Source of the DNA: a virus
Reading direction: 5' to 3' (one strand)
Length of the DNA stretch: 64,000 nucleotides
Virus record (IMG/VR): IMGVR_UViG_3300025127_000024
Span: 1 to 64,000 of that record
A program made the position numbers and the translations under genes. The notes beneath the pieces are model-generated. The model was not told where the DNA came from. It made no database searches and was given only the letters and a program-made list of their open reading frames with translations. Below are positions 1 to 64,000 of the stretch, piece by piece; within the stretch, counting starts at the first letter, position 1, and the number at the start of each line of letters is the position of its first letter.

Positions 1-1
1 T

Positions 2-3000
2 AAATCTTTACCTTCTGTAACTCAACCAGAATTAAGAAAAAAATTAGAACAAGCTTTTTCTAAAGAGCTTTACAAAAAAGTAAGACCATTATTAGGTAGA
101 ACTATAGAGCAGTACACAGAGTTTTTAGATAAAAACTATAAAGCATTATGGGATAAAATACCACAATCAGCTGTTAACAAAAGGTTTACAGAATTATCTA
201 CAGTGGTTAACGATCGTATGTCAGCTTCTGAATCTAATATAGCAGACAGACAAGTTAAAAACATATACGCTGGTAACGCGTTGAGAATAAAAAACAATTT
301 AACTAAACAGGATTTTGTAGATTACTTTACAAAGGGTAAAAAAGTTAGAAGTAGAAAAGAATCATTAGCGCAAGTATTAGCTACTGAGCTTGCTAAAGAT
401 GAGGTCAACAATGTGTTAATGGATAATCCAGATCTGCGAAACAGATGGATAGGTCAACAAGAATTAATGAACGATAACTTAAAGCAAAATTATATTGCTA
501 TGTTATCAGTCGCTATAGATAGAGCTACTCCTGATTCTCAAGGTTTAAGATATTCTCAAGTAGTACAAACAGCTGAAACACTAGGTATATCTCAAGAGCA
601 ATTAGTTGGTTTATTAAATGAGTTGAGTCTAGATGAAATGCAACAACAACAACCGTTGATATATGATTCTATTATAGATTCATTTAATTACTGGGTAGAC
701 AATACCGTTAAAGTAATAGGTAGAATTAATGACGGTTTTGTAAAAGTTATTAAAAACCAATTTCCTAACTTTGTAGGTAATTATAATAACAGACTACAAG
801 AATACATAAACAATAAAGAATATAATTGGGTTACTGATTACACAGATTTAGAAGGTAATAAAAGAAAAATATATAACTCTGAAAGATATGACACGTGGCT
901 TAATGAAACTTTAGATCAAATAAAGTATATGCCTGTTGAGGTGTTAAAAGCATTAAGTAAGTTAAAAAACCAAAACTACAATTGGCTTACAAAAATGCAC
1001 ATGAAAGATAATGGTAGCTCTAGAGGTGGATCACCAGTTGGTATGGTGTACAATGCTGATGGTAGTTTAATAAGTGAAGACAGGCAAAAGAAAGTTACAC
1101 CTGAAGAATATGAAGAAGGAAGAAGAGTTAGTAAAGAGGTTTTTAAGAAGAAATATCAAAAAGCTATAGCAGATGCTATTAAAAACAACAAGGCAACTGA
1201 ACAAACAAAAGCTAAGTGGAAAAACTATAAGAGCTCTGATATAGAACTAGGAAATAAAGGAGCCGCAACTATGGGTCATATATTAAGCGTGTATAGAAAT
1301 ATAGCTAATAAACCATGGGGCGCACAAACAAAAGCTAATGTAATGTCTCGTATAATGGGGCCAAGAGGTAAAGCTTCTTTAAAATCAGGTTTAGCTTTAA
1401 TGGATGCTTATCACTCTAGTTTAAATGACTGGGTAAACAATGAGGTTAAAGGTGGTAGAAACAGAGGTGAAGCTATGACTTCTATATTTGCTAACATGCA
1501 GATGACTACTAATGCTGTTTATTCCGCTAGAGCATACGCCTCATTTACTTCGTTTTATTTTGTTGATGGTCCACAAAATATAGATAACAAGTTTAAGGGT
1601 TATAAAGGTGAACACGTACAAGATTCTTCTTCTACTACATCTTCTATATTTATGTCAATGTTAGACAATAGTTTTGAGGACAATATAGCTGGTATACTAG
1701 AGGGATATGAACAGTCTGCTATGTTAGAATCTGATACTAAAAGAATAGATGAAGTTGGTGGTAAAAATAGTCCTTTAGGTAACATAAGATTTTTACTAGA
1801 ACCTAAACTAGGTAAACAAATATTTAATTTAGATGGTGTAAGTAAATATCAAGAGGTATTAAACGAATACGATCAAATATTTAGAACAGCTGTTGGTGCT
1901 AATGTAAGAGTAGATGATACAGCTATGAAGATTAGAAAAAGTCAAGGACCTAGAAAAGGTATTAGTGTGTGGGACTTTGACGATACTTTAGCTAAAACTA
2001 ATTCTAAAGTTGGGGTTGAAATGCCTGACGGAACAACTAGAAAAATAAACGCAGAGGAGTTTGCTAAAACATCTGATCAATTATCAGAGCAAGGAGCTAA
2101 GTTTGATTTTAGTGAGTTTAACAAAGTTATGAGAGGTAAGAAAGGACCTATGTTTGAAAAAGCTTTAGCTCGTAACAAAAAGTTTGGTAATGAAAATGTA
2201 TATATACTAACAGCTAGACCTCAAGCATCGGCAACCGCTATACAAAAGTTTTTAAAAGGTATAGGCTTAGATATACCTTTAAAAAATATAACAGGATTAG
2301 AAGACGGTAGACCTGAAGCTAAGGCCGCGTGGGTTGAAGACAAAGTGTTAGAAGGTTATAATGATTTTTATTTTGCTGATGACGCTTATAAAAACGTAAA
2401 AGCAGTACAAGAATCATTAAACAAATATGATATAAAATCAAGAACAGAGGTTGCAGGCTTTAGAAATAGTATGACTAACTCTGAAAAGTTTAACACTATA
2501 TTAGAACAAACTAAAGGTATAAAAGCTGATGAAATGTTTTCAGATGCAAGAGCTAGACAAATAGGAAAAAACATAGGTAGATTTAAATTCTTTGTTCCGC
2601 CTTCAGCAGAAGACTTTGTTGGTTTAATATATAGCTTTTTAGGTAAAGGAAAAGTTGGTGAGGCACAACTACAGTTTTTTAAAGATAGTTTAATAAAACC
2701 TTTTGGTCAGGCAATGCAAGCGTTGTCAATAGCACAAAACGCATCAAGGCGAAATTACAATACTATAAGAAAAAGATTTGATAAAAAGTTTTTAAGATCA
2801 CTTGGTAAAGAATCTGAATATAAAGGTTTTACTAATCAAGATGCTGCACGAGTTTACATGTGGGTTAAAGGTGGATATGATATACCTGGTTTAAATAAAC
2901 AAGATATAAATAGATTAGTTGAAGTTGTAGAGAATAATGAAAACTTAAAATCATTTGCTGATCAAGTATTTAATATGACAGGTGAAGGCTATGTACAACC

Positions 3001-4519
3001 GTCAGAAAACTGGACAGCATCCAATATATCAGGTGATTTACAAGGTAACCTAAGAGATATAAGTAGAAAGCAATATTTATCTGAGTGGGTAAAAAACAAA
3101 AATGAAATATTTAGTAAAGAAAATCTAAATAAAATAGAAGCGTTATATGGTTCTAATTTTAGAGAAGCATTAGAAGATATATTGTATCGTATGGAAAACG
3201 GTACTAATAGAAACTTTGGTAAGAACAGGTTAGTTAATAACTTCATGAATTGGATTAACAACTCTGTTGGAACAATAATGTTCTTTAATGCTAGATCGGC
3301 TGTTTTACAGACAATATCTGCGGTAAACTTTATTAATTTAGGTGATAATAATCCTATAGCTGTAGCTAAAACATTATTAAATCAAAAACAATACTGGTCA
3401 GATTTTGTAAAAATATTTAACTCTGACTTTTTACAACAGCGTAGAAAAGGTAATAGAATAGATGTTAGTGCTAGTGAAATAGCCAACTATGTAGCTAACT
3501 CTAAAAACCCTATAAAAGCAGGTATAGCTTATTTATTAGATAAAGGGTTTTTACCTACACAAATAGCAGATAGTTTTGCTATATCAGTAGGTGGTGCTAG
3601 TTTTTTTAGAAACAGAGTACAAACATATGTTAACCAAGGTTTAAGCTTACAAGAAGCTGAGTCAAAAGCTTTTGGTGATTTCCAAGAACTCACAGAGGAA
3701 GCTCAGCAGTCTAGTAGACCTGATAGAATATCACAACAACAAGCTGGTCCTTTAGGTAGAGTTATATTAGCATTTGCTAATACACCTATGCAGTACACTA
3801 GGTTAATTAAAAAAGCTACATTAGATTTAATAAACAAAAGAGGTGATTGGAAAACTAATGTTTCTAAAATAATATACTACGGCGCTATACAAAATTACAT
3901 ATTCAACGCTTTGCAAAACGCTATGTTTGCTTTATTGTGGGACGACGACGAAGAAAAAGAAAAAGAAAAGGACATGCGTACGCTAAATGGTATGGCAGAT
4001 TCTTTATTAAGAGGAACTGGCTTGCCTGGAGCTATTACTTCTACTGTTAAAAACATGGTGTTAAAAGCTATTGAAGAATCAGAAAAAAGAAATCCAGAAT
4101 ATACTAAGGTAGCAATAACAGCGCTAGGTATATCACCACCTGTATCTTCTAAAATAAGAAAAATAGCACAGGTAGGTAACATAGTTAAATATGATGGTGA
4201 TGAAATAATGGAAAAAGGTTTATCATTTGATAACCCAGCTTGGCTTGCAGGAGGAAAACTTTTATCAGCTTTCTTTAATGTACCAGCTGATAGAGTTGTA
4301 CAAAAAATGGATAACCTTAAAGTAGCCGTAGATAATGAAACACAATGGTGGCAGTCTATAGCGTTAGCTTTAGGTTGGGATCAATGGAGTTTAGGTTTAG
4401 GTTATAATAAGAAAAAAGAAGAAATAATAATACCAGATAATAAATTTTTAAAGAAATTTAAAACCAATAAGTTTAAGGCACCAAAGTTTAAAACCCCAAA
4501 ATTTAAAAGAAAATTTTAA
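2..4519 (+). CDS. C-terminal part of a giant internal virion protein with an embedded HAD-like domain (5' end outside window)
   Basis: The frame is open from base 2, so the true start lies before the window; the Met/Val codons near 203 are internal. More than 1,500 residues are visible. Around residues 655-665 is GISVWDFDDTLAK, the DxDxT nucleophile loop of HAD phosphatases. It is followed by YILTARP (about 733) and YFADDAYKN (about 790), which fit HAD motifs II and IV. The rest is long and mostly helical, with a hydrophobic stretch near LGRVILAFANTPMQYTRL, a pattern seen in large phage ejection or polyvalent proteins. The C-terminus is a lysine-rich repeat in which KFK recurs with a period of about five residues (4450-4516), perhaps binding DNA or membrane. 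Its position before an exported-protein and lysis-like cluster fits a late virion gene. The virion role is inferred; the HAD motifs are seen directly. Confidence 0.7.
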   Translation, partial: KSLPSVTQPELRKKLEQAFSKELYKKVRPLLGRTIEQYTEFLDKNYKALWDKIPQSAVNKRFTELSTVVNDRMSASESNIADRQVKNIYAGNALRIKNNLTKQDFVDYFTKGKKVRSRKESLAQVLATELAKDEVNNVLMDNPDLRNRWIGQQELMNDNLKQNYIAMLSVAIDRATPDSQGLRYSQVVQTAETLGISQEQLVGLLNELSLDEMQQQQPLIYDSIIDSFNYWVDNTVKVIGRINDGFVKVIKNQFPNFVGNYNNRLQEYINNKEYNWVTDYTDLEGNKRKIYNSERYDTWLNETLDQIKYMPVEVLKALSKLKNQNYNWLTKMHMKDNGSSRGGSPVGMVYNADGSLISEDRQKKVTPEEYEEGRRVSKEVFKKKYQKAIADAIKNNKATEQTKAKWKNYKSSDIELGNKGAATMGHILSVYRNIANKPWGAQTKANVMSRIMGPRGKASLKSGLALMDAYHSSLNDWVNNEVKGGRNRGEAMTSIFANMQMTTNAVYSARAYASFTSFYFVDGPQNIDNKFKGYKGEHVQDSSSTTSSIFMSMLDNSFEDNIAGILEGYEQSAMLESDTKRIDEVGGKNSPLGNIRFLLEPKLGKQIFNLDGVSKYQEVLNEYDQIFRTAVGANVRVDDTAMKIRKSQGPRKGISVWDFDDTLAKTNSKVGVEMPDGTTRKINAEEFAKTSDQLSEQGAKFDFSEFNKVMRGKKGPMFEKALARNKKFGNENVYILTARPQASATAIQKFLKGIGLDIPLKNITGLEDGRPEAKAAWVEDKVLEGYNDFYFADDAYKNVKAVQESLNKYDIKSRTEVAGFRNSMTNSEKFNTILEQTKGIKADEMFSDARARQIGKNIGRFKFFVPPSAEDFVGLIYSFLGKGKVGEAQLQFFKDSLIKPFGQAMQALSIAQNASRRNYNTIRKRFDKKFLRSLGKESEYKGFTNQDAARVYMWVKGGYDIPGLNKQDINRLVEVVENNENLKSFADQVFNMTGEGYVQPSENWTASNISGDLQGNLRDISRKQYLSEWVKNKNEIFSKENLNKIEALYGSNFREALEDILYRMENGTNRNFGKNRLVNNFMNWINNSVGTIMFFNARSAVLQTISAVNFINLGDNNPIAVAKTLLNQKQYWSDFVKIFNSDFLQQRRKGNRIDVSASEIANYVANSKNPIKAGIAYLLDKGFLPTQIADSFAISVGGASFFRNRVQTYVNQGLSLQEAESKAFGDFQELTEEAQQSSRPDRISQQQAGPLGRVILAFANTPMQYTRLIKKATLDLINKRGDWKTNVSKIIYYGAIQNYIFNALQNAMFALLWDDDEEKEKEKDMRTLNGMADSLLRGTGLPGAITSTVKNMVLKAIEESEKRNPEYTKVAITALGISPPVSSKIRKIAQVGNIVKYDGDEIMEKGLSFDNPAWLAGGKLLSAFFNVPADRVVQKMDNLKVAVDNETQWWQSIALALGWDQWSLGLGYNKKKEEIIIPDNKFLKKFKTNKFKAPKFKTPKFKRKF

Positions 4520-4530
4520 CAAAATGAAAA

Positions 4531-5751
4531 ATGAAAAAAATTTTATGTGTCCTTTTTGCCCTGTGTGTATTTGTAAGTAATGCACAAGATAAAAAAAGTT
4601 TATTCAAAAATATATATGATGACTTTTTAAAGTATGGTACAATATACGCCGCGGGTGATATACGTAACGCATATGAAAATAGTAGAAAAGATTACTTTGT
4701 AGAAAGACCTGCTGATGGAGATCTATACGCGATACCACGAGTTATAGAGGTTACTGAGTATTTTGACTTTGACTATAGGTATGGTGTTGGTATACGAAAG
4801 CTAGGTAGGTTTGGTTACGAAAGAAAGCCAGGTAATTTCTGGACAGGAAACCAAGTAAGAGAAAGTCAACTAGCTTTATCAGCACCGACATCAGCTGTTG
4901 ATGGCTTTGAATATTTATTCCATTTTGAAAAAGAAAGATTAAGAGGTGAGGAGTTTGAAAACTATAGATATTTTTTAAGACACACAGGTGATTATCATAT
5001 AGCTAAGGTTGAGGCGAGAGAGCAAGGTGCTTTTAACTTTTCTTATAAATCAGGAGAGCTTAGAGCTAGATTACCTATTGGTAAAAAGTTTAGTATATCT
5101 GCAGGCGCAATATATCGTACACATGAACGAGCTTACGGATATAACCCTATAGAAATATGGTTAAATGAAACAGAAACATTTACGACAGGTGATGGAGAGG
5201 TTGTAGAGTATCCAGTTAATCCATGGTATAGTTTAGGTTTTGAATATGGTTATGATGATATATACTACACGTCAGAAGATGAACTTGGTAATGAAGTAGA
5301 TGACTGGTATTGGATAGACCCAGCTGGAAACATAGTGGCTTATACTGATTTACAGTTTCGTAACACAGTGTTTAGAGACTTGATCAACCGGTACAACAAT
5401 GAGCAGTGGGATCAAATAGGTGAATTTGGTTTAATATCACCAATCATAGGTGCTGACTTTTACCATTTTAAAAATAACTTTTGGCTACATGCTTATGGTA
5501 ATTATTTACCTGGTTACCACAAATATGTTTCAGGTGATTTAGATTTTAGCTATTTAAACAGAAACAATTGGGGTAAAGGCGGATTGATACAAGACGCGGA
5601 GCCACAGCAATGGGAAGATTACCAGGTAGGAATAAACTTTGGTTGGAAGCTAAACAAACACATAGGTGTTTTTATAGAAGGTGAATATAATAAAATGTGG
5701 GATACAAGGTTTTATAATTCTACATTTGGAATAAACTATACATTTAAATAA
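4531..5751 (+). CDS. Exported outer-membrane beta-barrel-like protein
   Basis: The 406-residue protein begins with a clear signal peptide, MKKILCVLFALCVFVSNAQ, of the Bacteroidota type with cleavage likely after Ala. The mature part is rich in Tyr, Phe, Trp and alternating polar/apolar stretches. It ends in FGINYTFK, an alternating aromatic C-terminal strand like those of outer-membrane barrels. No catalytic motif is seen. It lies 11 nt after the giant virion gene and directly before a small membrane protein, so it is probably expressed late. A phage-encoded outer-membrane protein could block superinfection, mask a receptor or take part in lysis. It could also be a secreted beta-rich protein that is not a barrel. 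No family was recognised by name. Confidence 0.7.
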   Translation: MKKILCVLFALCVFVSNAQDKKSLFKNIYDDFLKYGTIYAAGDIRNAYENSRKDYFVERPADGDLYAIPRVIEVTEYFDFDYRYGVGIRKLGRFGYERKPGNFWTGNQVRESQLALSAPTSAVDGFEYLFHFEKERLRGEEFENYRYFLRHTGDYHIAKVEAREQGAFNFSYKSGELRARLPIGKKFSISAGAIYRTHERAYGYNPIEIWLNETETFTTGDGEVVEYPVNPWYSLGFEYGYDDIYYTSEDELGNEVDDWYWIDPAGNIVAYTDLQFRNTVFRDLINRYNNEQWDQIGEFGLISPIIGADFYHFKNNFWLHAYGNYLPGYHKYVSGDLDFSYLNRNNWGKGGLIQDAEPQQWEDYQVGINFGWKLNKHIGVFIEGEYNKMWDTRFYNSTFGINYTFK

Positions 5752-5752
5752 G

Positions 5753-6040
5753 ATGGCAGCACCACAAATAGGAGAGGATACAAAGGTAACTTTAGATTTA
5801 AAAACAATAGGTATGGTTGTAGGTTTTGTGTTAACCTTGTCTGGTATGTGGTATACCCTACAAGCTGATATTGCAGAAGCTATGGTGAAACCTGAACCTG
5901 TTATTGATAGAGTAGAATATGATTTGAAAGACGAGTTGATTCGTCAAACAATTATGGATACACAAGATGATGTTGATAAAATTTTAGAAGATCTAAAAAA
6001 GATTGATGAAAGATTATACGACATACAAAAAAATAGATAA
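5753..6040 (+). CDS. Small single-TM protein with coiled coil, holin/spanin-like
   Basis: A 95-residue protein with one hydrophobic segment at about residues 18-37 (IGMVVGFVLTLSGMWYTL) and a charged, heptad-like C-terminal half (about 55-92). The stop and the ATG of the next gene share one base (TAATG), so translation is probably coupled. One TM segment plus a periplasmic or cytoplasmic coiled coil, next to exported proteins, fits a holin, i-spanin or inner-membrane anchor. No family signature allows a firm choice. A 3-TM holin candidate exists separately at 33744-34199. Confidence 0.6.
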   Translation: MAAPQIGEDTKVTLDLKTIGMVVGFVLTLSGMWYTLQADIAEAMVKPEPVIDRVEYDLKDELIRQTIMDTQDDVDKILEDLKKIDERLYDIQKNR

Positions 6041-6447
6041 TGAAATACTTAATTATAATTTTATTTCCTTTACTTTCATTTACACAGTCACAAGTTCCTG
6101 ATAAGTATTGGTTAGATGATAATAAATTTAACGCGGCTATATCAAGCAATGCATTTGGAGATGATAATGAAGAAACTATAGTTGTAGAATTTTGGGCTAA
6201 GTTTAACGAGAAGAATTGTTTTGCTGAATGGAGTAAAATAAAAAACGCAAAATACTATAGAGTAGATATATCTAAAGCACCAAAAACAAAAAAAGAATAT
6301 AGAGTTAGAATGGCTCCAACAATATTAATATTTAAAAATGGTAATGTAGAAGAAAGTTTTAAAGCTGGATTAGATTTACTATTACCTACTGATTTAAATG
6401 AAATACAAGAATCAATAAACGAAATAAACAACGCTAATAAATTTTAA
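6040..6447 (+). CDS. Exported thioredoxin-fold protein lacking the first active-site Cys
   Basis: A 135-residue protein with a signal peptide (MKYLIIILFPLLSFTQSQ). The core VVEFWAKFNEKNCFAEW aligns with the thioredoxin segment V-x-F-W-A-x-W-C-x-x-C, but the first Cys is replaced, leaving only the Cys of NEKNC. RMAPTILIFKNG carries the cis-Pro loop and following strand of the fold. A single-Cys thioredoxin fold cannot do the normal dithiol exchange, so a binding or monothiol role is more likely. It sits in the late plus-strand cluster after a small membrane protein. A second exported thioredoxin with an intact CKHC lies at 15392-15745 in the opposite block. Confidence 0.7.
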   Translation: MKYLIIILFPLLSFTQSQVPDKYWLDDNKFNAAISSNAFGDDNEETIVVEFWAKFNEKNCFAEWSKIKNAKYYRVDISKAPKTKKEYRVRMAPTILIFKNGNVEESFKAGLDLLLPTDLNEIQESINEINNANKF

Positions 6448-6450
6448 ATT

Positions 6451-6663
6451 ATGAGTAATTTTACAAGTCCTTTTATGGCAAAGTCTCCAATCATGAGAAA
6501 GAAAAAAGGTTGTGGGCACGATAGTCCTGTAACTTTTAAAGGAGCTAACTCTTCAAATTCAGATTGTTGGAAAGGGTATAGAAAAGTAGGAACAAAACCA
6601 TCACCAAGCGGAACAGGTGAAACTGTAAACGATTGTGTAAAGATAGGTAGTAAAAAGAAATAA
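6451..6663 (+). CDS. Small Cys-containing protein with the SPF-MAKSP N-terminal peptide
   Basis: A 70-residue basic protein starting MSNFTSPFMAKSPIM, nearly the same N-terminus as the products at 7278 and 30321. It also contains GHDSPVTFKG, which resembles GHNSPVKFMG in the protein at 29045. Three Cys (in GCGH, DCWK and DCVK) could bind metal or form disulfides. The body is unlike those of its motif partners. It starts 3 nt after the thioredoxin-like gene, within one tight late operon. Function is unknown; a minor virion component or a packaged small protein is the main inference. Confidence 0.65.
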   Translation: MSNFTSPFMAKSPIMRKKKGCGHDSPVTFKGANSSNSDCWKGYRKVGTKPSPSGTGETVNDCVKIGSKKK

Positions 6664-6664
6664 C

Positions 6665-6958
6665 ATGGCTTACCAACAACACAACTCTCCTTTTAATATA
6701 TCAGACGCTTCTTATGAAAAGTCTAATAAAAAAATGAGAGCAGATCATAAAAAAGAAACTGGTAAAACATTAGGTAAAAGATTAACATCTGGTAAGAGTA
6801 AACGTAGAGTTTCGTTTGCTTGTAGATTTGCTGGAATGAAAGGGCCTATGAAAAAGCCTAATGGTAAACCAACTAGAAAAGCAAAAGCATTAGAAAAGTG
6901 GGGGTTTGGAAGCGTTGCTGCCGCTAGAAGTTTTTGTAATAATAATAAAGAAAAATAA
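6665..6958 (+). CDS. Small highly basic conserved phage-type protein
   Basis: A 97-residue protein, very rich in Lys and Arg, with the block FACRFAGMKGPMKKPNGKP followed by TRKAKALEKWGFGS. I recall this block as recurrent in small proteins of marine phages, without an assigned function. NSPFNIS near the N-terminus echoes the Ser-Pro-Phe motif of its neighbours. Its charge suggests DNA or nucleic-acid contact inside the virion. It begins one base after the preceding stop. Confidence 0.65.
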   Translation: MAYQQHNSPFNISDASYEKSNKKMRADHKKETGKTLGKRLTSGKSKRRVSFACRFAGMKGPMKKPNGKPTRKAKALEKWGFGSVAAARSFCNNNKEK

Positions 6959-6963
6959 TAATT

Positions 6964-7275
6964 ATGTGGAAATTAACTAAACAATACTGGAAAGATATGT
7001 GGAAAGCTCTATGGAGTAAAACTACTATAGATGATAAAGCTATCGCAACAGTAAAAGAAATAAAGAAAAGATATAAATTAACAGCTGAAGAGTTAGCTGA
7101 TGTAGCTAAAGCTATAAAAGAAGTAGGTAATCAGCTTGGAGATATAGACGATGCAATAAAAGGTAAGTCTCGTAAAGGTAGAAAGCCTAAGGTTAACATG
7201 CCTAAGCCTACAAATATGATGTCGCCAGGTAAAGAAGATCCTTATTATAAAAATAGTAAAGAATTAAATAAATAA
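6964..7275 (+). CDS. Small basic protein of unknown function
   Basis: A 103-residue protein with a Trp-rich N-terminus (MWKLTKQYWKDMWKALW), which could be an amphipathic membrane-contacting helix. A predicted helix AEELADVAKAIKEVGNQL follows, then a basic tail with KSRKGRKPK. MMSPGKEDP near the C-terminus again has Ser-Pro. No family recognised. It is packed between other small late genes with gaps under 10 nt. Confidence 0.6.
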   Translation: MWKLTKQYWKDMWKALWSKTTIDDKAIATVKEIKKRYKLTAEELADVAKAIKEVGNQLGDIDDAIKGKSRKGRKPKVNMPKPTNMMSPGKEDPYYKNSKELNK

Positions 7276-7277
7276 AC

Positions 7278-7667
7278 ATGAGCAAATTCTCAAGTCCTTT
7301 CATGGCAAAAAGCCCTATAAATAATAACGGAGATGATGGTAGAAGTTGGTTAGACTGGGCTCAAGATGGATTAACTGCTGGTGGTATGATACCTGCTGTT
7401 GGTGCTATACCTGATATTATTAACACTGTGATTTCTACTGGAAGAGCTGGCTACGCGGGTTTAACAGGTGATTCTGAAGGCGCTAAAAAGCATAGTGCTA
7501 ACGCGGCTTTAAATGCAGCTGCTATTATCCCTGTAGTGGGTCAAGGAGTTTCAGGTGCTAAGCTTATAAACACTGGTAGTAAAATTGCTGGTAAAGTTAA
7601 AAAAGCTAAAACATTTGCACCATATATAATGAGTGCTGCTCCAGCACCAGATGACGGTTTTGAATAA
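7278..7667 (+). CDS. Hydrophobic protein with SPF-MAKSP N-terminus and pretoxin (PT-TG)-like segment
   Basis: A 129-residue protein that opens MSKFSSPFMAKSPINN, almost identical to the start of the 6451 product. The rest is Ala/Gly-rich and hydrophobic: GMIPAVGAIPDIINTVIS, then a turn with GYAGLTGDSEGAKKH, then AAAIIPVVGQGVSGAKL. This paired IPxVGxIPD...IPVVGQ layout resembles the pre-toxin TG module found ahead of toxin domains in polymorphic toxins and some bacteriocins. No toxin domain follows here. It may be a membrane-active lysis or ejection peptide. It is the last gene before the convergent terminator. The pretoxin resemblance is a pattern match by eye only. Confidence 0.6.
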   Translation: MSKFSSPFMAKSPINNNGDDGRSWLDWAQDGLTAGGMIPAVGAIPDIINTVISTGRAGYAGLTGDSEGAKKHSANAALNAAAIIPVVGQGVSGAKLINTGSKIAGKVKKAKTFAPYIMSAAPAPDDGFE

Positions 7668-7705
7668 GGATCACGAAATAACGGGCGTACCATACCCGAA
7701 GATCC
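7668..7705 (+). other. Imperfect hairpin directly after the last plus-strand gene
   Basis: GGATC (7668-7672) pairs with GATCC (7701-7705), and CGGG (7682-7685) pairs with CCCG (7695-7698) inside it. The outer stem begins at the base after the stop codon of the 7278 gene. It may stabilise the 3' end of the late transcript together with the terminator that follows. Confidence 0.4.
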
Positions 7706-7715
7706 TGTAACTAAA

Positions 7716-7740
7716 GGGAGGCATTGCGCCTCCCTTTTTT
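7716..7740 (+). terminator. Rho-independent terminator between convergent blocks
   Basis: The stem GGGAGGC (7716-7722) pairs with GCCTCCC (7728-7734) around a 5-nt loop and is followed by six T (7735-7740). AAA before the stem pairs with the first T residues. It lies between the end of the late plus-strand block and the stop of nrdA on the minus strand (7742). Read from the minus side the tract is only TTT, so it may work weakly in that direction as well. Confidence 0.85.
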
Positions 7741-7741
7741 A

Positions 7742-9436
7742 TTATCCATCACAAGCAACACAGTCTTCCATAGCTTTACTCGCTATGTCTCCACGTAACA
7801 CAGACTCTGTTCTCATATAGTATAAAGTTTTAATTCCTTTTTTCCAAGCATCTAAATGTACTTTATTAATCCACTTAGGACTTGCTTCAGCTGGAAAAGC
7901 TAGATTTAAACTTACACTCTGATCTATGTATTGCTGTCTTATACCTGCTTGCCTTACTAATTCTAATTGATTTATTTCTTTAAACGTTTTGAATACTTCT
8001 TTGGTATCTTCGTCTAAACCTTCTATATCTTGAACCGAACCACCATCGGCTAATATCTTGTCCCATATTTCTTTTGTATTTAATTTAAGTTTATTTAATA
8101 CCTTTACTAGTGTAGGGTTTTTTCTTATAAATGTTCCTTTAGCTGATTGCTCTGTAAAAACATTTGCAGCCCAGGGTTCTATTCCTGGCGAAACATTTCC
8201 GCTAAGCTTTGAGTTGCTAACAGTGGGAGCAATAGCACGAAGGTGAGTATTGCGCATACCAGTACCAACACACCACAAAGGCTCGCCAAACTCCTCAGCA
8301 AGAGCCATACTAGCACGTTCGCTTTCGATTTTAATTTGACTAAAAATTCTTCTTGTTTCATATTGTGATAACAGACCTTCAAATGGTAAACCTTTTTCTT
8401 GTAGATACGTATGCCAACCAAGTACACCAAGACCTAATGCTCTACCTTTTTCGGCAAATCTTACAGAGTTTTCAAAACCTTTTCTGTATTTAGCTCTTTG
8501 TATAAACTCTTCAAGCACTCCATCAAGAAACCATATTGAGTCGTATATTATATTAGTATTTTTCCACTCTTCATATTTAGCTAGGTTTAAGCTAGACAAA
8601 CAACAAACAAAACTATGGTTCTCATCTGTATGTAGTACTATCTCACTACATATATTTGTCATGTGAACTTTTAATGCATTGTCCTTGTAAGCTGGTGGGT
8701 TTTGCTTATTTGTATTTCCTTTAAATAAAATATAAGGTTCACCAGTAGCCTTTCGTTTCTGTAAAAGTTTGCTCCACTTTTTTCTAGCGTCCTGATCTCC
8801 TGTACTAAGCTTTCGCATAAACTTATCACCGACGACCGCACATTGATGTAGGTTAAGAGACTGTCTGTTGACATCTCCTTTTGGCTCTCTAATCTCGAGC
8901 CATTCTTCAAAATCGTCATGTTCAATGTTGATATTAACTGATGCCGCTCCTCTTCGGACAGATCCTTGATTAGTGGCAAGTATAGTTGAATCATATATTT
9001 TACAAAACGGTACAACTCCGTCGCTTGTTCCATTACCTGTGATTTTAGCACCGGCGGGTCTTATTTGATTTATACCGATACCTACTCCACCGCCGTGTTT
9101 AGCGAGTAGCATCATCTCTAAGTTTTTCTGACCTATGTCAATAATTGAATCAGCGACGTCAATACCAAAGCAACTAATAGGAAGACCCCTATCAGTACCA
9201 GTATTACTAAGCACAGGTGATGCAAGGCATAACCAGCCTTCCCATATGTACTTAAAAAAGACGTCAGCCATTTCAGGCTTAGATATACGCTTTGCAACTG
9301 TTTTAGAAACTCTTTCATAAGCTTGTTTAGGTGTTTCTCCATTATATAAATATCCTCCTCCTATTGTTTTTTTATACACATCGTTATCACCCCATTTAGG
9401 GTAATCAACTCCTTTCTTCCATTCATTATTCCACAT
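7742..9436 (-). CDS. nrdA: Class I ribonucleotide reductase large (alpha) subunit
   Basis: This subunit reduces ribonucleoside diphosphates to deoxy forms together with NrdB. The 564-residue protein has the expected residues. Cys89 in LPISCF and Cys279 in FVCCLS match the redox pair. Asn261, Cys263 and Glu265 in NICSEI match the catalytic trio. The radical-path tyrosine pair is in TLYYMRTES, and the C-terminal CVAC reloads electrons from thioredoxin. It is shorter than the roughly 760-residue E. coli enzyme and lacks an N-terminal ATP-cone, so dATP feedback through that domain is absent. The start at 9436 overlaps the previous gene's end by 11 nt. It is last in the minus-strand block, beside the terminator. 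Confidence 0.95.
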   Translation of the reverse strand: MWNNEWKKGVDYPKWGDNDVYKKTIGGGYLYNGETPKQAYERVSKTVAKRISKPEMADVFFKYIWEGWLCLASPVLSNTGTDRGLPISCFGIDVADSIIDIGQKNLEMMLLAKHGGGVGIGINQIRPAGAKITGNGTSDGVVPFCKIYDSTILATNQGSVRRGAASVNINIEHDDFEEWLEIREPKGDVNRQSLNLHQCAVVGDKFMRKLSTGDQDARKKWSKLLQKRKATGEPYILFKGNTNKQNPPAYKDNALKVHMTNICSEIVLHTDENHSFVCCLSSLNLAKYEEWKNTNIIYDSIWFLDGVLEEFIQRAKYRKGFENSVRFAEKGRALGLGVLGWHTYLQEKGLPFEGLLSQYETRRIFSQIKIESERASMALAEEFGEPLWCVGTGMRNTHLRAIAPTVSNSKLSGNVSPGIEPWAANVFTEQSAKGTFIRKNPTLVKVLNKLKLNTKEIWDKILADGGSVQDIEGLDEDTKEVFKTFKEINQLELVRQAGIRQQYIDQSVSLNLAFPAEASPKWINKVHLDAWKKGIKTLYYMRTESVLRGDIASKAMEDCVACDG

Positions 9437-9662
9437 CTAAGTCTAATTTTTTCTCATTAATCCCTGCTGCTGCCGCGTGCTTTCGTTCTTCTACGTGTTT
9501 AAGCTCTTCAACAACTTTATCCCACTCTTCCTTACCTATATGTAATTGAAAAGCAGTTAATGTTCCTTGGGCTAAACTAGTAGTGTCTTTTACTTCTTGA
9601 AGTAAATGCTTTACTACTCTAGTTAATGCCTCAACTTTTAATTTTAATTTGTTTTGTGCCAT
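9426..9662 (-). CDS. Small helical protein between nrdB and nrdA
   Basis: A 78-residue, mostly helical and heptad-like protein (KLKVEALTRVVKHLLQEVKD; later WDKVVEELKHVEERKH). No family recognised. It overlaps the nrdA start by 11 nt and follows a small membrane protein, so it is translated from the nrd operon message. It could be a coiled-coil accessory protein; nothing shows a function. Confidence 0.6.
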   Translation of the reverse strand: MAQNKLKLKVEALTRVVKHLLQEVKDTTSLAQGTLTAFQLHIGKEEWDKVVEELKHVEERKHAAAAGINEKKLDLDVE

Positions 9663-9664
9663 GT

Positions 9665-9916
9665 TTATTTTAAAAAATGATTAATCCAAGCTATTAAACC
9701 ATTTAGGTTTAACGCTACTAAGTTCCATTGTTTACGAGATGATACTTGTATGATTACACATATAAAACCTATTATAAATAATATAGGTTCTAAAGTCCAT
9801 TGTCCAGCCATAAGAAAAGCCGCGCCCATATATCCAACGCGAGACGCAAACTTTTGATATGACGTTAGCTTATTAGTGTAAGCTAAAAATTTAAGTAGTG
9901 TTCTTTTTCTTACCAT
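9665..9916 (-). CDS. Small two-TM membrane protein in the nrd operon
   Basis: An 83-residue protein with hydrophobic segments at about residues 28-40 and 43-57 (PILFIIGFICVIIQVS) and a basic N-terminus. The start ATG lies inside the last codons of nrdB (7-nt overlap, ATATGGTAA), so translation is coupled. No recognised family. A membrane protein among nucleotide-reduction genes is unexpected; it could be a transporter fragment or a small host-membrane modifier. Confidence 0.6.
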   Translation of the reverse strand: MVRKRTLLKFLAYTNKLTSYQKFASRVGYMGAAFLMAGQWTLEPILFIIGFICVIIQVSSRKQWNLVALNLNGLIAWINHFLK

Positions 9917-10878
9917 ATGTCTTCAAAATCTTCTCCTTCATTTGCTTTGCTATAATCCGTAGGTCTAATAGCGAAAAAATCTGTATGGGTGTGTCCACCA
10001 GTAAGATGATAAAACCAATCAAGTACAGAAGCAGAATCTCTATCAAAGCTAAAGAAACGTCTTTTATCCGTATAACCAAGTTCCATAAGTTTCTCATTTG
10101 TTCTTTTTCTTATAAAGTTTTTTAGATCGTTTGCTTTTAAGTTTTCAATGTCACCCATTTCAAACATTTTATCTATATATTTTTCTTCTAGCTCTATCAT
10201 TATTTTAGCAGCTGCATATACATCTTCTTTACAGTCTTCTTTTAACGTAGGTATTTCTTCACACATGTGTCTAAATAATTGACAACCCATTTTACTATGT
10301 AATGATTCGTCTCTTACAGACCATTTCATTTGTTGACCTATTCCTTTGAGAAGGTTGCGTAATTGAAAAGAGTATAGAACAGCAAAAGCTGAATACAAAC
10401 TAACGCCCTCTGCAAATGCTGAAAACACTGCCAAGCTTCTACCAATGCCCACAGGATCAGACCCGTCATAACTAACCAAGTTATCAAATCTTTCCGATGT
10501 CGCGGGTTCGTGCAGAAACGCTTCAAAATCTTCCAGTCCAAGTGTTTCATTTAAATAACTATATGCAACAGCGTGTATTGTTTCTTGTGAGCCAAACATC
10601 ATAGCCATCTGTTGCACTTCGTGTTTTGGAAACCATGATACGACTTTTTGTGTCCAGTAATCTGATACTGCACATTCAGTCTGAGCAAAACCTAGTAGGA
10701 TATTTCCTACTAAGTTCTTTTCAGCTGGTGTTAACTTTTCGTTCCAGTCTTTTACATCACCACTCATTGGTATCTCTGTATGTAACCAAAACGCCTGAGC
10801 TTGCTTTAACCAACCTTCTGTGTAATACTCAGGATATTCAAAAGGTTTATACGGTATACGTTCTTTAAATAAACTCAT
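9910..10878 (-). CDS. nrdB: Class I ribonucleotide reductase small (beta) subunit, class Id-like ligand set
   Basis: This subunit supplies the radical or oxidant for NrdA. The 322-residue protein is taken from ATG at 10878; a TTG start 18 nt upstream is less likely. Metal-site residues are seen: Glu68 in AQTECA (Asp in classical Ia/Ib), Glu99 and His102 in SQETIHAVAY, Glu157 in AFAEGVS, and Glu191 and His194 in RDESLH. Tyr106 occupies the radical-tyrosine position. Glu at the first ligand with Tyr kept is the set I recall for the Flavobacterium johnsoniae class Id enzyme (Mn2, no tyrosyl radical). The C-terminal tail DFEDIW would dock on NrdA. The subclass call is inference. Confidence 0.93.
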   Translation of the reverse strand: MSLFKERIPYKPFEYPEYYTEGWLKQAQAFWLHTEIPMSGDVKDWNEKLTPAEKNLVGNILLGFAQTECAVSDYWTQKVVSWFPKHEVQQMAMMFGSQETIHAVAYSYLNETLGLEDFEAFLHEPATSERFDNLVSYDGSDPVGIGRSLAVFSAFAEGVSLYSAFAVLYSFQLRNLLKGIGQQMKWSVRDESLHSKMGCQLFRHMCEEIPTLKEDCKEDVYAAAKIMIELEEKYIDKMFEMGDIENLKANDLKNFIRKRTNEKLMELGYTDKRRFFSFDRDSASVLDWFYHLTGGHTHTDFFAIRPTDYSKANEGEDFEDIW

Positions 10879-10879
10879 G

Positions 10880-11032
10880 CTAGTGATATATTTCAAGAGC
10901 TAAGTCTATAAAAGGAACATATAACACGTGTGTGGTTTGATGATCTTCGTTGTATGATCTTACACCGAATAAAATACCCGGATAAAAACCTACTGACAAA
11001 CTCCAATTATCTTTTACTTCTTTATAACTCAT
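10880..11032 (-). CDS. Conserved-looking 50-residue protein upstream of nrdB
   Basis: The ATG at 11032 reads MSYKEVKDNWSLSVGFYPG, then ILFGVRSYNEDHQTTHVLY and VPFIDLALEIYH, ending at TAG one base before the nrdB ATG. Its amphipathic beta-strand pattern with FYPGILFGVRxY is one I recall from short genes beside nrdB in marine phages. Spacing to nrdB shows they are co-translated. Function unknown; a link to ribonucleotide reductase is inferred only from position. Confidence 0.6.
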   Translation of the reverse strand: MSYKEVKDNWSLSVGFYPGILFGVRSYNEDHQTTHVLYVPFIDLALEIYH

Positions 11033-11195
11033 TTATTGTTTTTTTACTTATTATTAATGGTGACGCGTCTTTGTTTTTTGAAATAAAATAAACAGACTTG
11101 TTTTCCATTACTATAATTTCTTTTGCTTTTTTAAAAGTTTTAGGATATTTTTCTTTAACATATTCTTTAACTTTATTAATAACATTTAACTCCAT
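11022..11195 (-). CDS. Small lysine-rich protein
   Basis: A 57-residue protein from ATG at 11195, beginning MELNVINKVKEYVKEKY and containing ENKSVYFISKNKDASPL. It overlaps the start of the next gene by 11 nt (ATGAGTTATAA), the arrangement used throughout this block. No family recognised. Confidence 0.5.
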   Translation of the reverse strand: MELNVINKVKEYVKEKYPKTFKKAKEIIVMENKSVYFISKNKDASPLIISKKTINEL

Positions 11196-11346
11196 ATCTT
11201 GTCTGTATTTCTACTAATTCTTTGTATTTAATTTTACCTCTTATTTCCCAACTCCACTTCCACCACTTATCTATATTTCTTTCAGCGTATTTTCTTCTAG
11301 CTAAGACTTTTGCTTGCTGAGAATTAGCTTTATTGTTTCGTCGCAT
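11176..11346 (-). CDS. Small basic Trp-rich protein
   Basis: A 56-residue protein from ATG at 11346 (MRRNNKANSQQAKVLARRKY, then NIDKWWKWSWEIRGKIKYKE). It starts inside the 3' end of the nuclease gene (46-nt overlap) and its stop overlaps the following gene. The clustered Arg/Lys and WWKWSW suggest nucleic-acid or membrane contact. Evidence for expression is only its tight fit in the operon and the absence of another frame over 11196-11300. Confidence 0.45.
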   Translation of the reverse strand: MRRNNKANSQQAKVLARRKYAERNIDKWWKWSWEIRGKIKYKELVEIQTRYGVKCY

Positions 11347-11756
11347 TCCTTTTGATTTTGTGGTTTATATAATGTAAATGGTCCTAACTTATTTTCTGTA
11401 ATTAATTTCTTAAACATTTTCCATCGCAAAGGAAAAGACTCGTTAGCCCTACCTTTCGTTTCAATTATAAAACCTTTGCCTACAAAGTCAGGTGTATATT
11501 TTATATTAAATATATTTTTATTACCTCTGTTTTTATAATCTCCTTTACCATTACCACATCGTTCATACGACTCAAAAGGAAACTCAAAACCTTCCATTAG
11601 TTCAAATGTTTCTCCTTCATACAATGCTTTTATTTTAGCTTTCTTTAAAGCCATATACATATAACGCTCAAGACCTGAAGCAAATTTTATACCGTCGTAT
11701 ATTATTTTTTTTGACTGTACAGGTCCTCTTTTTCTTTTATAAGACCTCTTCTTCAT
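11301..11756 (-). CDS. PD-(D/E)XK nuclease, T7 endonuclease I / DUF1064-like
   Basis: This is a likely structure-specific DNA endonuclease. In 151 residues it shows FASGLERYMYMALKKA (motif Glu), YTPDFVGKGFIIETKGR (PD ... ExK) and a later RWKMFKKL helix, the order expected of this nuclease fold. The N-terminus is very basic (MKKRSYKRKRG). It could resolve branched replication or recombination intermediates before packaging. It overlaps its upstream neighbour by 20 nt. The general fold is well supported; the subfamily is less certain. Confidence 0.8.
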   Translation of the reverse strand: MKKRSYKRKRGPVQSKKIIYDGIKFASGLERYMYMALKKAKIKALYEGETFELMEGFEFPFESYERCGNGKGDYKNRGNKNIFNIKYTPDFVGKGFIIETKGRANESFPLRWKMFKKLITENKLGPFTLYKPQNQKECDETIKLILSKQKS

Positions 11757-12048
11757 TTACTTCAATATCATAATGTAAACCGTCATTACCATTTTGACCT
11801 ATTACATTCATTCTGTTTAACATTGCTTCTTCTATTTCATCTGTTAAACATCGTTTAGCAGCTTCAATATATAATAATGCGTCCATTAATTCTTCTTGAA
11901 CATCAACAAGAAATCTATTTAAGTCTTTTGTTTGACCTTCAATTTCCTGCATCATTGTAGCTCCATATTTCTTTTGACCTACTAAGCTACGTTCGTCCAT
12001 CTTCCTTAGTACAGCTTGTACTATCTTATCTTTAGTTTTAATTTCCAT
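11737..12048 (-). CDS. Small helical protein, possible all-alpha NTP-pyrophosphatase-like
   Basis: A 103-residue protein with RSLVGQKKYGATMMQE followed by LVDVQEELMDALLYIEAAKR. The EExxDAxxYIE helix resembles metal-binding helices of MazG-like and phage dNTP-pyrophosphohydrolase-like proteins. It sits immediately downstream of a true MazG-domain gene, overlapping it by 11 nt, and that context supports a nucleotide-housekeeping role. The N-terminal metal site expected for such enzymes is not clear, so this may be only structurally similar. Confidence 0.55.
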   Translation of the reverse strand: MEIKTKDKIVQAVLRKMDERSLVGQKKYGATMMQEIEGQTKDLNRFLVDVQEELMDALLYIEAAKRCLTDEIEEAMLNRMNVIGQNGNDGLHYDIEVNEEEVL

Positions 12049-12796
12049 CTTTTACAAATGTTCCGTTAATCATTTTACCTGTTCGTTTGCTAATAACATT
12101 ATAAGCATCTTCAATACAATACTCTATTTCAGTACCATGTAGATGAGCTAGGTTTGTAAGTACTACAACCATGTCACCAATTGCATCGTTTACTTCATCA
12201 TGATCGCTTTGTAATAATGCTTTTGCTAATTCACCAGCTTCTTCTTGAAGTTTAACATACTGTACATATGTATTGCCTTTATCATATAAACCTCTAACCT
12301 CTGCCCATGATCTAATCTTATCAAATATAGACCCATCAACTTTAGGATTATGAACAGGATTAAAATAAGCCTCATAAAAAGCTTTATTGTATATATAAGA
12401 TCTATTCTTATTAAACATAGACTCTTTTACATTAGCCATTATCCACGGAATATTTTGTTTGGTAATTTCAAACTGGCCAAATTCCGTTTGCCAAGTTAAA
12501 CCTACGTTATCTCGTAATCTGCCTTTTAATTTATTAACAGGCACAGGAAACGTAGACGTTTGTTCTGTTGCATTTATTTTCATTTTATTAAATAGGTTTT
12601 TATATTTTTTAATGTCAACTTTATAGCCATAAGACTTTTGAAGTTCTATCTCTTTATCCGATATATAATCTATATCGTCTGACTGATCAAGAACTTCGTA
12701 TTCACCCTCCTTATAGCCTTGCATAAGGGTAACTCTGTTATTAAGATCACGTGTAACACCGATCTTTTTACCCGGTATATGGTATAAATAATACAT
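12038..12796 (-). CDS. GIY-YIG-like domain fused to MazG pyrophosphohydrolase
   Basis: A 252-residue protein with two parts. The N-terminal 60-70 residues read MYYLYHIPGKKIGVTRDLNNRV with a later Glu (ISDKEIELQ), matching the GIY-YIG nuclease layout Y-x-Y ... G-V-T ... R ... E. The C-terminal 90 residues contain KLQEEAGELAKALLQ and DEVNDAIGDMVVVLTNLA, the MazG EExxE ... ExxD helices that hydrolyse (d)NTPs to monophosphates. The middle has no recognised domain. MazG activity may remove non-canonical or modified dNTPs, fitting its place next to a dCMP-modifying enzyme. Whether the GIY-YIG part is catalytic is unclear. Confidence 0.75.
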   Translation of the reverse strand: MYYLYHIPGKKIGVTRDLNNRVTLMQGYKEGEYEVLDQSDDIDYISDKEIELQKSYGYKVDIKKYKNLFNKMKINATEQTSTFPVPVNKLKGRLRDNVGLTWQTEFGQFEITKQNIPWIMANVKESMFNKNRSYIYNKAFYEAYFNPVHNPKVDGSIFDKIRSWAEVRGLYDKGNTYVQYVKLQEEAGELAKALLQSDHDEVNDAIGDMVVVLTNLAHLHGTEIEYCIEDAYNVISKRTGKMINGTFVKDGN

Positions 12797-12798
12797 AA

Positions 12799-13440
12799 TT
12801 ATATTTTATCGTTATACAAATGTAGGTTGTGTGCGTAATGATAATATTCACCAACCTCTATATTTAATTCATCTGCAACTAATTTTTGTATCATACTAAA
12901 ACAGTACTGGTCATTGCAGAAACCGTACCAGAGATCATTAGAACGCATTAAAACAGCCATGTTTAATCTATCGTTTATAATTGTAAACTGTATTGCATAT
13001 GTACAAGGCGTGTCTTTACGATAATGCTTATGTTCTTTACAGTCGTATATACTTATTGCCGCGTGTCTAGTATCTTTTTCATTTCTAAGTTTAGCAATTA
13101 CATAGTCTAATTGATCGTTACGATACATTTGCCAACCATAATTACTATTTACATTGCCTTTACTATCAGCCATACGTTCCCATATTGGTGGTACTTTACC
13201 ATACAGCTGTCCTAGTTTTTTAATATTAGGATCACCAGATAAATACCACTGCCATTCAGCTTCAGCATAATCAGGTTTCCACTTACGTTCCTTATTAAAT
13301 ATATAATTTTCTAATGGTTTTTCTAACGTAAACCCTACGTTGAATAAAGCTTTTGTACCGCCAAAGTTTTGACCGTCAACTATAATCTTATCAAGAAAAT
13401 AGTTATAAGCTTCATCTGCATTTTTAAATTTTCTGCGCAT
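12799..13440 (-). CDS. Thymidylate synthase family enzyme, dCMP hydroxymethylase-like
   Basis: The family adds a one-carbon unit from methylene-tetrahydrofolate to C5 of a pyrimidine nucleotide. Counting from ATG at 13440 (213 residues), it shows Cys146 (DTPCTYAIQF), Arg166-Ser167 and Asp169 (MRSNDLWYG), and His207 and Tyr209 (LHLY), positions equal to E. coli thymidylate synthase numbering. Asn177, which selects dUMP, is Asp177 here (GFCNDQY), as in phage T4 dCMP hydroxymethylase. dCMP is therefore the likely substrate, giving a modified cytosine. An upstream in-frame ATG would add 20 residues but overlaps the previous gene more. No glucosyltransferase is seen nearby. Confidence 0.82.
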   Translation of the reverse strand: MRRKFKNADEAYNYFLDKIIVDGQNFGGTKALFNVGFTLEKPLENYIFNKERKWKPDYAEAEWQWYLSGDPNIKKLGQLYGKVPPIWERMADSKGNVNSNYGWQMYRNDQLDYVIAKLRNEKDTRHAAISIYDCKEHKHYRKDTPCTYAIQFTIINDRLNMAVLMRSNDLWYGFCNDQYCFSMIQKLVADELNIEVGEYYHYAHNLHLYNDKI

Positions 13441-13672
13441 ATTTATTATAATAGTATTTATAAAACTCATACATCTGTATCCAAATGGATACTGGTCCAT
13501 AAGTTAATGGAGATCTATTTGTTTTATTGTTCATTTTAATTTCTATATACCAAGCTCCCTCTCCATTCGCAAATGGGGATATATATATTCCATTGTTTAT
13601 ACACCACCTGTATGCTTCCGTCTCCTCCACAGTAGGCATATATTGTCCCATTACATCTTTCTTTCGTGGCAT
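13424..13672 (-). CDS. Small hypothetical protein between primase-helicase and TS homologue
   Basis: An 82-residue protein with many Tyr and Trp (EAYRWCINNGIYISPFANG; then YYNKYAQKI). Its ATG directly follows the primase-helicase stop and its end overlaps the TS-family start by 17 nt, so it is co-translated with both. No family recognised. Confidence 0.55.
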   Translation of the reverse strand: MPRKKDVMGQYMPTVEETEAYRWCINNGIYISPFANGEGAWYIEIKMNNKTNRSPLTYGPVSIWIQMYEFYKYYYNKYAQKI

Positions 13673-15391
13673 CTATTCCCAAGGCATTGGTTCGTTATCA
13701 TTAACTAAAGGTATTTGTGGTACAAAACAACCTGATCTAGAGTCCCATGTAAAAAATGCTTCAGCTCCATTTTCACCTAGGTTTTGAAACTTAACCTTTA
13801 ATACTTTAACTTTAGTATTTTTAGCTTCATAATCTCTATGTACTAACAAGCCGTGGTAACTAGCGTCATACCATTCACCACCACCCTTTATGTTATACAT
13901 TGTGGGCTCTTCAATTTTACCGTCTTTATCTTTATACATTTTAGTTGGATGTGCTACAATAAAAACAAGCACGTCAAACTTTTTAGCAAATGCTTCTATT
14001 TTCATTAAGTATTCCATTGTATACTTGTTAACGTCTTCTGTTTTACAGTCAACATCTCTTACTTTATTATAAGGATCGATAACCAAACATTTAATACCTT
14101 TGCGTTTAACAAGCTCTGCACCTTTACGTAGTACTGATTCTAAACTGTATTTATCCATGTCAATAAAAAAGAAATTATCATTAACATGGTTAGCAACTTG
14201 TTTCCATTTAGTTGTACCTATATCTTGTTTTTTAGGCATATCGCCCCATACTTTACGCATTAGTTTATGAGCATGTAAATATGTGGGTGCATTTTCTGGT
14301 GATGCAAAAGCTGTTTTCCAACCATAATTTTGATTATACCCTACAACCATTTGGTCAACAAAATCAGACTTACCGCTACTAGGTATGCCAGTAACAGTAA
14401 TAAACTGACGGGTGTATGTTGAAAAAATTTCATCAAAGTTACTAAGACCGATTTGATAACCGGGTTTAAACCCATGTTTAACAAAGTCTGTGACTTCTCC
14501 TTCGATGTCTTTGAACGTCGTGACATTTTCGAGAGGATACGGTCTTGCTTTTGTAATACACTTTTGTAAACTTTCTTTGCCATATTTAAGTAAGTATTCA
14601 TTAGCATCTTTACAGTCTTCAAAATCTACTAAAAAACAAGTTTCAGCACCTAGTCTTCTTACTAACTCACGTTGTAACGCTTGACCAGCCTCATCTGTAT
14701 CAACTGCTAATATTATTTTTTCTTTATCTTCAAAATAATCTATACAATTATCTAAGTAATCTAAATTGTTACTATTTAATGTAGCGCCGTTAGGAACTGA
14801 TATTACATTTTTAACACCAGATTCATGAAGCGCTAATACATCCATTTCACCTTCAGTTATAATGCAAGTGTCATATCCTACAATACTATTTATATTGTAA
14901 AATACTTTTTCAGCACCTTTATATAACTTAAAGTTTTTACGACCATCTCTATATTTTACATTTATAAGTTGATCACCCATAAAGTAATTAAACTTTATAG
15001 TATTCTCGGTCTTACCGGTTTGTGGCATATACTCAGGACCCTCACTAATCTGTAGATTAATAAGAGTCTCTGTAGATATACCTCTTGTTTCAAACCATTT
15101 AGCTACTTTAGTACGAGGAATATTAAATTCCTCTTTTGGTGGATCAACTGGTCTAACGTATTCTTTTTCGCTAGATCCTTTTCGTTGATACGTGTGTAAC
15201 TGAAATGATGTGCTACAATTATGACAAGTGCCGAGACCCCGTTCCCAATCATACGAAGCACATTTAAGCTTTTGATTTTTGGGTTTCCTAGTATGCGAGC
15301 AAAGAGGGCATATACCCTGCTTTTTCCCTGTTTCTAGATTAAACTGATTGAACTTGTCAATCAAGAATCCATTGATCTCTGTTGTCTGCAT
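13673..15391 (-). CDS. Primase-helicase (T7 gp4 / Twinkle type)
   Basis: The protein primes and unwinds DNA at the fork. The 572 residues contain a zinc-binding domain (Cys28-x2-Cys31 and Cys56-x2-Cys59). They also hold a TOPRIM domain with Glu180 (IITEGEMDVLAL) and AVDTDEAG (229-236), and a RecA-like helicase domain with Walker A GIPSSGKS (335-342) and Walker B CLVIDPYNKV (about 427). It sits centrally in the minus-strand replication block, with its stop immediately before the next ATG. No DNA polymerase was recognised beside it, unlike T7-type phages. Domain assignments are firm. Confidence 0.95.
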   Translation of the reverse strand: MQTTEINGFLIDKFNQFNLETGKKQGICPLCSHTRKPKNQKLKCASYDWERGLGTCHNCSTSFQLHTYQRKGSSEKEYVRPVDPPKEEFNIPRTKVAKWFETRGISTETLINLQISEGPEYMPQTGKTENTIKFNYFMGDQLINVKYRDGRKNFKLYKGAEKVFYNINSIVGYDTCIITEGEMDVLALHESGVKNVISVPNGATLNSNNLDYLDNCIDYFEDKEKIILAVDTDEAGQALQRELVRRLGAETCFLVDFEDCKDANEYLLKYGKESLQKCITKARPYPLENVTTFKDIEGEVTDFVKHGFKPGYQIGLSNFDEIFSTYTRQFITVTGIPSSGKSDFVDQMVVGYNQNYGWKTAFASPENAPTYLHAHKLMRKVWGDMPKKQDIGTTKWKQVANHVNDNFFFIDMDKYSLESVLRKGAELVKRKGIKCLVIDPYNKVRDVDCKTEDVNKYTMEYLMKIEAFAKKFDVLVFIVAHPTKMYKDKDGKIEEPTMYNIKGGGEWYDASYHGLLVHRDYEAKNTKVKVLKVKFQNLGENGAEAFFTWDSRSGCFVPQIPLVNDNEPMPWE

Positions 15392-15745
15392 TTATTGTAA
15401 TTTTAATGCGGTTAATAACTCTTCATTAAATGCTCCTTCTATCATTATATTGGTACCGCTTTTAGTCCATAGCATTGTCGTGGGATATAACGACACACTA
15501 GACTTTTTGTTATTTGTTTCATCAACAAAAATAGCGTACCAATTAGCATTTATAAAATCAGCATTTTCATCTAACATAGCTTTAACTTTTTGGCAATGTT
15601 TACACCAGTCTGCACTGTGAAGTTTTATTACAGTTCTTTTTTCTTGTTTAAATAATTCCTGTACTTCGTCGTCTGTGTACCAGTTTACTTGTGCCATAGC
15701 TATATTAGTTATTAATAAAAATAATAGACTAAAACGGTAGATCAT
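15392..15745 (-). CDS. Exported thioredoxin-like protein with CKHC active site
   Basis: A 117-residue protein with a signal peptide (MIYRFSLLFLLITNIAMAQ), then the active site SADWCKHCQKVKAML and the cis-Pro loop SLYPTTMLWTKSG. The export signal means it works in the periplasm and so cannot be the direct electron donor for cytoplasmic ribonucleotide reductase. It could act on disulfides of host envelope or late phage proteins. Its start overlaps the end of the SSB-like gene by 17 nt. It is odd that an exported protein lies inside a replication operon. Confidence 0.85.
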   Translation of the reverse strand: MIYRFSLLFLLITNIAMAQVNWYTDDEVQELFKQEKRTVIKLHSADWCKHCQKVKAMLDENADFINANWYAIFVDETNNKKSSVSLYPTTMLWTKSGTNIMIEGAFNEELLTALKLQ

Positions 15746-16040
15746 CTTCTACTACTGCTTGCTTAGGCGCGGCTTGCGCTGGTTGATCTTGCCTAGGCGC
15801 AACATTTACGTTATCCCCGTTAGTCCATACAACTTGAACGTTTCCAAGAAAAACTTTTTCTGTTTTTGCTTCACGTTCCTCTTTTGTCTGTGATATTACA
15901 ACTGGTCCATTATTACCGAACTGATCAACCTCGTCGTTAATGGTTATTGTAATAGGTAAGTATTTTCCCTTTTTACCTTCGATAATTTTACTTTTATCTA
16001 TTTTATTAAGGTTAATACTTGTTTTTAAAATTGATGCCAT
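15729..16040 (-). CDS. Single-stranded DNA-binding protein-like
   Basis: A 103-residue protein of OB-fold-like beta content (YLPITITINDEVDQFGNNG; VFLGNVQVVWTNGD), then a Gln/Pro/Ala linker and the acidic tail VVEDDLPF. That tail is the hallmark SSB terminus that recruits partner proteins. It lies between recombination genes and the primase-helicase, the expected place for a phage SSB. It is shorter than bacterial SSB and the OB fold is inferred from pattern, so the call rests mainly on tail and context. Confidence 0.75.
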   Translation of the reverse strand: MASILKTSINLNKIDKSKIIEGKKGKYLPITITINDEVDQFGNNGPVVISQTKEEREAKTEKVFLGNVQVVWTNGDNVNVAPRQDQPAQAAPKQAVVEDDLPF

Positions 16041-16041
16041 A

Positions 16042-16221
16042 TTATGCGTATTGATTTATTTGATTAAACATTCTTTGCATTTGTTCTTTAGTAGCGTTAG
16101 TTGTTCTTCTTAAGTTGTCAACAGCTTTTACATGGTTTTGATTCTTGTAAAAATTGTTTGTTGAAGTTTCTAATCCTGTTACTGAACAAACTTTAGTTTG
16201 GTTTTTTCTGGTTCTTGCCAT
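16042..16221 (-). CDS. Small basic protein of unknown function
   Basis: A 59-residue protein from ATG at 16221, starting MARTRKNQTKVCSVTGLETS and ending MQRMFNQINQYA. CSVTGLE followed by NNFYKNQNH looks like half of a small zinc-finger-like unit but lacks a second Cys pair. It lies between the exonuclease and SSB-like genes with 2-nt gaps on each side. Confidence 0.55.
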   Translation of the reverse strand: MARTRKNQTKVCSVTGLETSTNNFYKNQNHVKAVDNLRRTTNATKEQMQRMFNQINQYA

Positions 16222-16223
16222 AA

Positions 16224-16955
16224 TTATAAGGTTTTATTAATAAAATACTGCTTAGGGTCAAAGTCTTTGTTCTTATAAAATAACTTATAAGCCTCCACTG
16301 CTCGTTGGACTTTGTCTTGACCTTTAGCATAAAATTCTGGTGAGCAGTCAAACAAACCTATTTGGTGTGTAGTTTTATCTATTACAATAAATAACATTTC
16401 ATAACCAAAAAGTTCGCTGTAAATATAAGCTTGTGAGTCGTAATTGTATTTAGAAGCAGACCACTTAAATTTATTAATATCAGCTGTTGTTTTTAAATCA
16501 ATAACTAATTTTTCATTGTGGTTTATAATATCTGCTTTACCTTTCCACATTTCGCCTTCAAGCTTTTTAATACCCGGCGTTTCATATTCTGTATTACTAT
16601 CTCTTATTAAGTCTTTGCATATTTTATTTTCTAACATAGTGTCAGATAATTTTTCTATTGCATCAACCTCATGTTGTAGTAAACATAGTTCTCCACCGGA
16701 CATCTCTTTGTATGCTTTAGTATTTCTAGTGGTAGATTCAATCACTTTATACTTTTTCAGTTTATCTGGTTCAAGTATAGCTGTGTGAAAATATCCACCA
16801 ACTAGAAACGCAGGTCGCTGTGCTTGCTGCTTGCCTAAAGCTAAAGGATTTGTAAGTAAAGTTGCAATGTCAGAGTTACTGAGATACTTTTTACCAAAGT
16901 CACCGTAGTAATGCTCATCGTCGCGTAGCTTTTCAATTACATTTTGTTTATCCAT
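16224..16955 (-). CDS. PD-(D/E)XK exonuclease (RecE/RecB-like, DUF3799 type)
   Basis: This is a probable 5'-3' exonuclease of a two-gene recombination system. The 243-residue protein shows YLSNSDIATLLTNP and FLVGGYFHTAILEP near the N-terminus (the GxxxH motif of this family), GKADIINHNEKLVIDLKTT (Asp ... DxK catalytic core) and YDSQAYIYSELFG. Its start overlaps the stop of the ERF gene, so the pair is translationally coupled. Together they would resect double-strand ends and anneal the exposed strands. Confidence 0.88.
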   Translation of the reverse strand: MDKQNVIEKLRDDEHYYGDFGKKYLSNSDIATLLTNPLALGKQQAQRPAFLVGGYFHTAILEPDKLKKYKVIESTTRNTKAYKEMSGGELCLLQHEVDAIEKLSDTMLENKICKDLIRDSNTEYETPGIKKLEGEMWKGKADIINHNEKLVIDLKTTADINKFKWSASKYNYDSQAYIYSELFGYEMLFIVIDKTTHQIGLFDCSPEFYAKGQDKVQRAVEAYKLFYKNKDFDPKQYFINKTL

Positions 16956-17497
16956 TAGAGAGTATTTAGTTCGGCCTCAACTTCTTTAGATAAGGCATAC
17001 TTAGCTTTTATAGCATTTAACTTACCTCCTGATTTTATATAATCCTTAGCTTTTGCAAATGCTGGATCTGATTTAGAGGTTAATGTGTTTTTTGCTTTCG
17101 GTGCTTTACCGTGTGTATTAACAGCATCGCTGTCTTGTGTGTCATCGATTAGGAATAAATTTCCTAGTGCATACTTCTTAGCGTAACTCGAAGCAGAACC
17201 AAACTGCTGAGGTGCTTGCATACCTTTTTGGTTAAGGTCAACTCCAACTACTGATGTAGCTGTTACTGTACCTTTACCATCAGTTACTGTAGCTGTTGTT
17301 TGTATAACAGGCATTGGCTCTGTTGCAATCAACTCTTCATTAACTGTTACGGTAACTCCTAACTCTAGCAGAAAGGGTTTTGTGGCTTCGAGAATGTCTT
17401 CGGCTGACCTGAAGTAATACTTGCCGAATGAATTAAATCTACTTTTCTTCGATTTAAATTTTGTCTGAATTTGTGTAAGTTTTTCGTATATGGTCAT
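16955..17497 (-). CDS. erf: ERF-family single-strand annealing protein
   Basis: A 180-residue protein with the family core. The block VTDGKGTVTATSVVGVDL is followed by QFGSASSYAKKYALGNLF, matching the ERF GSASSYARRYAL signature, then LIDDTQDSD. It anneals complementary single strands made by the coupled exonuclease. The C-terminal 40 residues form a basic linker and helix, as usual in ERF. The ATG (ATACTATG context) is preceded by a 43-nt gap after the sigma-factor gene. Confidence 0.9.
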   Translation of the reverse strand: MTIYEKLTQIQTKFKSKKSRFNSFGKYYFRSAEDILEATKPFLLELGVTVTVNEELIATEPMPVIQTTATVTDGKGTVTATSVVGVDLNQKGMQAPQQFGSASSYAKKYALGNLFLIDDTQDSDAVNTHGKAPKAKNTLTSKSDPAFAKAKDYIKSGGKLNAIKAKYALSKEVEAELNTL

Positions 17498-17540
17498 AGT
17501 ATTATAATTACATGTTTAATTGTTAATTTACATATCTAAC

Positions 17541-18296
17541 CTACAGATAATCAAGCACTTGCGAGTGATCGACATTATCTATAAGTTTTTGTACTGCTTG
17601 TTTTTTTAGCTCAGAAACTCTTACATGACTACTAACTCCAGTTATGTTTAAAGCGTCTGCTATTTCCTTAGCTGAATGCTTGTCACAATCTAAACCGTAG
17701 CTTAATCTTAAGGCTTCATACTCGTTTTCATTTAAATGTTTTTGCATTAAACCTTTTAAATAAATATTTAGTAAAGCTATATTATAAGGCTCTGATTTAT
17801 CAGGTAATTCTAGCATCATATTTTCTCCATACTCATTTGTTGGTTGAGCATCTATAGATAAAAATACAGAATTAAAAAACATAGCTACCATTTTTTTATC
17901 TTTAGGGTTTTTACGTATCTCGTTCATTTTATGCTCAGGTATTCTTATATCACCTCTACAAGCGTCAATGCGTCTGCGTATTAATCCTTTAATTCTTTTA
18001 CTAAAAAACGATTTTAATGTTTTTTCTATGTCTTCAGATTCTTTTAATTTGTCCCACTCTAATTTATCAACAGCTCTAGTTAAACCTTCGTTACCTATTT
18101 GTATTAAATCATTTATAGTTAATACACCTGAAGCTTGTTGACTAGTAGAAAATTTTCTAGCTAGGTTTTCTACAAGAGGCATAAACTTTATTACAAGTTC
18201 ATCTCTTGTGTAATAATCATAAAACTTATCGTCAGGCATAGAAGTTTTTAAATCTTCTTTATACCTAATGTAGTTTTGTATATTATATTTCTTCAT
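17541..18296 (-). CDS. Sigma-70 family RNA polymerase sigma factor
   Basis: The protein would redirect host RNA polymerase to phage promoters. In 251 residues it has region 2 (PLVENLARKF ... LTINDLIQIGNEGLTRAVDKL, the core-binding helix) and region 4 (LNENEYEALRLSYGL ... SAKEIADALNITGVSSHVRV, the helix-turn-helix for the -35 element). Region 1.1 is missing, as in alternative sigma factors. It overlaps the upstream HTH gene by 14 nt. The block it belongs to starts with seven copies of a promoter-like element, but the factor more plausibly serves middle or late promoters, because early ones must be read by host polymerase. Confidence 0.9.
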   Translation of the reverse strand: MKKYNIQNYIRYKEDLKTSMPDDKFYDYYTRDELVIKFMPLVENLARKFSTSQQASGVLTINDLIQIGNEGLTRAVDKLEWDKLKESEDIEKTLKSFFSKRIKGLIRRRIDACRGDIRIPEHKMNEIRKNPKDKKMVAMFFNSVFLSIDAQPTNEYGENMMLELPDKSEPYNIALLNIYLKGLMQKHLNENEYEALRLSYGLDCDKHSAKEIADALNITGVSSHVRVSELKKQAVQKLIDNVDHSQVLDYL

Positions 18297-18906
18297 TTAA
18301 AATTTGTTTTTCATGTTTTAAATCTTTACATAAGTTTCTATATATAGTTCTAGTAGAACAATTAAGTAGACCCGCTACTCTGCCCCATGTAATTTTTTTA
18401 CCGTAATCATTTAAATCTAACATGCATTGATAAATAGATTCTGCATCTACATTAGATGATCTACCTATTAATTTACCTACAATACTAAGCTTTTCATTTA
18501 TATTTAACATACAATAATCTTTAAATATTACTTTGCGTCTTTTGTTTATAGGTGGTTCACCACCGAGACTAAAAACATCATTAATCATTTCATCTAGTTT
18601 TTTACTACTAATAAAGAAAGTTACAAATCCGTTTTCTTTATTAGCTATAAATCTAAATACAATTCTAGCATAACCATGCCTGACTTGTAATTCTTCATTT
18701 AGATAATACAATACAAAGAAATGCCATTTTAATGATTTATACGTAGTTATTTTAGCCTTGCTGTTAAACAAGTGATAACATTCATATGTACCATTTTTAT
18801 AGTATTTATAATGTTTGGTTTCAATAGTAGGTTTATCAGTTATAGGATCTCTTCTATAATTAACACGTCTATCATTAAGCCATTTAATATTTCTATCTTG
18901 TGACAT
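18283..18906 (-). CDS. HTH-containing protein, possible transcription regulator
   Basis: A 207-residue protein with a C-terminal helix-turn-helix, ITWGRVAGLLNCSTRTIYRN, followed by a basic helix. The N-terminal 130 residues are rich in Tyr, Phe and Lys and match no family I recognise. It is cotranscribed with the sigma-factor gene (14-nt overlap) and may work with it, or it may be a replication initiator-like DNA-binding protein. Confidence 0.65.
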   Translation of the reverse strand: MSQDRNIKWLNDRRVNYRRDPITDKPTIETKHYKYYKNGTYECYHLFNSKAKITTYKSLKWHFFVLYYLNEELQVRHGYARIVFRFIANKENGFVTFFISSKKLDEMINDVFSLGGEPPINKRRKVIFKDYCMLNINEKLSIVGKLIGRSSNVDAESIYQCMLDLNDYGKKITWGRVAGLLNCSTRTIYRNLCKDLKHEKQILNEEI

Positions 18907-18917
18907 TAGCCTATTAC

Positions 18918-19034
18918 TTATTTATTATTAATAGCTTTTGTCACGCGTTTGTTTTTAACAAACTGCTTTATCTTAGTACGTATACCAAATACATCTGTTT
19001 GCATTAAATGCTTATAAATTTTATATCTACTCAT
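18918..19034 (-). CDS. Very small basic protein
   Basis: A 38-residue protein from ATG at 19034, MSRYKIYKHLMQTDVFGIRT then KIKQFVKNKRVTKAINNK. The start overlaps the end of the exported DPBB-like gene and the stop lies 12 nt before the HTH gene. Its high Lys/Arg content fits a small nucleic-acid-binding or inhibitor peptide. It is supported only by coding-like packing. Confidence 0.4.
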   Translation of the reverse strand: MSRYKIYKHLMQTDVFGIRTKIKQFVKNKRVTKAINNK

Positions 19035-19362
19035 TTATTATTGTTATTTTAACGTTATACCATTTACCTCCTTTTACGTCTTTATTCACTAGGAAGTCTA
19101 TTCTTTTTTTCCATCTTTTATTCATTCTATCTTCTACAGTCCATATTCCATCTAACTGTCCTGCTCCTTCAACACAAACTTTAGTGCCAAACACAAACCC
19201 GTGTTGCTCTAAATCTCTAGATACGGCTATCCACCGGTGACCTTGAGGATCAGCTTCATTAATTTTTTTAAGAGAGGCTGTAGTTAAATAGTCTGCATTG
19301 CATTGAGCAGGATCAGCATGGTATATTGTAGCTGTTACTAATATTGATATTAATAAATTCAT
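19027..19362 (-). CDS. Exported 3D/RlpA-like double-psi beta-barrel protein
   Basis: A 111-residue protein with a short signal sequence (MNLLISILVTATIY), then ADPAQCNADYLTTAS, HRWIAVSRDL, GTKVCVEGAGQLDGIWTVEDRM and WKKRIDFLV. This order matches the 3D/MltA-type double-psi barrel, in which the final D-R-M ... R-I-D strand holds catalytic Asp residues of peptidoglycan-cleaving enzymes. It may be a periplasmic wall-modifying enzyme. Its place in the early/middle block, away from the holin and M15 peptidase, suggests a role other than lysis. The two Cys could form a disulfide. Confidence 0.65.
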   Translation of the reverse strand: MNLLISILVTATIYHADPAQCNADYLTTASLKKINEADPQGHRWIAVSRDLEQHGFVFGTKVCVEGAGQLDGIWTVEDRMNKRWKKRIDFLVNKDVKGGKWYNVKITIINE

Positions 19363-19843
19363 CTGGTCTAGTTATTATTTGTTCTGTTTTACCTGCAATC
19401 AAGTATTTTTCTTGTTCATAGTAATTCCAATAAGCTGTAATACTACAACCCTCAACCTTATACTTATCAGGCATGCACTGTGGTGGTTCTGTAAACTCAC
19501 CATCTGGCATACCAAATGGACATAGGTTTAATGGTTCTTTACATTTAGTTATTGTTAAATGCGTTTTACCATATCGTTTTGTATACTCGTCGCCAAGAGC
19601 TAACATATGATTATATAACCAATAGTATTGTCTAGCGTTTTGTCTACACCATATAGTAGACGGATGATTGTAATGTGCTTTTTTATACGGCACATAATCA
19701 GGTTTATATTCTAATGATTCAGCATAATGATGATGCGCAGTACAAAGCATTTGGGCTGATTCTAAGATCATTTTAACCACGTGCTTATTATATTGTATCT
19801 GTGCAGCTTTAACTGGATCAGAATCTAAATAAAATATATTCAT
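19313..19843 (-). CDS. Conserved phage protein with KHVVKMILESAQ motif
   Basis: A 176-residue protein beginning MNIFYLDSDPVKAAQIQYNK, with HVVKMILESAQMLCTAHHH and further His, Trp and Tyr residues (HPSTIWCRQNARQYYWLYNH). I recall this N-terminal block (D.DP..AA...KHVVKM..E.AQ.L) as common in marine phages without a secure function. The conserved His and acidic residues suggest an enzyme. It overlaps the 36-residue gene upstream by ATGA and the exported gene downstream by 50 nt. Confidence 0.7.
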   Translation of the reverse strand: MNIFYLDSDPVKAAQIQYNKHVVKMILESAQMLCTAHHHYAESLEYKPDYVPYKKAHYNHPSTIWCRQNARQYYWLYNHMLALGDEYTKRYGKTHLTITKCKEPLNLCPFGMPDGEFTEPPQCMPDKYKVEGCSITAYWNYYEQEKYLIAGKTEQIITRPDEFININISNSYNIPC

Positions 19844-19950
19844 TTATATCTTTTATTACTTAATCTATTATAGTGTGCGTCTAATAATATATGAGCAACT
19901 TCTTCGCTGATCATATTATCATTATATAATTTCCATATTACTTTACTCAT
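19840..19950 (-). CDS. 36-residue protein linked to the ligase gene
   Basis: The ATG at 19950 lies inside the last codons of the ligase gene (8-nt overlap) and the stop overlaps the next ATG (AAATGA). The product, MSKVIWKLYNDNMISEEVAH then ILLDAHYNRLSNKRYK, is a helical hairpin-like peptide. A longer in-frame version starting at 20043 would bury 100 nt in the ligase frame and is less likely. It may serve mainly to couple translation. Confidence 0.5.
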   Translation of the reverse strand: MSKVIWKLYNDNMISEEVAHILLDAHYNRLSNKRYK

Positions 19951-20776
19951 AGTTTCTAATACATTTAAATAGCGGGTGTCTATAACTACCTGCTTGTGTT
20001 CGTTGAAAATAGGTAAAGGTAGCGCGCTGACCAATATAGTCATTAATATTAAGCAGCATATTTGCTAAATCCTTGTAGTTGTAGCCTTTGCCCGGTGGAC
20101 AACCGAACTGTACACCTTCGTCATCTAGCATCAGAAACTTGCCAAGCGTGCCTGTCCTTTTGCCTTTACCTAGTTCATAACCTACAATGGTTGCTTCAGA
20201 ATCACTGAAGTCTTTGAACTTCATAAGATCGTAAGACCTACCGTGTTTGTATAGACCATCTAGCCTAATGATAGAGCCTTCGTAGCCTTCACTAAGATAT
20301 GTTGCATGAAGTTCTCTAGCATAATTGTAGCTATCAACAAGCTTAGCAGGTACATACTTGATCTGAGCATCATATATGTCTGATGTCACAAGTTGTTGCA
20401 TACGAGTTTTGTAGCTGTCATACATGACGCCATCAAAGTAATCGTATACGTGAAACTGCACAAGATGTTGAGCATCTAGTCTATCATCTGCGGTAGGCTT
20501 TTGCTTACGAACTAATGATATAATCTTTTCAAAATCACGTTTTAGTTTGTGATTGTATAATTCACCGTCAAGTACAACATCTGGTTGTTGTTGAAAAAAC
20601 GGTATAAGTGCTAACTCAATATGAGCTAGATTTTTAAATTGCTTGCCAGTACGTGAATACGCGCCATTTTTAGTAAATAGACAGCGTACACCGTCTAGCT
20701 TAGCTTGTATGTATACAGGTTTAGACCAGTCAACTCGTGACTCGTCAAACTTGTGTGCTAGCATAGGTTTTTGCAT
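19943..20776 (-). CDS. ATP-dependent DNA ligase
   Basis: The protein seals nicks using ATP. From ATG at 20776 it has 277 residues with motif I YIQAKLDGVRC (adenylated Lys26), motif Ia SRTGK, motif III DVVLDGELY, motif IV EGSIIRL and motif V LMKFKDF, then an OB-like C-terminal domain (GKRTGTLGKFLML). It is a minimal nucleotidyltransferase plus OB enzyme. A TTG start 30 nt upstream would run into the neighbouring stop region and is not preferred. The gap to the upstream stop is one base. Confidence 0.93.
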   Translation of the reverse strand: MQKPMLAHKFDESRVDWSKPVYIQAKLDGVRCLFTKNGAYSRTGKQFKNLAHIELALIPFFQQQPDVVLDGELYNHKLKRDFEKIISLVRKQKPTADDRLDAQHLVQFHVYDYFDGVMYDSYKTRMQQLVTSDIYDAQIKYVPAKLVDSYNYARELHATYLSEGYEGSIIRLDGLYKHGRSYDLMKFKDFSDSEATIVGYELGKGKRTGTLGKFLMLDDEGVQFGCPPGKGYNYKDLANMLLNINDYIGQRATFTYFQRTQAGSYRHPLFKCIRNYE

Positions 20777-20777
20777 A

Positions 20778-21017
20778 TTATTTAAATTTTTTAAGTTTAT
20801 TTTCAATATTTGTTATTTTTTCTTTTAAAACTTTACAAGCTTCATAGTTTTCACGTTTAAGCTCAAAGTCTAATTTAGTCATAGCAGAAGCTAATTCTCC
20901 TAATAATACCTCTTCTTGATCCTCTTCGGGAAGACTAAAAATACTTATTTCAGTAAATTTTTCCATAACTCTATTAGCTATGTCTTCTGCTAGTTTGTCT
21001 AATTGTTTTTCTGTCAT
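20778..21017 (-). CDS. Small coiled-coil protein
   Basis: A 79-residue acidic helical protein (MTEKQLDKLAEDIANRVMEK; ENYEACKVLKEKITNIENKL). Its ATG lies at the very end of the promoter-like element at 21017-21053, so its transcript may be leaderless or nearly so. It may be the first gene of the transcript reading into ligase. Function unknown. Confidence 0.65.
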   Translation of the reverse strand: MTEKQLDKLAEDIANRVMEKFTEISIFSLPEEDQEEVLLGELASAMTKLDFELKRENYEACKVLKEKITNIENKLKKFK

Positions 21018-21053
21018 ATTATATTATCTAACTGTTTTCGTATTTAGTTTGTA
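21017..21053 (-). promoter_or_regulatory. 37-nt promoter-like element, copy 1
   Basis: Read on the minus strand it matches TACAAA-N3-AATACGAA-N8-GATAATA-N-AATA in full. It lies in the 3' end of the 21028 gene, and the ATG of the 20778 gene begins at its last base. Confidence 0.75.
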
Positions 21054-21513
21054 ATTCTTTATATCTAGTCTCACCGTTAGCAAAATCAGTATAGTACATA
21101 GGTTCTTTCTGATTCATATATTTAGATATAATCTTTTCTGGTTTTAATACAAAAACACACTGATTAGAATACATATTCCAACAACTTACGTGTATTTTGT
21201 CTTTATTACCAGTCCATATAATATATCTGTACTCATGATCTATTCTATCTGCTTTAGGATATAAATAAACACTATCGTAATAAAAATCGTGTACAAATTT
21301 TGATGCCAGTCTTGAACCATCTTGACACCCGTTACTGTGTGTCATTAGCCAATTAGCTATTTGCACAGCTTGCCATTCAGGATAACCATCGTGGTGCTGA
21401 TACATATTTACATAGCTTTTGTCTTGTACAAGATCAGGGTGTATAGCAAATCCTTCTGGATACTTGCTACTATGTTCACGGTCTACGACCATTGTTAAGT
21501 TTCTAGTGCTCAT
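21028..21513 (-). CDS. Conserved phage hypothetical protein (MSTRNLT type)
   Basis: A 161-residue protein starting MSTRNLTMVVDREHSSKYPE, with YVNMYQHHDGYPEWQAVQIA and DHEYRYIIWTGNKDKIHVSC. The N-terminal STRNLT block and YxHHDGYP motif recur in phage proteins I recall as uncharacterised. A beta-rich fold is suggested. It overlaps the 65-residue gene upstream by 11 nt and hosts promoter-like element copy 1 in its last codons. Confidence 0.7.
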   Translation of the reverse strand: MSTRNLTMVVDREHSSKYPEGFAIHPDLVQDKSYVNMYQHHDGYPEWQAVQIANWLMTHSNGCQDGSRLASKFVHDFYYDSVYLYPKADRIDHEYRYIIWTGNKDKIHVSCWNMYSNQCVFVLKPEKIISKYMNQKEPMYYTDFANGETRYKELQTKYENS

Positions 21514-21700
21514 GTTCTACTAGTATTTGCTCGATTTCATGATCGAGATTAGTAATTTCTCTTGCAAGATCTAAAAAATTTCTAAGAGCATTAACTTCAT
21601 AGTTGCTAAGCTCATCTGTTTCTCTGTCTTCGATCGCATTTATGCAATCTCTCATGTCTCTGACGGTATTTTCAAACCGACAATAACTCATATTTGCCAT
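21503..21700 (-). CDS. Conserved small phage protein (MSYCRFENT type)
   Basis: A 65-residue protein MANMSYCRFENTVRDMRDCI then LRNFLDLAREITNLDHEIEQ. MSYCRFENT followed by D..DC is a pattern I recall in many phages without a known function; two Cys and an acidic helix are its main features. It overlaps the 21028 gene, and the tRNA-Met follows upstream on the same strand. Confidence 0.65.
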   Translation of the reverse strand: MANMSYCRFENTVRDMRDCINAIEDRETDELSNYEVNALRNFLDLAREITNLDHEIEQILVEHEH

Positions 21701-21721
21701 ATTTATTTATTTATAATTTAG

Positions 21722-21795
21722 GTGCGCAGGGTGGACTCGAACCACCGACCTCGAGTTTATGAGACTCGCGAGCTAACCAGCTGCTCTACCGCGCA
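21722..21795 (-). tRNA. tRNA-Met (anticodon CAT)
   Basis: The acceptor stem TGCGCGG pairs with CTGCGCA (one G-U). The D-stem is GAGC/GCTC around a loop with GGTTA. The anticodon stem CGAGT/ACTCG holds the loop CTCATAA, and the T-stem GGTGG/CCACC holds the loop TTCGAGT. The variable loop is five nt. The anticodon CAT could be elongator Met or, if modified with lysidine, Ile. The next base after the acceptor is C and CCA is not encoded, so the host must add it. Confidence 0.92.
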
Positions 21796-21799
21796 ATTT

Positions 21800-22048
21800 T
21801 TAATCTAGTAAAACCATATAGGCTTCTATATTGTTTTTAGAAAACCATCTTAGTGCTTTATGAAAGTCATCTTTGTGTTTATCAGTGACAATACCTGCTA
21901 TCTGAGAGCCAATAATAAAATCATACATAGATAACTCTTCAGCTGTAAGCTCATATTCTTCGCCAGAAAATGGATTTTTAACAGTATCGCCAGATTTGTA
22001 TATCATTCCATTGAACCATTTAGGTAATTTATTCTTTTTCCCACTCAT
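21800..22048 (-). CDS. Conserved small phage protein of unknown function
   Basis: An 82-residue protein with PKWFNGMIYKSGDTVKNPFS then GEEYELTAEELSMYDFIIGS, and a C-terminal HKALRWFSKNNIEAYMVLL. I recall the ELTAEELSMYDFIxG block from phage genomes. It has mixed alpha/beta character with no catalytic motif. It overlaps the acidic protein gene upstream by 20 nt. Confidence 0.65.
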   Translation of the reverse strand: MSGKKNKLPKWFNGMIYKSGDTVKNPFSGEEYELTAEELSMYDFIIGSQIAGIVTDKHKDDFHKALRWFSKNNIEAYMVLLD

Positions 22049-22475
22049 ATCCTTCTTCTATTAATTCGTTTTCAACTTCTTGTTTCATATCGCTCCAATA
22101 TTCTTCGTATACTTCTTCAATAGCATCTTGATAAGCATACTCATCTTTATTGTATTCATCTATGTATATTGCTAAACCATCATAGATAGCTTGTGGTAGT
22201 TTTTCTAACCAATCAGACTCATAATAGTATAAATCTTGTTCAATATACGGTGATCTGTCATCTTCAGTAGCCATATATACTTCATAACCATCCGCTGTTG
22301 TTTGTGTATAGAAAAACATTTGACAGGATCCGTTCCAGTCTGTTTTAATTTCAGCGTCATAGTATTTTAATACTACTTTTTCCGCTTCTTCAGTGTCTAA
22401 TTCTCCAAGGTATACAATACCTTTTTCTTCTAGTTTTTCAAGGATTAAATCCTCTGTTAGTTTTTTAATTGCCAT
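22029..22475 (-). CDS. Acidic protein, possible host-takeover factor
   Basis: A 148-residue, strongly acidic protein (many Glu, Asp and Tyr, e.g. DEYNKDEYAYQDAIEEVYEE). An acidic, Tyr-rich surface is common in DNA-mimic or inhibitor proteins, but no known family is recognised. It is in the first-transcribed third of the minus block and overlaps both neighbours. Confidence 0.6.
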   Translation of the reverse strand: MAIKKLTEDLILEKLEEKGIVYLGELDTEEAEKVVLKYYDAEIKTDWNGSCQMFFYTQTTADGYEVYMATEDDRSPYIEQDLYYYESDWLEKLPQAIYDGLAIYIDEYNKDEYAYQDAIEEVYEEYWSDMKQEVENELIEEGYEWEKE

Positions 22476-22728
22476 ATTCTATTTTATCATTATTAGTTAC
22501 CATCCACTCACAATCTTTTACGCTGTGACCTGCACCATATAAAAATGCTTCACAACTTTCATGATCAGGATTCCATTCGTTTTCATCTGTACATAACGAG
22601 CTAATGTTATATCTATATGCTTTACCGTCATTAAAATCTAGTAAAAATATATATTTAGCTGTCTCATCTGCTATTATTATTTCTTTTTCTTCGATCATTT
22701 CAAAGTATTTTTTTACTGTATCACTCAT
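22465..22728 (-). CDS. Small acidic hypothetical protein
   Basis: An 87-residue protein (MSDTVKKYFEMIEEKEIIIA; later GKAYRYNISSLCTDENEWNP). Acidic, with a beta-strand-like middle and two Cys. It overlaps the 22029 gene by 11 nt and lies one base below the stop of the 22730 gene, so the three form one translational unit. Confidence 0.55.
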   Translation of the reverse strand: MSDTVKKYFEMIEEKEIIIADETAKYIFLLDFNDGKAYRYNISSLCTDENEWNPDHESCEAFLYGAGHSVKDCEWMVTNNDKIEYGN

Positions 22729-22729
22729 A

Positions 22730-22963
22730 TTATTTGCTTATTATATTATCACCATACATAAAGCTATACGCACTCATCTCCCAGCTATTTAAATTAGCAT
22801 ATGTCATTAGGTCTCTAAGCTCATCAATAGTTAGCTCGTACCATAATGATTTTGACATTAATGTGTACTTTAATCTTTTAGCTGTGCTGAATTTTTTAGC
22901 ACTTTCTTGTAAGTTTTGTTTTACTTCTGGTAGAAGACTTTGATAGATTGTTTTTACTGTCAT
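22730..22963 (-). CDS. Small hypothetical protein behind promoter-like copy 2
   Basis: A 77-residue helical protein (MTVKTIYQSLLPEVKQNLQE; ELTIDELRDLMTYANLNSWE). The promoter-like element at 22969-23005 ends only 5 nt before its ATG, so it is probably the first gene of a short-leader transcript. No family recognised. Confidence 0.6.
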   Translation of the reverse strand: MTVKTIYQSLLPEVKQNLQESAKKFSTAKRLKYTLMSKSLWYELTIDELRDLMTYANLNSWEMSAYSFMYGDNIISK

Positions 22964-22968
22964 GTTTT

Positions 22969-23005
22969 TATTTTATTATCAATTATTATTCGTATTAGTT
23001 TTGTA
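22969..23005 (-). promoter_or_regulatory. 37-nt promoter-like element, copy 2
   Basis: A full match to TACAAA-N3-AATACGAA-N8-GATAATA-N-AATA on the minus strand. It overlaps the last codons of the 22979 gene and lies just upstream of the ATG at 22963. Confidence 0.75.
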
Positions 23006-23353
23006 ATTTTTTAAGTAGTAATTAAGCAAAAAGTTTAATCTAGCTAAACCTGACCAGATAAGCGCTCTTGACCAAGTGTCATGTTCTTCAGTAACTAGCC
23101 CATTACTTTTAAGAAATACATATTTAATCTTACGTTTATATTTAGGGTTTAGTTGCCATATTCTATCGCTACTGTCACATCTACGTACATAACCTGATTT
23201 ATAAGTCGCTAACATTTGACCTGTAGGCATTTTAAACTGTCTAGTGCCATTTTTGGCTTGTCTTTGTGTAGTTACTTCTTGAATACCATATTCTATTAGT
23301 AACATTCTTGCGTAAGCATTTTCTAATGCCTCTTGTTCTTGTCTCCAATTCAT
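22979..23353 (-). CDS. Small basic hypothetical protein
   Basis: A 124-residue protein (MNWRQEQEALENAYARMLLI; RQFKMPTGQMLATYKSGYVR; RIWQLNPKYKRKIKYVFLK). The beta-rich basic middle resembles small nucleic-acid-binding folds but is not assignable. It lies directly below the tRNA-like element at 23367-23466, and its 3' end carries promoter-like copy 2. Confidence 0.6.
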   Translation of the reverse strand: MNWRQEQEALENAYARMLLIEYGIQEVTTQRQAKNGTRQFKMPTGQMLATYKSGYVRRCDSSDRIWQLNPKYKRKIKYVFLKSNGLVTEEHDTWSRALIWSGLARLNFLLNYYLKNYKTNTNNN

Positions 23354-23366
23354 AATTTAAATTTAG

Positions 23367-23466
23367 TGGACGTGGCAGGAATCGAACCTGCGTTATTAAA
23401 ATTAGCTGGGTTGCTATTATAATTGAGTATACTCTCCCTTAATTTTAATCTAACCATTTCACGCCC
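23367..23466 (-). ncRNA. Atypical tRNA-like element with a long hairpin in place of normal D/anticodon arms
   Basis: GGGCGTG pairs with CACGTCC as a 7-bp acceptor (one G-U) with A as discriminator. The T-arm is canonical (GCAGG TTCGATT CCTGC). Between them lie AAATGGTTAG, where ATGGTTA is a D-loop-like piece, and a perfect 10-bp stem ATTAAAATTA/TAATTTTAAT. That stem encloses GGG/CCC and the palindrome GAGTATACTC. No 5-bp anticodon stem with a 7-nt loop could be placed. It begins at the stop codon of the zinc-ribbon gene and ends 14 nt before the next ATG. Options are an unusual tRNA, a tRNA with an insertion, or a tRNA mimic or processing signal. Confidence 0.55.
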
Positions 23467-23655
23467 TTATTTGCGCCTCCAAGATTTGTGAACTGCGGCT
23501 GATAGTTCTTGTGAAACTACCTGTACTTCAAGCACTTGCTTGTTAGCTATAATAGGAATATAGCTTACTTTTTTAGTTGAAGAACAACTGACACAAGTGT
23601 TATAACCTAGCTCGATACGAACTGGGTGTACTATTTTACCGCATTTACAAATCAT
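23467..23655 (-). CDS. Small zinc-ribbon protein
   Basis: A 62-residue protein with MICKCGKIVHPVRIELGYNT and CVSCSSTKKVSYIPI, that is C-x-C ... C-x2-C, a likely zinc ribbon. Similar short Cys4 proteins are frequent in phages and some bind RNA polymerase or DNA. It has its own promoter-like element 4 nt upstream (copy 3) and the tRNA-like element right after its stop. Confidence 0.7.
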   Translation of the reverse strand: MICKCGKIVHPVRIELGYNTCVSCSSTKKVSYIPIIANKQVLEVQVVSQELSAAVHKSWRRK

Positions 23656-23659
23656 AGTT

Positions 23660-23696
23660 TATTTTATTATCTTACTTTATTCGTATTAATTTTGTA
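23660..23696 (-). promoter_or_regulatory. 37-nt promoter-like element, copy 3
   Basis: A full match to TACAAA-N3-AATACGAA-N8-GATAATA-N-AATA. The element ends 4 nt before the ATG at 23655, in the shared start context ACTATG. Its upstream half lies in the 3' end of the 23686 gene. Confidence 0.75.
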
Positions 23697-23862
23697 ATAG
23701 CTTGTTTAAAGCAAGATTTATTACATATTCTTTCATGTCTTGATACTCATCGCCTTCAAGAGGTACATCAGATAACTGCCAATCGACACTATCTTCTATT
23801 ATTTCTTTTACATGATTAGCTATAGCTTCTGCATGTATGTCTAATTCTTTCATTTTGCTCAT
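23686..23862 (-). CDS. Small acidic hypothetical protein
   Basis: A 58-residue protein from ATG at 23862 (MSKMKELDIHAEAIANHVKE; DVPLEGDEYQDMKEYVINLA). Acidic, two-helix character. The ATG overlaps the upstream stop (ATGA), which shows translational coupling and supports it as a real gene. No family. Confidence 0.6.
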   Translation of the reverse strand: MSKMKELDIHAEAIANHVKEIIEDSVDWQLSDVPLEGDEYQDMKEYVINLALNKLLQN

Positions 23863-24110
23863 TGTTTTGCTATTAATTTTAATTGTTCTACTGAATATTT
23901 TTTACTTGTTTGTTGCCACATACGATTGTGAGTGAACTTACGTGCTTTGGTATAAGATTTTTTACCTGATATTCTTACTCGATTATATTCTGCATCAGTT
24001 AGTCCACTGCACACACCGTCGTGGGCGTGCTTACGTCTATGCTCCGCAGCTCGCAATTTTTTTGCCTGTTTTGCATAGAGGCATAATTCTTTCATGTTAG
24101 TAACTACCAT
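23859..24110 (-). CDS. Small very basic protein
   Basis: An 83-residue Lys/Arg/His-rich protein (KELCLYAKQAKKLRAAEHRR; DAEYNRVRISGKKSYTKARK). Probably nucleic-acid binding by charge. The start overlaps the 24104 gene by 7 nt and the stop overlaps the next start by 4 nt. Confidence 0.6.
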   Translation of the reverse strand: MVVTNMKELCLYAKQAKKLRAAEHRRKHAHDGVCSGLTDAEYNRVRISGKKSYTKARKFTHNRMWQQTSKKYSVEQLKLIAKQ

Positions 24111-24295
24111 GGTAACAATGTTTTTTCTATGTAAGTTAAACCTTTGTAGTTAAACCAGTGTGATTTACCGTATTGTTCTTTGTTTTCATTATAAATAAAG
24201 CCAAATGAGTTTGGTAGATCGCCTATTAAATAGCCTTGATAAGTAGTATTTGCTATTTTTATTGTATTTTTGGATAAGAATTTGATTTTTTGCAT
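24104..24295 (-). CDS. Small hypothetical protein behind promoter-like copy 4
   Basis: A 63-residue beta-rich protein (MQKIKFLSKNTIKIANTTYQ; SFGFIYNENKEQYGKSHWFN). The ATG lies 8 nt after promoter-like copy 4 in the ACTATG context. Function unknown; a candidate early gene. Confidence 0.6.
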   Translation of the reverse strand: MQKIKFLSKNTIKIANTTYQGYLIGDLPNSFGFIYNENKEQYGKSHWFNYKGLTYIEKTLLPW

Positions 24296-24303
24296 AGTTT
24301 TTT

Positions 24304-24340
24304 TATTTTATTATCTATAGTAATTCGTATTAAATTTGTA
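24304..24340 (-). promoter_or_regulatory. 37-nt promoter-like element, copy 4
   Basis: A full match to TACAAA-N3-AATACGAA-N8-GATAATA-N-AATA. It ends 8 nt before the ATG at 24295 and begins beside the stop codon of the 24341 gene. Confidence 0.75.
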
Positions 24341-24559
24341 TTATAAACATTTATGAGCGTTAGTTAGTGCATATTTAGCTAATGATTGACGAAATTCCCA
24401 CTCGCGCTTGCGATATTCGTAGTCAGTACACCATTTGTACATAGCTCTGCTATTAGTATTAGGATTGTAATTAGCTTCAAACTCATCTATTTGTTGAAGT
24501 TTTTTAGTGATTAAACCTTTAGCGTCTAATTCTTTGAATTTAGTATCTTTAAATTGCAT
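24341..24559 (-). CDS. Small hypothetical protein
   Basis: A 72-residue basic helical protein (MQFKDTKFKELDAKGLITKK; MYKWCTDYEYRKREWEFRQS). The ATG is in the ATACTATG context, 11 nt after the stop of the 24571 gene. Unknown function. Confidence 0.6.
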   Translation of the reverse strand: MQFKDTKFKELDAKGLITKKLQQIDEFEANYNPNTNSRAMYKWCTDYEYRKREWEFRQSLAKYALTNAHKCL

Positions 24560-24570
24560 AGTATTATATT

Positions 24571-24690
24571 TTAGTAGAAGTCATAGTATATTTCTCTAAC
24601 CTTAGACTTCTGTTCATCAGTTAGTTTAGTATAGTGCTTGTCAAATAGTCGCCAAGATATTTTTAGTAATGTATAAGAGTAATTGCACAT
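24571..24690 (-). CDS. 39-residue protein behind promoter-like copy 5
   Basis: From ATG at 24690: MCNYSYTLLKISWRLFDKHY then TKLTDEQKSKVREIYYDFY. The ATG is 5 nt after the promoter-like element and in the shared ACTATG context, which is the main support for expression. A C-terminal helix with an acidic/aromatic face is visible. Confidence 0.55.
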   Translation of the reverse strand: MCNYSYTLLKISWRLFDKHYTKLTDEQKSKVREIYYDFY

Positions 24691-24692
24691 AG

Positions 24693-24839
24693 TTATATTA
24701 TATTATCTATTTCTTTTCGTATTGTCTTTGTAATTGGCTTCTCATAGTTTTCATCTGTGAGCGTACCGAAGAGTAACTCGTCAAAATATTCTTCACGAGC
24801 TACAAATCTTTGTTGTAATTTAGAATAATAACTTCTCAT
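24693..24839 (-). CDS. 48-residue hypothetical protein
   Basis: From ATG at 24839: MRSYYSKLQQRFVAREEYFD, ending KTIRKEIDNII. Its 3' end encodes promoter-like copy 5, and its start overlaps the upstream membrane-protein stop (TAATG). Unknown function. Confidence 0.5.
   Translation of the reverse strand: MRSYYSKLQQRFVAREEYFDELLFGTLTDENYEKPITKTIRKEIDNII
24696..24732 (-). promoter_or_regulatory. 37-nt promoter-like element, copy 5
   Basis: A full match to TACAAA-N3-AATACGAA-N8-GATAATA-N-AATA, nested in the last codons of the 24693 gene and ending 5 nt before the ATG at 24690. Confidence 0.75.
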
Positions 24840-25012
24840 TATCCTAATATTCCGAATGAAGTGTTATCATTGATTACTATTTCGCCTGTTATCCAGAAGA
24901 ATATAAATGATAGTATTCCACCGATTGCTAAAGTTGCTAGTCCTGTTATGAATGTATACAAAGCGATATTGCCTATTTTGTATAATACATAGTGTATAAA
25001 TTTTCTGTTCAT
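24839..25012 (-). CDS. Small membrane protein
   Basis: A 57-residue protein from ATG at 25012 with one or two membrane segments at residues 14-42 (NIALYTFITGLATLAIGGIL; SFIFFWITG). ATACTATG start context. It lies between the tRNA-like element at 25033-25073 and the 24693 gene. It could be an early membrane-acting or superinfection-exclusion peptide; no family. Confidence 0.55.
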   Translation of the reverse strand: MNRKFIHYVLYKIGNIALYTFITGLATLAIGGILSFIFFWITGEIVINDNTSFGILG

Positions 25013-25032
25013 AGTATAATTTTAAGTATTAG

Positions 25033-25073
25033 TAGACATGGTGAGAATCGAACTCACATTAACCATTATGTCT
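25033..25073 (-). ncRNA. Truncated tRNA-like minihelix (acceptor plus T-arm)
   Basis: AGACATA can pair with CATGTCT over 6 of 7 bases, with A as discriminator. The T-arm is perfect (GTGAG TTCGATT CTCAC). Only nine bases, ATGGTTAAT, lie between the 5' acceptor strand and the T-arm, so no anticodon arm fits. ATGGTTA is also found in the element at 23367-23466. It may be a decayed tRNA or a deliberate tRNA mimic. It sits in the spacer between the 25094 and 24839 genes. Confidence 0.5.
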
Positions 25074-25093
25074 GATTTGTAAAGAAGTAGTTA

Positions 25094-25324
25094 TTATACT
25101 ACCTCTTTATCTCTTACTAGAGTAGGAACTGAAGTGCTAGAAGTGTAGCTACCATATTTGATAAAGCAAGGCATAGTAGTTAACTTATCTTTCATAATTT
25201 CCCACACTTTATCATGATTGTAAGTGAAAGTTTTACCTGATTTGAATTCTACATTTACAGTAGTATCTTTACCGATTAGAGATTTTCTGATTACAAATCT
25301 TTTAGAAGTGATTGAATTTTGCAT
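25094..25324 (-). CDS. Small basic hypothetical early protein
   Basis: A 76-residue protein (MQNSITSKRFVIRKSLIGKD; VNVEFKSGKTFTYNHDKVWE). The beta-rich start suggests a small barrel. The ATG is in the ACTATG context, 29 nt after promoter-like copy 6. No family recognised. Confidence 0.6.
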   Translation of the reverse strand: MQNSITSKRFVIRKSLIGKDTTVNVEFKSGKTFTYNHDKVWEIMKDKLTTMPCFIKYGSYTSSTSVPTLVRDKEVV

Positions 25325-25353
25325 AGTGTTAAATTTAGTTATTAATTATTATT

Positions 25354-25390
25354 TATTATATTATCTATTGTAAGTCGTATTTAGTTTGTA
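25354..25390 (-). promoter_or_regulatory. 37-nt promoter-like element, copy 6
   Basis: Matches the consensus with one change (AATACGAC for AATACGAA). It overlaps the 3' end of the 33-residue frame at 25361-25462. Confidence 0.7.
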
Positions 25391-25462
25391 TTTGAGTGTA
25401 TATTTGTTTACTTGTTTATATTTATTAAATAGTATTCCAACTTGTCTCAAAGTGTTTAACAT
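25361..25462 (-). CDS. Possible 33-residue leader protein
   Basis: ATG at 25462 reads MLNTLRQVGILFNKYKQVNK then YTLKYKLNTTYNR and ends inside promoter-like copy 6. Copy 7 lies 19 nt upstream. It has the same promoter-gene-promoter nesting as its neighbours but is very short and basic. It would be the first gene of the minus block. Confidence 0.35.
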   Translation of the reverse strand: MLNTLRQVGILFNKYKQVNKYTLKYKLNTTYNR

Positions 25463-25481
25463 TAGTTATTTAATTACTTAC

Positions 25482-25518
25482 ATTATTATTATCTAATTAA
25501 CTTCGTATTGATATTGTA
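25482..25518 (-). promoter_or_regulatory. 37-nt promoter-like element, copy 7
   Basis: TACAAT-N3-AATACGAA-N8-GATAATA is kept with the same spacing and one change in the first block; the final AATA is not conserved. It is the most upstream copy and borders the non-coding control region. Confidence 0.65.
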
Positions 25519-25876
25519 TTTAGTTAATACAGAATGAATACGATGAGACGAGGATAATAGGTAGTAAGCAGATAGCTGCTGCGCTCCCCAGAAAAAACAT
25601 AAAAGGTGGGGGATATACTATACATGACGCGCTCATATATACGTAGAAATCCCTGAAAAAAAGGGGGACCCGGCGATTTGAAACGCGTTTTGGTTTTGGA
25701 AAAAATAGGGAGGGAGAGGGGGCAACCCCAACACTCTAGATACGTAATGTTTTTTTAAAATATGACAATAGCCTATAAGGTTATATAAATAAGAGGCTTT
25801 TGTCACTAATGTAAATTTTCACTTTTATCTGTGAGTATATATAGTATAGAGAAGTAGTAAACAAGAAATAATAAAA
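25519..25876. other. Non-coding control region between divergent blocks
   Basis: About 360 bases without a credible gene separate the minus (early/middle) and plus (late) blocks. Between 25640 and 25735 it is much richer in G than its surroundings, with G and A runs (AAAAAAAGGGGG, GGGAGGGAGAGGGGG). It also holds a GGGG-GCAA-CCCC hairpin with a GNRA loop around 25713-25724. An AT-rich stretch follows with TATATATAG near 25838, about 40 nt before the first late ATG. A replication origin, packaging signal or transcription switch would fit; none is proven. No ribosome-binding sequence precedes the ATG at 25877. Confidence 0.55.
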
Positions 25877-26467
25877 ATGAGTATAATCTATAATTATCCA
25901 CAAGTAACGCCTCAAGGCAGTGATCTTTTAGTAGGTACACAAGTCTATGACGAGAACAATCAACCTATTAAAGGAAATCCTACTAGGAATTTTACTGTTA
26001 GTGGTGTAGGTAATTTTGTAAATCAGACTTATGAATTATATAAAGTTCCTAAGCAAAAAGTGTTTACAATGACCAATGCTATGGTAAAAGCAGGCTCTAA
26101 TGTAGCCACCACAATGGTTGCAGCACCTGGGGCTGACAAGGTTATTATACCCTTAGAGTTCTCAGCAGTAGTTGTTCAGGGCAGTGATACAAGCGGTATA
26201 AGTGGTACTCCAGTACTTGAAGCAATATTTCCAGGATCTCAAGTAAAAGTAGTAGGTGCTATACCTTTAGACGCTTTTCAAGGAAGTGCTAATTCAAAAA
26301 GAGTATACACTAGAGGTATACCAGCTGTTGGATCTGTGATATGGAAAAATACACCATGGCAGATTAGACCGGTTTCTGATTTTAGCGCTGCTGGATTCAA
26401 CGGAGAAGTTAAGTTGCTTTTACAATACCAAATATTTGATGTTTCTACTTACCAATTTGTAAACTAA
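25877..26467 (+). CDS. Virion-associated protein sharing modules with tail-fibre proteins
   Basis: A 196-residue protein starting MSIIYNYPQVTPQGSDLLVG, close to MPIISNYPYDTNVQDNDAWI of the 34811 product. Later TTMVAAPGADKVIIPLEF parallels TTLIAAPGANSIILPYEI near the C-terminus of the 863-residue fibre protein at 37806. A beta-rich structural role, perhaps head- or tail-fibre related, follows from these shared modules. It is the first gene of the late plus-strand block, which suggests high expression. Confidence 0.65.
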   Translation: MSIIYNYPQVTPQGSDLLVGTQVYDENNQPIKGNPTRNFTVSGVGNFVNQTYELYKVPKQKVFTMTNAMVKAGSNVATTMVAAPGADKVIIPLEFSAVVVQGSDTSGISGTPVLEAIFPGSQVKVVGAIPLDAFQGSANSKRVYTRGIPAVGSVIWKNTPWQIRPVSDFSAAGFNGEVKLLLQYQIFDVSTYQFVN

Positions 26468-26491
26468 GTTTAACCTTAAAAACCAAAACCA

Positions 26492-26782
26492 ATGACGTTT
26501 TACTACCAGACTAGTTCGTGGAGTAGTCAACCACAAGTAACCGATAAAACCAAAGCAATTTGGGAACACATCGTCAAAAAGAAAAACTGGCGAATTGTTC
26601 AATTACCAAACGGTTTTTATCAAACTGAATACCTAGATCCAGATAAAGAAGATACATGGATCGACGTAACGAGACGCGAAACTATGGAAGGAGCTGAATC
26701 AGCAATAGATGCTTCCATAAACCACTATGAGAAAAAATTAGCTCATGTTCGCGGACCACAAGTCGTTAAGACCTTTAAATAA
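26492..26782 (+). CDS. Conserved small phage protein of unknown function
   Basis: A 96-residue protein with IWEHIVKKKNWRIVQLPNGF and YQTEYLDPDKEDTWIDVTRR, then a helical C-terminus (ESAIDASINHYEKKLAHVRG). I recall the NWRIVQLPNGFYQTEY block from marine phages without a function. It lies between a virion-like gene and groEL. Confidence 0.65.
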   Translation: MTFYYQTSSWSSQPQVTDKTKAIWEHIVKKKNWRIVQLPNGFYQTEYLDPDKEDTWIDVTRRETMEGAESAIDASINHYEKKLAHVRGPQVVKTFK

Positions 26783-26786
26783 AATT

Positions 26787-26808
26787 ATATAAATCAAATT
26801 AAATTAAA
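26787..26808 (+). repeat. 22-nt AT-rich leader repeat, copy 1
   Basis: These 22 bases directly before the groEL ATG are identical to 40445-40466, directly before the ATG of the gene that opens the packaging cluster. Both end at or within two bases of the start codon. A shared 5' leader or translation enhancer is the simplest reading. Confidence 0.6.
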
Positions 26809-26810
26809 TC

Positions 26811-28352
26811 ATGTCAGACGCAATAGTCAAACATCTTAACTTTGGTGATGAAGCCAGAGATAAGGTATTTAAAGGAATCGATAAACTCACAAACGCTGTC
26901 AGCTCTACATTAGGAGCTGGCGGTAAGTGTGTGATGTTAGAAGATGCTAGTGGGAAACCACAAATAACAAAGGACGGTGTTACAGTTGCTAACACTATTA
27001 CTTTATTGGATCCAGTAGAAAATATGGGTGCTACACTGCTAAAAGAAGCAGCGCGACAAACTGTTAAAGAAGCTGGTGATGGAACCACTACGGCTACAGT
27101 GCTCGCCCACTCAATTCTAACTGGCACAATAAAAAAAGACATAAATTCTAGAGAATTAAAACAAGGTATAAGTAGTTGTGTTGAAAAAGTTATAGAATAT
27201 TTAGAAAAAAATTCTGTAAAAGTAGACGGTGATATGTTAAATCAAGTAGCTACTATATCTGCTAACAATGATACTGAGCTCGGTGAAATAATAGCATCGG
27301 CATTTAAAGAAGTAGGACCAAAAGGTGTAGTTAGCATGGAAACATCTAGAGATGAAAAAACTACATACGAAATAGTAGATGGAGCTGTGTTAAACAAAGG
27401 ATTAAAAAATTATCACTTTGTAACAAATCAAGAAAAACACACTGCAGAATTAAAAAACCCTTTAATACTATTAGTAGAAAATAAAATAGAGCATGCTAGA
27501 AAAATACAAAGTGTTTTAGAGTATGTAATAAAAAATAAAAGATCCTTACTTATTGTTGCTGAGTGCGACTTAACAGTTTCATCAATGCTAGCAATGAATA
27601 AGATAAAAGGTAATATAAAAGTTAATATTGTAGATTCTCCAGATTATGGTATTAATAGAAAGCAGATACTGCAAGATTTAGCCGCGATAACAGGCGCTAA
27701 AGTTATAAATGAAGATTTAGGTGATGATATTGATTTAATACAACCTGATTATTTAGGCGAAGCAAGTAAATGTATTACTAACTCAGATGAAACTATAATA
27801 CAAGTAGATGAAGTATCTGAAGAAGTAAAAAAATTAATTGAATCAGTAGAAAATCAACTCAAAGAAGCTACTACTCCTGGAAAAATAATACAGTTAGAAA
27901 AAAGACTAGCTTTATTAAATGGTAAAGTAGGTATTATAAAAGTAGGAGCAAACTCTGAAGTAGAGTTAAAAGAAAAAAGTGATAGAGTAGAAGATGCTAT
28001 ATGTGCTACTAAAGCCGCAATAAAAGAAGGAATACTACCAGGCGGTGGTATAGCTTTGTTAAACGCTGCGCAAAAAGTAAAAGCTAATTCTGAAAGTCAA
28101 CAAGTTTTATTAGATGCTATAAAAGCTCCGTTTAAAACAATACTAGCTAACGCTGGTATAGATTATACAGAGCCTAATAAAATTGGCGAAGGATTAGATG
28201 TAGTTACAGGAAATATGGTAAATATGATTCAACATGGTATTATAGACCCTTTGTTGGTGACAAAAAGCGCTTTAAAAAATGCGGCTTCTGTAGCAACTAC
28301 TATACTGTCAACAGATTGTGTAATTAATAATGTAAGACATGAAAGCAATTAA
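26811..28352 (+). CDS. groEL: Phage-encoded chaperonin GroEL (Hsp60)
   Basis: The 513-residue protein aligns through all three domains. The N-terminal equatorial part has TLGAGGKCVMLED, ITKDGVTVA and the nucleotide loop GDGTTTATVLA (89-99). The apical domain has YHFVTNQEKHTAELKNPLIL, and the C-terminal equatorial part has DRVEDAICATKAAIKEGILP followed by GGGIALLNA. Asp in KDG and RVED match ATPase-site residues. It is about 35 residues shorter than E. coli GroEL and lacks the Gly-Gly-Met tail; it ends NNVRHESN. Its stop lies inside groES (14-nt overlap). It probably folds phage proteins such as capsid or fibre subunits. Confidence 0.95.
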   Translation: MSDAIVKHLNFGDEARDKVFKGIDKLTNAVSSTLGAGGKCVMLEDASGKPQITKDGVTVANTITLLDPVENMGATLLKEAARQTVKEAGDGTTTATVLAHSILTGTIKKDINSRELKQGISSCVEKVIEYLEKNSVKVDGDMLNQVATISANNDTELGEIIASAFKEVGPKGVVSMETSRDEKTTYEIVDGAVLNKGLKNYHFVTNQEKHTAELKNPLILLVENKIEHARKIQSVLEYVIKNKRSLLIVAECDLTVSSMLAMNKIKGNIKVNIVDSPDYGINRKQILQDLAAITGAKVINEDLGDDIDLIQPDYLGEASKCITNSDETIIQVDEVSEEVKKLIESVENQLKEATTPGKIIQLEKRLALLNGKVGIIKVGANSEVELKEKSDRVEDAICATKAAIKEGILPGGGIALLNAAQKVKANSESQQVLLDAIKAPFKTILANAGIDYTEPNKIGEGLDVVTGNMVNMIQHGIIDPLLVTKSALKNAASVATTILSTDCVINNVRHESN

Positions 28353-28599
28353 TAAATACATAATCATAGAACCTGAAAAAGAATCAGCTGTTGAAACAAA
28401 AGGTGGTTTGATACTAGGTGAAAAACATCGGGACGATATTAGATATAGAAAAGCTTTAGTAAAAACTATTGGTACTAAAGTTGAAGGTGTTAAAGATGGT
28501 GATACTATATACTATGATAGGCACGCTGGGTTTGACATGGAGATAAATAAAGAAATATATAAAGTAATAAAAGAGTTCGACATTGTCGTTGTTTTATGA
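28339..28599 (+). CDS. groES: Co-chaperonin GroES
   Basis: An 86-residue GroES-fold protein. It starts MKAINKYIIIEPEKESAVET, continues with the mobile loop TKGGLILGEKHRDD, and then KALVKTIGTKVEGVKDGDTI and YDRHAGFDMEINKE, matching the barrel strands and the conserved V-K-x-G-D turn. The mobile loop holds the hydrophobic LIL triplet that would bind GroEL. It follows groEL, the opposite of the usual bacterial groES-groEL order, and overlaps both neighbours, so all three genes are translated together. Confidence 0.92.
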   Translation: MKAINKYIIIEPEKESAVETKGGLILGEKHRDDIRYRKALVKTIGTKVEGVKDGDTIYYDRHAGFDMEINKEIYKVIKEFDIVVVL

Positions 28600-29042
28600 A
28601 AAAGCTAGAAGCAAGAGATCTTAAAGATTTAAACTTGTTAAAACATTACCGTATAGTACGCAAATGGGCTTGTAAAAACAACGGCTTAACTGATGCTGAT
28701 TTAGAATTACTTATTTATTTAGACTGTATAGATTTATTTACAAAAAAAGATTTTGAAAACGGTACCTATGCTTATAGCTGGGATAATAGACGTTGGAATA
28801 AACTTTTAAAAAATGACTGGGTAAAAGTTTGGAGAAATAGAAACAGAACAACCCAGTTATATAATATATATACAGTTACGTTTAAAGGTAAAACATTAAT
28901 AAATAGAATATATAGAATATTACTAGGTGAAGATGATATACCTACTAGCGAACGTAGAAATAAAATAATGAAAGGTAAAGGCTATATGAATAAAGTAATG
29001 AGCGAAGCAATATACCTTGTTAATAGAGATAAAAATAGATAA
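28596..29042 (+). CDS. Winged-helix-like small protein cotranslated with groES
   Basis: A 148-residue protein starting by ATGA overlap with groES. DLNLLKHYRIVRKWACKNNG and LTDADLELLIYLDCIDLFTK resemble MarR-type helices, and the later LYNIYTVTFKGKTLINRIYR looks like the wing and dimer helix. It is basic overall. It may regulate late genes or be a conserved phage structural factor. The fold is guessed from the helix pattern. Confidence 0.6.
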   Translation: MKKLEARDLKDLNLLKHYRIVRKWACKNNGLTDADLELLIYLDCIDLFTKKDFENGTYAYSWDNRRWNKLLKNDWVKVWRNRNRTTQLYNIYTVTFKGKTLINRIYRILLGEDDIPTSERRNKIMKGKGYMNKVMSEAIYLVNRDKNR

Positions 29043-29044
29043 TT

Positions 29045-29614
29045 ATGCCACAAGTAGGATTTGAAGCATTTACGCCATCACACAACTACCAAGTATTGAC
29101 TGATGAGGCTGCTAGAAACATGGGTGCTGTATATGCTGATATATACGCTAGAAAAAAAGATAATGAATTTAAAGATAAAGTTTTGAAAGATTTTAACAAT
29201 TCAATAAAAACTCAGTATCAATATGATAACGTTAACGAAGGCCCAGGTGCTAATACTATGGCAGCAATGACTAAAGGTCATAACTCACCTGTTAAATTTA
29301 TGGGTGGTTTAGTTGGAGCAGCATCAAGTCTTATGGGTGGATCACAAGGCATGGGAACTCTAGCTGGTGGAATAGGCGGATTATTTGGTGGTGGCGGAGG
29401 AAATGTTGCTGGAAATACTATGCACATGGCAATGCACGCTAGGTTAAATAAAAAACTAGAAGCCTTAGGTGCTAGCGCGCCAGAACAAGTTGTTGATAAT
29501 CCAGTTCAAGATAATAGAGATTTAATGGGTACTAGTACAGTACAACAAAACGTACCTATAGAACAGAATCCAAATTTAATGCCTTTTAACGAGGACACAA
29601 TAAAAAACATGTAA
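29045..29614 (+). CDS. Gly-rich virion-like protein with GHNSP motif
   Basis: A 189-residue protein. It has a helical N-terminal 70 residues, then TKGHNSPVKFMGGLVGAASS and a Gly/Met-rich membrane-like segment (GGIGGLFGGGGGNVAGNTMH), and a Gln/Asn/Pro-rich tail. GHNSPVKFMG parallels GHDSPVTFKG in the 6451 protein. The Gly-rich hydrophobic run is typical of internal virion or membrane-inserting ejection peptides. Confidence 0.6.
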   Translation: MPQVGFEAFTPSHNYQVLTDEAARNMGAVYADIYARKKDNEFKDKVLKDFNNSIKTQYQYDNVNEGPGANTMAAMTKGHNSPVKFMGGLVGAASSLMGGSQGMGTLAGGIGGLFGGGGGNVAGNTMHMAMHARLNKKLEALGASAPEQVVDNPVQDNRDLMGTSTVQQNVPIEQNPNLMPFNEDTIKNM

Positions 29615-29616
29615 TT

Positions 29617-29859
29617 ATGGGAGATATGAGAAACAAACCTAGTGTTGGTATAAGTCCAGCTAAGTCTACAAAGATTCCTGCAAAAGGAACTAACTCACAA
29701 GTTGGTAGTACAGCTGTATGGGACGGACCACATAAGCCAAAAGGACCTTTTATTAAAGGTTCTAGCAATGGAGCTGATGGTATAGCTTTATTAGCTAAAA
29801 ATGCTCCAGCTTATAAGGCAGGACCTATAACTAAAATTGCTGGTTGCGAAAGTTGCTAA
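29617..29859 (+). CDS. Small basic Ser-Pro protein
   Basis: An 80-residue protein (MGDMRNKPSVGISPAKSTKI; AVWDGPHKPKGPFIKGSSNG) ending in GCESC, a C-terminal Cys pair. It carries the loose Ser-Pro motif of this neighbourhood. A 2-nt gap follows the previous gene. Unknown function; probably a virion-associated small protein. Confidence 0.55.
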   Translation: MGDMRNKPSVGISPAKSTKIPAKGTNSQVGSTAVWDGPHKPKGPFIKGSSNGADGIALLAKNAPAYKAGPITKIAGCESC

Positions 29860-29860
29860 T

Positions 29861-30319
29861 ATGAGGATAAGCGAGCATATAACATATGCAGAAGCAATAC
29901 ACTCTAACACTGCTAAGCGTAGAGGTATTGATAATACTCCAAGCCCAGTGCATGTAGAAACAATGCAACTAACGGCTAAAAAAATATTTGAACCATTAAG
30001 AGAGTGGGTTGGCGGACCAATAAAAGTTACCAGCATGTTTAGGTCTGCAGCTTTAAACGAAGCTATCGGTGGGGCAAAAAGTTCACAACATATGAAAGGT
30101 CAAGCAATGGACCTAGACGATGTATATGGTTATAAAACAAATGCGGAAATGTATCATTGGATTAAAGAAAATTTAAACTTTGATCAATTGATATGGGAGT
30201 TTGGAACAGATACTAATCCTAACTGGATTCATGTTTCATACGTAAATGATGAAGACAATAGAAATAGATGTTTAAAAGCATACAAAGAAAACGGTAAAAC
30301 TAAATATAAAGTAATATAA
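29861..30319 (+). CDS. Zinc D-Ala-D-Ala carboxypeptidase-like peptidase (M15), endolysin candidate
   Basis: The enzyme would cleave peptidoglycan peptide bonds. From ATG at 29861 (152 residues) it has VTSMFRSAALNEAIGGAKSS, then the zinc motif SSQHMKGQAMDLDD (H-x6-D) and WIHVSYV carrying the third ligand His, the M15 layout. No signal peptide or TM is seen, so release would need the holin-like protein encoded at 33744. An upstream in-frame start would overlap the previous gene and is not preferred. Confidence 0.88.
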   Translation: MRISEHITYAEAIHSNTAKRRGIDNTPSPVHVETMQLTAKKIFEPLREWVGGPIKVTSMFRSAALNEAIGGAKSSQHMKGQAMDLDDVYGYKTNAEMYHWIKENLNFDQLIWEFGTDTNPNWIHVSYVNDEDNRNRCLKAYKENGKTKYKVI

Positions 30320-30320
30320 T

Positions 30321-30530
30321 ATGGGAAACTTCAGTACACCATTCATGATGAAATCACCGCTAAACGCTGGATGCGCTAAGTCCGATGGAGGACCTGGATG
30401 TGTACAAAAAAGAGGTGGAGAATATGTTATAATAAACAATAAAAAACCTGGCAATCAAGTTTGGAAAAGTGGATTTTCCTCTAAAGCAGAAGCTAATGAC
30501 GCTTTAGCAGGTTATCACGCAAACAAATAA
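30321..30530 (+). CDS. Small protein with the SPF-MAKSP-type N-terminal peptide
   Basis: A 69-residue protein starting MGNFSTPFMMKSPLNAGCAK, the third member of the shared-N-terminus set (others at 6451 and 7278). The body is different: GPGCVQKRGGEYVIINNKKP then GNQVWKSGFSSKAEANDALA, with a helix-strand look and two Cys. It starts one base after the M15 peptidase stop. Function unknown. Confidence 0.65.
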   Translation: MGNFSTPFMMKSPLNAGCAKSDGGPGCVQKRGGEYVIINNKKPGNQVWKSGFSSKAEANDALAGYHANK

Positions 30531-30542
30531 AACTAAAAAAAA

Positions 30543-30977
30543 ATGGGAAAATTTGATCACATGATGGCCTATGACAGGTCAGAAATTAATAGACTAAAAA
30601 AAGATATTCATTATGATGATAAAAACAAAAAGCATCATGAAGGAGTGGTTAACTATGGAACAGCAGGTGACGATCCAATAAGAAACTTGAATAAAGGTTA
30701 TTCTGCTGATAAAGTTGGTAAACCAGTAACAGGTGGAGGAGTTTTACAAAGCAGATCACCTATTATGAATAGAATGAGTGGTTTTGAAAAAGACGGGCAA
30801 ATAATGAATCTAACTTCAAAAGCTCACAAAGATGCATTGGTAAAGAACGCTTCTAATCCTGGATTTGCAGCTGCAATAGCTAAAGAACCTATAATGATGA
30901 AAACAAATCAAGACGGTGGAGATACTGGTAAAGATTATGGAGCAGCTTCTAAGCAAATACAAAAATTAGGAAAATAA
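30543..30977 (+). CDS. Hydrophilic late protein with Ser-Pro motif
   Basis: A 144-residue basic protein (MGKFDHMMAYDRSEINRLKK; VLQSRSPIMNRMSGFEKDGQ; FAAAIAKEPIMMKTNQDGGD). RSPIM and EPIMM echo the MAKSPIM peptide of its neighbours. Low hydrophobicity and Gly/Lys richness suggest an extended virion or core protein. No family recognised. Confidence 0.55.
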   Translation: MGKFDHMMAYDRSEINRLKKDIHYDDKNKKHHEGVVNYGTAGDDPIRNLNKGYSADKVGKPVTGGGVLQSRSPIMNRMSGFEKDGQIMNLTSKAHKDALVKNASNPGFAAAIAKEPIMMKTNQDGGDTGKDYGAASKQIQKLGK

Positions 30978-30983
30978 TAAGTT

Positions 30984-31358
30984 ATGGCAATAAGTGGAAA
31001 CGACCAATTAGTAGTTTATGATCCGTTAGTACAATTAAAAACTGCTAAAACTGGTAAAAATAATGTTAGCACGCCTTATACTGTAAATGAATTAAGAACT
31101 CAAATAGTAGGTACAGGTGTAGAAAAGAAAGTTGCTGTATACAATTCAAGTGGTAATTTAGAACCAAATAGTATATTGTCTGTAGAAAGTGATCATGTTT
31201 TAAACACTGGAACTTACGCTGTAGGTTCTAGTTTAAATACTGCACCAGCATCTGCTTCAGCTGCAGGAGTAAAAGGTCATATTAAATTTACAGCAGACGC
31301 TATATATGTTTGTGTGGACACTGATACTTGGAAAAAAGTAGATATAGCTACATTCTAA
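30984..31358 (+). CDS. Small beta-rich structural protein
   Basis: A 124-residue protein with N-terminal NDQLVVYDPLVQLKTAKTGK and C-terminal ASAAGVKGHIKFTADAIYVC then VDTDTWKKVDI. The last block is a motif I know from phage fibre or decoration proteins that end in ...YVC.A..WKRV. A virion surface role is inferred. The stop shares a base with the next ATG (TAATG). Confidence 0.6.
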   Translation: MAISGNDQLVVYDPLVQLKTAKTGKNNVSTPYTVNELRTQIVGTGVEKKVAVYNSSGNLEPNSILSVESDHVLNTGTYAVGSSLNTAPASASAAGVKGHIKFTADAIYVCVDTDTWKKVDIATF

Positions 31359-31525
31359 TGAAAGATTATATAAAAAAACCAAAAGGCTTTGGTGATACTT
31401 TAGCTAATGGTTTTAAAATGATTGGTGTAGATAAACTAGCCGATAAGTACTCTCAAGTAACAGGTAAAGACTGTGGTTGTGGTAAAAGGCAAGAGAAACT
31501 AAACAATTTAATACCTTACAAATAA
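31358..31525 (+). CDS. 55-residue protein with CGCG motif
   Basis: From ATG at 31358: MKDYIKKPKGFGDTLANGFK then MIGVDKLADKYSQVTGKDCG and CGKRQEKLNNLIPYK. The CGCG cluster could bind metal. The start overlaps the upstream stop (TAATG) and the stop overlaps the next ATG, so it is embedded in the operon. A longer upstream start is possible but less likely. Confidence 0.55.
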   Translation: MKDYIKKPKGFGDTLANGFKMIGVDKLADKYSQVTGKDCGCGKRQEKLNNLIPYK

Positions 31526-31836
31526 TGGCTTTTAAAATTAACCCACCTTATGATAGAAGCAAAATGGATCAACCTATTTATTTTGCAAATTTAGAAGAAG
31601 GTGTATTGGGCAAAACAAACAACAATGCTAGTGTAGTATTAGACGAGGGTCTTGGAGTAGAAGATCAGGCTAAAGTTGAAGCCCATGAAGCTGTTCACGT
31701 AGATCAAATAAAAAGAGGTGATTTATCTTACGATGATGAAAACGTATATTGGAAAGGTGAAACATATTCAAGAAAAAAAATGAACGAAGGCGATGCTGCT
31801 CTACCATGGGAAGCTGAAGCTTATAACAACGCATAG
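31525..31836 (+). CDS. Small HExxH metalloprotease-like protein
   Basis: A 103-residue protein with KVEAHEAVHVDQIKRGDLSY, a HEAVH zinc site in an amphipathic helix, and a downstream Glu in ALPWEAEAYNNA (E-x2-A-Y), as in small gluzincin or DUF4157-like domains. It could mature virion proteins or act on the cell envelope. It is short for an active peptidase, lacks a signal peptide and begins MAFKINPPYDRSK. It is cotranslated with its neighbours. Confidence 0.65.
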   Translation: MAFKINPPYDRSKMDQPIYFANLEEGVLGKTNNNASVVLDEGLGVEDQAKVEAHEAVHVDQIKRGDLSYDDENVYWKGETYSRKKMNEGDAALPWEAEAYNNA

Positions 31837-31838
31837 TT

Positions 31839-32900
31839 ATGGGAAATATAAAGAAAAAATTTAATTTAAGATCAAGCTTTAAACCAGCTAGACAAAAACA
31901 AGCGGCTTTATTAGCTAAATCTCCTTTATATAATTTAGGTAAGCCTTCTCCATTGAATCATGAATATGGTGCTCCACATAAACATAAAAATATTAGACAA
32001 CAAAGAGAAGGAGAAAGAGGTTATGATTATGTTGAAGGAAGTGAGAATGAGTTTATGTTAATTGATGAACAACCACTAAAACCAATAGAAGAGTATGGTG
32101 ATAGCAGGTTTTATAAGAAAAAAGTTGTTGGAGAAGATGGGAATGAATTTACCGCTAATGATTTAATATCAGAATACTCTACTCAAATATCTGATTTATA
32201 CAATAGAGGTGGTATAACAGGTGGTACTTTTGGTGGTATTACAGGTTCTAAATCACAGTTTAAAAAACCTTTATCAATAAAATATAATAACTATAGTAAT
32301 TCCCTAAGTGGTTCTTTATTTGGTAGATCAAAAATAAACGTTAGTGATTCACAAGAATTAAACTTTACACAACCTGAAATGGTATTCGATCAAGCTACAA
32401 ACTCTTATATTTATCCAGAAGGAGGAGCTCCAGTAATACCTGAAAATCAAATGACTCCTCAGCAAGTTGAAGAACTTTTAAGATCAAGTGGTGGGTATAT
32501 AACTTTTAATCCCGAAAGTGGAATGTTAGAAGGTGGAACAGGTGGAGCTATAGATCCTAACTCACCAATGGCAAGTGGTAGAAGTTCTGTTTATGGTTAT
32601 ACACCGCGTGGACAAGAAGAAATATCCCCAGCCGCTACAAATTTTTATGAAGCAACACGTAGTGATGGTAGATACATACAGCCAGGAACTACTGAATACT
32701 CGTCTTATTACACCGATGACGATTACATGACAAATGTAAACGCGGCTAATTTAGAAAAATACAACCAGCAACTAGGTAGATATAGAAGCATGTTTGAATC
32801 AAACGGTTGTGATAATCCTAGAAATAGTAAAAGTAACGCTTGTAAATCAATTTCTAAATACATAATGGGTATAGAAAGAAGTATAAATAGTATACAGTAA
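31839..32900 (+). CDS. Late structural-like protein with KSP motifs
   Basis: A 353-residue protein with a basic N-terminus (MGNIKKKFNLRSSFKPARQK) followed by ALLAKSPLYNLGKPSPLN, a variant of the family Ser-Pro motif. The middle is beta-rich and Gly-rich (GGITGGTFGGITGSKSQFKK), and the C-terminal 60 residues are a helix with two Cys. It looks like a virion protein; no family recognised. Confidence 0.55.
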   Translation: MGNIKKKFNLRSSFKPARQKQAALLAKSPLYNLGKPSPLNHEYGAPHKHKNIRQQREGERGYDYVEGSENEFMLIDEQPLKPIEEYGDSRFYKKKVVGEDGNEFTANDLISEYSTQISDLYNRGGITGGTFGGITGSKSQFKKPLSIKYNNYSNSLSGSLFGRSKINVSDSQELNFTQPEMVFDQATNSYIYPEGGAPVIPENQMTPQQVEELLRSSGGYITFNPESGMLEGGTGGAIDPNSPMASGRSSVYGYTPRGQEEISPAATNFYEATRSDGRYIQPGTTEYSSYYTDDDYMTNVNAANLEKYNQQLGRYRSMFESNGCDNPRNSKSNACKSISKYIMGIERSINSIQ

Positions 32901-32913
32901 TAAAATTAACAAC

Positions 32914-33744
32914 ATGGCATTTAAAATGAATTTAGGAAGCCGAACAGGTTTCAAAGCAAAAATAAACTCACCAGCAGGTATGTTAAGAGGACATAGCTCA
33001 CCGCTTAATGTTACCATAGACGCCGCGACTGGAAACCCTTGTGTTCCAGCAGGTCAACCAAATCCAAGCGGATTACCTATATGTGGTGAAAGAAGAGCTA
33101 TAGGAGAAGAAAGAGAAGTAGGTACAGAAATAATAGAAAGAGACGGGCAAAAGTTTAGAGTATCAACATTTGAGCAAGACTATGAAACGCCTGATATGAT
33201 TCCTGGAAATCCAGGTTTAGGAAATGTTGTTGAGCAAGAAAGACCTTCGGGTGGTGGTGGACCAGGCGCTTGTGATTTATATGAAAAAGGTGATAACTTA
33301 GGTCAAGATAAAGAAGCATGTAGAAAATATAGAGAACATCAAGTAAAAATAGGTGAAGATCCATGTTATCAATATCGAGCAGAAAGAAAATTTTGTCCAA
33401 ACCCAGAAACTCAATCGTTTAGTGTTGAAGGAAATAAATGTGTTTGTAGAGAAAATATTCCATCGTCTCCAGCTGATGATTCATTTACAGTTTTAGACGA
33501 AACAGATACTTTTACAAGAGAAGAATTAATTCCACCAACCCCACCTCCACCACCACCTCCAGGTATGGGAGGCCTTGGTGTTACAGGTGGTAGTAAAACT
33601 AGAGGTGGTAAATTTAAAATAAACTTACCTACTATTGATGTAAGTAGGATAAAGCCAGGTGATATTGTTGCAAAACTACCTGGATTCGTAAGGACAAGAT
33701 CAGGAAGATGTAAAGCCGGTTGCGCAACAAATGCTCCAAGATAA
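32914..33744 (+). CDS. Pro- and Cys-rich late protein
   Basis: A 276-residue protein starting MAFKMNLGSRTGFKAKINSP, with RGHSSPLN (compare GHNSP/GHDSP in neighbours). The middle has spaced Cys residues (CDLYEKGDNLGQDKEACRKY; KFCPNPETQSFSVEGNKCVC), then a polyproline run (PPTPPPPPPPGMGG) and a C-terminal CKAGCATNAPR. The Cys spacing could support disulfides or metal binding in an extracellular virion part. The stop overlaps the holin ATG. Confidence 0.55.
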   Translation: MAFKMNLGSRTGFKAKINSPAGMLRGHSSPLNVTIDAATGNPCVPAGQPNPSGLPICGERRAIGEEREVGTEIIERDGQKFRVSTFEQDYETPDMIPGNPGLGNVVEQERPSGGGGPGACDLYEKGDNLGQDKEACRKYREHQVKIGEDPCYQYRAERKFCPNPETQSFSVEGNKCVCRENIPSSPADDSFTVLDETDTFTREELIPPTPPPPPPPGMGGLGVTGGSKTRGGKFKINLPTIDVSRIKPGDIVAKLPGFVRTRSGRCKAGCATNAPR

Positions 33745-34199
33745 TGCCAAAGAAAAAATTTAGTGAAACGAAAGTAGGACAGTTTTTATCTAAAGCTGCT
33801 CCAGGTATACTAGGCACTGTTGGTGATGTTTTACCAGATAACGGAGTGTTAGGTATAGTAAAAAATTTAATTTCAAAAGAAGAAGCATTGCCACCTGAAG
33901 ATAAAGAAAAGGCGATGAAGCTTTTAGAAATGGATATAATAGAAATGCAAGAAGTATCAAAACGTTGGGAAAGCGATATGAAATCAGATTCATGGCTTTC
34001 TAAAAATACAAGACCTATGTCTTTAATATTTTTAACTATATCAATGGTTATACTAATATTATTAGATAGTTTTGAGTGGAGCTTTATGGTTTCAGCAGGA
34101 TGGGTTGATTTATTACAAACATTATTAGTTACTGTTTACGTAGCTTATTTTGGTTCACGAGGCGCAGAAAAATTTCAAACAATAAAAAATAAAAAATAA
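33744..34199 (+). CDS. Three-TM holin candidate (GTA-holin type)
   Basis: A 151-residue protein from ATG at 33744 (TAATG overlap). After a charged N-terminal half come EVSKRWESDMKSDSWLSKNT and RPMSLIFLTISMVILILLDS, then membrane segments around SFMVSAGWVDLLQTLLVTVY and VAYFGSRGAEK. The block W-E-S-D-M-x-S-D-S-W-L-S-x-x-x-R-P plus hydrophobic segments matches the 3-TM holin family described from gene-transfer agents and many phages. It would form the inner-membrane lesion that lets the M15 peptidase reach the wall. Confidence 0.8.
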   Translation: MPKKKFSETKVGQFLSKAAPGILGTVGDVLPDNGVLGIVKNLISKEEALPPEDKEKAMKLLEMDIIEMQEVSKRWESDMKSDSWLSKNTRPMSLIFLTISMVILILLDSFEWSFMVSAGWVDLLQTLLVTVYVAYFGSRGAEKFQTIKNKK

Positions 34200-34201
34200 A
34201 A

Positions 34202-34789
34202 ATGTCAATTAAGCAAACAAACGCAGGAAATAATATAACAGAAATAGGTAGCTTTATTACCTTAGCAAAAGAAATAGATCCATTATTTGGATTCAAATTA
34301 TTAAACGGTGCTGAGCTTAATGTTAGTGGTACTTCCGCTGGGTATACTGTAGCGGCGACGTATGAAATGACCCCAAGTGGAGGCACTTATAATGGTGACG
34401 CTAACTTTCTTGTTACCGTTAGCGGTGGGGCTGTTACCAAAATAACTGTGGTTGGAGGTTCAGCAGTAGAGTCAGCTAGTTTAGTTGGTGAAACTGTAGT
34501 TTTTGACGAAGCAACATTACAAGCTTCTTTTGGAGGAGGCACAGGTTCTGCAACAGGAACAGTAGCAGCGGCTGATGAAACAGAGGTAACTGAAGTTGCA
34601 CTAGGTGGAAATCCTAACAATGGTATGGGATTATATGTAGGGACAGGTGGTGAAGTGCAAGTCAAATTAAAAGGCATGTCTAGCTTTATTAGTTTTAAAA
34701 ATGTACCTAACGGAGAGTTTTTACCTATACTAGCAATAGCAATTAAAAAAGTAAGCGGAGGCGCAACAGACCTAGTAGCATTTATATAA
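34202..34789 (+). CDS. Virion surface/decoration-like protein
   Basis: A 195-residue protein, Gly/Thr/Val-rich. The C-terminus GMGLYVGTGGEVQVKLKGMS then SFISFKNVPNGEFLPILAIA fits a common phage motif (GLYVGTGG-V-V-L ... FKNVPxGxFLP) found in short virion proteins near tail or neck genes. The middle YNGDANFLVTVSGGAVTKIT resembles a small beta-repeat domain. Virion location is inferred. Confidence 0.65.
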   Translation: MSIKQTNAGNNITEIGSFITLAKEIDPLFGFKLLNGAELNVSGTSAGYTVAATYEMTPSGGTYNGDANFLVTVSGGAVTKITVVGGSAVESASLVGETVVFDEATLQASFGGGTGSATGTVAAADETEVTEVALGGNPNNGMGLYVGTGGEVQVKLKGMSSFISFKNVPNGEFLPILAIAIKKVSGGATDLVAFI

Positions 34790-34810
34790 ACACTTTATAC
34801 ACTCGATTAT

Positions 34811-35533
34811 ATGCCTATAATTAGCAATTATCCTTATGATACAAACGTTCAGGACAACGATGCTTGGATAGGCACAGACGGTAGCAATATGTCTACCAAA
34901 CAGTTCAAGGCAATTGAAGTAGCTAATTATCTCAACATAAAAGGTAAAATATCTATATCAGGCCAAATGGTTTATAAGCTAGAATCAGACTCAACAAAAG
35001 CAGTTGCAGGAGATTTTTATGGACCTAGTACTGGTAGTTTATTTGTAAACACAACAACACTATATTTAAATATAAAAGATAGACAAGGGTCTAACGTAGT
35101 AAGCTTTTTAGATTACTTAGTTGGTAGTCAAATATTGGTAAGCGAGCAAAACGCTTTAGAAAATTTTGGGCATTATACTATAAGCTCATATACCCAAGAC
35201 CCAAACGATAATCAATTTTATATATTATCATTAACAAATTTAGGTGGTAACGGTGCTTTTAAAGATCAAAAGTATTACAATTTTGCAACGTTTAATTTAT
35301 CTTCTTCCCCTGGTGGAGGAGGAACATTTACATTTACTCAATCTATACCAGCTGATACTTGGACTATAAACCACAATTTAAATAAAAAACCGTCAACAAC
35401 GGTTACTGATAACGCAGGTACAGTGCTTTATCCAAACATAGAATATTTATCACTTAACACAATAGAATTAACATTTACAGCAGGTGTTGACCCATCATTT
35501 GGTGGTGTTTCAGGATTTGCATATTTAAACTAA
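34811..35533 (+). CDS. Fibre-like structural protein
   Basis: A 240-residue protein starting MPIISNYPYDTNVQDNDAWI, whose IISNYP...D...GT start is shared with the 25877 protein. The C-terminal domain FTFTQSIPADTWTINHNLNK then KPSTTVTDNAGTVLYPNIEY is a typical phage fibre domain (I-x-H-N-L-x-K-x-P-x-V-x-V). It is probably an attachment fibre or collar subunit ahead of two larger fibres. Confidence 0.7.
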   Translation: MPIISNYPYDTNVQDNDAWIGTDGSNMSTKQFKAIEVANYLNIKGKISISGQMVYKLESDSTKAVAGDFYGPSTGSLFVNTTTLYLNIKDRQGSNVVSFLDYLVGSQILVSEQNALENFGHYTISSYTQDPNDNQFYILSLTNLGGNGAFKDQKYYNFATFNLSSSPGGGGTFTFTQSIPADTWTINHNLNKKPSTTVTDNAGTVLYPNIEYLSLNTIELTFTAGVDPSFGGVSGFAYLN

Positions 35534-35540
35534 AAAAAAA

Positions 35541-37793
35541 ATGGCATTAAATTTTTACAACACGGTCGACTTACAAGAAAATCAGTTATTAAGAGCGGCT
35601 ATAAATAACGTATCAGGAGAACCAGCTGATGGAGCTCGTGGTGAATTAATATATGACTACGCGACTGGAGTAAATAAAATAAAAGTCTGCGTAACAGCAT
35701 CTACTGGTGGTTCTAACGCAGTTTGGGAAATAGTAGGTGATGGAACAGGTGTTGATTCAGTTAGTGGTACAGAACCTATATTTATAACAGGAACAGCTAC
35801 TGATCCTACTGTTAATTTAAGATATACAGCAACTGCAACCCAAACAAACTTTATAGATAAAGCTGGAAGCGGTACAGTAGCAGCTACTGATAGATTAATA
35901 TTCAGTGATGTATCTCTAACTAATAATACTGTTAAATACGCGACAGTATCTGATATTGTAGCTTTAGCACCACAAGGAGATATTACATCAGTTGAGGCAT
36001 CTACTGCAGATGATAGATTAGGTATAGCAATAGACACTGGTACTGGTACTGGTCCTACTCCAAAAGTTGGTGTTGATATTTTAAATCAAACAAAAGAAAC
36101 TAATTTAGCTGATGGTGACAGTGTTTTATTTTATGATTTAAGTGCAACAAAAAATTTAAGATTTGAACTTAGTGATTTAAAGTCTTATATTGGAGCTGGT
36201 GATGTAACAGGTATTGATGCTGGCGCTGGTATTGTCGTTAATGACGCTGCAACAGCTACTCCAGAAGTTGCTGTAAGATATGATGGAAACGCAGCAAACC
36301 TTATTCAATCAGCAACTAGTCTTGAAGGAACAGCTATATCCACCGCTGATGTAATACTTTACTCTGATTCTACTGATAGTGATAAAGTTGTAAGAGGTTT
36401 AGTTTCTGACTTACCTTTCGGAACATCTAATTATACTAAGTGGATTTTAAAAGATAACCAAAGCTCACCAGTATCATCAGATGTTGATTCGGGCGATGAA
36501 GTGATTGTAGCTGGTGGAACAGTAATAAATACTGCTGTTAGCATGTCAACAGGTTCTCCGCGTACAGTAACAATTAATCACGATGATTTAACTGTTACTA
36601 CTACAGATAGCGGTTCTAACGCACCTGGATATGGTGGAACTATCACTGTTGTAACAGGTGTTACAGGGACATCTCAAGGTCACCTTAACACAGTAACAAC
36701 TGCAGATTTAGAATTACCTGCATCTGTAAATACTACATATGCTTTAGATAAAGCAGCTAATGATGCAACATTAATTTTATCAGCTGATGGTTCAACTCAA
36801 GACAGTATAGAATTTAAAGGAACAGCAAATGAAATAGATATAAATGTAGCTACTGAAGATGAATATACATTTAGTTTTCCATCTACTGGATTTACCGCGC
36901 CAAATGGTTCAGTAGCAACAACACAGTCTTCAGGTGACAATAGTACAAAGCTAGCTACAACAGCTTTTGTTCAAACTGCTTTAACATCTGCATTAAAATT
37001 TGTAGATGGATTTAATGCAAACACTGGGGATTTAGATTCTAGTGCAGGAGATTTATATACAGATGTAGATGTTACTGTAGGGGATTTCTTTGTAGTAACT
37101 ACACCAGGTAATTTCTTTGGAAATGCAGCTACACCATTAACAAACGGTGACCAAGTTATATGTATTGAAACTACAGCGGCTGGAAGTGTTCAAGAATCTG
37201 ATTTTGTAGTTGTTCAGTCTGATACAGATTTAGCAACATACGCGGCTCCAGGTTTAGCAAATGTAAACATTGGTGATGATGCAGTATCTTCTGAAGTTCC
37301 TGCTGGTTTTGTTGGTAGCACAAATGGTGCTGCAACAGGTGGACCTTTACAAATCGTATATAGTGGTGGTACAGCTATTTTATCATCAAGGTTAGCAACT
37401 AGCGCTTTAGTTGGTTTAGGTAATGTAGCTGCTGGATCAGGTATAGGTATATCTTATAGCAATGGTACAGCTACAATAACTAATTCAGCTCAATCTGAAT
37501 CTAGGTTTAAGAAAGTTAGTTTAAATAGTGGCTTGTCTTACGTAAGTGCTTCTTCAAGTGGAGGAGTAACAACCTTTGAAGTTGACGTCACTAGTAGTTC
37601 TGTGCTTGGAAGTGGTGCAGATCCTATGGATGTTAAATGTGAAATTGTAAAAGTTAGTGATGGTGAAACAGTTTTTGCTGAAATAGATAGAGACACATCA
37701 GGAACTAAAATAAGATTTAAATTTGTAGAACAACCTTCTGGAACACAATGGGCTGATAGTACGTTTAATGTTCTTATGGTTAACGTAGGTTAA
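35541..37793 (+). CDS. Tail-fibre-like protein with three internal repeats
   Basis: A 750-residue beta-rich protein. MALNFYNTVDLQENQLLRAA resembles the start of the 37806 protein (FYN-x2-D-x5-Q). Three approximately 70-residue repeats are seen at residues 71-142, 147-216 and 221-293, each ending in a D-x-L-I/V-x-x-D/Y-x-S ... V-S-D-L type segment. Further on, GDNSTKLATTAFVQTAL is a common fibre motif. The C-terminal 90 residues form a globular beta domain. It likely binds the host surface; no depolymerase motif was recognised. Confidence 0.8.
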   Translation: MALNFYNTVDLQENQLLRAAINNVSGEPADGARGELIYDYATGVNKIKVCVTASTGGSNAVWEIVGDGTGVDSVSGTEPIFITGTATDPTVNLRYTATATQTNFIDKAGSGTVAATDRLIFSDVSLTNNTVKYATVSDIVALAPQGDITSVEASTADDRLGIAIDTGTGTGPTPKVGVDILNQTKETNLADGDSVLFYDLSATKNLRFELSDLKSYIGAGDVTGIDAGAGIVVNDAATATPEVAVRYDGNAANLIQSATSLEGTAISTADVILYSDSTDSDKVVRGLVSDLPFGTSNYTKWILKDNQSSPVSSDVDSGDEVIVAGGTVINTAVSMSTGSPRTVTINHDDLTVTTTDSGSNAPGYGGTITVVTGVTGTSQGHLNTVTTADLELPASVNTTYALDKAANDATLILSADGSTQDSIEFKGTANEIDINVATEDEYTFSFPSTGFTAPNGSVATTQSSGDNSTKLATTAFVQTALTSALKFVDGFNANTGDLDSSAGDLYTDVDVTVGDFFVVTTPGNFFGNAATPLTNGDQVICIETTAAGSVQESDFVVVQSDTDLATYAAPGLANVNIGDDAVSSEVPAGFVGSTNGAATGGPLQIVYSGGTAILSSRLATSALVGLGNVAAGSGIGISYSNGTATITNSAQSESRFKKVSLNSGLSYVSASSSGGVTTFEVDVTSSSVLGSGADPMDVKCEIVKVSDGETVFAEIDRDTSGTKIRFKFVEQPSGTQWADSTFNVLMVNVG

Positions 37794-37805
37794 TAAAAAA
37801 AATAA

Positions 37806-40397
37806 ATGTCAATTAAATTTTATAACAGGCTGGATATAGATTCAGATAATAATCAAATAACATCAGAAACATCAAGTACTACGGTAACATCGTTGCTTTT
37901 AAATAATAGTGGCACTGGTGATGCTAGTATACTTATTGATGCTGGAGATAAATATATTCTTGGAGTAGATAACAGCGAAGGTCTTTTTAGAATAGCACCA
38001 GGCTCTACTTTGGGTACTACTCCTAGTTTTTCATTAAAAACTAACGGACTAGTTATGTTTGATCAATATGGTGGAGGAAACTTTACAGGTACTGAAAAAT
38101 ATAACTTACAAGTAGATAGTAGTGGAAATATAATTGAAACAGACGCTATTAACAACGATGTTATATCTGGAACAGGAACAGCTAATCAAGTACCTAAATT
38201 TCAAAGTGATCATGTTCTTGTTGATTCAGGACTTGAAATAGATGCATCTCAAAACGCATTGTTTCCAGCAAATTTAAATGTAGGTTATACTCTTAATAAT
38301 ACTCAAAACGCTCAAGTAGCTTTTAAAAAATCTGAAGACATAAATGTTGATACTAACGCTAAAAATGTTTTTATAGATTATAATCTTTCAGGAACTACAG
38401 CTCAAACTAATGATAGATACTATGATGCTCTTACAATAGATCTTGATAGTTCAGCAACAGGTGGTAATACAACTAATGAAACTAGACTAAGCGGTTTAAG
38501 GTGTTTGGTAACCGACACTGGTGATTCAAATGATATATATGGTGGTAATTTTGATGTTAGAGCTACTAAAACAGTTGCTAACGATAAAATTGCAGTTGTA
38601 TATGGAGTTTATGGAACGGCTAGAGCAGGTCATACTGCTGGAGAAGTTGCAAATGTATATGGTGGTTATTTTCAAGCATTATCAGATAACGCTAGTAGCG
38701 GAACAGATATGACTAGTTTAAGCGGTGTTAGAGGTATAGTATCAAACACATCTGATTCAGGTAAAACAGTACAAAATGTTTATGGTGGTTATTTTAAAGT
38801 AGATCAGGTTGCTAGTAGTAATAATAGTGTATTTACTAACGCCGATGGTGTTTATGGTGAAATTGAAATAGATGATGGTGATGTCACAATAGGTAGCGCT
38901 AGAGCTGTAAAAGGTATTATTGATTCTAATGCTGGTACAATAACAAGTGCGTATCAATTTTATGGAACTACAAGTGCTGCTGGAACAATAACAAACAATT
39001 GGGGTATATATTCTCAAAATGCAACCAAAAATTATCTAGATGGCACGTTGCAATTAGCTAGTTATGGTGCTGGTACTTTGGTGACTGATGCTAGTGGAAA
39101 CATTACAGTTTCTAGTGGTGGTGGTGCAGGCGGTCCTTACTTACCTTTAGCTGGTGGTACATTAACCGGTGATTTAACTATAAGTAAAAATGTTCCAAGA
39201 CTATTGTTCGACAATACAGCTGGTGGAGGTTTAGATCCAATATTAGCCGCAAGTGGTAATAATTTTACTATTTCAACAACTAGTATAACGCCTGTAACTA
39301 TAGGCTTACAAACAGGCGATGTTTTATTTGCTAGCGATATAGAAGCTTCAGGAATATATGTTGGTGCTACAAACACAAGTTTTGATTTTTATAATAATGG
39401 TACAAGTTATTTTAATGGTGCTGTAACAGTAGACGCAACCTTCACACAATCGGGTGGTGGAGATTCAAATTTTTCAGGTGATATATACATGCCGGCTACT
39501 CTTTATCACACTGGTGATACTGACACTTATTATTCTTTTTCTACTGATTCAATTTTAGAAAGTGCTGGCGGGGATAAAGGATATACGCATTCTAAAAATG
39601 AAATAATAATTGGTCCTACAGGTGCTAGTACTAGTACTATGTATTTTGATCTTGCTAATAGAAAAGTAGGTTTTAGAACTGAAACTCCAGGATCTGCTTT
39701 TGATGTTAATGGTACTATACGTGTGCGAAATCAATTAAATGTTGGTAACACTACAGAGCAGAATTTATTCGTAGATGGCAATGGTGGTGCAGGTGGTAAA
39801 TATGTTAAGATGGGTAATTATGGTCAAGGTAATTACTTCGGTATATCAACTAATATTAACCAACCTAAATACATAGCAGCATATGGTAGCGCTGGTAAAA
39901 TGGTTGAAGAAAGACGTATTATTACTATTAAATTATCAGGTAATGCTTTTTCTAATTTATCAAGTACTGGTACAACTTTAATAGCCGCGCCTGGAGCGAA
40001 CAGTATTATATTACCTTATGAAATACTTATATATAAAAGCTCTGGAACAACAGGAACTGGTTGGCCAAGTAGTTCACCAAACTTTGGGGCTGAAATAGGT
40101 TTTTGTCAAGGAAGTTCAATCAACTGTAGTTTAACTAATGCTTTTGATGCGGTTTGGAAATTACCTCGCGCTTTAGTAACTCAAACAGGCACTTGGTTTT
40201 GGTCAAGAAGTAATGCTACTTTAAATGAAGTAGGCGCAAACACTTATCAATTAAACAAAGCTTTAGTTCTTAGATCAGCAAGTAATTTAACTGCTTTACC
40301 AACAGCTTCATGGTATGTTCAAATAAGATATGTTCAAATGAATTATACAGCTGGTCTCGTTAACAACGTAGATATAGATAAGACAAGTAACGGTTAA
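37806..40397 (+). CDS. Large tail-fibre-like protein
   Basis: An 863-residue protein. It has N-terminal MSIKFYNRLDIDSDNNQITS, then repeated VYGGYF units (NVYGGYFQA, NVYGGYFKV) with VYG and YG variants at residues about 235-390, and a fibre motif LPLAGGTLTGDLTISKN. The C-terminal domain has TTLIAAPGANSIILPYEI, shared with the 25877 protein. The repeats suggest a beta-helical or trimeric shaft and the end a receptor-binding head. It closes the fibre cluster; a leader repeat and a new gene cluster follow. Confidence 0.8.
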   Translation: MSIKFYNRLDIDSDNNQITSETSSTTVTSLLLNNSGTGDASILIDAGDKYILGVDNSEGLFRIAPGSTLGTTPSFSLKTNGLVMFDQYGGGNFTGTEKYNLQVDSSGNIIETDAINNDVISGTGTANQVPKFQSDHVLVDSGLEIDASQNALFPANLNVGYTLNNTQNAQVAFKKSEDINVDTNAKNVFIDYNLSGTTAQTNDRYYDALTIDLDSSATGGNTTNETRLSGLRCLVTDTGDSNDIYGGNFDVRATKTVANDKIAVVYGVYGTARAGHTAGEVANVYGGYFQALSDNASSGTDMTSLSGVRGIVSNTSDSGKTVQNVYGGYFKVDQVASSNNSVFTNADGVYGEIEIDDGDVTIGSARAVKGIIDSNAGTITSAYQFYGTTSAAGTITNNWGIYSQNATKNYLDGTLQLASYGAGTLVTDASGNITVSSGGGAGGPYLPLAGGTLTGDLTISKNVPRLLFDNTAGGGLDPILAASGNNFTISTTSITPVTIGLQTGDVLFASDIEASGIYVGATNTSFDFYNNGTSYFNGAVTVDATFTQSGGGDSNFSGDIYMPATLYHTGDTDTYYSFSTDSILESAGGDKGYTHSKNEIIIGPTGASTSTMYFDLANRKVGFRTETPGSAFDVNGTIRVRNQLNVGNTTEQNLFVDGNGGAGGKYVKMGNYGQGNYFGISTNINQPKYIAAYGSAGKMVEERRIITIKLSGNAFSNLSSTGTTLIAAPGANSIILPYEILIYKSSGTTGTGWPSSSPNFGAEIGFCQGSSINCSLTNAFDAVWKLPRALVTQTGTWFWSRSNATLNEVGANTYQLNKALVLRSASNLTALPTASWYVQIRYVQMNYTAGLVNNVDIDKTSNG

Positions 40398-40419
40398 AGT
40401 AAAAATCACTAAAATTAAG

Positions 40420-40433
40420 TAACTATATAGTTA
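40420..40433 (+). other. 14-bp perfect palindrome after the fibre gene
   Basis: TAACTATATAGTTA is its own reverse complement, 22 nt after the fibre stop and 33 nt before the next ATG. It could be an operator or a weak hairpin. It is AT-rich, so chance occurrence is possible. Confidence 0.3.
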
Positions 40434-40444
40434 TAAGTAAATTA

Positions 40445-40466
40445 ATATAAATCAAATTAAATTAAA
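40445..40466 (+). repeat. 22-nt AT-rich leader repeat, copy 2
   Basis: Identical to 26787-26808 upstream of groEL. Here it ends directly at the ATG of the gene that opens the packaging and capsid cluster. Confidence 0.6.
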
Positions 40467-40724
40467 ATGGCAAAAAAGAAAAAAGTACAAAAAATTACTA
40501 AAGAAGAATTAGAAAATATTGTATCTCAAAACACAGAATACAATAAACTAGTAAGTCAAATAGGTTTGTTAAACATAGAGTCTTGTAGATTAGTAGACTT
40601 ATCAAAGTCTATAGCTAATACTATAGAAGGTTCTAAAAAAGAACTTGAAGCTAAATATGGCTCTATAAATATAGATCTTCAAACAGGTGAATATACTGAA
40701 ATAGAAAAACCAGCAGAAAAATAA
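40467..40724 (+). CDS. Small coiled-coil protein
   Basis: An 85-residue Lys/Glu-rich helical protein (MAKKKKVQKITKEELENIVS; LVSQIGLLNIESCRLVDLSK) with a Thr/Glu tail. It is the first gene of the packaging cluster, behind the leader repeat, with a 1-nt gap to the next gene. No family recognised. Confidence 0.6.
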   Translation: MAKKKKVQKITKEELENIVSQNTEYNKLVSQIGLLNIESCRLVDLSKSIANTIEGSKKELEAKYGSINIDLQTGEYTEIEKPAEK

Positions 40725-40725
40725 A

Positions 40726-40953
40726 ATGGACTCTGTTATAAGAAAAATTAGTATAGGAACTGACTATAAAAACGAAGCAATGCATTACTCCGTAGGCCAA
40801 GAGGTTTATGGAGGACATGTTATTTCTGCTATACTATTAAATGACTCAGACTCTTCTTATAACATTTATATAGAAAAAAATGATGAGGTATTGCCATGGA
40901 AAAAATTTAATTCTAACATGGCAGTATCTTTAGAGTATGATTTAAACTATTAA
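40726..40953 (+). CDS. Small beta-rich hypothetical protein
   Basis: A 75-residue protein (MDSVIRKISIGTDYKNEAMH; YSVGQEVYGGHVISAILLND; YNIYIEKNDEVLPWKKFNSN). Alternating strands suggest a small barrel. Its stop overlaps the ATG of the GroES-like gene by one base. Unknown function. Confidence 0.6.
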   Translation: MDSVIRKISIGTDYKNEAMHYSVGQEVYGGHVISAILLNDSDSSYNIYIEKNDEVLPWKKFNSNMAVSLEYDLNY

Positions 40954-41558
40954 TGAAAAGTATAGAAGACTTTATAGTATCACCTTTAACAAAACGATAT
41001 GAAAATGAAATAGATGTTGAAGGGATAAAGTTAATAACAAATACCAATATAGAATCTTACAAGCATGTTAGTAATTTAGCAAAAGTTGTAAGTACTCCAA
41101 TTGTTAATAATACAGAGATAAAAACCGGAGATATAATTGTAATACATCATAATGTATTTAGAAGGTTTTATGATATTAGAGGTAATGAAAAAAATAGTAA
41201 ATCTTTTTTTCAAGATGATTTATTTTTTTGTAAAGAAGATCAAATATATTTATACAAAAATAATGATACCTGGAAAGCAATTGGTGAAAGATGTTTTGTA
41301 AAACCTTTAAAAAACAAAAACAAATTAGAGGTTGACAAAATATTAAACCATATTGGTATATTAAAATATAGTAATAACTCCTTAGAAGCGCTAGGATTAA
41401 ACAAGGGAGCGCTAATAAGCTTTCAACCTAACTCAGAATTTGAGTTCGTAGTTGATAAAGAGTTTTTGTATTGTATGAAATCTAATAATATTGTTGCACA
41501 TCATGAATATCAAGGACACGAAGAAGAATATAATCCAAGCTGGACAAGTAGCTGTTAA
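40953..41558 (+). CDS. Possible tandem GroES-fold protein next to terminase
   Basis: A 201-residue protein with two similar halves. Half one: NLAKVVSTPIVNNTEIKTGD then IIVIHHNVFRRFYD, matching the GroES pattern E-V-x-x-x-G ... V-K-x-G-D-x-V-x-F. Half two: GILKYSNNSLEALGLNKGAL then ISFQPNSEFEFVVDKEFLYC and MKSNNIVA, matching the end of GroES (V-x-I-M-x-x-x-D-I-x-A). GERCFVKPL begins the second unit. Such a double domain could act as a capsid co-chaperonin, like T4 gp31, or be structural. The likeness is by pattern only. It overlaps the next gene by 56 nt. Confidence 0.55.
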   Translation: MKSIEDFIVSPLTKRYENEIDVEGIKLITNTNIESYKHVSNLAKVVSTPIVNNTEIKTGDIIVIHHNVFRRFYDIRGNEKNSKSFFQDDLFFCKEDQIYLYKNNDTWKAIGERCFVKPLKNKNKLEVDKILNHIGILKYSNNSLEALGLNKGALISFQPNSEFEFVVDKEFLYCMKSNNIVAHHEYQGHEEEYNPSWTSSC

Positions 41559-41781
41559 AGAGCTAATAAAGGTAGCTAAAGAACCTATAATAGATTTTGG
41601 CCCTGATATTTCAGCAGATAGACTTAAAAACGCAGCTGCTACTAAGAAGCTAGCTATATTTGATGCTTTTGAAATATTAGAAAGAATACAAGAAGAAAAA
41701 AACATATTAGAAAACAAACCTAAAGAAGAAGTTAAAAAAGAAAAAACTTTTAAAGGTTTTGCAGAAGGAAGATCTAAGTAA
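41503..41781 (+). CDS. Possible small terminase subunit
   Basis: A 92-residue protein from ATG at 41503 (MNIKDTKKNIIQAGQVAVKE; DRLKNAAATKKLAIFDAFEI; LERIQEEKNILENKPKEEVK). Helical with a basic C-terminus, immediately before and overlapping by one base the large terminase, the usual place for the small subunit. No helix-turn-helix is clear, so the assignment rests on position and size. Confidence 0.55.
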   Translation: MNIKDTKKNIIQAGQVAVKELIKVAKEPIIDFGPDISADRLKNAAATKKLAIFDAFEILERIQEEKNILENKPKEEVKKEKTFKGFAEGRSK

Positions 41782-44003
41782 TGTATCAACAAAGTTTATA
41801 TAAGATATTAGATAACCATATTAAACCAAATGTTATTAAAAAGAAAAATAGATATAACAAATGGGAGTATGGATACAATGAAGATTATGATGTGGTTGTT
41901 ATTAGTAAGACTGGTAAAATAGGTGAAATATATGAAATACAGAATCTTAAAATAGCTTTACCTTTAGTAGATAAAAAAAATGTCTACGAAAATGAAGATA
42001 AAAAATGGAGTAAAATACCTTATCCAAAACAACTACAAAGAATAAAAACAGTATTTGATTGGAAAGAATATCCAGAAGATTTTAAAGAAAAATGGTATGA
42101 TTATATTGACAAAGAATTTACTCGTAGGGAAGAAGGCTTTTGGTTTACTAACAAAGATAACCCTACTTATATCACTGGCACTCATTACATGTACTTGCAG
42201 TGGAGTAAAATTGACGTTGGGGCACCAGACTTTCGAGAATCAAATAGATTATTCTTTATTTTCTGGGAGGCTTGTAAAGCAGATCCACGATCCTATGGAT
42301 TGTGCTACCTTAAGAACAGACGTTCTGGGTTTTCCTTTATGGCCTCAGGAGAGGTGGTTAACTTGGCAACCATATCATCTGACTCTAGATATGGTATATT
42401 ATCAAAGTCCGGTCCTGATGCTAAGAAGATGTTCACGGACAAGGTGGTACCAATATCGGTTAATTACCCCTTCTTTTTCAAACCGATACAGGACGGTATG
42501 GACCGTCCCAAAACCGAACTTGCCTACCGTGTACCAGCCAGTAAATTTACCAGACGTTCCATCACCGTTACCGGTGACGAAGCCCCCACGGATCTCGAGG
42601 GGCTGGATACCACAATCGACTGGAAGAATACCGGTGACAACTCCTACGACGGGGAGAAACTCAAACTCCTCGTCCATGATGAATCGGGGAAGTGGGAACG
42701 TCCGAACAACATCCTCAACAACTGGAGGGTCACGAAAACCACATTAAGATTAGGTAGTAGAATTATAGGTAAGTGCATGATGGGCTCAACAAGTAATGCT
42801 CTAGATAAAGGTGGGGATAATTTTAAAAAACTTTATTATGACTCAGACGTTACAAAAAGAAACGCCAACGGACAGACTAGCTCAGGACTATATTCTTTGT
42901 TCATTCCTATGGAATGGAATTACGAAGGATACATTGATTCTTATGGCATACCTGTCTTCGACACACCACAGGAACCAGTTGAAGACCCGCATGGGCAAAA
43001 AATTAAACTAGGTGTAGTTGATTTTTGGCAAAACGAAGTAGATGGTTTAAAACAAGATCAAGACGGTTTAAATGAATTCTACAGACAGTTTCCAAGAACA
43101 GAGCAACACGCATTTAGAGATGAAGCAAAAGAATCTTTATTTAATCTAACTAAAATATACGAACAAATAGATTATAATCAAGATTTAAGAAATACAGCTG
43201 TTGTAACTAAAGGTTCATTTCAGTGGGAAAATGGTATAAAAGATAGTAGAGTTATATTTGTTCCTAACAATAGTGGTAGATTTAAAATATCATGGATACC
43301 TCCTATGCATTTGCAAAATAAGCATTATATAAAAAATGGAATTAAATACCCTAGCAATGAACATTGCGGTGCATTTGGATGTGATAGTTACGATATATCA
43401 GGAACTGTAGATAAAAGAGGATCTAATGGTTCTTTGCATGGTCTAACAAAGTTTAGTATGGAAAACGTTCCGCCTTATCATTTTTTTTTAGAATATATAG
43501 CAAGACCACAAACAGCTGAAATATTTTTTGAAGACGTGCTTATGGCTTGTATATTTTACGGTATGCCGATACTTGCTGAAAATAATAAACCAAGATTATT
43601 ATATCATTTTAAAAGAAGAGGATATAGAGGTTTTAGTATGAATAGACCTGATAAAATATATAATAAATTATCTGTAACAGAAAGAGAAATAGGTGGTGTA
43701 CCTAACTCTAGTGAAGATATGAAACAAGCTCACGCTGCAGCTATAGAATCATATATAGAAGAGCACGTTGGTTATTTGGGTGAAGAATATGGAGATATGT
43801 ATTTTGACTCTACTCTAGAAGACTGGGCTAGATTTAATATAAACAATAGAACAAAACACGATGCTTCAATAAGTTCAGGTTTAGCTATAATGGCTTGTAA
43901 TAAAAACAGATATTATCCAGTTAATAAAATAGAAAGAAAACCAATTAGTTTAGGTTTTAAAAAATATAATAACGAAGGTACAGTTTCTAAAATAATTAAG
44001 TAA
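41781..44003 (+). CDS. terL: Terminase large subunit
   Basis: The DNA-packaging motor ATPase and nuclease, 740 residues. The Walker-A-like loop is KNRRSGFSF (178-186), of the degenerate arginine-rich kind. The Walker B plus catalytic Glu is KLKLLVHDESGK (294-304). The motor motif III region follows at GSRIIGKCMMGSTSN. The nuclease domain holds an acidic FGCDSYDISG (about 534) and later Asp residues. Codons for residues about 150-320 are GC-rich and use C/G third positions, unlike the flanks. The portal gene starts directly after the stop. Confidence 0.92.
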   Translation: MYQQSLYKILDNHIKPNVIKKKNRYNKWEYGYNEDYDVVVISKTGKIGEIYEIQNLKIALPLVDKKNVYENEDKKWSKIPYPKQLQRIKTVFDWKEYPEDFKEKWYDYIDKEFTRREEGFWFTNKDNPTYITGTHYMYLQWSKIDVGAPDFRESNRLFFIFWEACKADPRSYGLCYLKNRRSGFSFMASGEVVNLATISSDSRYGILSKSGPDAKKMFTDKVVPISVNYPFFFKPIQDGMDRPKTELAYRVPASKFTRRSITVTGDEAPTDLEGLDTTIDWKNTGDNSYDGEKLKLLVHDESGKWERPNNILNNWRVTKTTLRLGSRIIGKCMMGSTSNALDKGGDNFKKLYYDSDVTKRNANGQTSSGLYSLFIPMEWNYEGYIDSYGIPVFDTPQEPVEDPHGQKIKLGVVDFWQNEVDGLKQDQDGLNEFYRQFPRTEQHAFRDEAKESLFNLTKIYEQIDYNQDLRNTAVVTKGSFQWENGIKDSRVIFVPNNSGRFKISWIPPMHLQNKHYIKNGIKYPSNEHCGAFGCDSYDISGTVDKRGSNGSLHGLTKFSMENVPPYHFFLEYIARPQTAEIFFEDVLMACIFYGMPILAENNKPRLLYHFKRRGYRGFSMNRPDKIYNKLSVTEREIGGVPNSSEDMKQAHAAAIESYIEEHVGYLGEEYGDMYFDSTLEDWARFNINNRTKHDASISSGLAIMACNKNRYYPVNKIERKPISLGFKKYNNEGTVSKIIK
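42240..42740 (+). other. GC-rich, foreign-looking patch inside terL
   Basis: Counted G+C over 42481-42720 is 128 of 240 bases (53%), against roughly one third elsewhere in the window. Codons such as CTC, CCC, ACC, GTC and TCC replace the usual A/T-ending ones while the protein frame stays intact across the ATPase motifs. Long open frames in two other readings (230 and 91 codons) appear only because of the altered composition. The borders are gradual on the left and sharp near 42735 on the right. Confidence 0.85.
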
Positions 44004-46397
44004 ATGAATATATACACAAATCCTAATAGTTCCTTTCCTAGCCAAGTTGTTAGTGACGAAGAAAAATCAAGCTGGGACTACGGTATACAGGTAGGACGTG
44101 CTATTGAGCAAGAGTGGTTTCAACAGGGTAGAGCAGGTAATAGATTTGCTGTAAGCTGGAACCACTATCATCAACTTAGGCTGTATGCTAGAGGAGAACA
44201 AAGTGTTCAAAAGTATAAAGATGAGTTATCTATTAATGGTGACCTAAGCTATTTAAATATAGACTGGAAACCAGTTCCTATATTATCAAAATTTGTAGAC
44301 ATAGTTGTAAATGGTATGTCTCAAAAAAAATATGAAATAACAGCATATGCTCAAGACCCACAATCTCAAAAAGCTAGAACACAATATGCTCAAGGGTTAT
44401 TAAGAGATATGACTGTAAAAAACGAAGCTTTACAGGTTCAACAAGCTATTGGTGTAAATATTTTAAAACACGATCCAAGTACTTTGCCTGAAAACGAAGA
44501 TGAATTACAGCTTCATATGCAGCTTGATTATAAACAATCAGTTGAATTAGCTGAAGAAGAAGCTATAAATAATACTTTAGCTTTTAATAAATATGATTTA
44601 GTAAGACGAAGACTAAACATGGATTTAACTGTTTTAGGTATAGCTTCAGCAAAAACACATTGGAACAGATCTAACGGAATAACAATTGATTATGTTGATC
44701 CAGCTAATTTAGTTTATTCATATACTGATGATCCTAATTTTGAAGATATATATTATGTAGGTGAAGTAAAATCAGTAACAATACCTGAGCTTAAAAAACA
44801 ATTTCCTGATATATCAGATGATTTATTAAAAAGAATACAGGATATGCCGGGTAATAGACAATTTGTTACTGGTTGGAATAATTATGACGAAAACACTGTT
44901 CAAGTTTTATATTTTGAATATAAAACATATAATAACCAAGTTTTTAAAATAAAACAAACAGAGCAAGGTTTAGAAAAAGCTTTAGAAAAACCAGATACAT
45001 TTAACCCACCACCTGCAGATAACTACGAAAGAGTTAGTAGGAGTATAGAGGTTTTATATACTGGATGTAAGGTTTTAGGAATAAATGAAATGTTAGAGTG
45101 GAAGTTGGCTGAGAATATGACTAGACCAGCTTCTGATACGAGTAAAGTTCAGATGAATTATACTCTTGTAGCTCCAAGAATGTATAAAGGTAGAATAGAA
45201 TCTGTGGTTAGTAAATGTATAGGTTTTGCTGATATGATACAGCTAACACATTTAAAACTACAACAAGTAATGTCTAGAATAGTTCCTGACGGTGTGTTTG
45301 TAGACATTGATGGCTTAGCTGAAGTAGACTTAGGTAATGGTACTAATTACAATCCAGCAGAAGCTTTAAACATGTTTTTTCAAACAGGTAGTATTGTAGG
45401 TAGATCTTTAACACAAGATGGAGAGTTAAATAGAGGTAAAGTACCTATTCAAGAGTTAACATCTTCTAGTGGTCAAGCTAAAATAGCTAGTTTAATACAA
45501 ACTTATAACTACTATTTACAAATGATTAGAGACGTGACCGGTTTAAATGAAGCAAGAGATGGATCGGTTCCTGATAGAGATACTTTAGTTGGCTTACAAA
45601 AAATGGCTGCTAATGCTTCAAATGTAGCAACTAAACATATTTTACAAGCTAGCTTATATGTAACCTTAAGAATTTGTGAAAACATTTCTTTACGTATAGC
45701 TGATTCTTTAAATTTTCCTTTATTAAGAAATACACTTGTTAGTTCTATAAGTAAGTACAATGTAGAAACTTTAAAGGAATTAGAAAATAAAAACATACAT
45801 GACTTTGGTATTTATTTACAATTAGAGCCTGAAGAAGAAGAGCAACAACAGTTAGAACAAAATATACAAATAGCTTTACAATCAGGTGGTATTGATTTAG
45901 AAGACGCTATAGATTTAAGACAAATACACAATCTTAAGTTAGCTAATCAAATGCTAAAGCTAAAAAGAAAAAGAAAACAACAGAGAGAAGAACGACTTGC
46001 TAAAGAAAATATACAAGCTCAAGCTCAAGCAAATGCACAGCAAGCAGAGCAAGCAGCTATGAATGAGGTTCAAAAGCAACAAGCGTTAACTCAAGAAAAA
46101 GTTAATTTTGAGCAAGCTAGATCGCAGATGGAAATACAAAGAATGCAAGTAGAAGCTCAAATAAAACAACAGATGATGGCAGCACAGTTTGACTATGATC
46201 TGCAACTAGCTCAAGTATCTGTACAACAAGTGCAGGCTAAAGAGCAATATATTGAAGATAGGAAAGATAAAAGAACTAAGCTTCAAGCAACTCAACAAAG
46301 TGCGATGATAGATCAAAGAAAAAATGATTTATTACCTACTGATTTTGAGCAACAAGACTCAATGGGTATTGGTTTAGAAAACCTACCTATAGTTTAA
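44004..46397 (+). CDS. Portal protein
   Basis: The dodecameric vertex through which DNA enters. The 797-residue protein has an N-terminal domain with WNHYHQLRLYARGEQSVQKY and NIDWKPVPILSKFVDIVVNG, a central stem/wing with DPANLVYSYTDDPNFEDIYY, and ARDGSVPDRDTLVGLQKMAA as in podovirus portals. The last 130 residues are a long Gln/Ala/Glu-rich coiled coil, as in portals with a barrel extension. It lies between terL and the scaffold gene, the standard packaging order. Confidence 0.88.
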   Translation: MNIYTNPNSSFPSQVVSDEEKSSWDYGIQVGRAIEQEWFQQGRAGNRFAVSWNHYHQLRLYARGEQSVQKYKDELSINGDLSYLNIDWKPVPILSKFVDIVVNGMSQKKYEITAYAQDPQSQKARTQYAQGLLRDMTVKNEALQVQQAIGVNILKHDPSTLPENEDELQLHMQLDYKQSVELAEEEAINNTLAFNKYDLVRRRLNMDLTVLGIASAKTHWNRSNGITIDYVDPANLVYSYTDDPNFEDIYYVGEVKSVTIPELKKQFPDISDDLLKRIQDMPGNRQFVTGWNNYDENTVQVLYFEYKTYNNQVFKIKQTEQGLEKALEKPDTFNPPPADNYERVSRSIEVLYTGCKVLGINEMLEWKLAENMTRPASDTSKVQMNYTLVAPRMYKGRIESVVSKCIGFADMIQLTHLKLQQVMSRIVPDGVFVDIDGLAEVDLGNGTNYNPAEALNMFFQTGSIVGRSLTQDGELNRGKVPIQELTSSSGQAKIASLIQTYNYYLQMIRDVTGLNEARDGSVPDRDTLVGLQKMAANASNVATKHILQASLYVTLRICENISLRIADSLNFPLLRNTLVSSISKYNVETLKELENKNIHDFGIYLQLEPEEEEQQQLEQNIQIALQSGGIDLEDAIDLRQIHNLKLANQMLKLKRKRKQQREERLAKENIQAQAQANAQQAEQAAMNEVQKQQALTQEKVNFEQARSQMEIQRMQVEAQIKQQMMAAQFDYDLQLAQVSVQQVQAKEQYIEDRKDKRTKLQATQQSAMIDQRKNDLLPTDFEQQDSMGIGLENLPIV

Positions 46398-46424
46398 TTT
46401 TTATTAATTTTATAATATTTTATT

Positions 46425-47567
46425 ATGGCAGATGCTAAGATTACAGTACCCAAAGAAGGGTTACCTAAAAAAGACGACAACGTAGTTAAACTAGATTTAA
46501 CTAAAAAAGCGCAAGAATTAAAAGAAAAAGAAAAACAAGAAGACAATGCCGTTCAAGCACAAAAGACAGATGATAGCAATGCTGTTGTCGAAGAACAAAA
46601 AGACAGTAGCAACAGCGAAGGAGTGGTTGAAGAAGTACGGCCCACCGAAGAAAAACTAGAATCCCCTATACAAGAAGTAAAAGAAGATGAAGCTAAGGTG
46701 GAGGAAAAGGTTGAAGAAAAAATAGAACAACCAGTTGAACAAGTTCAACAACCTGTTGAGTTACCTGAAAACGTAGAAAAACTAGTTTCATTTATGAAAG
46801 AAACAGGTGGTACGGTTCAAGACTATGTTAGATTAAACGCAGACTACTCTAATGTAGATGGTGACACATTGTTAAAAGAATACTATAAGCAATCAAAACC
46901 ACATTTAAATAATGAGGAAATTAATTTTTTAATGGAGGAAAAATTTGCTATAGATGAAGACACTGATGATGAGCGAGACATCAAGAGAAAAAAACTTGCT
47001 CAAAAAGAAGAGGTTGCAAAAGCTCATAATTTTTTAGAAGGACTTAAAACTAAATATTACGATGAAATCAAGTTGAGGCCATCCGTTAGTAAAGACCAAC
47101 AAAAAGCTATGGAGTTTTTCAACAGGTATAACGAAGATAAATCTAAAATAGAGAAACAGCACGAAAGATTTAAAGCTGATACACAGAAGCTTTTTAACAA
47201 CGATTTCAAAGGTTTTGATTTCAATGTTGGTGAAAAGAAATATAGGTATAGCGTAAAAAATCCTGACGCCGTTAGTGAGAAACAGTCTAATCTAAACAAC
47301 TTTGTCGGGAAGTTCTTAGACAGTGAAGGTAACGTTAAAGATCCAAGAGGTTATCACAAAGCTCTATATGCCGCAGAAAATATCGATAACATAATAACAC
47401 ACTTTTATGAACAAGGTAAGTCAGACGCTGTAAAGGAAGTAGTAGAGAAATCTAAAAATCCTTCGTCAGCTGATAGACCTACGCAAGTTACTTTAGGTGG
47501 ATTAAAAGTTAAAGCTATTAGTGGTATGGATAGTTCTAAGTTGAGAATTAATAAAAAATTTAAATAA
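46425..47567 (+). CDS. Scaffolding protein
   Basis: A 380-residue protein with an extremely charged, Glu/Lys/Gln/Val-rich N-terminal third (VEEVRPTEEKLESPIQEVKE; EEKVEEKIEQPVEQVQQPVE), a helical middle and a basic C-terminus. This composition and its position directly before the major capsid gene fit an internal scaffold whose basic end binds capsid. No protease motif is seen; a separate prohead protease was not recognised. Confidence 0.8.
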   Translation: MADAKITVPKEGLPKKDDNVVKLDLTKKAQELKEKEKQEDNAVQAQKTDDSNAVVEEQKDSSNSEGVVEEVRPTEEKLESPIQEVKEDEAKVEEKVEEKIEQPVEQVQQPVELPENVEKLVSFMKETGGTVQDYVRLNADYSNVDGDTLLKEYYKQSKPHLNNEEINFLMEEKFAIDEDTDDERDIKRKKLAQKEEVAKAHNFLEGLKTKYYDEIKLRPSVSKDQQKAMEFFNRYNEDKSKIEKQHERFKADTQKLFNNDFKGFDFNVGEKKYRYSVKNPDAVSEKQSNLNNFVGKFLDSEGNVKDPRGYHKALYAAENIDNIITHFYEQGKSDAVKEVVEKSKNPSSADRPTQVTLGGLKVKAISGMDSSKLRINKKFK

Positions 47568-47581
47568 AAACTTAAAGAAAA

Positions 47582-49075
47582 ATGGGATATTTTAATGCTA
47601 ACGACCCGTTAGGTCAATTTTCATTGGTACCGACTCCAAAGAAAATGCTAACGAGTACGTCGTACTTAGACTTTACTGGCAACGCTGCAGGCGGTGATCC
47701 AGTAAATAACTTTGCACAACAGTATCTACCTGAAATCTACGAAGCGGAAGTTGAAAGATACGGAAACAGAACAATCGGAGGTTTCTTAAGAATGGTAGGC
47801 GCTGAAATGCCAATGACTTCTGACCAGGTAATTTGGTCAGAGCAAAACAGATTACATATTGCCTTTACAGGAGCTTCTATTGCTGCTGATGGTAGTAATG
47901 AAATCACTGGTCTTGCTGGACAAGATTCTGCTGGAAACGATATTATTCCTTCAATTAGAAAAGGACAAACTATCGTTGTAAGTAACAACACAAGTTTACT
48001 TAGCACTAAGTGTTATGTTAAAGCTGACCCTGTTGCTGCTGGTGGAAAATGGAAAATTGTAGCTTATTCTTACGATCTTGCTAATTTAAATACTTTAGTT
48101 GGAGCTGGACAAATCGATGTATTTGTATATGGTTCTGAATTTGCTAAAGGTACTGCAGGAATGGAAGGATCTATTGAGCCTAGCTTTACTCAGTATCATA
48201 ACTCACCTGTAATCATCAAAGATAAATACGAAATCAATGGTTCTGACACTGCTCAGATCGGTTGGGTTGAAGTTGCTGTTGAAGATGGTACATCAGGATA
48301 CTTATGGTATTTAAAAGCAGAAGGTGAAACTAGACTACGTTTCCAAGATTATTTAGAAATGGTAATGATTGAAGGAGAAAAAGCTCAGGCTGGTTCTGCT
48401 GCAATTGGTGAAGATCTTCTAAACTCTACTGTAAAAGTAAAAGGTACTGAAGGTTTATTCGCTGCTATTGAGTCAAGAGGTAATATCTATGATAACTATG
48501 CTTCTGGACAAGATGCTGGTGGTAACGCTAGAACTTCACTACAAGACTTTGACTTAATTCTTCAAAACCTTGATAAGCAAGGTGCTATTGAAGAAAACAT
48601 GTTATTCTTAAACAGAGCTACTGCTCTAAGTTTTGATGATATGTTAGCTGCTCAAAACTCTTATGGTGCAGGTGGTACATCTTACGGTGTATTTGAAAAC
48701 TCTGAGGAAATGGCTTTAAATTTAGGTTTCTCTGGTTTCAGAAGAGGTTCTTATGACTTCTATAAAACTGACTGGAAATACTTAAATGATGCTACAACTG
48801 GAGGATTAAATGAAACTGTTGATGGTGTATTAGTACCAGCTGGAACATCTACTGTTTACGACCAAATGCTTGGCGCAAACATCAGACGTCCATTCTTGCA
48901 TGTTCGTTATAGAGCATCTGAAGCTGATGATAGAAGAATGAAAACTTGGTTAACAGGTTCTGTTGGTGGTGCTTACACTACTGGAGATGATGTTATGAAA
49001 GTACATTTCTTATCAGAAAGATGTTTAGTAACTCAAGCTGCAAACAACTTTGTTATCTTTAAATCGGTAGCATAA
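47582..49075 (+). CDS. Major capsid protein
   Basis: A 497-residue protein, HK97-fold candidate. N-terminal FAQQYLPEIYEAEVERYGNR then TIGGFLRMVGAEMPMTSDQV resembles N-arm and spine of podovirus capsid proteins, and the C-terminal FLHVRYRASEADDRRMKTWL also fits. It uses more C-ending codons than its neighbours, as expected for a very abundant protein. It is followed by a stable hairpin at 49092. Position after portal and scaffold is standard. Confidence 0.88.
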   Translation: MGYFNANDPLGQFSLVPTPKKMLTSTSYLDFTGNAAGGDPVNNFAQQYLPEIYEAEVERYGNRTIGGFLRMVGAEMPMTSDQVIWSEQNRLHIAFTGASIAADGSNEITGLAGQDSAGNDIIPSIRKGQTIVVSNNTSLLSTKCYVKADPVAAGGKWKIVAYSYDLANLNTLVGAGQIDVFVYGSEFAKGTAGMEGSIEPSFTQYHNSPVIIKDKYEINGSDTAQIGWVEVAVEDGTSGYLWYLKAEGETRLRFQDYLEMVMIEGEKAQAGSAAIGEDLLNSTVKVKGTEGLFAAIESRGNIYDNYASGQDAGGNARTSLQDFDLILQNLDKQGAIEENMLFLNRATALSFDDMLAAQNSYGAGGTSYGVFENSEEMALNLGFSGFRRGSYDFYKTDWKYLNDATTGGLNETVDGVLVPAGTSTVYDQMLGANIRRPFLHVRYRASEADDRRMKTWLTGSVGGAYTTGDDVMKVHFLSERCLVTQAANNFVIFKSVA

Positions 49076-49091
49076 GTTTAATATAAGGTAA

Positions 49092-49107
49092 GGGCGCTTC
49101 GGCGCCC
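49092..49107 (+). terminator. UUCG-capped hairpin after the major capsid gene
   Basis: GGGCGC-TTCG-GCGCCC, a 6-bp GC stem with the very stable UUCG loop, extended by AAGGTA/TACCTT outside it. No T tract follows, so it may be a partial terminator or a 3' end that protects capsid mRNA. It starts 17 nt after the stop. Confidence 0.75.
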
Positions 49108-49140
49108 ATATACCTTTAACTTATTTAATTATATTATATC

Positions 49141-49905
49141 ATGAAACAACAAGTAAATATTACAAAACCAGAAAACTGGGAAGTAAAAGATCGAGTATAC
49201 ATACTCAAAGGTGCAAAAACACCGTTAACAAGAACAATTCCAAGTAAGCATACGCAAAGATACCCTATGACTCATTTTGATAAAAAATTAGGTTATCAAA
49301 GAGAGTTAAGATATGCTACTAACCAACCATCAGTGTTTGTTGATGAACAACAAGGTCCAACAACTCTGTCTCATATTGTATTTAGAGATGGTACGCTTTC
49401 AGTTCCTAAGGAAAATCAAGCGCTACAGATATTATTATCAGAATATCATCCATTTAAAAATAGAATATACTCAGAATTTGATCCTGTAATTCAAGCTAAA
49501 GATGAGTTGAATGAATTAGAAATACAATTAGCTGCATTAAATCTAGCTAATCAAATAGATGTTAATCATCAAGAAGCTATATTAAGAGTAGAACAAGGTA
49601 GTGATGTTAGTAGCATGACTGCTAAACAAATTAAAAGAGATATTCTTTTATTTGCTAAGCAACAACCTAGAACTTTTATAGCATTAGCTCAAGATGAAAA
49701 CATACAGTTAAGAAACTTTGGTATACACGCTGTAGAGCAAGGTATATTAAAGTTGTCTAATGATCAAAAAACTTTTAAATGGGCTAAAAATGGTAAAAAA
49801 ATTATGACAGTACCATTTGACGAGCATCCTTACTCAGCCTTAGCTTCGTTCTTTAAAACAGATGAAGGCATGGAGGTTTTTAAATCAATAGAGAAAAAAC
49901 TATAG
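49141..49905 (+). CDS. Hypothetical virion-cluster protein
   Basis: A 254-residue protein. It has N-terminal ENWEVKDRVYILKGAKTPLT and SKHTQRYPMTHFDKKLGYQR, a beta-containing middle (FVDEQQGPTTLSHIVFRDGT) and a helical C-terminal half (IQLAALNLANQIDVNHQEAI). It is set apart by hairpins on both sides, between the capsid and adaptor genes. A head-completion or decoration function fits the place; no family recognised. Confidence 0.6.
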   Translation: MKQQVNITKPENWEVKDRVYILKGAKTPLTRTIPSKHTQRYPMTHFDKKLGYQRELRYATNQPSVFVDEQQGPTTLSHIVFRDGTLSVPKENQALQILLSEYHPFKNRIYSEFDPVIQAKDELNELEIQLAALNLANQIDVNHQEAILRVEQGSDVSSMTAKQIKRDILLFAKQQPRTFIALAQDENIQLRNFGIHAVEQGILKLSNDQKTFKWAKNGKKIMTVPFDEHPYSALASFFKTDEGMEVFKSIEKKL

Positions 49906-49926
49906 AAACATGTAATATTAATATAG

Positions 49927-49944
49927 GGCTCGTTCACTCGGGCC
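49927..49944 (+). terminator. GC hairpin between virion genes
   Basis: GGCTCG pairs with CGGGCC (one T-G) around the loop TTCACT, followed after an AT-rich stretch by an A run before the next ATG. Like the hairpin after the capsid gene it lacks a T tract, so read-through or processing is likely. Confidence 0.6.
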
Positions 49945-49968
49945 TTGTATTATAATAAAAAAAAATAA

Positions 49969-50901
49969 ATGGCAATAAACGTAAATCAAGTCTACAAAAC
50001 GGTTTTACTTATACTTAATAAAGAGCAGAGAGGTTATTTAACTCCAGATGAGTTTAATAAAATAGCTACTCAAGCTCAGTTAGAGATTTTTGAAAGTTAT
50101 TTTGAAGAATTAAATCAACAGTATAGATTGCCAGACAACAACAGTGAATACGCGGATAGACTTAAAAATTTAAGAGAAAAACTATCTGTATTTCAAGAAT
50201 CAGGATCTTGTTCTTATGTAGGTCCTTATTTTAGCTTACCAACAAATTCTTCTACAGCGGTAAGCGCACAAATAACCACAACAACTTCACAAGTTTATCC
50301 TATCCCTTTAAACGCAGGAGAAACAGACTCTGGTCAAATATCAGTTACAATGTCAAATGCTTTAAACGTACAAGAGCCTTTAGCTGAGTTTACAGACTGG
50401 ACTGTATCAAATAATGTTTTAAATCTGGTTAATATACCTGTTGCTGGAAGAACTATAATAATAACTGTTACTGATTTTAGTGTATATAAATTAGGGACAG
50501 TTATACATAAAGATGAAAAAGAAGTACAGTATGTTCAACCTAATGAGCTTTTAGAGCTAAATTTATCACCTTTAACTAAACCTACAGAATACTATCCTGT
50601 ATATAAATATAAAGATTATCAAATATTTGTTTATCCTACAAGTATAACTAGTGAAATATCTTGTACATTTTTAAGAAAACCATTAAATCCTGTGTGGAAT
50701 TTTACAGGTAACAGTGCTAATAATAATTATCAATACGTGTATGATAATATTAACTCTGTAAGCTTTGAGTTGCATCCTTCTGAACAAACAGATTTAATAT
50801 TAAAAATATTATTATACGCGGGTGTTGTAATTAAAGATCCACAAATAATACAAGTGGCTGCTCAGCAAATTGCTTCTGATATGCAAAACGAAAAAAGTTA
50901 A
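49969..50901 (+). CDS. Neck/tail-assembly protein
   Basis: A 310-residue protein with MAINVNQVYKTVLLILNKEQ, RGYLTPDEFNKIATQAQLEI and FESYFEELNQQYRLP, a helical start I recall from Bacteroidota podoviruses. A beta-rich C-terminal half follows (EYYPVYKYKDYQIFVYPTSI). It lies before the adaptor gene. Its role, head completion or tail-muzzle attachment, is inferred from order. Confidence 0.65.
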   Translation: MAINVNQVYKTVLLILNKEQRGYLTPDEFNKIATQAQLEIFESYFEELNQQYRLPDNNSEYADRLKNLREKLSVFQESGSCSYVGPYFSLPTNSSTAVSAQITTTTSQVYPIPLNAGETDSGQISVTMSNALNVQEPLAEFTDWTVSNNVLNLVNIPVAGRTIIITVTDFSVYKLGTVIHKDEKEVQYVQPNELLELNLSPLTKPTEYYPVYKYKDYQIFVYPTSITSEISCTFLRKPLNPVWNFTGNSANNNYQYVYDNINSVSFELHPSEQTDLILKILLYAGVVIKDPQIIQVAAQQIASDMQNEKS

Positions 50902-50907
50902 TAACAA

Positions 50908-52143
50908 ATGGCAAAATTAATACCTTACTCTATACAACCTCCTAGTGATGGATTAATCACAGAGACTAATCAAATCTATTATTCTGGAGAACAAAACATA
51001 TATGTAGAAGCAAACGATAGTACTGAGGTAGAACTTGGTTTTGATTCACAGCTTATATATAAAACAAACAATACAACTGCTATTGATTATGCTTTAAATA
51101 ATTTTAAAATATTAATAAGCACAGATGGCGGTTTTACTTTCACAGAGTATTCTATTCAAAATGGATATAGCGCTGTAACATCGTCTAGCTTAGTAAAAAA
51201 TATATTAACATTTCCAGCTGCATTACCACAATACAGTTATGTTAAGATAAAACTAAACACGCCATCTAAACAGCAAAACTTTGGTGGATATTCTTATATA
51301 AAACTAAACGATATTATAAATAACTTTATGGTTGCTTATGTGGGTCAAGGTAAATTAATACCAGATGTTAAAAGAACTGATGTTATTTTTCACGCTAAAA
51401 GATCTCTTCAAGAATTTAGCTATGATACGTTAAGAAGTATAAAATCACAAGAGTTAAATATACCACCTAGCTTAAGTGTTATATTACCACAAGATTATGT
51501 TAATCATGTTAGGTGTTCTTGGGTTGACAATCTAGGTGTTCAGCATATAATATATCCTGTAAATAATTTATCAACTAATCCGTACGCTATACCTTTACAA
51601 GATGATGAGGGTGTACCTACTAACGATAACTTTGGTAACAACTTAAAAGGTACTTCACTAGTAGAAAAAAGATGGGCAGAGGCTAATGATAGAAAAATAA
51701 CAGGTGTATTTGAAAATTATGAAAACATAGAAAACTGGGGCTGGTATGGATATGACTGGGGCTGGGGAGGTTTTTATGGTAAAAGATATGGGTTAAACCC
51801 AGAAACCACTCAAGTAAACGGATGGTATAATATAAATGACAGAGAAGGTAAGGTTTCTTTTAGCAGTGATTTAGCTGGTAGATTAATTGTATTTGAATAT
51901 ATATCAGATGGATTATCTACTGATTTAGACACTAGAGTTCCTAAAATGGCAGAAGAAGCCATGTATGCTTATATAAATTATGGTATATTAGCTAGCAGAG
52001 CCAATGTTCAAGAATATATAGTTCAAAGATATAGAAAAGAAAAAAGCTCTAAACTAAGAAATGCAAAAATAAGATTATCTAATATTAAACTTGACGAATT
52101 TGTACAGGTTATGAGAGGTAAATCTAAAATAATAAAACACTAA
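50908..52143 (+). CDS. Adaptor/ring protein (portal-tail connector)
   Basis: A 411-residue protein with a beta-rich N-terminal domain, then DIINNFMVAYVGQGKLIPDV, KRTDVIFHAKRSLQEFSYDT and LRSIKSQELNIPPSLSVILP. This helical connector block, with a following Trp/Tyr-rich segment (WGWYGYDWGWGGFYGKRYG), matches podovirus neck or ring proteins of P22 gp4 / T7 gp11 kind as I recall them. A C-terminal helix is basic. It would dock on the portal and receive the nozzle. Confidence 0.75.
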   Translation: MAKLIPYSIQPPSDGLITETNQIYYSGEQNIYVEANDSTEVELGFDSQLIYKTNNTTAIDYALNNFKILISTDGGFTFTEYSIQNGYSAVTSSSLVKNILTFPAALPQYSYVKIKLNTPSKQQNFGGYSYIKLNDIINNFMVAYVGQGKLIPDVKRTDVIFHAKRSLQEFSYDTLRSIKSQELNIPPSLSVILPQDYVNHVRCSWVDNLGVQHIIYPVNNLSTNPYAIPLQDDEGVPTNDNFGNNLKGTSLVEKRWAEANDRKITGVFENYENIENWGWYGYDWGWGGFYGKRYGLNPETTQVNGWYNINDREGKVSFSSDLAGRLIVFEYISDGLSTDLDTRVPKMAEEAMYAYINYGILASRANVQEYIVQRYRKEKSSKLRNAKIRLSNIKLDEFVQVMRGKSKIIKH

Positions 52144-52149
52144 AGTTAA

Positions 52150-55100
52150 ATGGCTGAAATTAAAAACAGTTTCTTAAAATCTAAAATGAACAAAGACCTA
52201 GATGATAGGTTGGTTCCAAATGGAGAATATAGAGACGCGGTAAATATATCGGTTGGAAGATCAGAAGGTGATGACGTTGGTGCGTTAGAAAACATTTTAG
52301 GTAACGAAGAGGTTCATTCTAATACTGGCTTAACTTGTATTGGTTTATATTTCGATAACATTGGTAATAGAATATTTGAGTTTTTAACTAACTATACAGA
52401 TCCAAAACCTTTACAACTAATACCTGCAGACACTACTGATACTTGTAAAATAAGAGTAAAATCTTTTGACGGTTCTCAACCATATTATACTTTAGTAGAA
52501 GGTAGTTTTCTTAATTTTTCTATGGGTAAAGATTTTTTAATACACTCTGTAAACTTAGTTGAAAATCAACTGTTTTGGACTGATAACAGAAATCAACCTA
52601 GAAAAATAAATATAGATTTAGCTATAAACGACCCTAATCATTATAAGTATGAATGGCAAATATCTGTTGCTAAATATTCTCCTATAACACCAATATCACT
52701 TGTAAAAAAAGCTAGTTTATTAGTTGATTCCGCTACGACAAACTCAACTGTAAGATTAAAAAAAGCTGGAGCAAACGGTGTACCAGAGGTTGGAATGACG
52801 GTAATAACAAATGGAACTACAAGTTGTAATTTTGTAACCGTGCTTACAGTAGATGATAGTCAAACAAACTTTTATGAGTTAACACTGACAGATGCTATAA
52901 ACGTAAGTGTTGATGACATTGTTTATTTATTTATATCTACAATGACTAACGAGAGCACAAATCCTAATTGGCCTGGTGATCCAGATTATTTAGAAGCTAA
53001 ATATGTTAGGTTTAGTTTTAGATTTAAATATGAAGATGATGAGTATTCAACATTTGCTCCATTTTCACAAATAGCGTTTATACCCAAGCAAAAAGGTTAT
53101 TTTATAGATGGTGACGAAAAAGATGCTTTTAGAAGCACGGTTATTAGATGGTTTGAAAACAATGTTAATCAGATAGCTTTATTAATACCACTTCCTAGTA
53201 AAGCAACACAAATACTCACAAGATATAAAATATCTGAGATAGATGTATTATATAAAGAAAGTGATAGTCGAGTTGTAAAAATACTTGAAACTTTAACAGC
53301 TGCTCAAATACAAGCTAATAATAATGAAAGCAATGTTTATGAGTATGTTTATAAGTCGCAAAAACCATATAGAAGTTTAGCTGAAAACCAAACAACTAGA
53401 GTGTATGATAAAGTTCCTGTTAGGGCTATATCTCAAGAAGTATCAGGAAACAGAGTAATATATGGTAACTATTTTGAAGGCTGGACACCTCCACCTAGTT
53501 TAAATTATAAATTAACTTTTCAAGAAAAAGGAGATTCATTTGACAACTTTATAGAGTATCCAAATCATACTGTTAAAGAAAATAGAAATTATCAAGTAGG
53601 TGTTATATTAGCAGATAAATACAACAGACAATCTTCTGTTATTTTGTCTACATTAGACGATATATCTTCAAGTGCTATAGAAAAAGGATCAACTATATTT
53701 GCTCCTTATAGTAGTGTGACTAGTCCTTATAATGTTAAATGTTATAATGGTAGTGCTATAAGATTTTTATTAGAAAGCTCTATATCTTCTGCTAGAAACA
53801 TACCAACTGGAGTTCCAGGTCTGTATGCTGTTCAACAAAAAAATGGATTTGCTATAAACGCCGGCGCTGTGTCAAACACTAGTTATACTTTTACTTTTGA
53901 TACAACTTCTACATTTGATAATATTCCTTCAATTGGACAATATTTAAGAGGTGAGTATCAAGACTATGTAGAAATAACTGCTATAACTGGTCCAAGCTTA
54001 TCTAATGCGTATACTATAACTTGTAATGAAGATATTAGTTTAAAATACAATACAAACAAAGCTTTACCCTCAAGCGTAGAAGACGTTAAGTTTTCTTATT
54101 TGTTAAATAAAGATGGTTGGTATTCATATAAAATAGTTGTTAGACAACAAGAAGTAGATTATTATAATAGCTATTTAGCTGGTATGCTTAAGGGTTATCC
54201 GCTACAACAAACATCTGGTTCTAACACGGTTTACACTACAATAAGTCCCGGTAATAATCTTCCTGATTATGTTATGCCTGAAATACAACATGGGGTTAAT
54301 ACCACAGATTTTCCTGTAGGAGAAGAAAATAAAACAGCACATGTAGTTCTTATAAATGACAATATAAATAAAATACCTAGAGATTTGTCAGAGGTTGGTC
54401 CTGATCAAACTCAATATAGAAGTAGTGAAGAGTTATTTGGTAGAGTTGAAAATTTTGAATCAGTTTGTGAACTTACTGAAACAACTGGGTATATCCCCCT
54501 AGCTTCTCAAGCTATGGTGAATTATATAGAATATGACTCATCTGATCCTAACCTACCCTCGTGTATAGCTAGGTTAAGAGTTGGTGATGGTGTAGAGGGA
54601 GTTGGTAGTAATAATACAGGTAGTATAAACTACCCTGATGATTGGTATAAAAATACTGTAATAAATAGAATAGATCAAGACTTTGCTTTAGATGCTGTAG
54701 ATACGTCTTTAAATAGTGTAACTAATAATACAGATGTAGAGCTGAGTACTTTAAATGCAACTTTAGGTAGCTGGTTTGCTACAGCTGGCGTTGGTGTAAT
54801 ACAAGCTACTAATAATAATGATGAAACTTTTGCAACTGACGGTGTTACAAATTTAACTGTAAGTAACGTTGATAATACAGGAGCTAAAACAATAATAACA
54901 TTTAATACAGCTGTTGATATAGGTGCTGGTGGTGTTATTAAATTTAAATATCCTCAAGGCACAGGAAGAATATACTTTCAACCATCACAATTAGTTTTAT
55001 CATCTAATCAAAGCGGTAGTACAATGTCTTTTAAATTTTTCTTAGAAGAAAATAGACAGTATTACCCTGCAACTAAAGCTGACGTTGTTAGTACTATAGC

Positions 55101-57918
55101 TGATGCTAAGACTTTAGGATTTTTACCAAACACGTTAGATAATGTTAGGGGTACAGCTTCTCTTAATTTTTATAACCTTGAGACAAACCCTTTAATTGGT
55201 AGAATATCAACGGTTAAACCTATAGGTGTAAGCGGTGGTAGTATGGTTCCTTTCTTAAGTATATACGAAACCAAACCAGTAGAATCTGCGTTAGAAGTTT
55301 TTTGGGAAACAGCATCTACGGGTTTAATATCAGATATAAATGAAGACGTACAAACAGGTTTTGATGGAGTAGTAGGATTTAGCACACTTAATTATAAGCA
55401 TGTAGAAGATCAGGATTACCAGGGAGTAGGTACAACTACAGGTGCTAGTGATGCTAAATGGATTACCGATGCTTTTTTCATGGTAGATCAACAGGGAACA
55501 AATTTAACATCTGCTGTTATAAATAGTTTCACGGTTACCACCCAAACAGTTCCTGTTCAAGACATAAGCTCTAAATTTGAACTTGTATCAAACTATACAA
55601 CAACCGGTGAATATAGATTTGCTATTGCGTCAGATAATTTTGTTTTTAATCACGATGCTGATGAGTTAGAAAATTATACTTTTACTTGTAACGTAACTTA
55701 TGATGGTGTTACTTCTGATTTTATATTTAATGGCAGGTTACAAAATGTATCTCCTGAAATAGATCCTGCCTGTAATACTTATTCTGTTTCAAGCGATAAT
55801 ACTAATACAGGTACTTTAGTAACAATGACTGGTAATAATGGTTCTTTTATACAATCATCTTCTGATTTGTTTTGGGAAATAGATCCATCAACAAATACTA
55901 ACAATTATTTTACTTTACAAAATGTAAATAATGAAGCTGTAATAACTATAACACAAAACAATCCTAATGGTTTACCCACAACAGGTGTTTATAATTTAAC
56001 TATAAGATTAACTGATGCTTGGGATTATACTAATAATTCACCTACTGGAACAATAAATAGTGGTGTTTATGATAGTAAAAGAGTTGAATGTTCTGGTGCT
56101 GCTGCAAACTTAGACATAACAATAGGCACACCCTCGGTAAATCCATGTATACAAGGCGCAATACCAGTTACTGGTTTTGGAGGCAACTACGGAGAGTTAC
56201 CAGTATATAATAGGTCATATGCTATAAATGGAGGAGTACCTAGCTGTGATGGACAAAATATGAGCGCTGATAGCGGTAACCAACCTGGGCCTAACAATAA
56301 ACATTATGCTGGCGTTTATATAGGTAGAGACGATATATTAAATAAGCCTAACGCATCACCCCCAATTGTTCCTTTTACTTCAACTGGTGGTGGTTGGACA
56401 GGCACTAATGCTAATTATAGCACTGGAAATCCAGTTAGCACTTTAGGTTTACCGACAACTGGAACTGTTTTTGGATCTACAAACCCTAGTATAAAGCCAA
56501 TGTCTTTGGTGCACTTAGATAGAGCGGTTCCTTCTAATCCTAATGTTCCTAACAGCGGTGGTTGTACAGACACTTCACAAGGTGGTTGTAGTAGAGGTGT
56601 TATGAAGTTTACCGTAGAAGTGTTGTGTGACGCAGCCGCGCTGGCCGGTTGTTCAGATCCTTTAGCTATGTGTGGTGATAGAATGAGCTCATCTGTTAAA
56701 TACAAAATATTTCATAGAGCACTACAGTCTTCTTCACCAAACTCTTTATCATGGTCAACTGTTGCGGATGAAAACGGACAACTACAAGGTGAGGAACCAA
56801 TAGTAGTGGCAGAAGTTGGTGATGGTGCAAGTGCTAGTAGTGTTGTAAATGTCAACTATTCTTCTATGAGTTTTGATATATTTATAGACTGCTCAGCTAA
56901 TCCTGGAGAATACTTTTTATACTTTGAATTTGCACCAGAATCAACAAATACAGCATATGGTTGTAATTATAATGGAACTGGTTGTACTTTAGAAGTTAGT
57001 TATTCTGACGCGAACTACTCATATCCAAATGGAACCGGAACAGTTCCAACACCTATATCTGGTGGTGAGTTTTATTTAGGTATGGAAAAATTTCCTAATG
57101 TAGATAACTCAGCTGCAGGTATAGAGTTTACAACATCAAGTGGTAATCCTTATATACTGGGTTATGATCCAGGTGCTAACAATACAGTTCCTTATTCTGG
57201 TGGTAGTTTATTTGACAACACTACAGATTTTTCTGCAACTGTATCAGTAGAAAATGGATTAACATTAACATTAAATCAATCTCTACCTAAAGTTTCTATT
57301 GGACAAGGTGTTGTTCTTTCAACAGCAACTAGTGGTCCAGCTTTAGCATACGTTAGTGATGTTAGTGAGGTTGGTGGTGTAACACAAGTTGTTTTATCTA
57401 ATGCACCTGGAACCGTATTAGCTAACAATAATATTTCTTTTGTAAACAATTTTTACGAAGGAACTTTATCACAAGCAAAATTTGTAGGAAAAGTATATGG
57501 TAATATAGGTTCTATTAATGCTAACAATTTACAAGAATTATATGTTGATGCGGCTAGAACAACACCGTTTGTTCCTAAAAGAGCAGATAGATACTACACT
57601 ATAACGCAAAACGTGACTCTTACAGACAATAAAGACGGTAATCATTTATCAGTTTCTCGATGGGATTATACAAATCTTGGTAATTACCCTGGTAGTATAA
57701 GTGGTAATGGCGCTAGTGCAACAGAGTGGAGAGAAGACTACAGTACTGGATACCCTAGATTTACTGTTAGACTAAATTCTAATGGTAAATTAATAACTGA
57801 TCCCGATGGTGTAAAAAGAAGATTTTGGCAGGGAGGTGGTAGAACCCCAACAGTTAATACTCCTGGTGAAGCTTGGCAGATGACAAGGCCTTTTAAAGGG
57901 CAGCAATACTATGGGTAA
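52150..57918 (+). CDS. Giant tail-nozzle-type protein (1,922 residues)
   Basis: The N-terminus MAEIKNSFLKSKMNKDLDDR then LVPNGEYRDAVNISVGRSEG is the hallmark start of podovirus tail-tube (nozzle) proteins. About 500 residues of beta-rich sequence follow that could form its propeller. The remaining two thirds is Thr/Asn/Ser-rich with Ig-like stretches (YTFTCNVTYDGVTSDFIFNG) and a Cys-rich region at residues about 1480-1650 (NSGGCTDTSQGGCSRG; CSDPLAMCGD). The C-terminal 100 residues are basic and aromatic. It is probably a nozzle fused to surface domains. The function of the C-terminal part is unknown. Confidence 0.75.
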   Translation: MAEIKNSFLKSKMNKDLDDRLVPNGEYRDAVNISVGRSEGDDVGALENILGNEEVHSNTGLTCIGLYFDNIGNRIFEFLTNYTDPKPLQLIPADTTDTCKIRVKSFDGSQPYYTLVEGSFLNFSMGKDFLIHSVNLVENQLFWTDNRNQPRKINIDLAINDPNHYKYEWQISVAKYSPITPISLVKKASLLVDSATTNSTVRLKKAGANGVPEVGMTVITNGTTSCNFVTVLTVDDSQTNFYELTLTDAINVSVDDIVYLFISTMTNESTNPNWPGDPDYLEAKYVRFSFRFKYEDDEYSTFAPFSQIAFIPKQKGYFIDGDEKDAFRSTVIRWFENNVNQIALLIPLPSKATQILTRYKISEIDVLYKESDSRVVKILETLTAAQIQANNNESNVYEYVYKSQKPYRSLAENQTTRVYDKVPVRAISQEVSGNRVIYGNYFEGWTPPPSLNYKLTFQEKGDSFDNFIEYPNHTVKENRNYQVGVILADKYNRQSSVILSTLDDISSSAIEKGSTIFAPYSSVTSPYNVKCYNGSAIRFLLESSISSARNIPTGVPGLYAVQQKNGFAINAGAVSNTSYTFTFDTTSTFDNIPSIGQYLRGEYQDYVEITAITGPSLSNAYTITCNEDISLKYNTNKALPSSVEDVKFSYLLNKDGWYSYKIVVRQQEVDYYNSYLAGMLKGYPLQQTSGSNTVYTTISPGNNLPDYVMPEIQHGVNTTDFPVGEENKTAHVVLINDNINKIPRDLSEVGPDQTQYRSSEELFGRVENFESVCELTETTGYIPLASQAMVNYIEYDSSDPNLPSCIARLRVGDGVEGVGSNNTGSINYPDDWYKNTVINRIDQDFALDAVDTSLNSVTNNTDVELSTLNATLGSWFATAGVGVIQATNNNDETFATDGVTNLTVSNVDNTGAKTIITFNTAVDIGAGGVIKFKYPQGTGRIYFQPSQLVLSSNQSGSTMSFKFFLEENRQYYPATKADVVSTIADAKTLGFLPNTLDNVRGTASLNFYNLETNPLIGRISTVKPIGVSGGSMVPFLSIYETKPVESALEVFWETASTGLISDINEDVQTGFDGVVGFSTLNYKHVEDQDYQGVGTTTGASDAKWITDAFFMVDQQGTNLTSAVINSFTVTTQTVPVQDISSKFELVSNYTTTGEYRFAIASDNFVFNHDADELENYTFTCNVTYDGVTSDFIFNGRLQNVSPEIDPACNTYSVSSDNTNTGTLVTMTGNNGSFIQSSSDLFWEIDPSTNTNNYFTLQNVNNEAVITITQNNPNGLPTTGVYNLTIRLTDAWDYTNNSPTGTINSGVYDSKRVECSGAAANLDITIGTPSVNPCIQGAIPVTGFGGNYGELPVYNRSYAINGGVPSCDGQNMSADSGNQPGPNNKHYAGVYIGRDDILNKPNASPPIVPFTSTGGGWTGTNANYSTGNPVSTLGLPTTGTVFGSTNPSIKPMSLVHLDRAVPSNPNVPNSGGCTDTSQGGCSRGVMKFTVEVLCDAAALAGCSDPLAMCGDRMSSSVKYKIFHRALQSSSPNSLSWSTVADENGQLQGEEPIVVAEVGDGASASSVVNVNYSSMSFDIFIDCSANPGEYFLYFEFAPESTNTAYGCNYNGTGCTLEVSYSDANYSYPNGTGTVPTPISGGEFYLGMEKFPNVDNSAAGIEFTTSSGNPYILGYDPGANNTVPYSGGSLFDNTTDFSATVSVENGLTLTLNQSLPKVSIGQGVVLSTATSGPALAYVSDVSEVGGVTQVVLSNAPGTVLANNNISFVNNFYEGTLSQAKFVGKVYGNIGSINANNLQELYVDAARTTPFVPKRADRYYTITQNVTLTDNKDGNHLSVSRWDYTNLGNYPGSISGNGASATEWREDYSTGYPRFTVRLNSNGKLITDPDGVKRRFWQGGGRTPTVNTPGEAWQMTRPFKGQQYYG

Positions 57919-57948
57919 TTTAAAAAATAAACAAGTAACTATAATACT

Positions 57949-59565
57949 ATGGCCGCTACAATAGAATTAAAATATTTTAACTCTTTTTGGATTAAGAAGA
58001 TGGACACCATTATGGACGTTAGAGATACTACAGCTATTGTTGCTTCTGCTAGTACAGGTACTACTATTAGCCTACAAGATCCTAATCTTTATATTGGCAT
58101 AGGTCAAAGAGTTAAAAATGAAACTATACAACAATCGTTGCCAGATTTTACTTTTGTAACTGGTGTAGATATGGCTTCTAATCCTCCTACAGTAACAGTT
58201 AATCAAAGTGTAACTGTGTCTGCTTTAGAAACTTTAGAGTTTGGTCCCATAGAGGATTTTACTCAAGTACCAAAAGCTTATGCTTCAACACCTGTTAGTG
58301 ATTGGTATGCAGAAGAAGCTAGAATTAGAGGCGGGTATAATAATACAAATGTAGATTTAGGTGTAAAAGCTTATATAGTAGAAGATGATTCTACTCAAAA
58401 CCATAGATCTAATTCATTAATATATTCTGGTATATTTAATTCTAGAACAGGTGTTAATGAAACAAATCAATTTAGCGTTGCAGAATCTATAACACGAGCT
58501 GTTGATCCAGCTAACGGGTCTATACAAAAATTATACGCTGAAGATACTAATTTAATAATTTTTCAAGAATTAAAAGTAAATAGATCTTTAATTGATAAAG
58601 ACGCTATATACACTGCAGAAGGCGGTCAACTAACAACAGCTGGATCAGAGGTAATTGGTTCAATAATTCCTTATGCTGGTGAGTATGGTATAAGTACAAA
58701 TCCAGAATCATTTGCTGTTTATGGTTATAGAAAATATTTTACAGACAGAACAAGAAGTGCTGTTCTTAGATTATCTCAAGATGGTATAACAGAAATATCT
58801 AATTATGGTATGTTTGATTATTTTAGAGATGAATTAGGTTTAGTTGGAAATACAGGTCTTGCGTTAGGTGGATGGGACATGCATACTAAACAGTATGTAG
58901 TTTCTTTACAACCACCACCTTGTGAAAATTGTAAAGCAGATACTGTTGTAAGAACTTTAGGTTTTGATGAAGCTGTTTTAGGTTGGACTAGTAGATACAG
59001 TTATAAACCTGATTTATTAGGTAGTTTAAGAAATAATTTTTACACAAGTAAAAATGGAGGTTTATGGCAGCATTACAGCACAGCTGTTGCTCATTCAAAT
59101 TTTTATGGAGTAGATTATAACTCTCATGTTACATTTATATTTAATGGTCAACCTTCGTTATCTAAAACATTTAAAACAATAAATTACGAAGGATCTCCTG
59201 GTTGGCAAGTATCTAGCATGGTTGCTAATGAATATCAGAAAACAAATATAGAAGGTTTATCTACATCTCCTAGTTTTACAGGAGATACTGGTTTTACTGT
59301 TTCTCCATATGTACAGTATACTAATTTAGCTGATCTAGAAAATTCTTTATTTACAAATAGTTTTAAAAGAAAAGAAGATAAATACTTTGCAAATATATTA
59401 AATGTTACACCGCAAAGACCTGGTGAAGTTGTTTATGGAGAGTCAATGACTGGTTTAAAAGGATTTTTTACAACTGTTACAATGACTTATGATAATAGTC
59501 AAACTAACGCGGGTAAAGCAGAACTATTTGCAGCTTCTACAAATTACGTAGAATCATCATATTAA
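57949..59565 (+). CDS. Second tail-nozzle-like protein
   Basis: A 538-residue beta-rich protein. Characteristic blocks are DWYAEEARIRGGYNNTNVDL, QNHRSNSLIYSGIFNSRTGV, VDPANGSIQKLYAEDTNLII and IYTAEGGQLTTAGSEVIGSI, a repeating pattern suited to a beta-propeller tail protein seen in Bacteroidota phages. It is placed after the giant nozzle gene. It may form the lower nozzle or tail tip. Confidence 0.7.
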   Translation: MAATIELKYFNSFWIKKMDTIMDVRDTTAIVASASTGTTISLQDPNLYIGIGQRVKNETIQQSLPDFTFVTGVDMASNPPTVTVNQSVTVSALETLEFGPIEDFTQVPKAYASTPVSDWYAEEARIRGGYNNTNVDLGVKAYIVEDDSTQNHRSNSLIYSGIFNSRTGVNETNQFSVAESITRAVDPANGSIQKLYAEDTNLIIFQELKVNRSLIDKDAIYTAEGGQLTTAGSEVIGSIIPYAGEYGISTNPESFAVYGYRKYFTDRTRSAVLRLSQDGITEISNYGMFDYFRDELGLVGNTGLALGGWDMHTKQYVVSLQPPPCENCKADTVVRTLGFDEAVLGWTSRYSYKPDLLGSLRNNFYTSKNGGLWQHYSTAVAHSNFYGVDYNSHVTFIFNGQPSLSKTFKTINYEGSPGWQVSSMVANEYQKTNIEGLSTSPSFTGDTGFTVSPYVQYTNLADLENSLFTNSFKRKEDKYFANILNVTPQRPGEVVYGESMTGLKGFFTTVTMTYDNSQTNAGKAELFAASTNYVESSY

Positions 59566-59575
59566 ATTTAATTAA

Positions 59576-60091
59576 ATGAGTAAGTTAAAAGAAACTAACT
59601 ACACTCTAGAAAAAATAAATCAAATAGAATATTTTAGAGATGAAGTTATAAAGCTTGAAAAACAATTAATAGACATGGGTAGTTTAGGTGATCCTGATAA
59701 CCCAGGTAGATGTGAAGAGCTAAATAAAATAAATCCATTAAAGCACACATTTGCTGGTGGATGCTATATAAGAGAAATTAATTGTCCAGCTGGGCAAATA
59801 CTAACAACAGCTATACACAAAAAAGAACATCCTTATTTTGTTATAAAAGGTAAGGTATCAGTGTTAACTGAAGACGGTATAAAAGAAATTACAGCCCCTT
59901 TTTATGGGGTTACTAAACCAGGAACTAAACGAGTTGTTTTTGTTCATGAAGATTGTACATGGGTTACTGTTCATAGAACTGACAGTACAGATGTAGATGA
60001 AGTGTTAGATGAAGTGTTAGCAAAAAACTTTGAAGATCCTGATGTTAGTTTAAAAGAAATAAAAAAACAATTGCAATTAAAACAAAAGTAA
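59576..60091 (+). CDS. Cupin-fold protein in the tail cluster
   Basis: A 171-residue protein with helical ends and a central beta-barrel core: GGCYIREINCPAGQILTTAI, HKKEHPYFVIKGKVSVLTED and YGVTKPGTKRVVFVHEDCTW. The HxxxEH...G and PG...H spacing fits the cupin fold with possible metal ligands. Cupin-like domains occur in phage tail-associated proteins I recall from marine phages; here it may be structural or bind a metal or sugar. It is cotranscribed with nozzle and internal protein genes. Confidence 0.75.
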   Translation: MSKLKETNYTLEKINQIEYFRDEVIKLEKQLIDMGSLGDPDNPGRCEELNKINPLKHTFAGGCYIREINCPAGQILTTAIHKKEHPYFVIKGKVSVLTEDGIKEITAPFYGVTKPGTKRVVFVHEDCTWVTVHRTDSTDVDEVLDEVLAKNFEDPDVSLKEIKKQLQLKQK

Positions 60092-60092
60092 T

Positions 60093-60806
60093 ATGAGTAT
60101 GTTAGTGGCAGGTGGCTTAAGTGTTGCTGGTGGAATCATCGGTGGTATTGGAGCTGGCAAAAGAAAACGAGCGGCAGCTAGAGAACAAAGAAGACGAATG
60201 GCAGAGTTGAAAAGACTTGAGGCCAGTCGTCAAGCTATTGTTAATCCCTACGCTAACACAACTGATTTATCTGGTTTAGCTAAAGATCTAAGTGGCATGA
60301 TGACAAATCCTTACGCTAGTTTAGGCGTAGCAACTAATGCAGCTAAAATAAAAATAGAAGAATCAGATATGGCTTTAGCTCAAACATTAGACACATTAAG
60401 AGCTACGGGCGCAGGAGCTGGAGGCGCAACAGCATTAGCGCAAGCTGCTTTAGCTAGCAAGCAAGGCGTCGCTGCAGATATAGAAAAACAAGAAGCAAAC
60501 AATGAGCAATTAAGAGCTCAAGGTGAAGCTAGAATGAACGAGCAGAAAGTATCTGAACAACAAAGGTTGCAAGGTATAGCATTAAGCGAGGGTCAAAGAA
60601 CTCAAGCGGCTGATGCTGCAGGACAACAGTTTATGTTTAATGCTAGAGAAACAAGAGAACAAGATAAAATTAATAGAGTTGCTGGATTAGCAGACAGAGC
60701 AGCAGCACAACAAGCTCAAGCTGCGGCTGATCAAACAGGAGCTATAACAGGAACACTGAGTAGTTTAGCAAACATATACTCAGGATTTAAAGCAGGACAA
60801 CAATAA
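60093..60806 (+). CDS. Internal virion (ejection) protein, small
   Basis: A 237-residue protein. It has an N-terminal Gly-rich hydrophobic segment (VAGGLSVAGGIIGGIGAGKR), a basic patch RKRAAAREQRRR, and a long Ala/Gln-rich helix with GATALAQAALASKQGVAADI. The layout matches T7 gp14-like and P22 ejection proteins that enter the outer membrane. It is the first of a run of internal protein genes at the right end. Confidence 0.75.
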   Translation: MSMLVAGGLSVAGGIIGGIGAGKRKRAAAREQRRRMAELKRLEASRQAIVNPYANTTDLSGLAKDLSGMMTNPYASLGVATNAAKIKIEESDMALAQTLDTLRATGAGAGGATALAQAALASKQGVAADIEKQEANNEQLRAQGEARMNEQKVSEQQRLQGIALSEGQRTQAADAAGQQFMFNARETREQDKINRVAGLADRAAAQQAQAAADQTGAITGTLSSLANIYSGFKAGQQ

Positions 60807-60807
60807 T

Positions 60808-62901
60808 ATGGGAGCATACGATAATCCGGCAATGATAGTCGACACACAGTCAGGTCAACATGTTAGAGACATGCTGCAGTCTATAGGTAATACTGCTTTG
60901 CAGTATGGTATACGTATGGCTGAAAAAAGAGAACGTGAAGAAAAAGAAAGACAAAAGAGGTTAGAAAATAATAACACTATAAGAAAAAATTCTATACTAG
61001 CGACCACTAAACTTAAAAGTGATACTCAAGCTAAGATAGAATCTAAAAACCCTGTAAATATAGGCTCATTACAAGATGATATAGATTTAATATTTGATGA
61101 TTATTCAAACGCTTTACAGAGGTTTAACATGAGTCAGTATGATGATAGCTATGCTGGTAGCGAACAAGAGCAAGCAGATCTAGCTATTATATCTTCTACG
61201 CAAAATTTTGCCACTTCAGCTCCAGAATTATTTGCTAACACAACAGCTTTAATAGATAAATACAAAGAATTAAAAGGTAAATATGATACACTAGGTGGAT
61301 TAGATCCTTCTTACAGCGACCCTTATTTTCAAATATTTGTTAATACACAGGAAGGAGCTTATAACGACGCTAGTATAGGTTGGGAGAGTAGACTTGAAGG
61401 CGATAGAAGATTATTTGATTATGTTTTAACTGGTGATGAAGTAAAAAAACAAAATGCTATAAGTTATTTTAATGCGTTAGACGAGACACAAAAATCTATA
61501 TTGTTTGGAGAAGATTCTACAATGACTGCTGAACAATTTGCTTCTACTTATAGTTCACAAGGAATGAATTTCATGGATGTGGATATACCTATAGATGAAA
61601 ATGTTTCTTCATTGTTAGTACAAAATGATAGAGGTGGTTATGATTTTAGTAATGAACATAGAATAAGTATGCAAGAGATGGTTGATGTCATGAATGATAC
61701 TGACGGCAACCCATATGTATTTGGTAGATTCTTTTCTGAAATACAAGACGTAAACGGAATATTTACAGAAAATGCTGAAGAGGCTCAAATAATAATAAAT
61801 GGTAGATTAGCTGAGCGATTTACAGAAGGAGGAGAAACTCATGAAAAAACTTATTATAAAAGAACATCTGGAGGTAAACAAGAAATTATACAAACTATAA
61901 AAATGCCTAACTTAGATGAGGTTGATAATTTTGCTAATCAACAAGGAGGAGCTGTAGTAGATGGATGGGAGACATCTCAAAACGGTATTCTTAACGCAAA
62001 CGCAACAATAAGAAAATTAGCTAAACCAGCTTATAATGATGAAGGTGGATTTATGTATGATGAATTTGGAAACCAAGTTTTTTATTATAATGTAAAAACA
62101 GAAGAACCAAGCGATGAAAACAATTGGACATGGAGTGGTGATGAAGAAGTTAAAATATCTTTATTAAATGCTGATACCGTTGTAAACACTGGTGAAACAT
62201 CAGATATTTGGAATCCTGGTTTAAAAAAAGGTGTTGAAGATTTTATGGTTGAAATGGCTAGAAGACAAAGCGGTTATTATACACTACCAGTTGTATCAGA
62301 AAAGAACGGAGACTTTAGACCAAGAAGATCAAGCAATAATAAAAAAGTAATTAATCCTGCTATAGCTGAACTAGCAACTAGTATTATTAATCAACCTAGT
62401 GGTAACTGGAGTGATGCATCTTGGGTTGCAGATTTCTTTAACACAGCTAATTTAGACGGCACGGTTGCAATGACAGGTGGTGAAGCTAAGTTAAGCTTAG
62501 AAGAAACAATTCAAGCTTACGAAGATGTTGGGGTTAACAAACTAAATAAAACTGAAAAACAAGAGCTTGAAAACGCTAAAGCTGCACTAGCTGGTATGAA
62601 TGAAAATGCTATATACATACAGTATGGAGGCAAAGGAGACATGACTGAAATAAGAATAGGTAGCGCTGGTTTAGTAGCTAATTCAGTAAGAAGTTCGTTT
62701 GGTAGTGAGGGAGAACAAAGCGACTTTGACACGGCTTATGCTTTAGCGAAAGAGAAGTTTATGAATGAATTTACAATGGAAAAATTCTTAAACAACTTAA
62801 ATATAGAAGCTACAGAACTTAATTTAAATAGCGCTTATTATAAAGCAGAGTATCAAAAAGAGGTTAACAAGCAGTTAGAAAGATTTAAAAGATTTAAATA
62901 A
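60808..62901 (+). CDS. Internal virion protein, middle
   Basis: A 697-residue acidic, mostly helical protein (QSIGNTALQYGIRMAEKRER; NIGSLQDDIDLIFDDYSNAL) without recognised enzymatic motifs. N- and C-termini carry charged coiled coils (KREREEKERQKRLENNNTIR; YQKEVNKQLERFKRFK). It is probably a T7 gp15-like ejection protein by position and size. Confidence 0.65.
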   Translation: MGAYDNPAMIVDTQSGQHVRDMLQSIGNTALQYGIRMAEKREREEKERQKRLENNNTIRKNSILATTKLKSDTQAKIESKNPVNIGSLQDDIDLIFDDYSNALQRFNMSQYDDSYAGSEQEQADLAIISSTQNFATSAPELFANTTALIDKYKELKGKYDTLGGLDPSYSDPYFQIFVNTQEGAYNDASIGWESRLEGDRRLFDYVLTGDEVKKQNAISYFNALDETQKSILFGEDSTMTAEQFASTYSSQGMNFMDVDIPIDENVSSLLVQNDRGGYDFSNEHRISMQEMVDVMNDTDGNPYVFGRFFSEIQDVNGIFTENAEEAQIIINGRLAERFTEGGETHEKTYYKRTSGGKQEIIQTIKMPNLDEVDNFANQQGGAVVDGWETSQNGILNANATIRKLAKPAYNDEGGFMYDEFGNQVFYYNVKTEEPSDENNWTWSGDEEVKISLLNADTVVNTGETSDIWNPGLKKGVEDFMVEMARRQSGYYTLPVVSEKNGDFRPRRSSNNKKVINPAIAELATSIINQPSGNWSDASWVADFFNTANLDGTVAMTGGEAKLSLEETIQAYEDVGVNKLNKTEKQELENAKAALAGMNENAIYIQYGGKGDMTEIRIGSAGLVANSVRSSFGSEGEQSDFDTAYALAKEKFMNEFTMEKFLNNLNIEATELNLNSAYYKAEYQKEVNKQLERFKRFK

Positions 62902-62906
62902 ACTTC

Positions 62907-64000
62907 ATGGAATTAGATCCAATACAACAACAACAACTGGTTACTTTTCAATCAAACTTTGAAGGTAGTCAAGAGGAATACGATAGACAACTAGCCGAGT
63001 TGTATGCTCAGTTTAAAAGAGAAAACGAGCAAAAAGAGCTAGCAGCTAGATTTGACAAAAGAAAAAAACAAATACTGGGAAACCAATACAGCCCTGCGGA
63101 TCAAGCGGAGACCACTGCAGGTGCGAATCAAGATGGGGTCTCCAGTTTCGTGCAGGACATAGAACCGCTTTCATTGGAGTCGTTTTTAAACATGACGCTT
63201 CAACAAAAAAGAGGACTTAGTTATGATGAGCAAAACAGATTGTTTGAAGAAGCTGAAAACAGAGAGCTTTTTAATGACTATGTTTTAGATCCTGAAAATA
63301 AGGGGTTTACAAAAAATCGTATACCAGATGATTTAAGATTAGAAGATATAGCTGGTAATCTATTTGAGATTAAAATTCCTACTGCGCAACTACTAGAATC
63401 TCCTATTATGGAAGATTATACTAAGTTATATTATGAAAGCAAAGGTCTTAACTATGAAAAAATAAAAGAAGCTAAAGACAAAAGTGAATATAACCAAGGA
63501 GCATTAGAGGTTTTAAAAGGGGCTAGTTATATGGAAAAGCAACCAACTGCTGACAACACAATGCTTAACATAGGTTTAGCGCTTGGCATGGGTGGTCCTG
63601 GTACACAATTAGGTGTAGGGTCTAGTGGTCAAACAGCGACCGCTAAATTTGACAAAACAACTGGCCAAAATGTTGCTCCAGAAATAAAAGAGGAATATCC
63701 AGAGTTATTTGATGATAATGGTGACTGGGCTTTTAACAGCTATGAAGAACTGCAAAAACATAGAAATAAACTTGGAGATGAAAATAGAAAATACGCAGAT
63801 ATTACAGCTTCAAAATGGAACAGGGAAATAGAAAAAGAAATAGACATTAAGTTTAAAAATCTTTTAGATGAAAGCAGGATAGAGCAAAAAGTAATGCTTG
63901 AATATATTGAAGAAAAAGCTAAAGAAACTGAAAAATTTTTATTTGATTCTTACCAAGTAACATCAGCAGATGTTGGAGACTTTGATAATAGTGGGGCTGT
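62907..64000 (+). CDS. N-terminal part of a large internal virion protein (3' end outside window)
   Basis: ATG at 62907 opens a frame that reaches the right edge without a stop (364 codons). It begins MELDPIQQQQLVTFQSNFEG, has acidic helical stretches and a Gly-rich motif LGMGGPGTQLGVGSSGQT. Given its place after two internal protein genes, it is likely the start of the giant ejection protein. Its open frame ends with two bases of a codon, which would join base 1 of the window in phase with the frame open at the left edge. That could be chance (one in three). Confidence 0.7.
   Translation, partial: MELDPIQQQQLVTFQSNFEGSQEEYDRQLAELYAQFKRENEQKELAARFDKRKKQILGNQYSPADQAETTAGANQDGVSSFVQDIEPLSLESFLNMTLQQKRGLSYDEQNRLFEEAENRELFNDYVLDPENKGFTKNRIPDDLRLEDIAGNLFEIKIPTAQLLESPIMEDYTKLYYESKGLNYEKIKEAKDKSEYNQGALEVLKGASYMEKQPTADNTMLNIGLALGMGGPGTQLGVGSSGQTATAKFDKTTGQNVAPEIKEEYPELFDDNGDWAFNSYEELQKHRNKLGDENRKYADITASKWNREIEKEIDIKFKNLLDESRIEQKVMLEYIEEKAKETEKFLFDSYQVTSADVGDFDNSGA

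Follow-up and report, generated by a model that had tools for sequence, protein, structure and literature searches.

We found that a 37-bp element made of three rigidly spaced boxes recurs ahead of small genes in a virus of the IMG/VR collection and in the group of viruses to which it belongs. We judge it reasonably probable that this element serves a phage regulon as its core promoter and is read by the host core RNA polymerase together with a phage-encoded sigma factor, with a second phage protein, p207, at box 1. What the sequences themselves show is the element and how it is spaced, its use throughout the clade, the signature at the start site, the occurrence of both proteins and the association of p207 with box 1; the assignment of proteins to boxes and the order and timing of events belong to the model, and "early" is deduced from gene position. 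Very little is known about gene activation in Bacteroidota viruses beyond the crAss-like phages because their hosts use an unusual promoter. Our work offers a clade-wide candidate promoter, a predicted start base and two named candidate proteins, along with a natural experiment in which one clade lost p207 and changed box 1. The start base, the two proteins and the natural experiment make sigma versus activator control directly testable, and the element has potential as a portable, orthogonal expression element for Flavobacteriia.

Results

The window analyzed here (64,000 nt) is part of a 68,993-bp IMG/VR virus contig. The contig ends overlap within one giant late gene, where their protein sequences are near-identical, and the genome is therefore probably complete at ~67 kb. 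Its portal and terminase are ~31-45% identical to those of the Flavobacterium elemo phages and of phages like Cellulophaga phi38:1 and phi19:3, and 49-64% identical to those of the uncultured spring virus MW202828. The minus strand encodes small genes, ligase, p207, the sigma factor, Erf, exonuclease, primase-helicase, thymidylate synthase, MazG and ribonucleotide reductase, and the plus strand encodes GroEL, GroES and the virion genes. We saw no DNA polymerase among the genes of this genome, and a search of named phages with the C-terminal part of the giant protein found no relatives.

The initial annotation had listed seven copies of the element, all on the minus strand, and these stand. The pattern TACAAA-N3-AATACGAA-N8-GATAATA-N-AATA matched perfectly at five places on that strand and with one mismatch at a sixth. 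Equal numbers of matches in shuffled sequence, the outcome against which the annotation had set its claim, were not seen, as 100 dinucleotide shuffles gave no match (0 expected by chance). A scoring matrix built solely from the sites of other viruses gave all seven copies 30-43 bits, while 10 first-order Markov simulations of the genome reached 13.9 bits at most. The matrix also revealed an eighth copy (22-25 bits) at 25528-25560 on the plus strand, 9 bp from the seventh and in the opposite orientation, facing the plus-strand genes as its divergent partner. The element is therefore neither restricted to 21.0-25.5 kb nor confined to the minus strand, as had been supposed, but beyond these eight copies nothing in the whole 68,993-bp contig scored above 9.8 bits.

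The minus-strand copies are arranged in tandem and frequently extend across the preceding gene's stop codon. Copy 1, detected by both pattern and matrix, lies at 21017-21053 with the G of position -12 at 21028; its start site is probably 21017, the A of the ATG of gene 20778-21017, which would make this message leaderless. Copy 2 (22969-23005) lies within the 3' end of gene 22979-23353 and upstream of the ATG at 22963, and copies 3 (23660-23696) and 4 (24304-24340) are upstream of the ATGs at 23655 and 24295. Copy 5 (24696-24732) precedes a short ORF starting at 24690, and copy 6 (25354-25390), which has one change (AATACGAC), is upstream of the ATG at 25324. Copy 7 (25482-25518), the weakest on this strand, departs from the pattern at ~4 places, including TACAAT and a shifted 3' AATA, and its predicted start at 25481 is GTAA. 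The very short leaders proposed initially hold for five sites, where the ATG is 0-8 nt from the predicted start, but not for copy 6 (~29 nt) or copy 7 (~19 nt).

Is the element particular to this genome? Exact matches to its core occur in more than 119 IMG/VR stretches. Among 32 records scanned whole, every record of at least 60 kb had at least six copies, mostly on one strand, with the exception of G024, which has one chance match only and was excluded. Three records retrieved through terminase similarity rather than through the motif (G028, G029 and G032) also bear arrays. Matrix scans of related genomes, a check that the initial annotation had called for, found 6-13 strong sites per array in essentially all related virus contigs, so that sharing of the element by many genes, as in a regulon, extends across a whole virus clade. 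By sequence, this virus group has its relatives among phages of marine and freshwater Flavobacteriia and carries its 6-13 promoter-like copies before small genes on the presumed early strand. In relatives, the element is also found upstream of single genes. No site was detected in four named relatives: MW202828 and elemoA, scanned whole, phi38:1 (1-50 kb) and phi19:3 (1-46 kb). The divergent partner copy is present in 6 of 41 records, five of them besides this one, and we do not consider it a conserved feature. We found no direct account in the literature of the motif or of transcription in this phage group.

Relative to the predicted start, box 1 (TACAAA) occupies -37 to -32, box 2 (AATACGAA) -28 to -21, and GATAATA -12 to -6. 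Across ~1.9 Mb of clade sequence (both strands), GATAATA follows box 2 after 8 bases in 253 sites and after a different number in one; the gap between boxes 1 and 2 is 3 bases in 123 sites, with one site elsewhere in the range 0-7; and the gap from box 1 to GATAATA is 19 in 185 sites. These counts are partly conditioned, since many records were found via the motif, although most sites per record played no part in finding it. The letters are lineage-specific: the base before GATAAT is all G, all T or all C depending on the genome, the pattern expected from a co-evolving trans factor. Two features of the geometry count against our preferred model. Spacing this rigid is unusual among ordinary sigma-70 promoters, and box 2 falls in the spacer, a region in which sigma-70 holoenzymes contact few bases.

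The sequence downstream of GATAATA carries a signature of initiation. We aligned 212 sites from 29 genomes, counting the G of GATAAT as position 0. Where no ATG occupies position 12 (179 sites), 98% of sites carry A or G there and 80% carry C or T at position 11; position 11 is a pyrimidine in all 33 sites with an ATG at 12. The first base of a GTAA is precisely at position 12 in 60 sites, at 11 in one and at 13 in none. By this signature, GATAAT occupies -12 to -7 relative to a purine start, which bears out its initial description as a -10 box; a message with its ATG at position 12 would have no leader. We rejected a start-stop mini-ORF (ATG-TAA) as an explanation, as the core is [TC]GTAA, with ACG and TCG variants too, and a start-site motif is simpler. 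Most cases with this core also happen to be valid start codons. In the present genome, A tracts blur the signature, and the copies at 21017 and 24696 have A at position 11. Against our model, a conserved gene in four relatives has its ATG at position 6, upstream of the predicted start, and must therefore be read from an upstream transcript.

The best candidate reader of GATAATA is a 251-residue sigma-70 family protein encoded on the minus strand at 17541-18296, with regions 2, 3.0 and 4. Its profile matches SigA/FliA at 4e-11, regions 2.4 and 3.0 align to SigA without gaps, and Pfam detects region 2 in 34 and region 4 in 31 of 39 family members. A Foldseek search with the sigma model retrieved sigma structures (E 1e-5, probability 1.00), at TM-scores of ~0.3 that are low because the orientation between domains is uncertain. 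The protein thus has both the region 2 and region 4 homology and the fold of the sigma-70 family. As phiEco32-type control would have it, the element occurs together with the sigma gene and is missing where that gene is missing. The phage sigma factor envisaged initially is found wherever the motif-bearing genome is complete: every such record of at least 60 kb tested, G024 excluded, encodes it, motif records without it are contigs below 60 kb or G024, and none of the four named relatives without the motif has it. Named phages searched for the sigma yielded no relatives. In E. coli sigma-70, Q437 and T440 face -12 (PMC2613000). The equivalent residues of the phage sigma are Gly and Arg, and the motif has G rather than T at -12, a correspondence from which we infer a possible residue-to-base relation. 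We saw no covariation beyond relatedness between sigma residues and the base at -13 or box 1.

Box 1 appears to follow a different protein. p207, encoded on the minus strand at 18283-18906 and overlapping the start of the sigma gene, has a C-terminal helix-turn-helix and is the candidate reader of box 1. HTH_11 was detected in 30 of 35 family members, and a fold search gave no PDB match and a single, nameless BFVD match. Of the sigma-bearing records, all 33 with TACAAA encode p207 and none of the 6 with TCGAAA does (Fisher p 3e-7, without regard to kinship). The six TCGAAA records group in a single clade that sits within the rest, so this association amounts to one evolutionary event. Among 16 genomes compared, p207 is the sole gene that the TACAAA group broadly shares and the TCGAAA clade lacks; one other gene fits the TACAAA-only pattern, in 3 genomes only. 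A search for a substitute DNA-binding gene in the TCGAAA clade found four small clade-specific ORFs and no obvious DNA binder. The sigma region 4 recognition helix is nearly unchanged between G044 (TACAAA) and G028 (TCGAAA), and box 2 and GATAATA are constant and associated with sigma. Given the association and the unchanged helix, box 1 is more likely read by p207 than by sigma.

Discussion

We propose that the phage sigma, on host core RNA polymerase, would melt GATAATA and initiate at the purine 12 nt past its G. At about one-sixth of relatives' sites, the A of an ATG is the start base and the mRNA would be leaderless; at many of the remaining sites, the transcript would have a GUAA 5' end and a leader of ~20-40 nt. 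p207 would bind box 1 as partner, and box 2 may be read by some surface of the same rigid complex. The seven tandem copies would renew transcription at intervals across the small minus-strand genes, and the divergent eighth copy would fire toward the plus-strand genes.

Could the host sigma factor suffice? The host holoenzyme might itself read GATAATA, with p207, perhaps joined by another factor, acting on boxes 1 and 2 in place of a -35 element and the phage sigma reserved for later genes. We consider this rather unlikely, although a -10-like element with an activator-like box upstream and the association of p207 with box 1 suit it. The first-used genes must also be readable ahead of phage protein synthesis. 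A point against our own model is that the phage sigma, whose gene is further along the minus-strand run, would require a different promoter or a packaged protein to be expressed in the first place. Against the host-sigma reading, the primary sigma of these hosts wants TAnnTTTG at -12 to -5 (PMC6847099), which is absent from every site of the element, and the sigma gene travels with the motif.

Bacterial chromosomes bear on the same question. Scanning 85,000 genomes, we obtained 15 exact matches, some of which are misbinned phage (in L350, sigma and p207 are 79% and 73% identical to ours). A few near-perfect copies lie on Bacteroidota chromosomes directly upstream of TerB-like, TPR or other small genes, in twos or threes, and the copy-bearing genomes that we tested have no relative of the phage sigma, which leaves room for a host reader. 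Against a general host promoter class, 397 genomes of the host-type family held 6 matches versus 2 for the reversed control, with no general enrichment. A bolder reading, and in our estimation a long shot, is that the phage sigma divides specificity with a second, unrelated DNA-binding protein of the phage, of new fold, within one rigid 37-bp geometry, and that the copies on some Flavobacteriia chromosomes before small genes (TerB-like, TPR, MORN, small secreted) would wire these genes to the sigma of an infecting virus, as an alarm or a hijacked set.

A promoter for a single-subunit, T7-type RNA polymerase is very unlikely. In base-for-base alignment with the T7 promoter sequence, seven contiguous identical bases lie in register with TAATACGACTCACTATAG, so that AATACGA...G would be -16 to -10 and +1 and GATAAT would be +1 to +6; the perfectly rigid spacing also fits. 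However, the PF00940 polymerase was found in 0 of 18 motif-bearing genomes and not in this one, with a positive T7 control, and the purine/GTAA signature at position 12, which speaks indirectly against a start at the G of GATAAT, is left without a reason. We rejected this reading on both grounds. A very divergent N4-like polymerase is possible; the giant virion protein as such an enzyme is weakly excluded by sequence searches, which gave no match in the PDB set or Pfam. Least probable of all is a post-transcriptional or replication element (an RNA processing site, operator or origin repeat), to which tandem copies and frequent stop-codon overlap might point but which is at odds with the fixed strand and start-codon offset, the -10-like box, the start-site signature and the presence of the element before single genes in relatives.

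How does the element compare with known promoter systems? It shares with T7 class III promoters AATACGA and a G in the same register, as well as rigidity, but that polymerase family is missing here and the start signature lies 12 nt further downstream. The primary promoter of Bacteroidota, hosts of the same group, also has a -10-type element from -12 (TTTG/TAnnTTTG; PMC6847099, PMC9723704). As the initial annotation had proposed, our element is unlike it: all sites lack TTTG at -8 to -5, and the base at -12 is G. Scanning the genome for Bacteroidota-type promoters gave matches at chance level, with none above chance near the array. Among flavobacterial hosts, few messages are leaderless (5.5% in F. 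psychrophilum; PMC9723704).

T4 middle promoters combine a MotA box centered at -30 with a -10 element, together with AsiA (PMC2988021), and the likeness would lie in a -10 element with a phage-activator box replacing the -35 element. A MotA-type activator box lies ~12 bp upstream of a host-sigma -10 element; here, box 1 and box 2 lie 19 and 8 bp upstream of GATAAT. The boxes differ, and T4 uses the host sigma whereas this virus encodes a full sigma-70 relative. In that respect it resembles phiEco32, a podovirus whose own sigma redirects host core polymerase to phage promoters, also with a helper, gp79. The sigmas of phiEco32 and 7-11 (gp36 with co-factor gp79, and SaPh711_gp47) direct starts 6-9 bp from their element, and the consensus varies among related phages (PMC8948821). 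Those promoters consist of one or two elements and serve middle and late genes; the element described here has three rigid boxes of unrelated sequence, serves the small-gene strand and is predicted often to yield leaderless messages.

Results

The GATAATA promoter-like element has an eighth, divergent copy on the plus strand of the window (25528-25560). Divergent partners of this kind occur in six of the 41 records: that of the window and those of the related viruses G001, G005, G011, G049 and G055. In four related loci (L215, L219, L229 and L239), the gene matching the one behind the first copy (20778-21017) has its ATG at position 6 when the G of GATAAT is numbered 0, upstream of the predicted start, the purine at position 12. 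Despite this upstream ATG, all four retain the pyrimidine-purine step at 11/12 within the gene.

Near-perfect matches to the phage element are also present in Bacteroidota chromosomes (L358, L360, L353, L362, L363, L386 and L387), with one site common to the two related genomes L386 and L387. The genes downstream encode TerB-like, TPR, MORN and small secreted proteins.

The two contig ends (62907-68993 of the contig and 1-4519 of the window) overlap inside a single giant late gene. This gene, some 2,960 codons long, contains an HExxH motif as well as a region resembling HAD/polynucleotide kinase. The virus genome is probably complete and either circular or terminally redundant. Its replication-related genes include a primase-helicase, ligase and ribonucleotide reductase; no DNA polymerase gene was seen across the whole genome.

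A minus-strand RNA at 23364-23466 matches both ends of the Rfam tmRNA model (E 2e-12), although its 37.2 bits fall short of the gathering threshold of 47. A second instance, a 134-nt relative from G028 scoring 36.6 bits, lies in L229 (6157-6290, minus strand). Separately, a smaller tRNA-like stretch (25035-25075, minus strand), comprising an acceptor stem and T arm only, sits amid genes presumed early from their position.

Discussion

The RNA at 23364-23466 has ~35 nt where the tmRNA model has ~300. It appears to be a tmRNA-like molecule reduced to the tRNA-like part and P2 stem, without the tag region.
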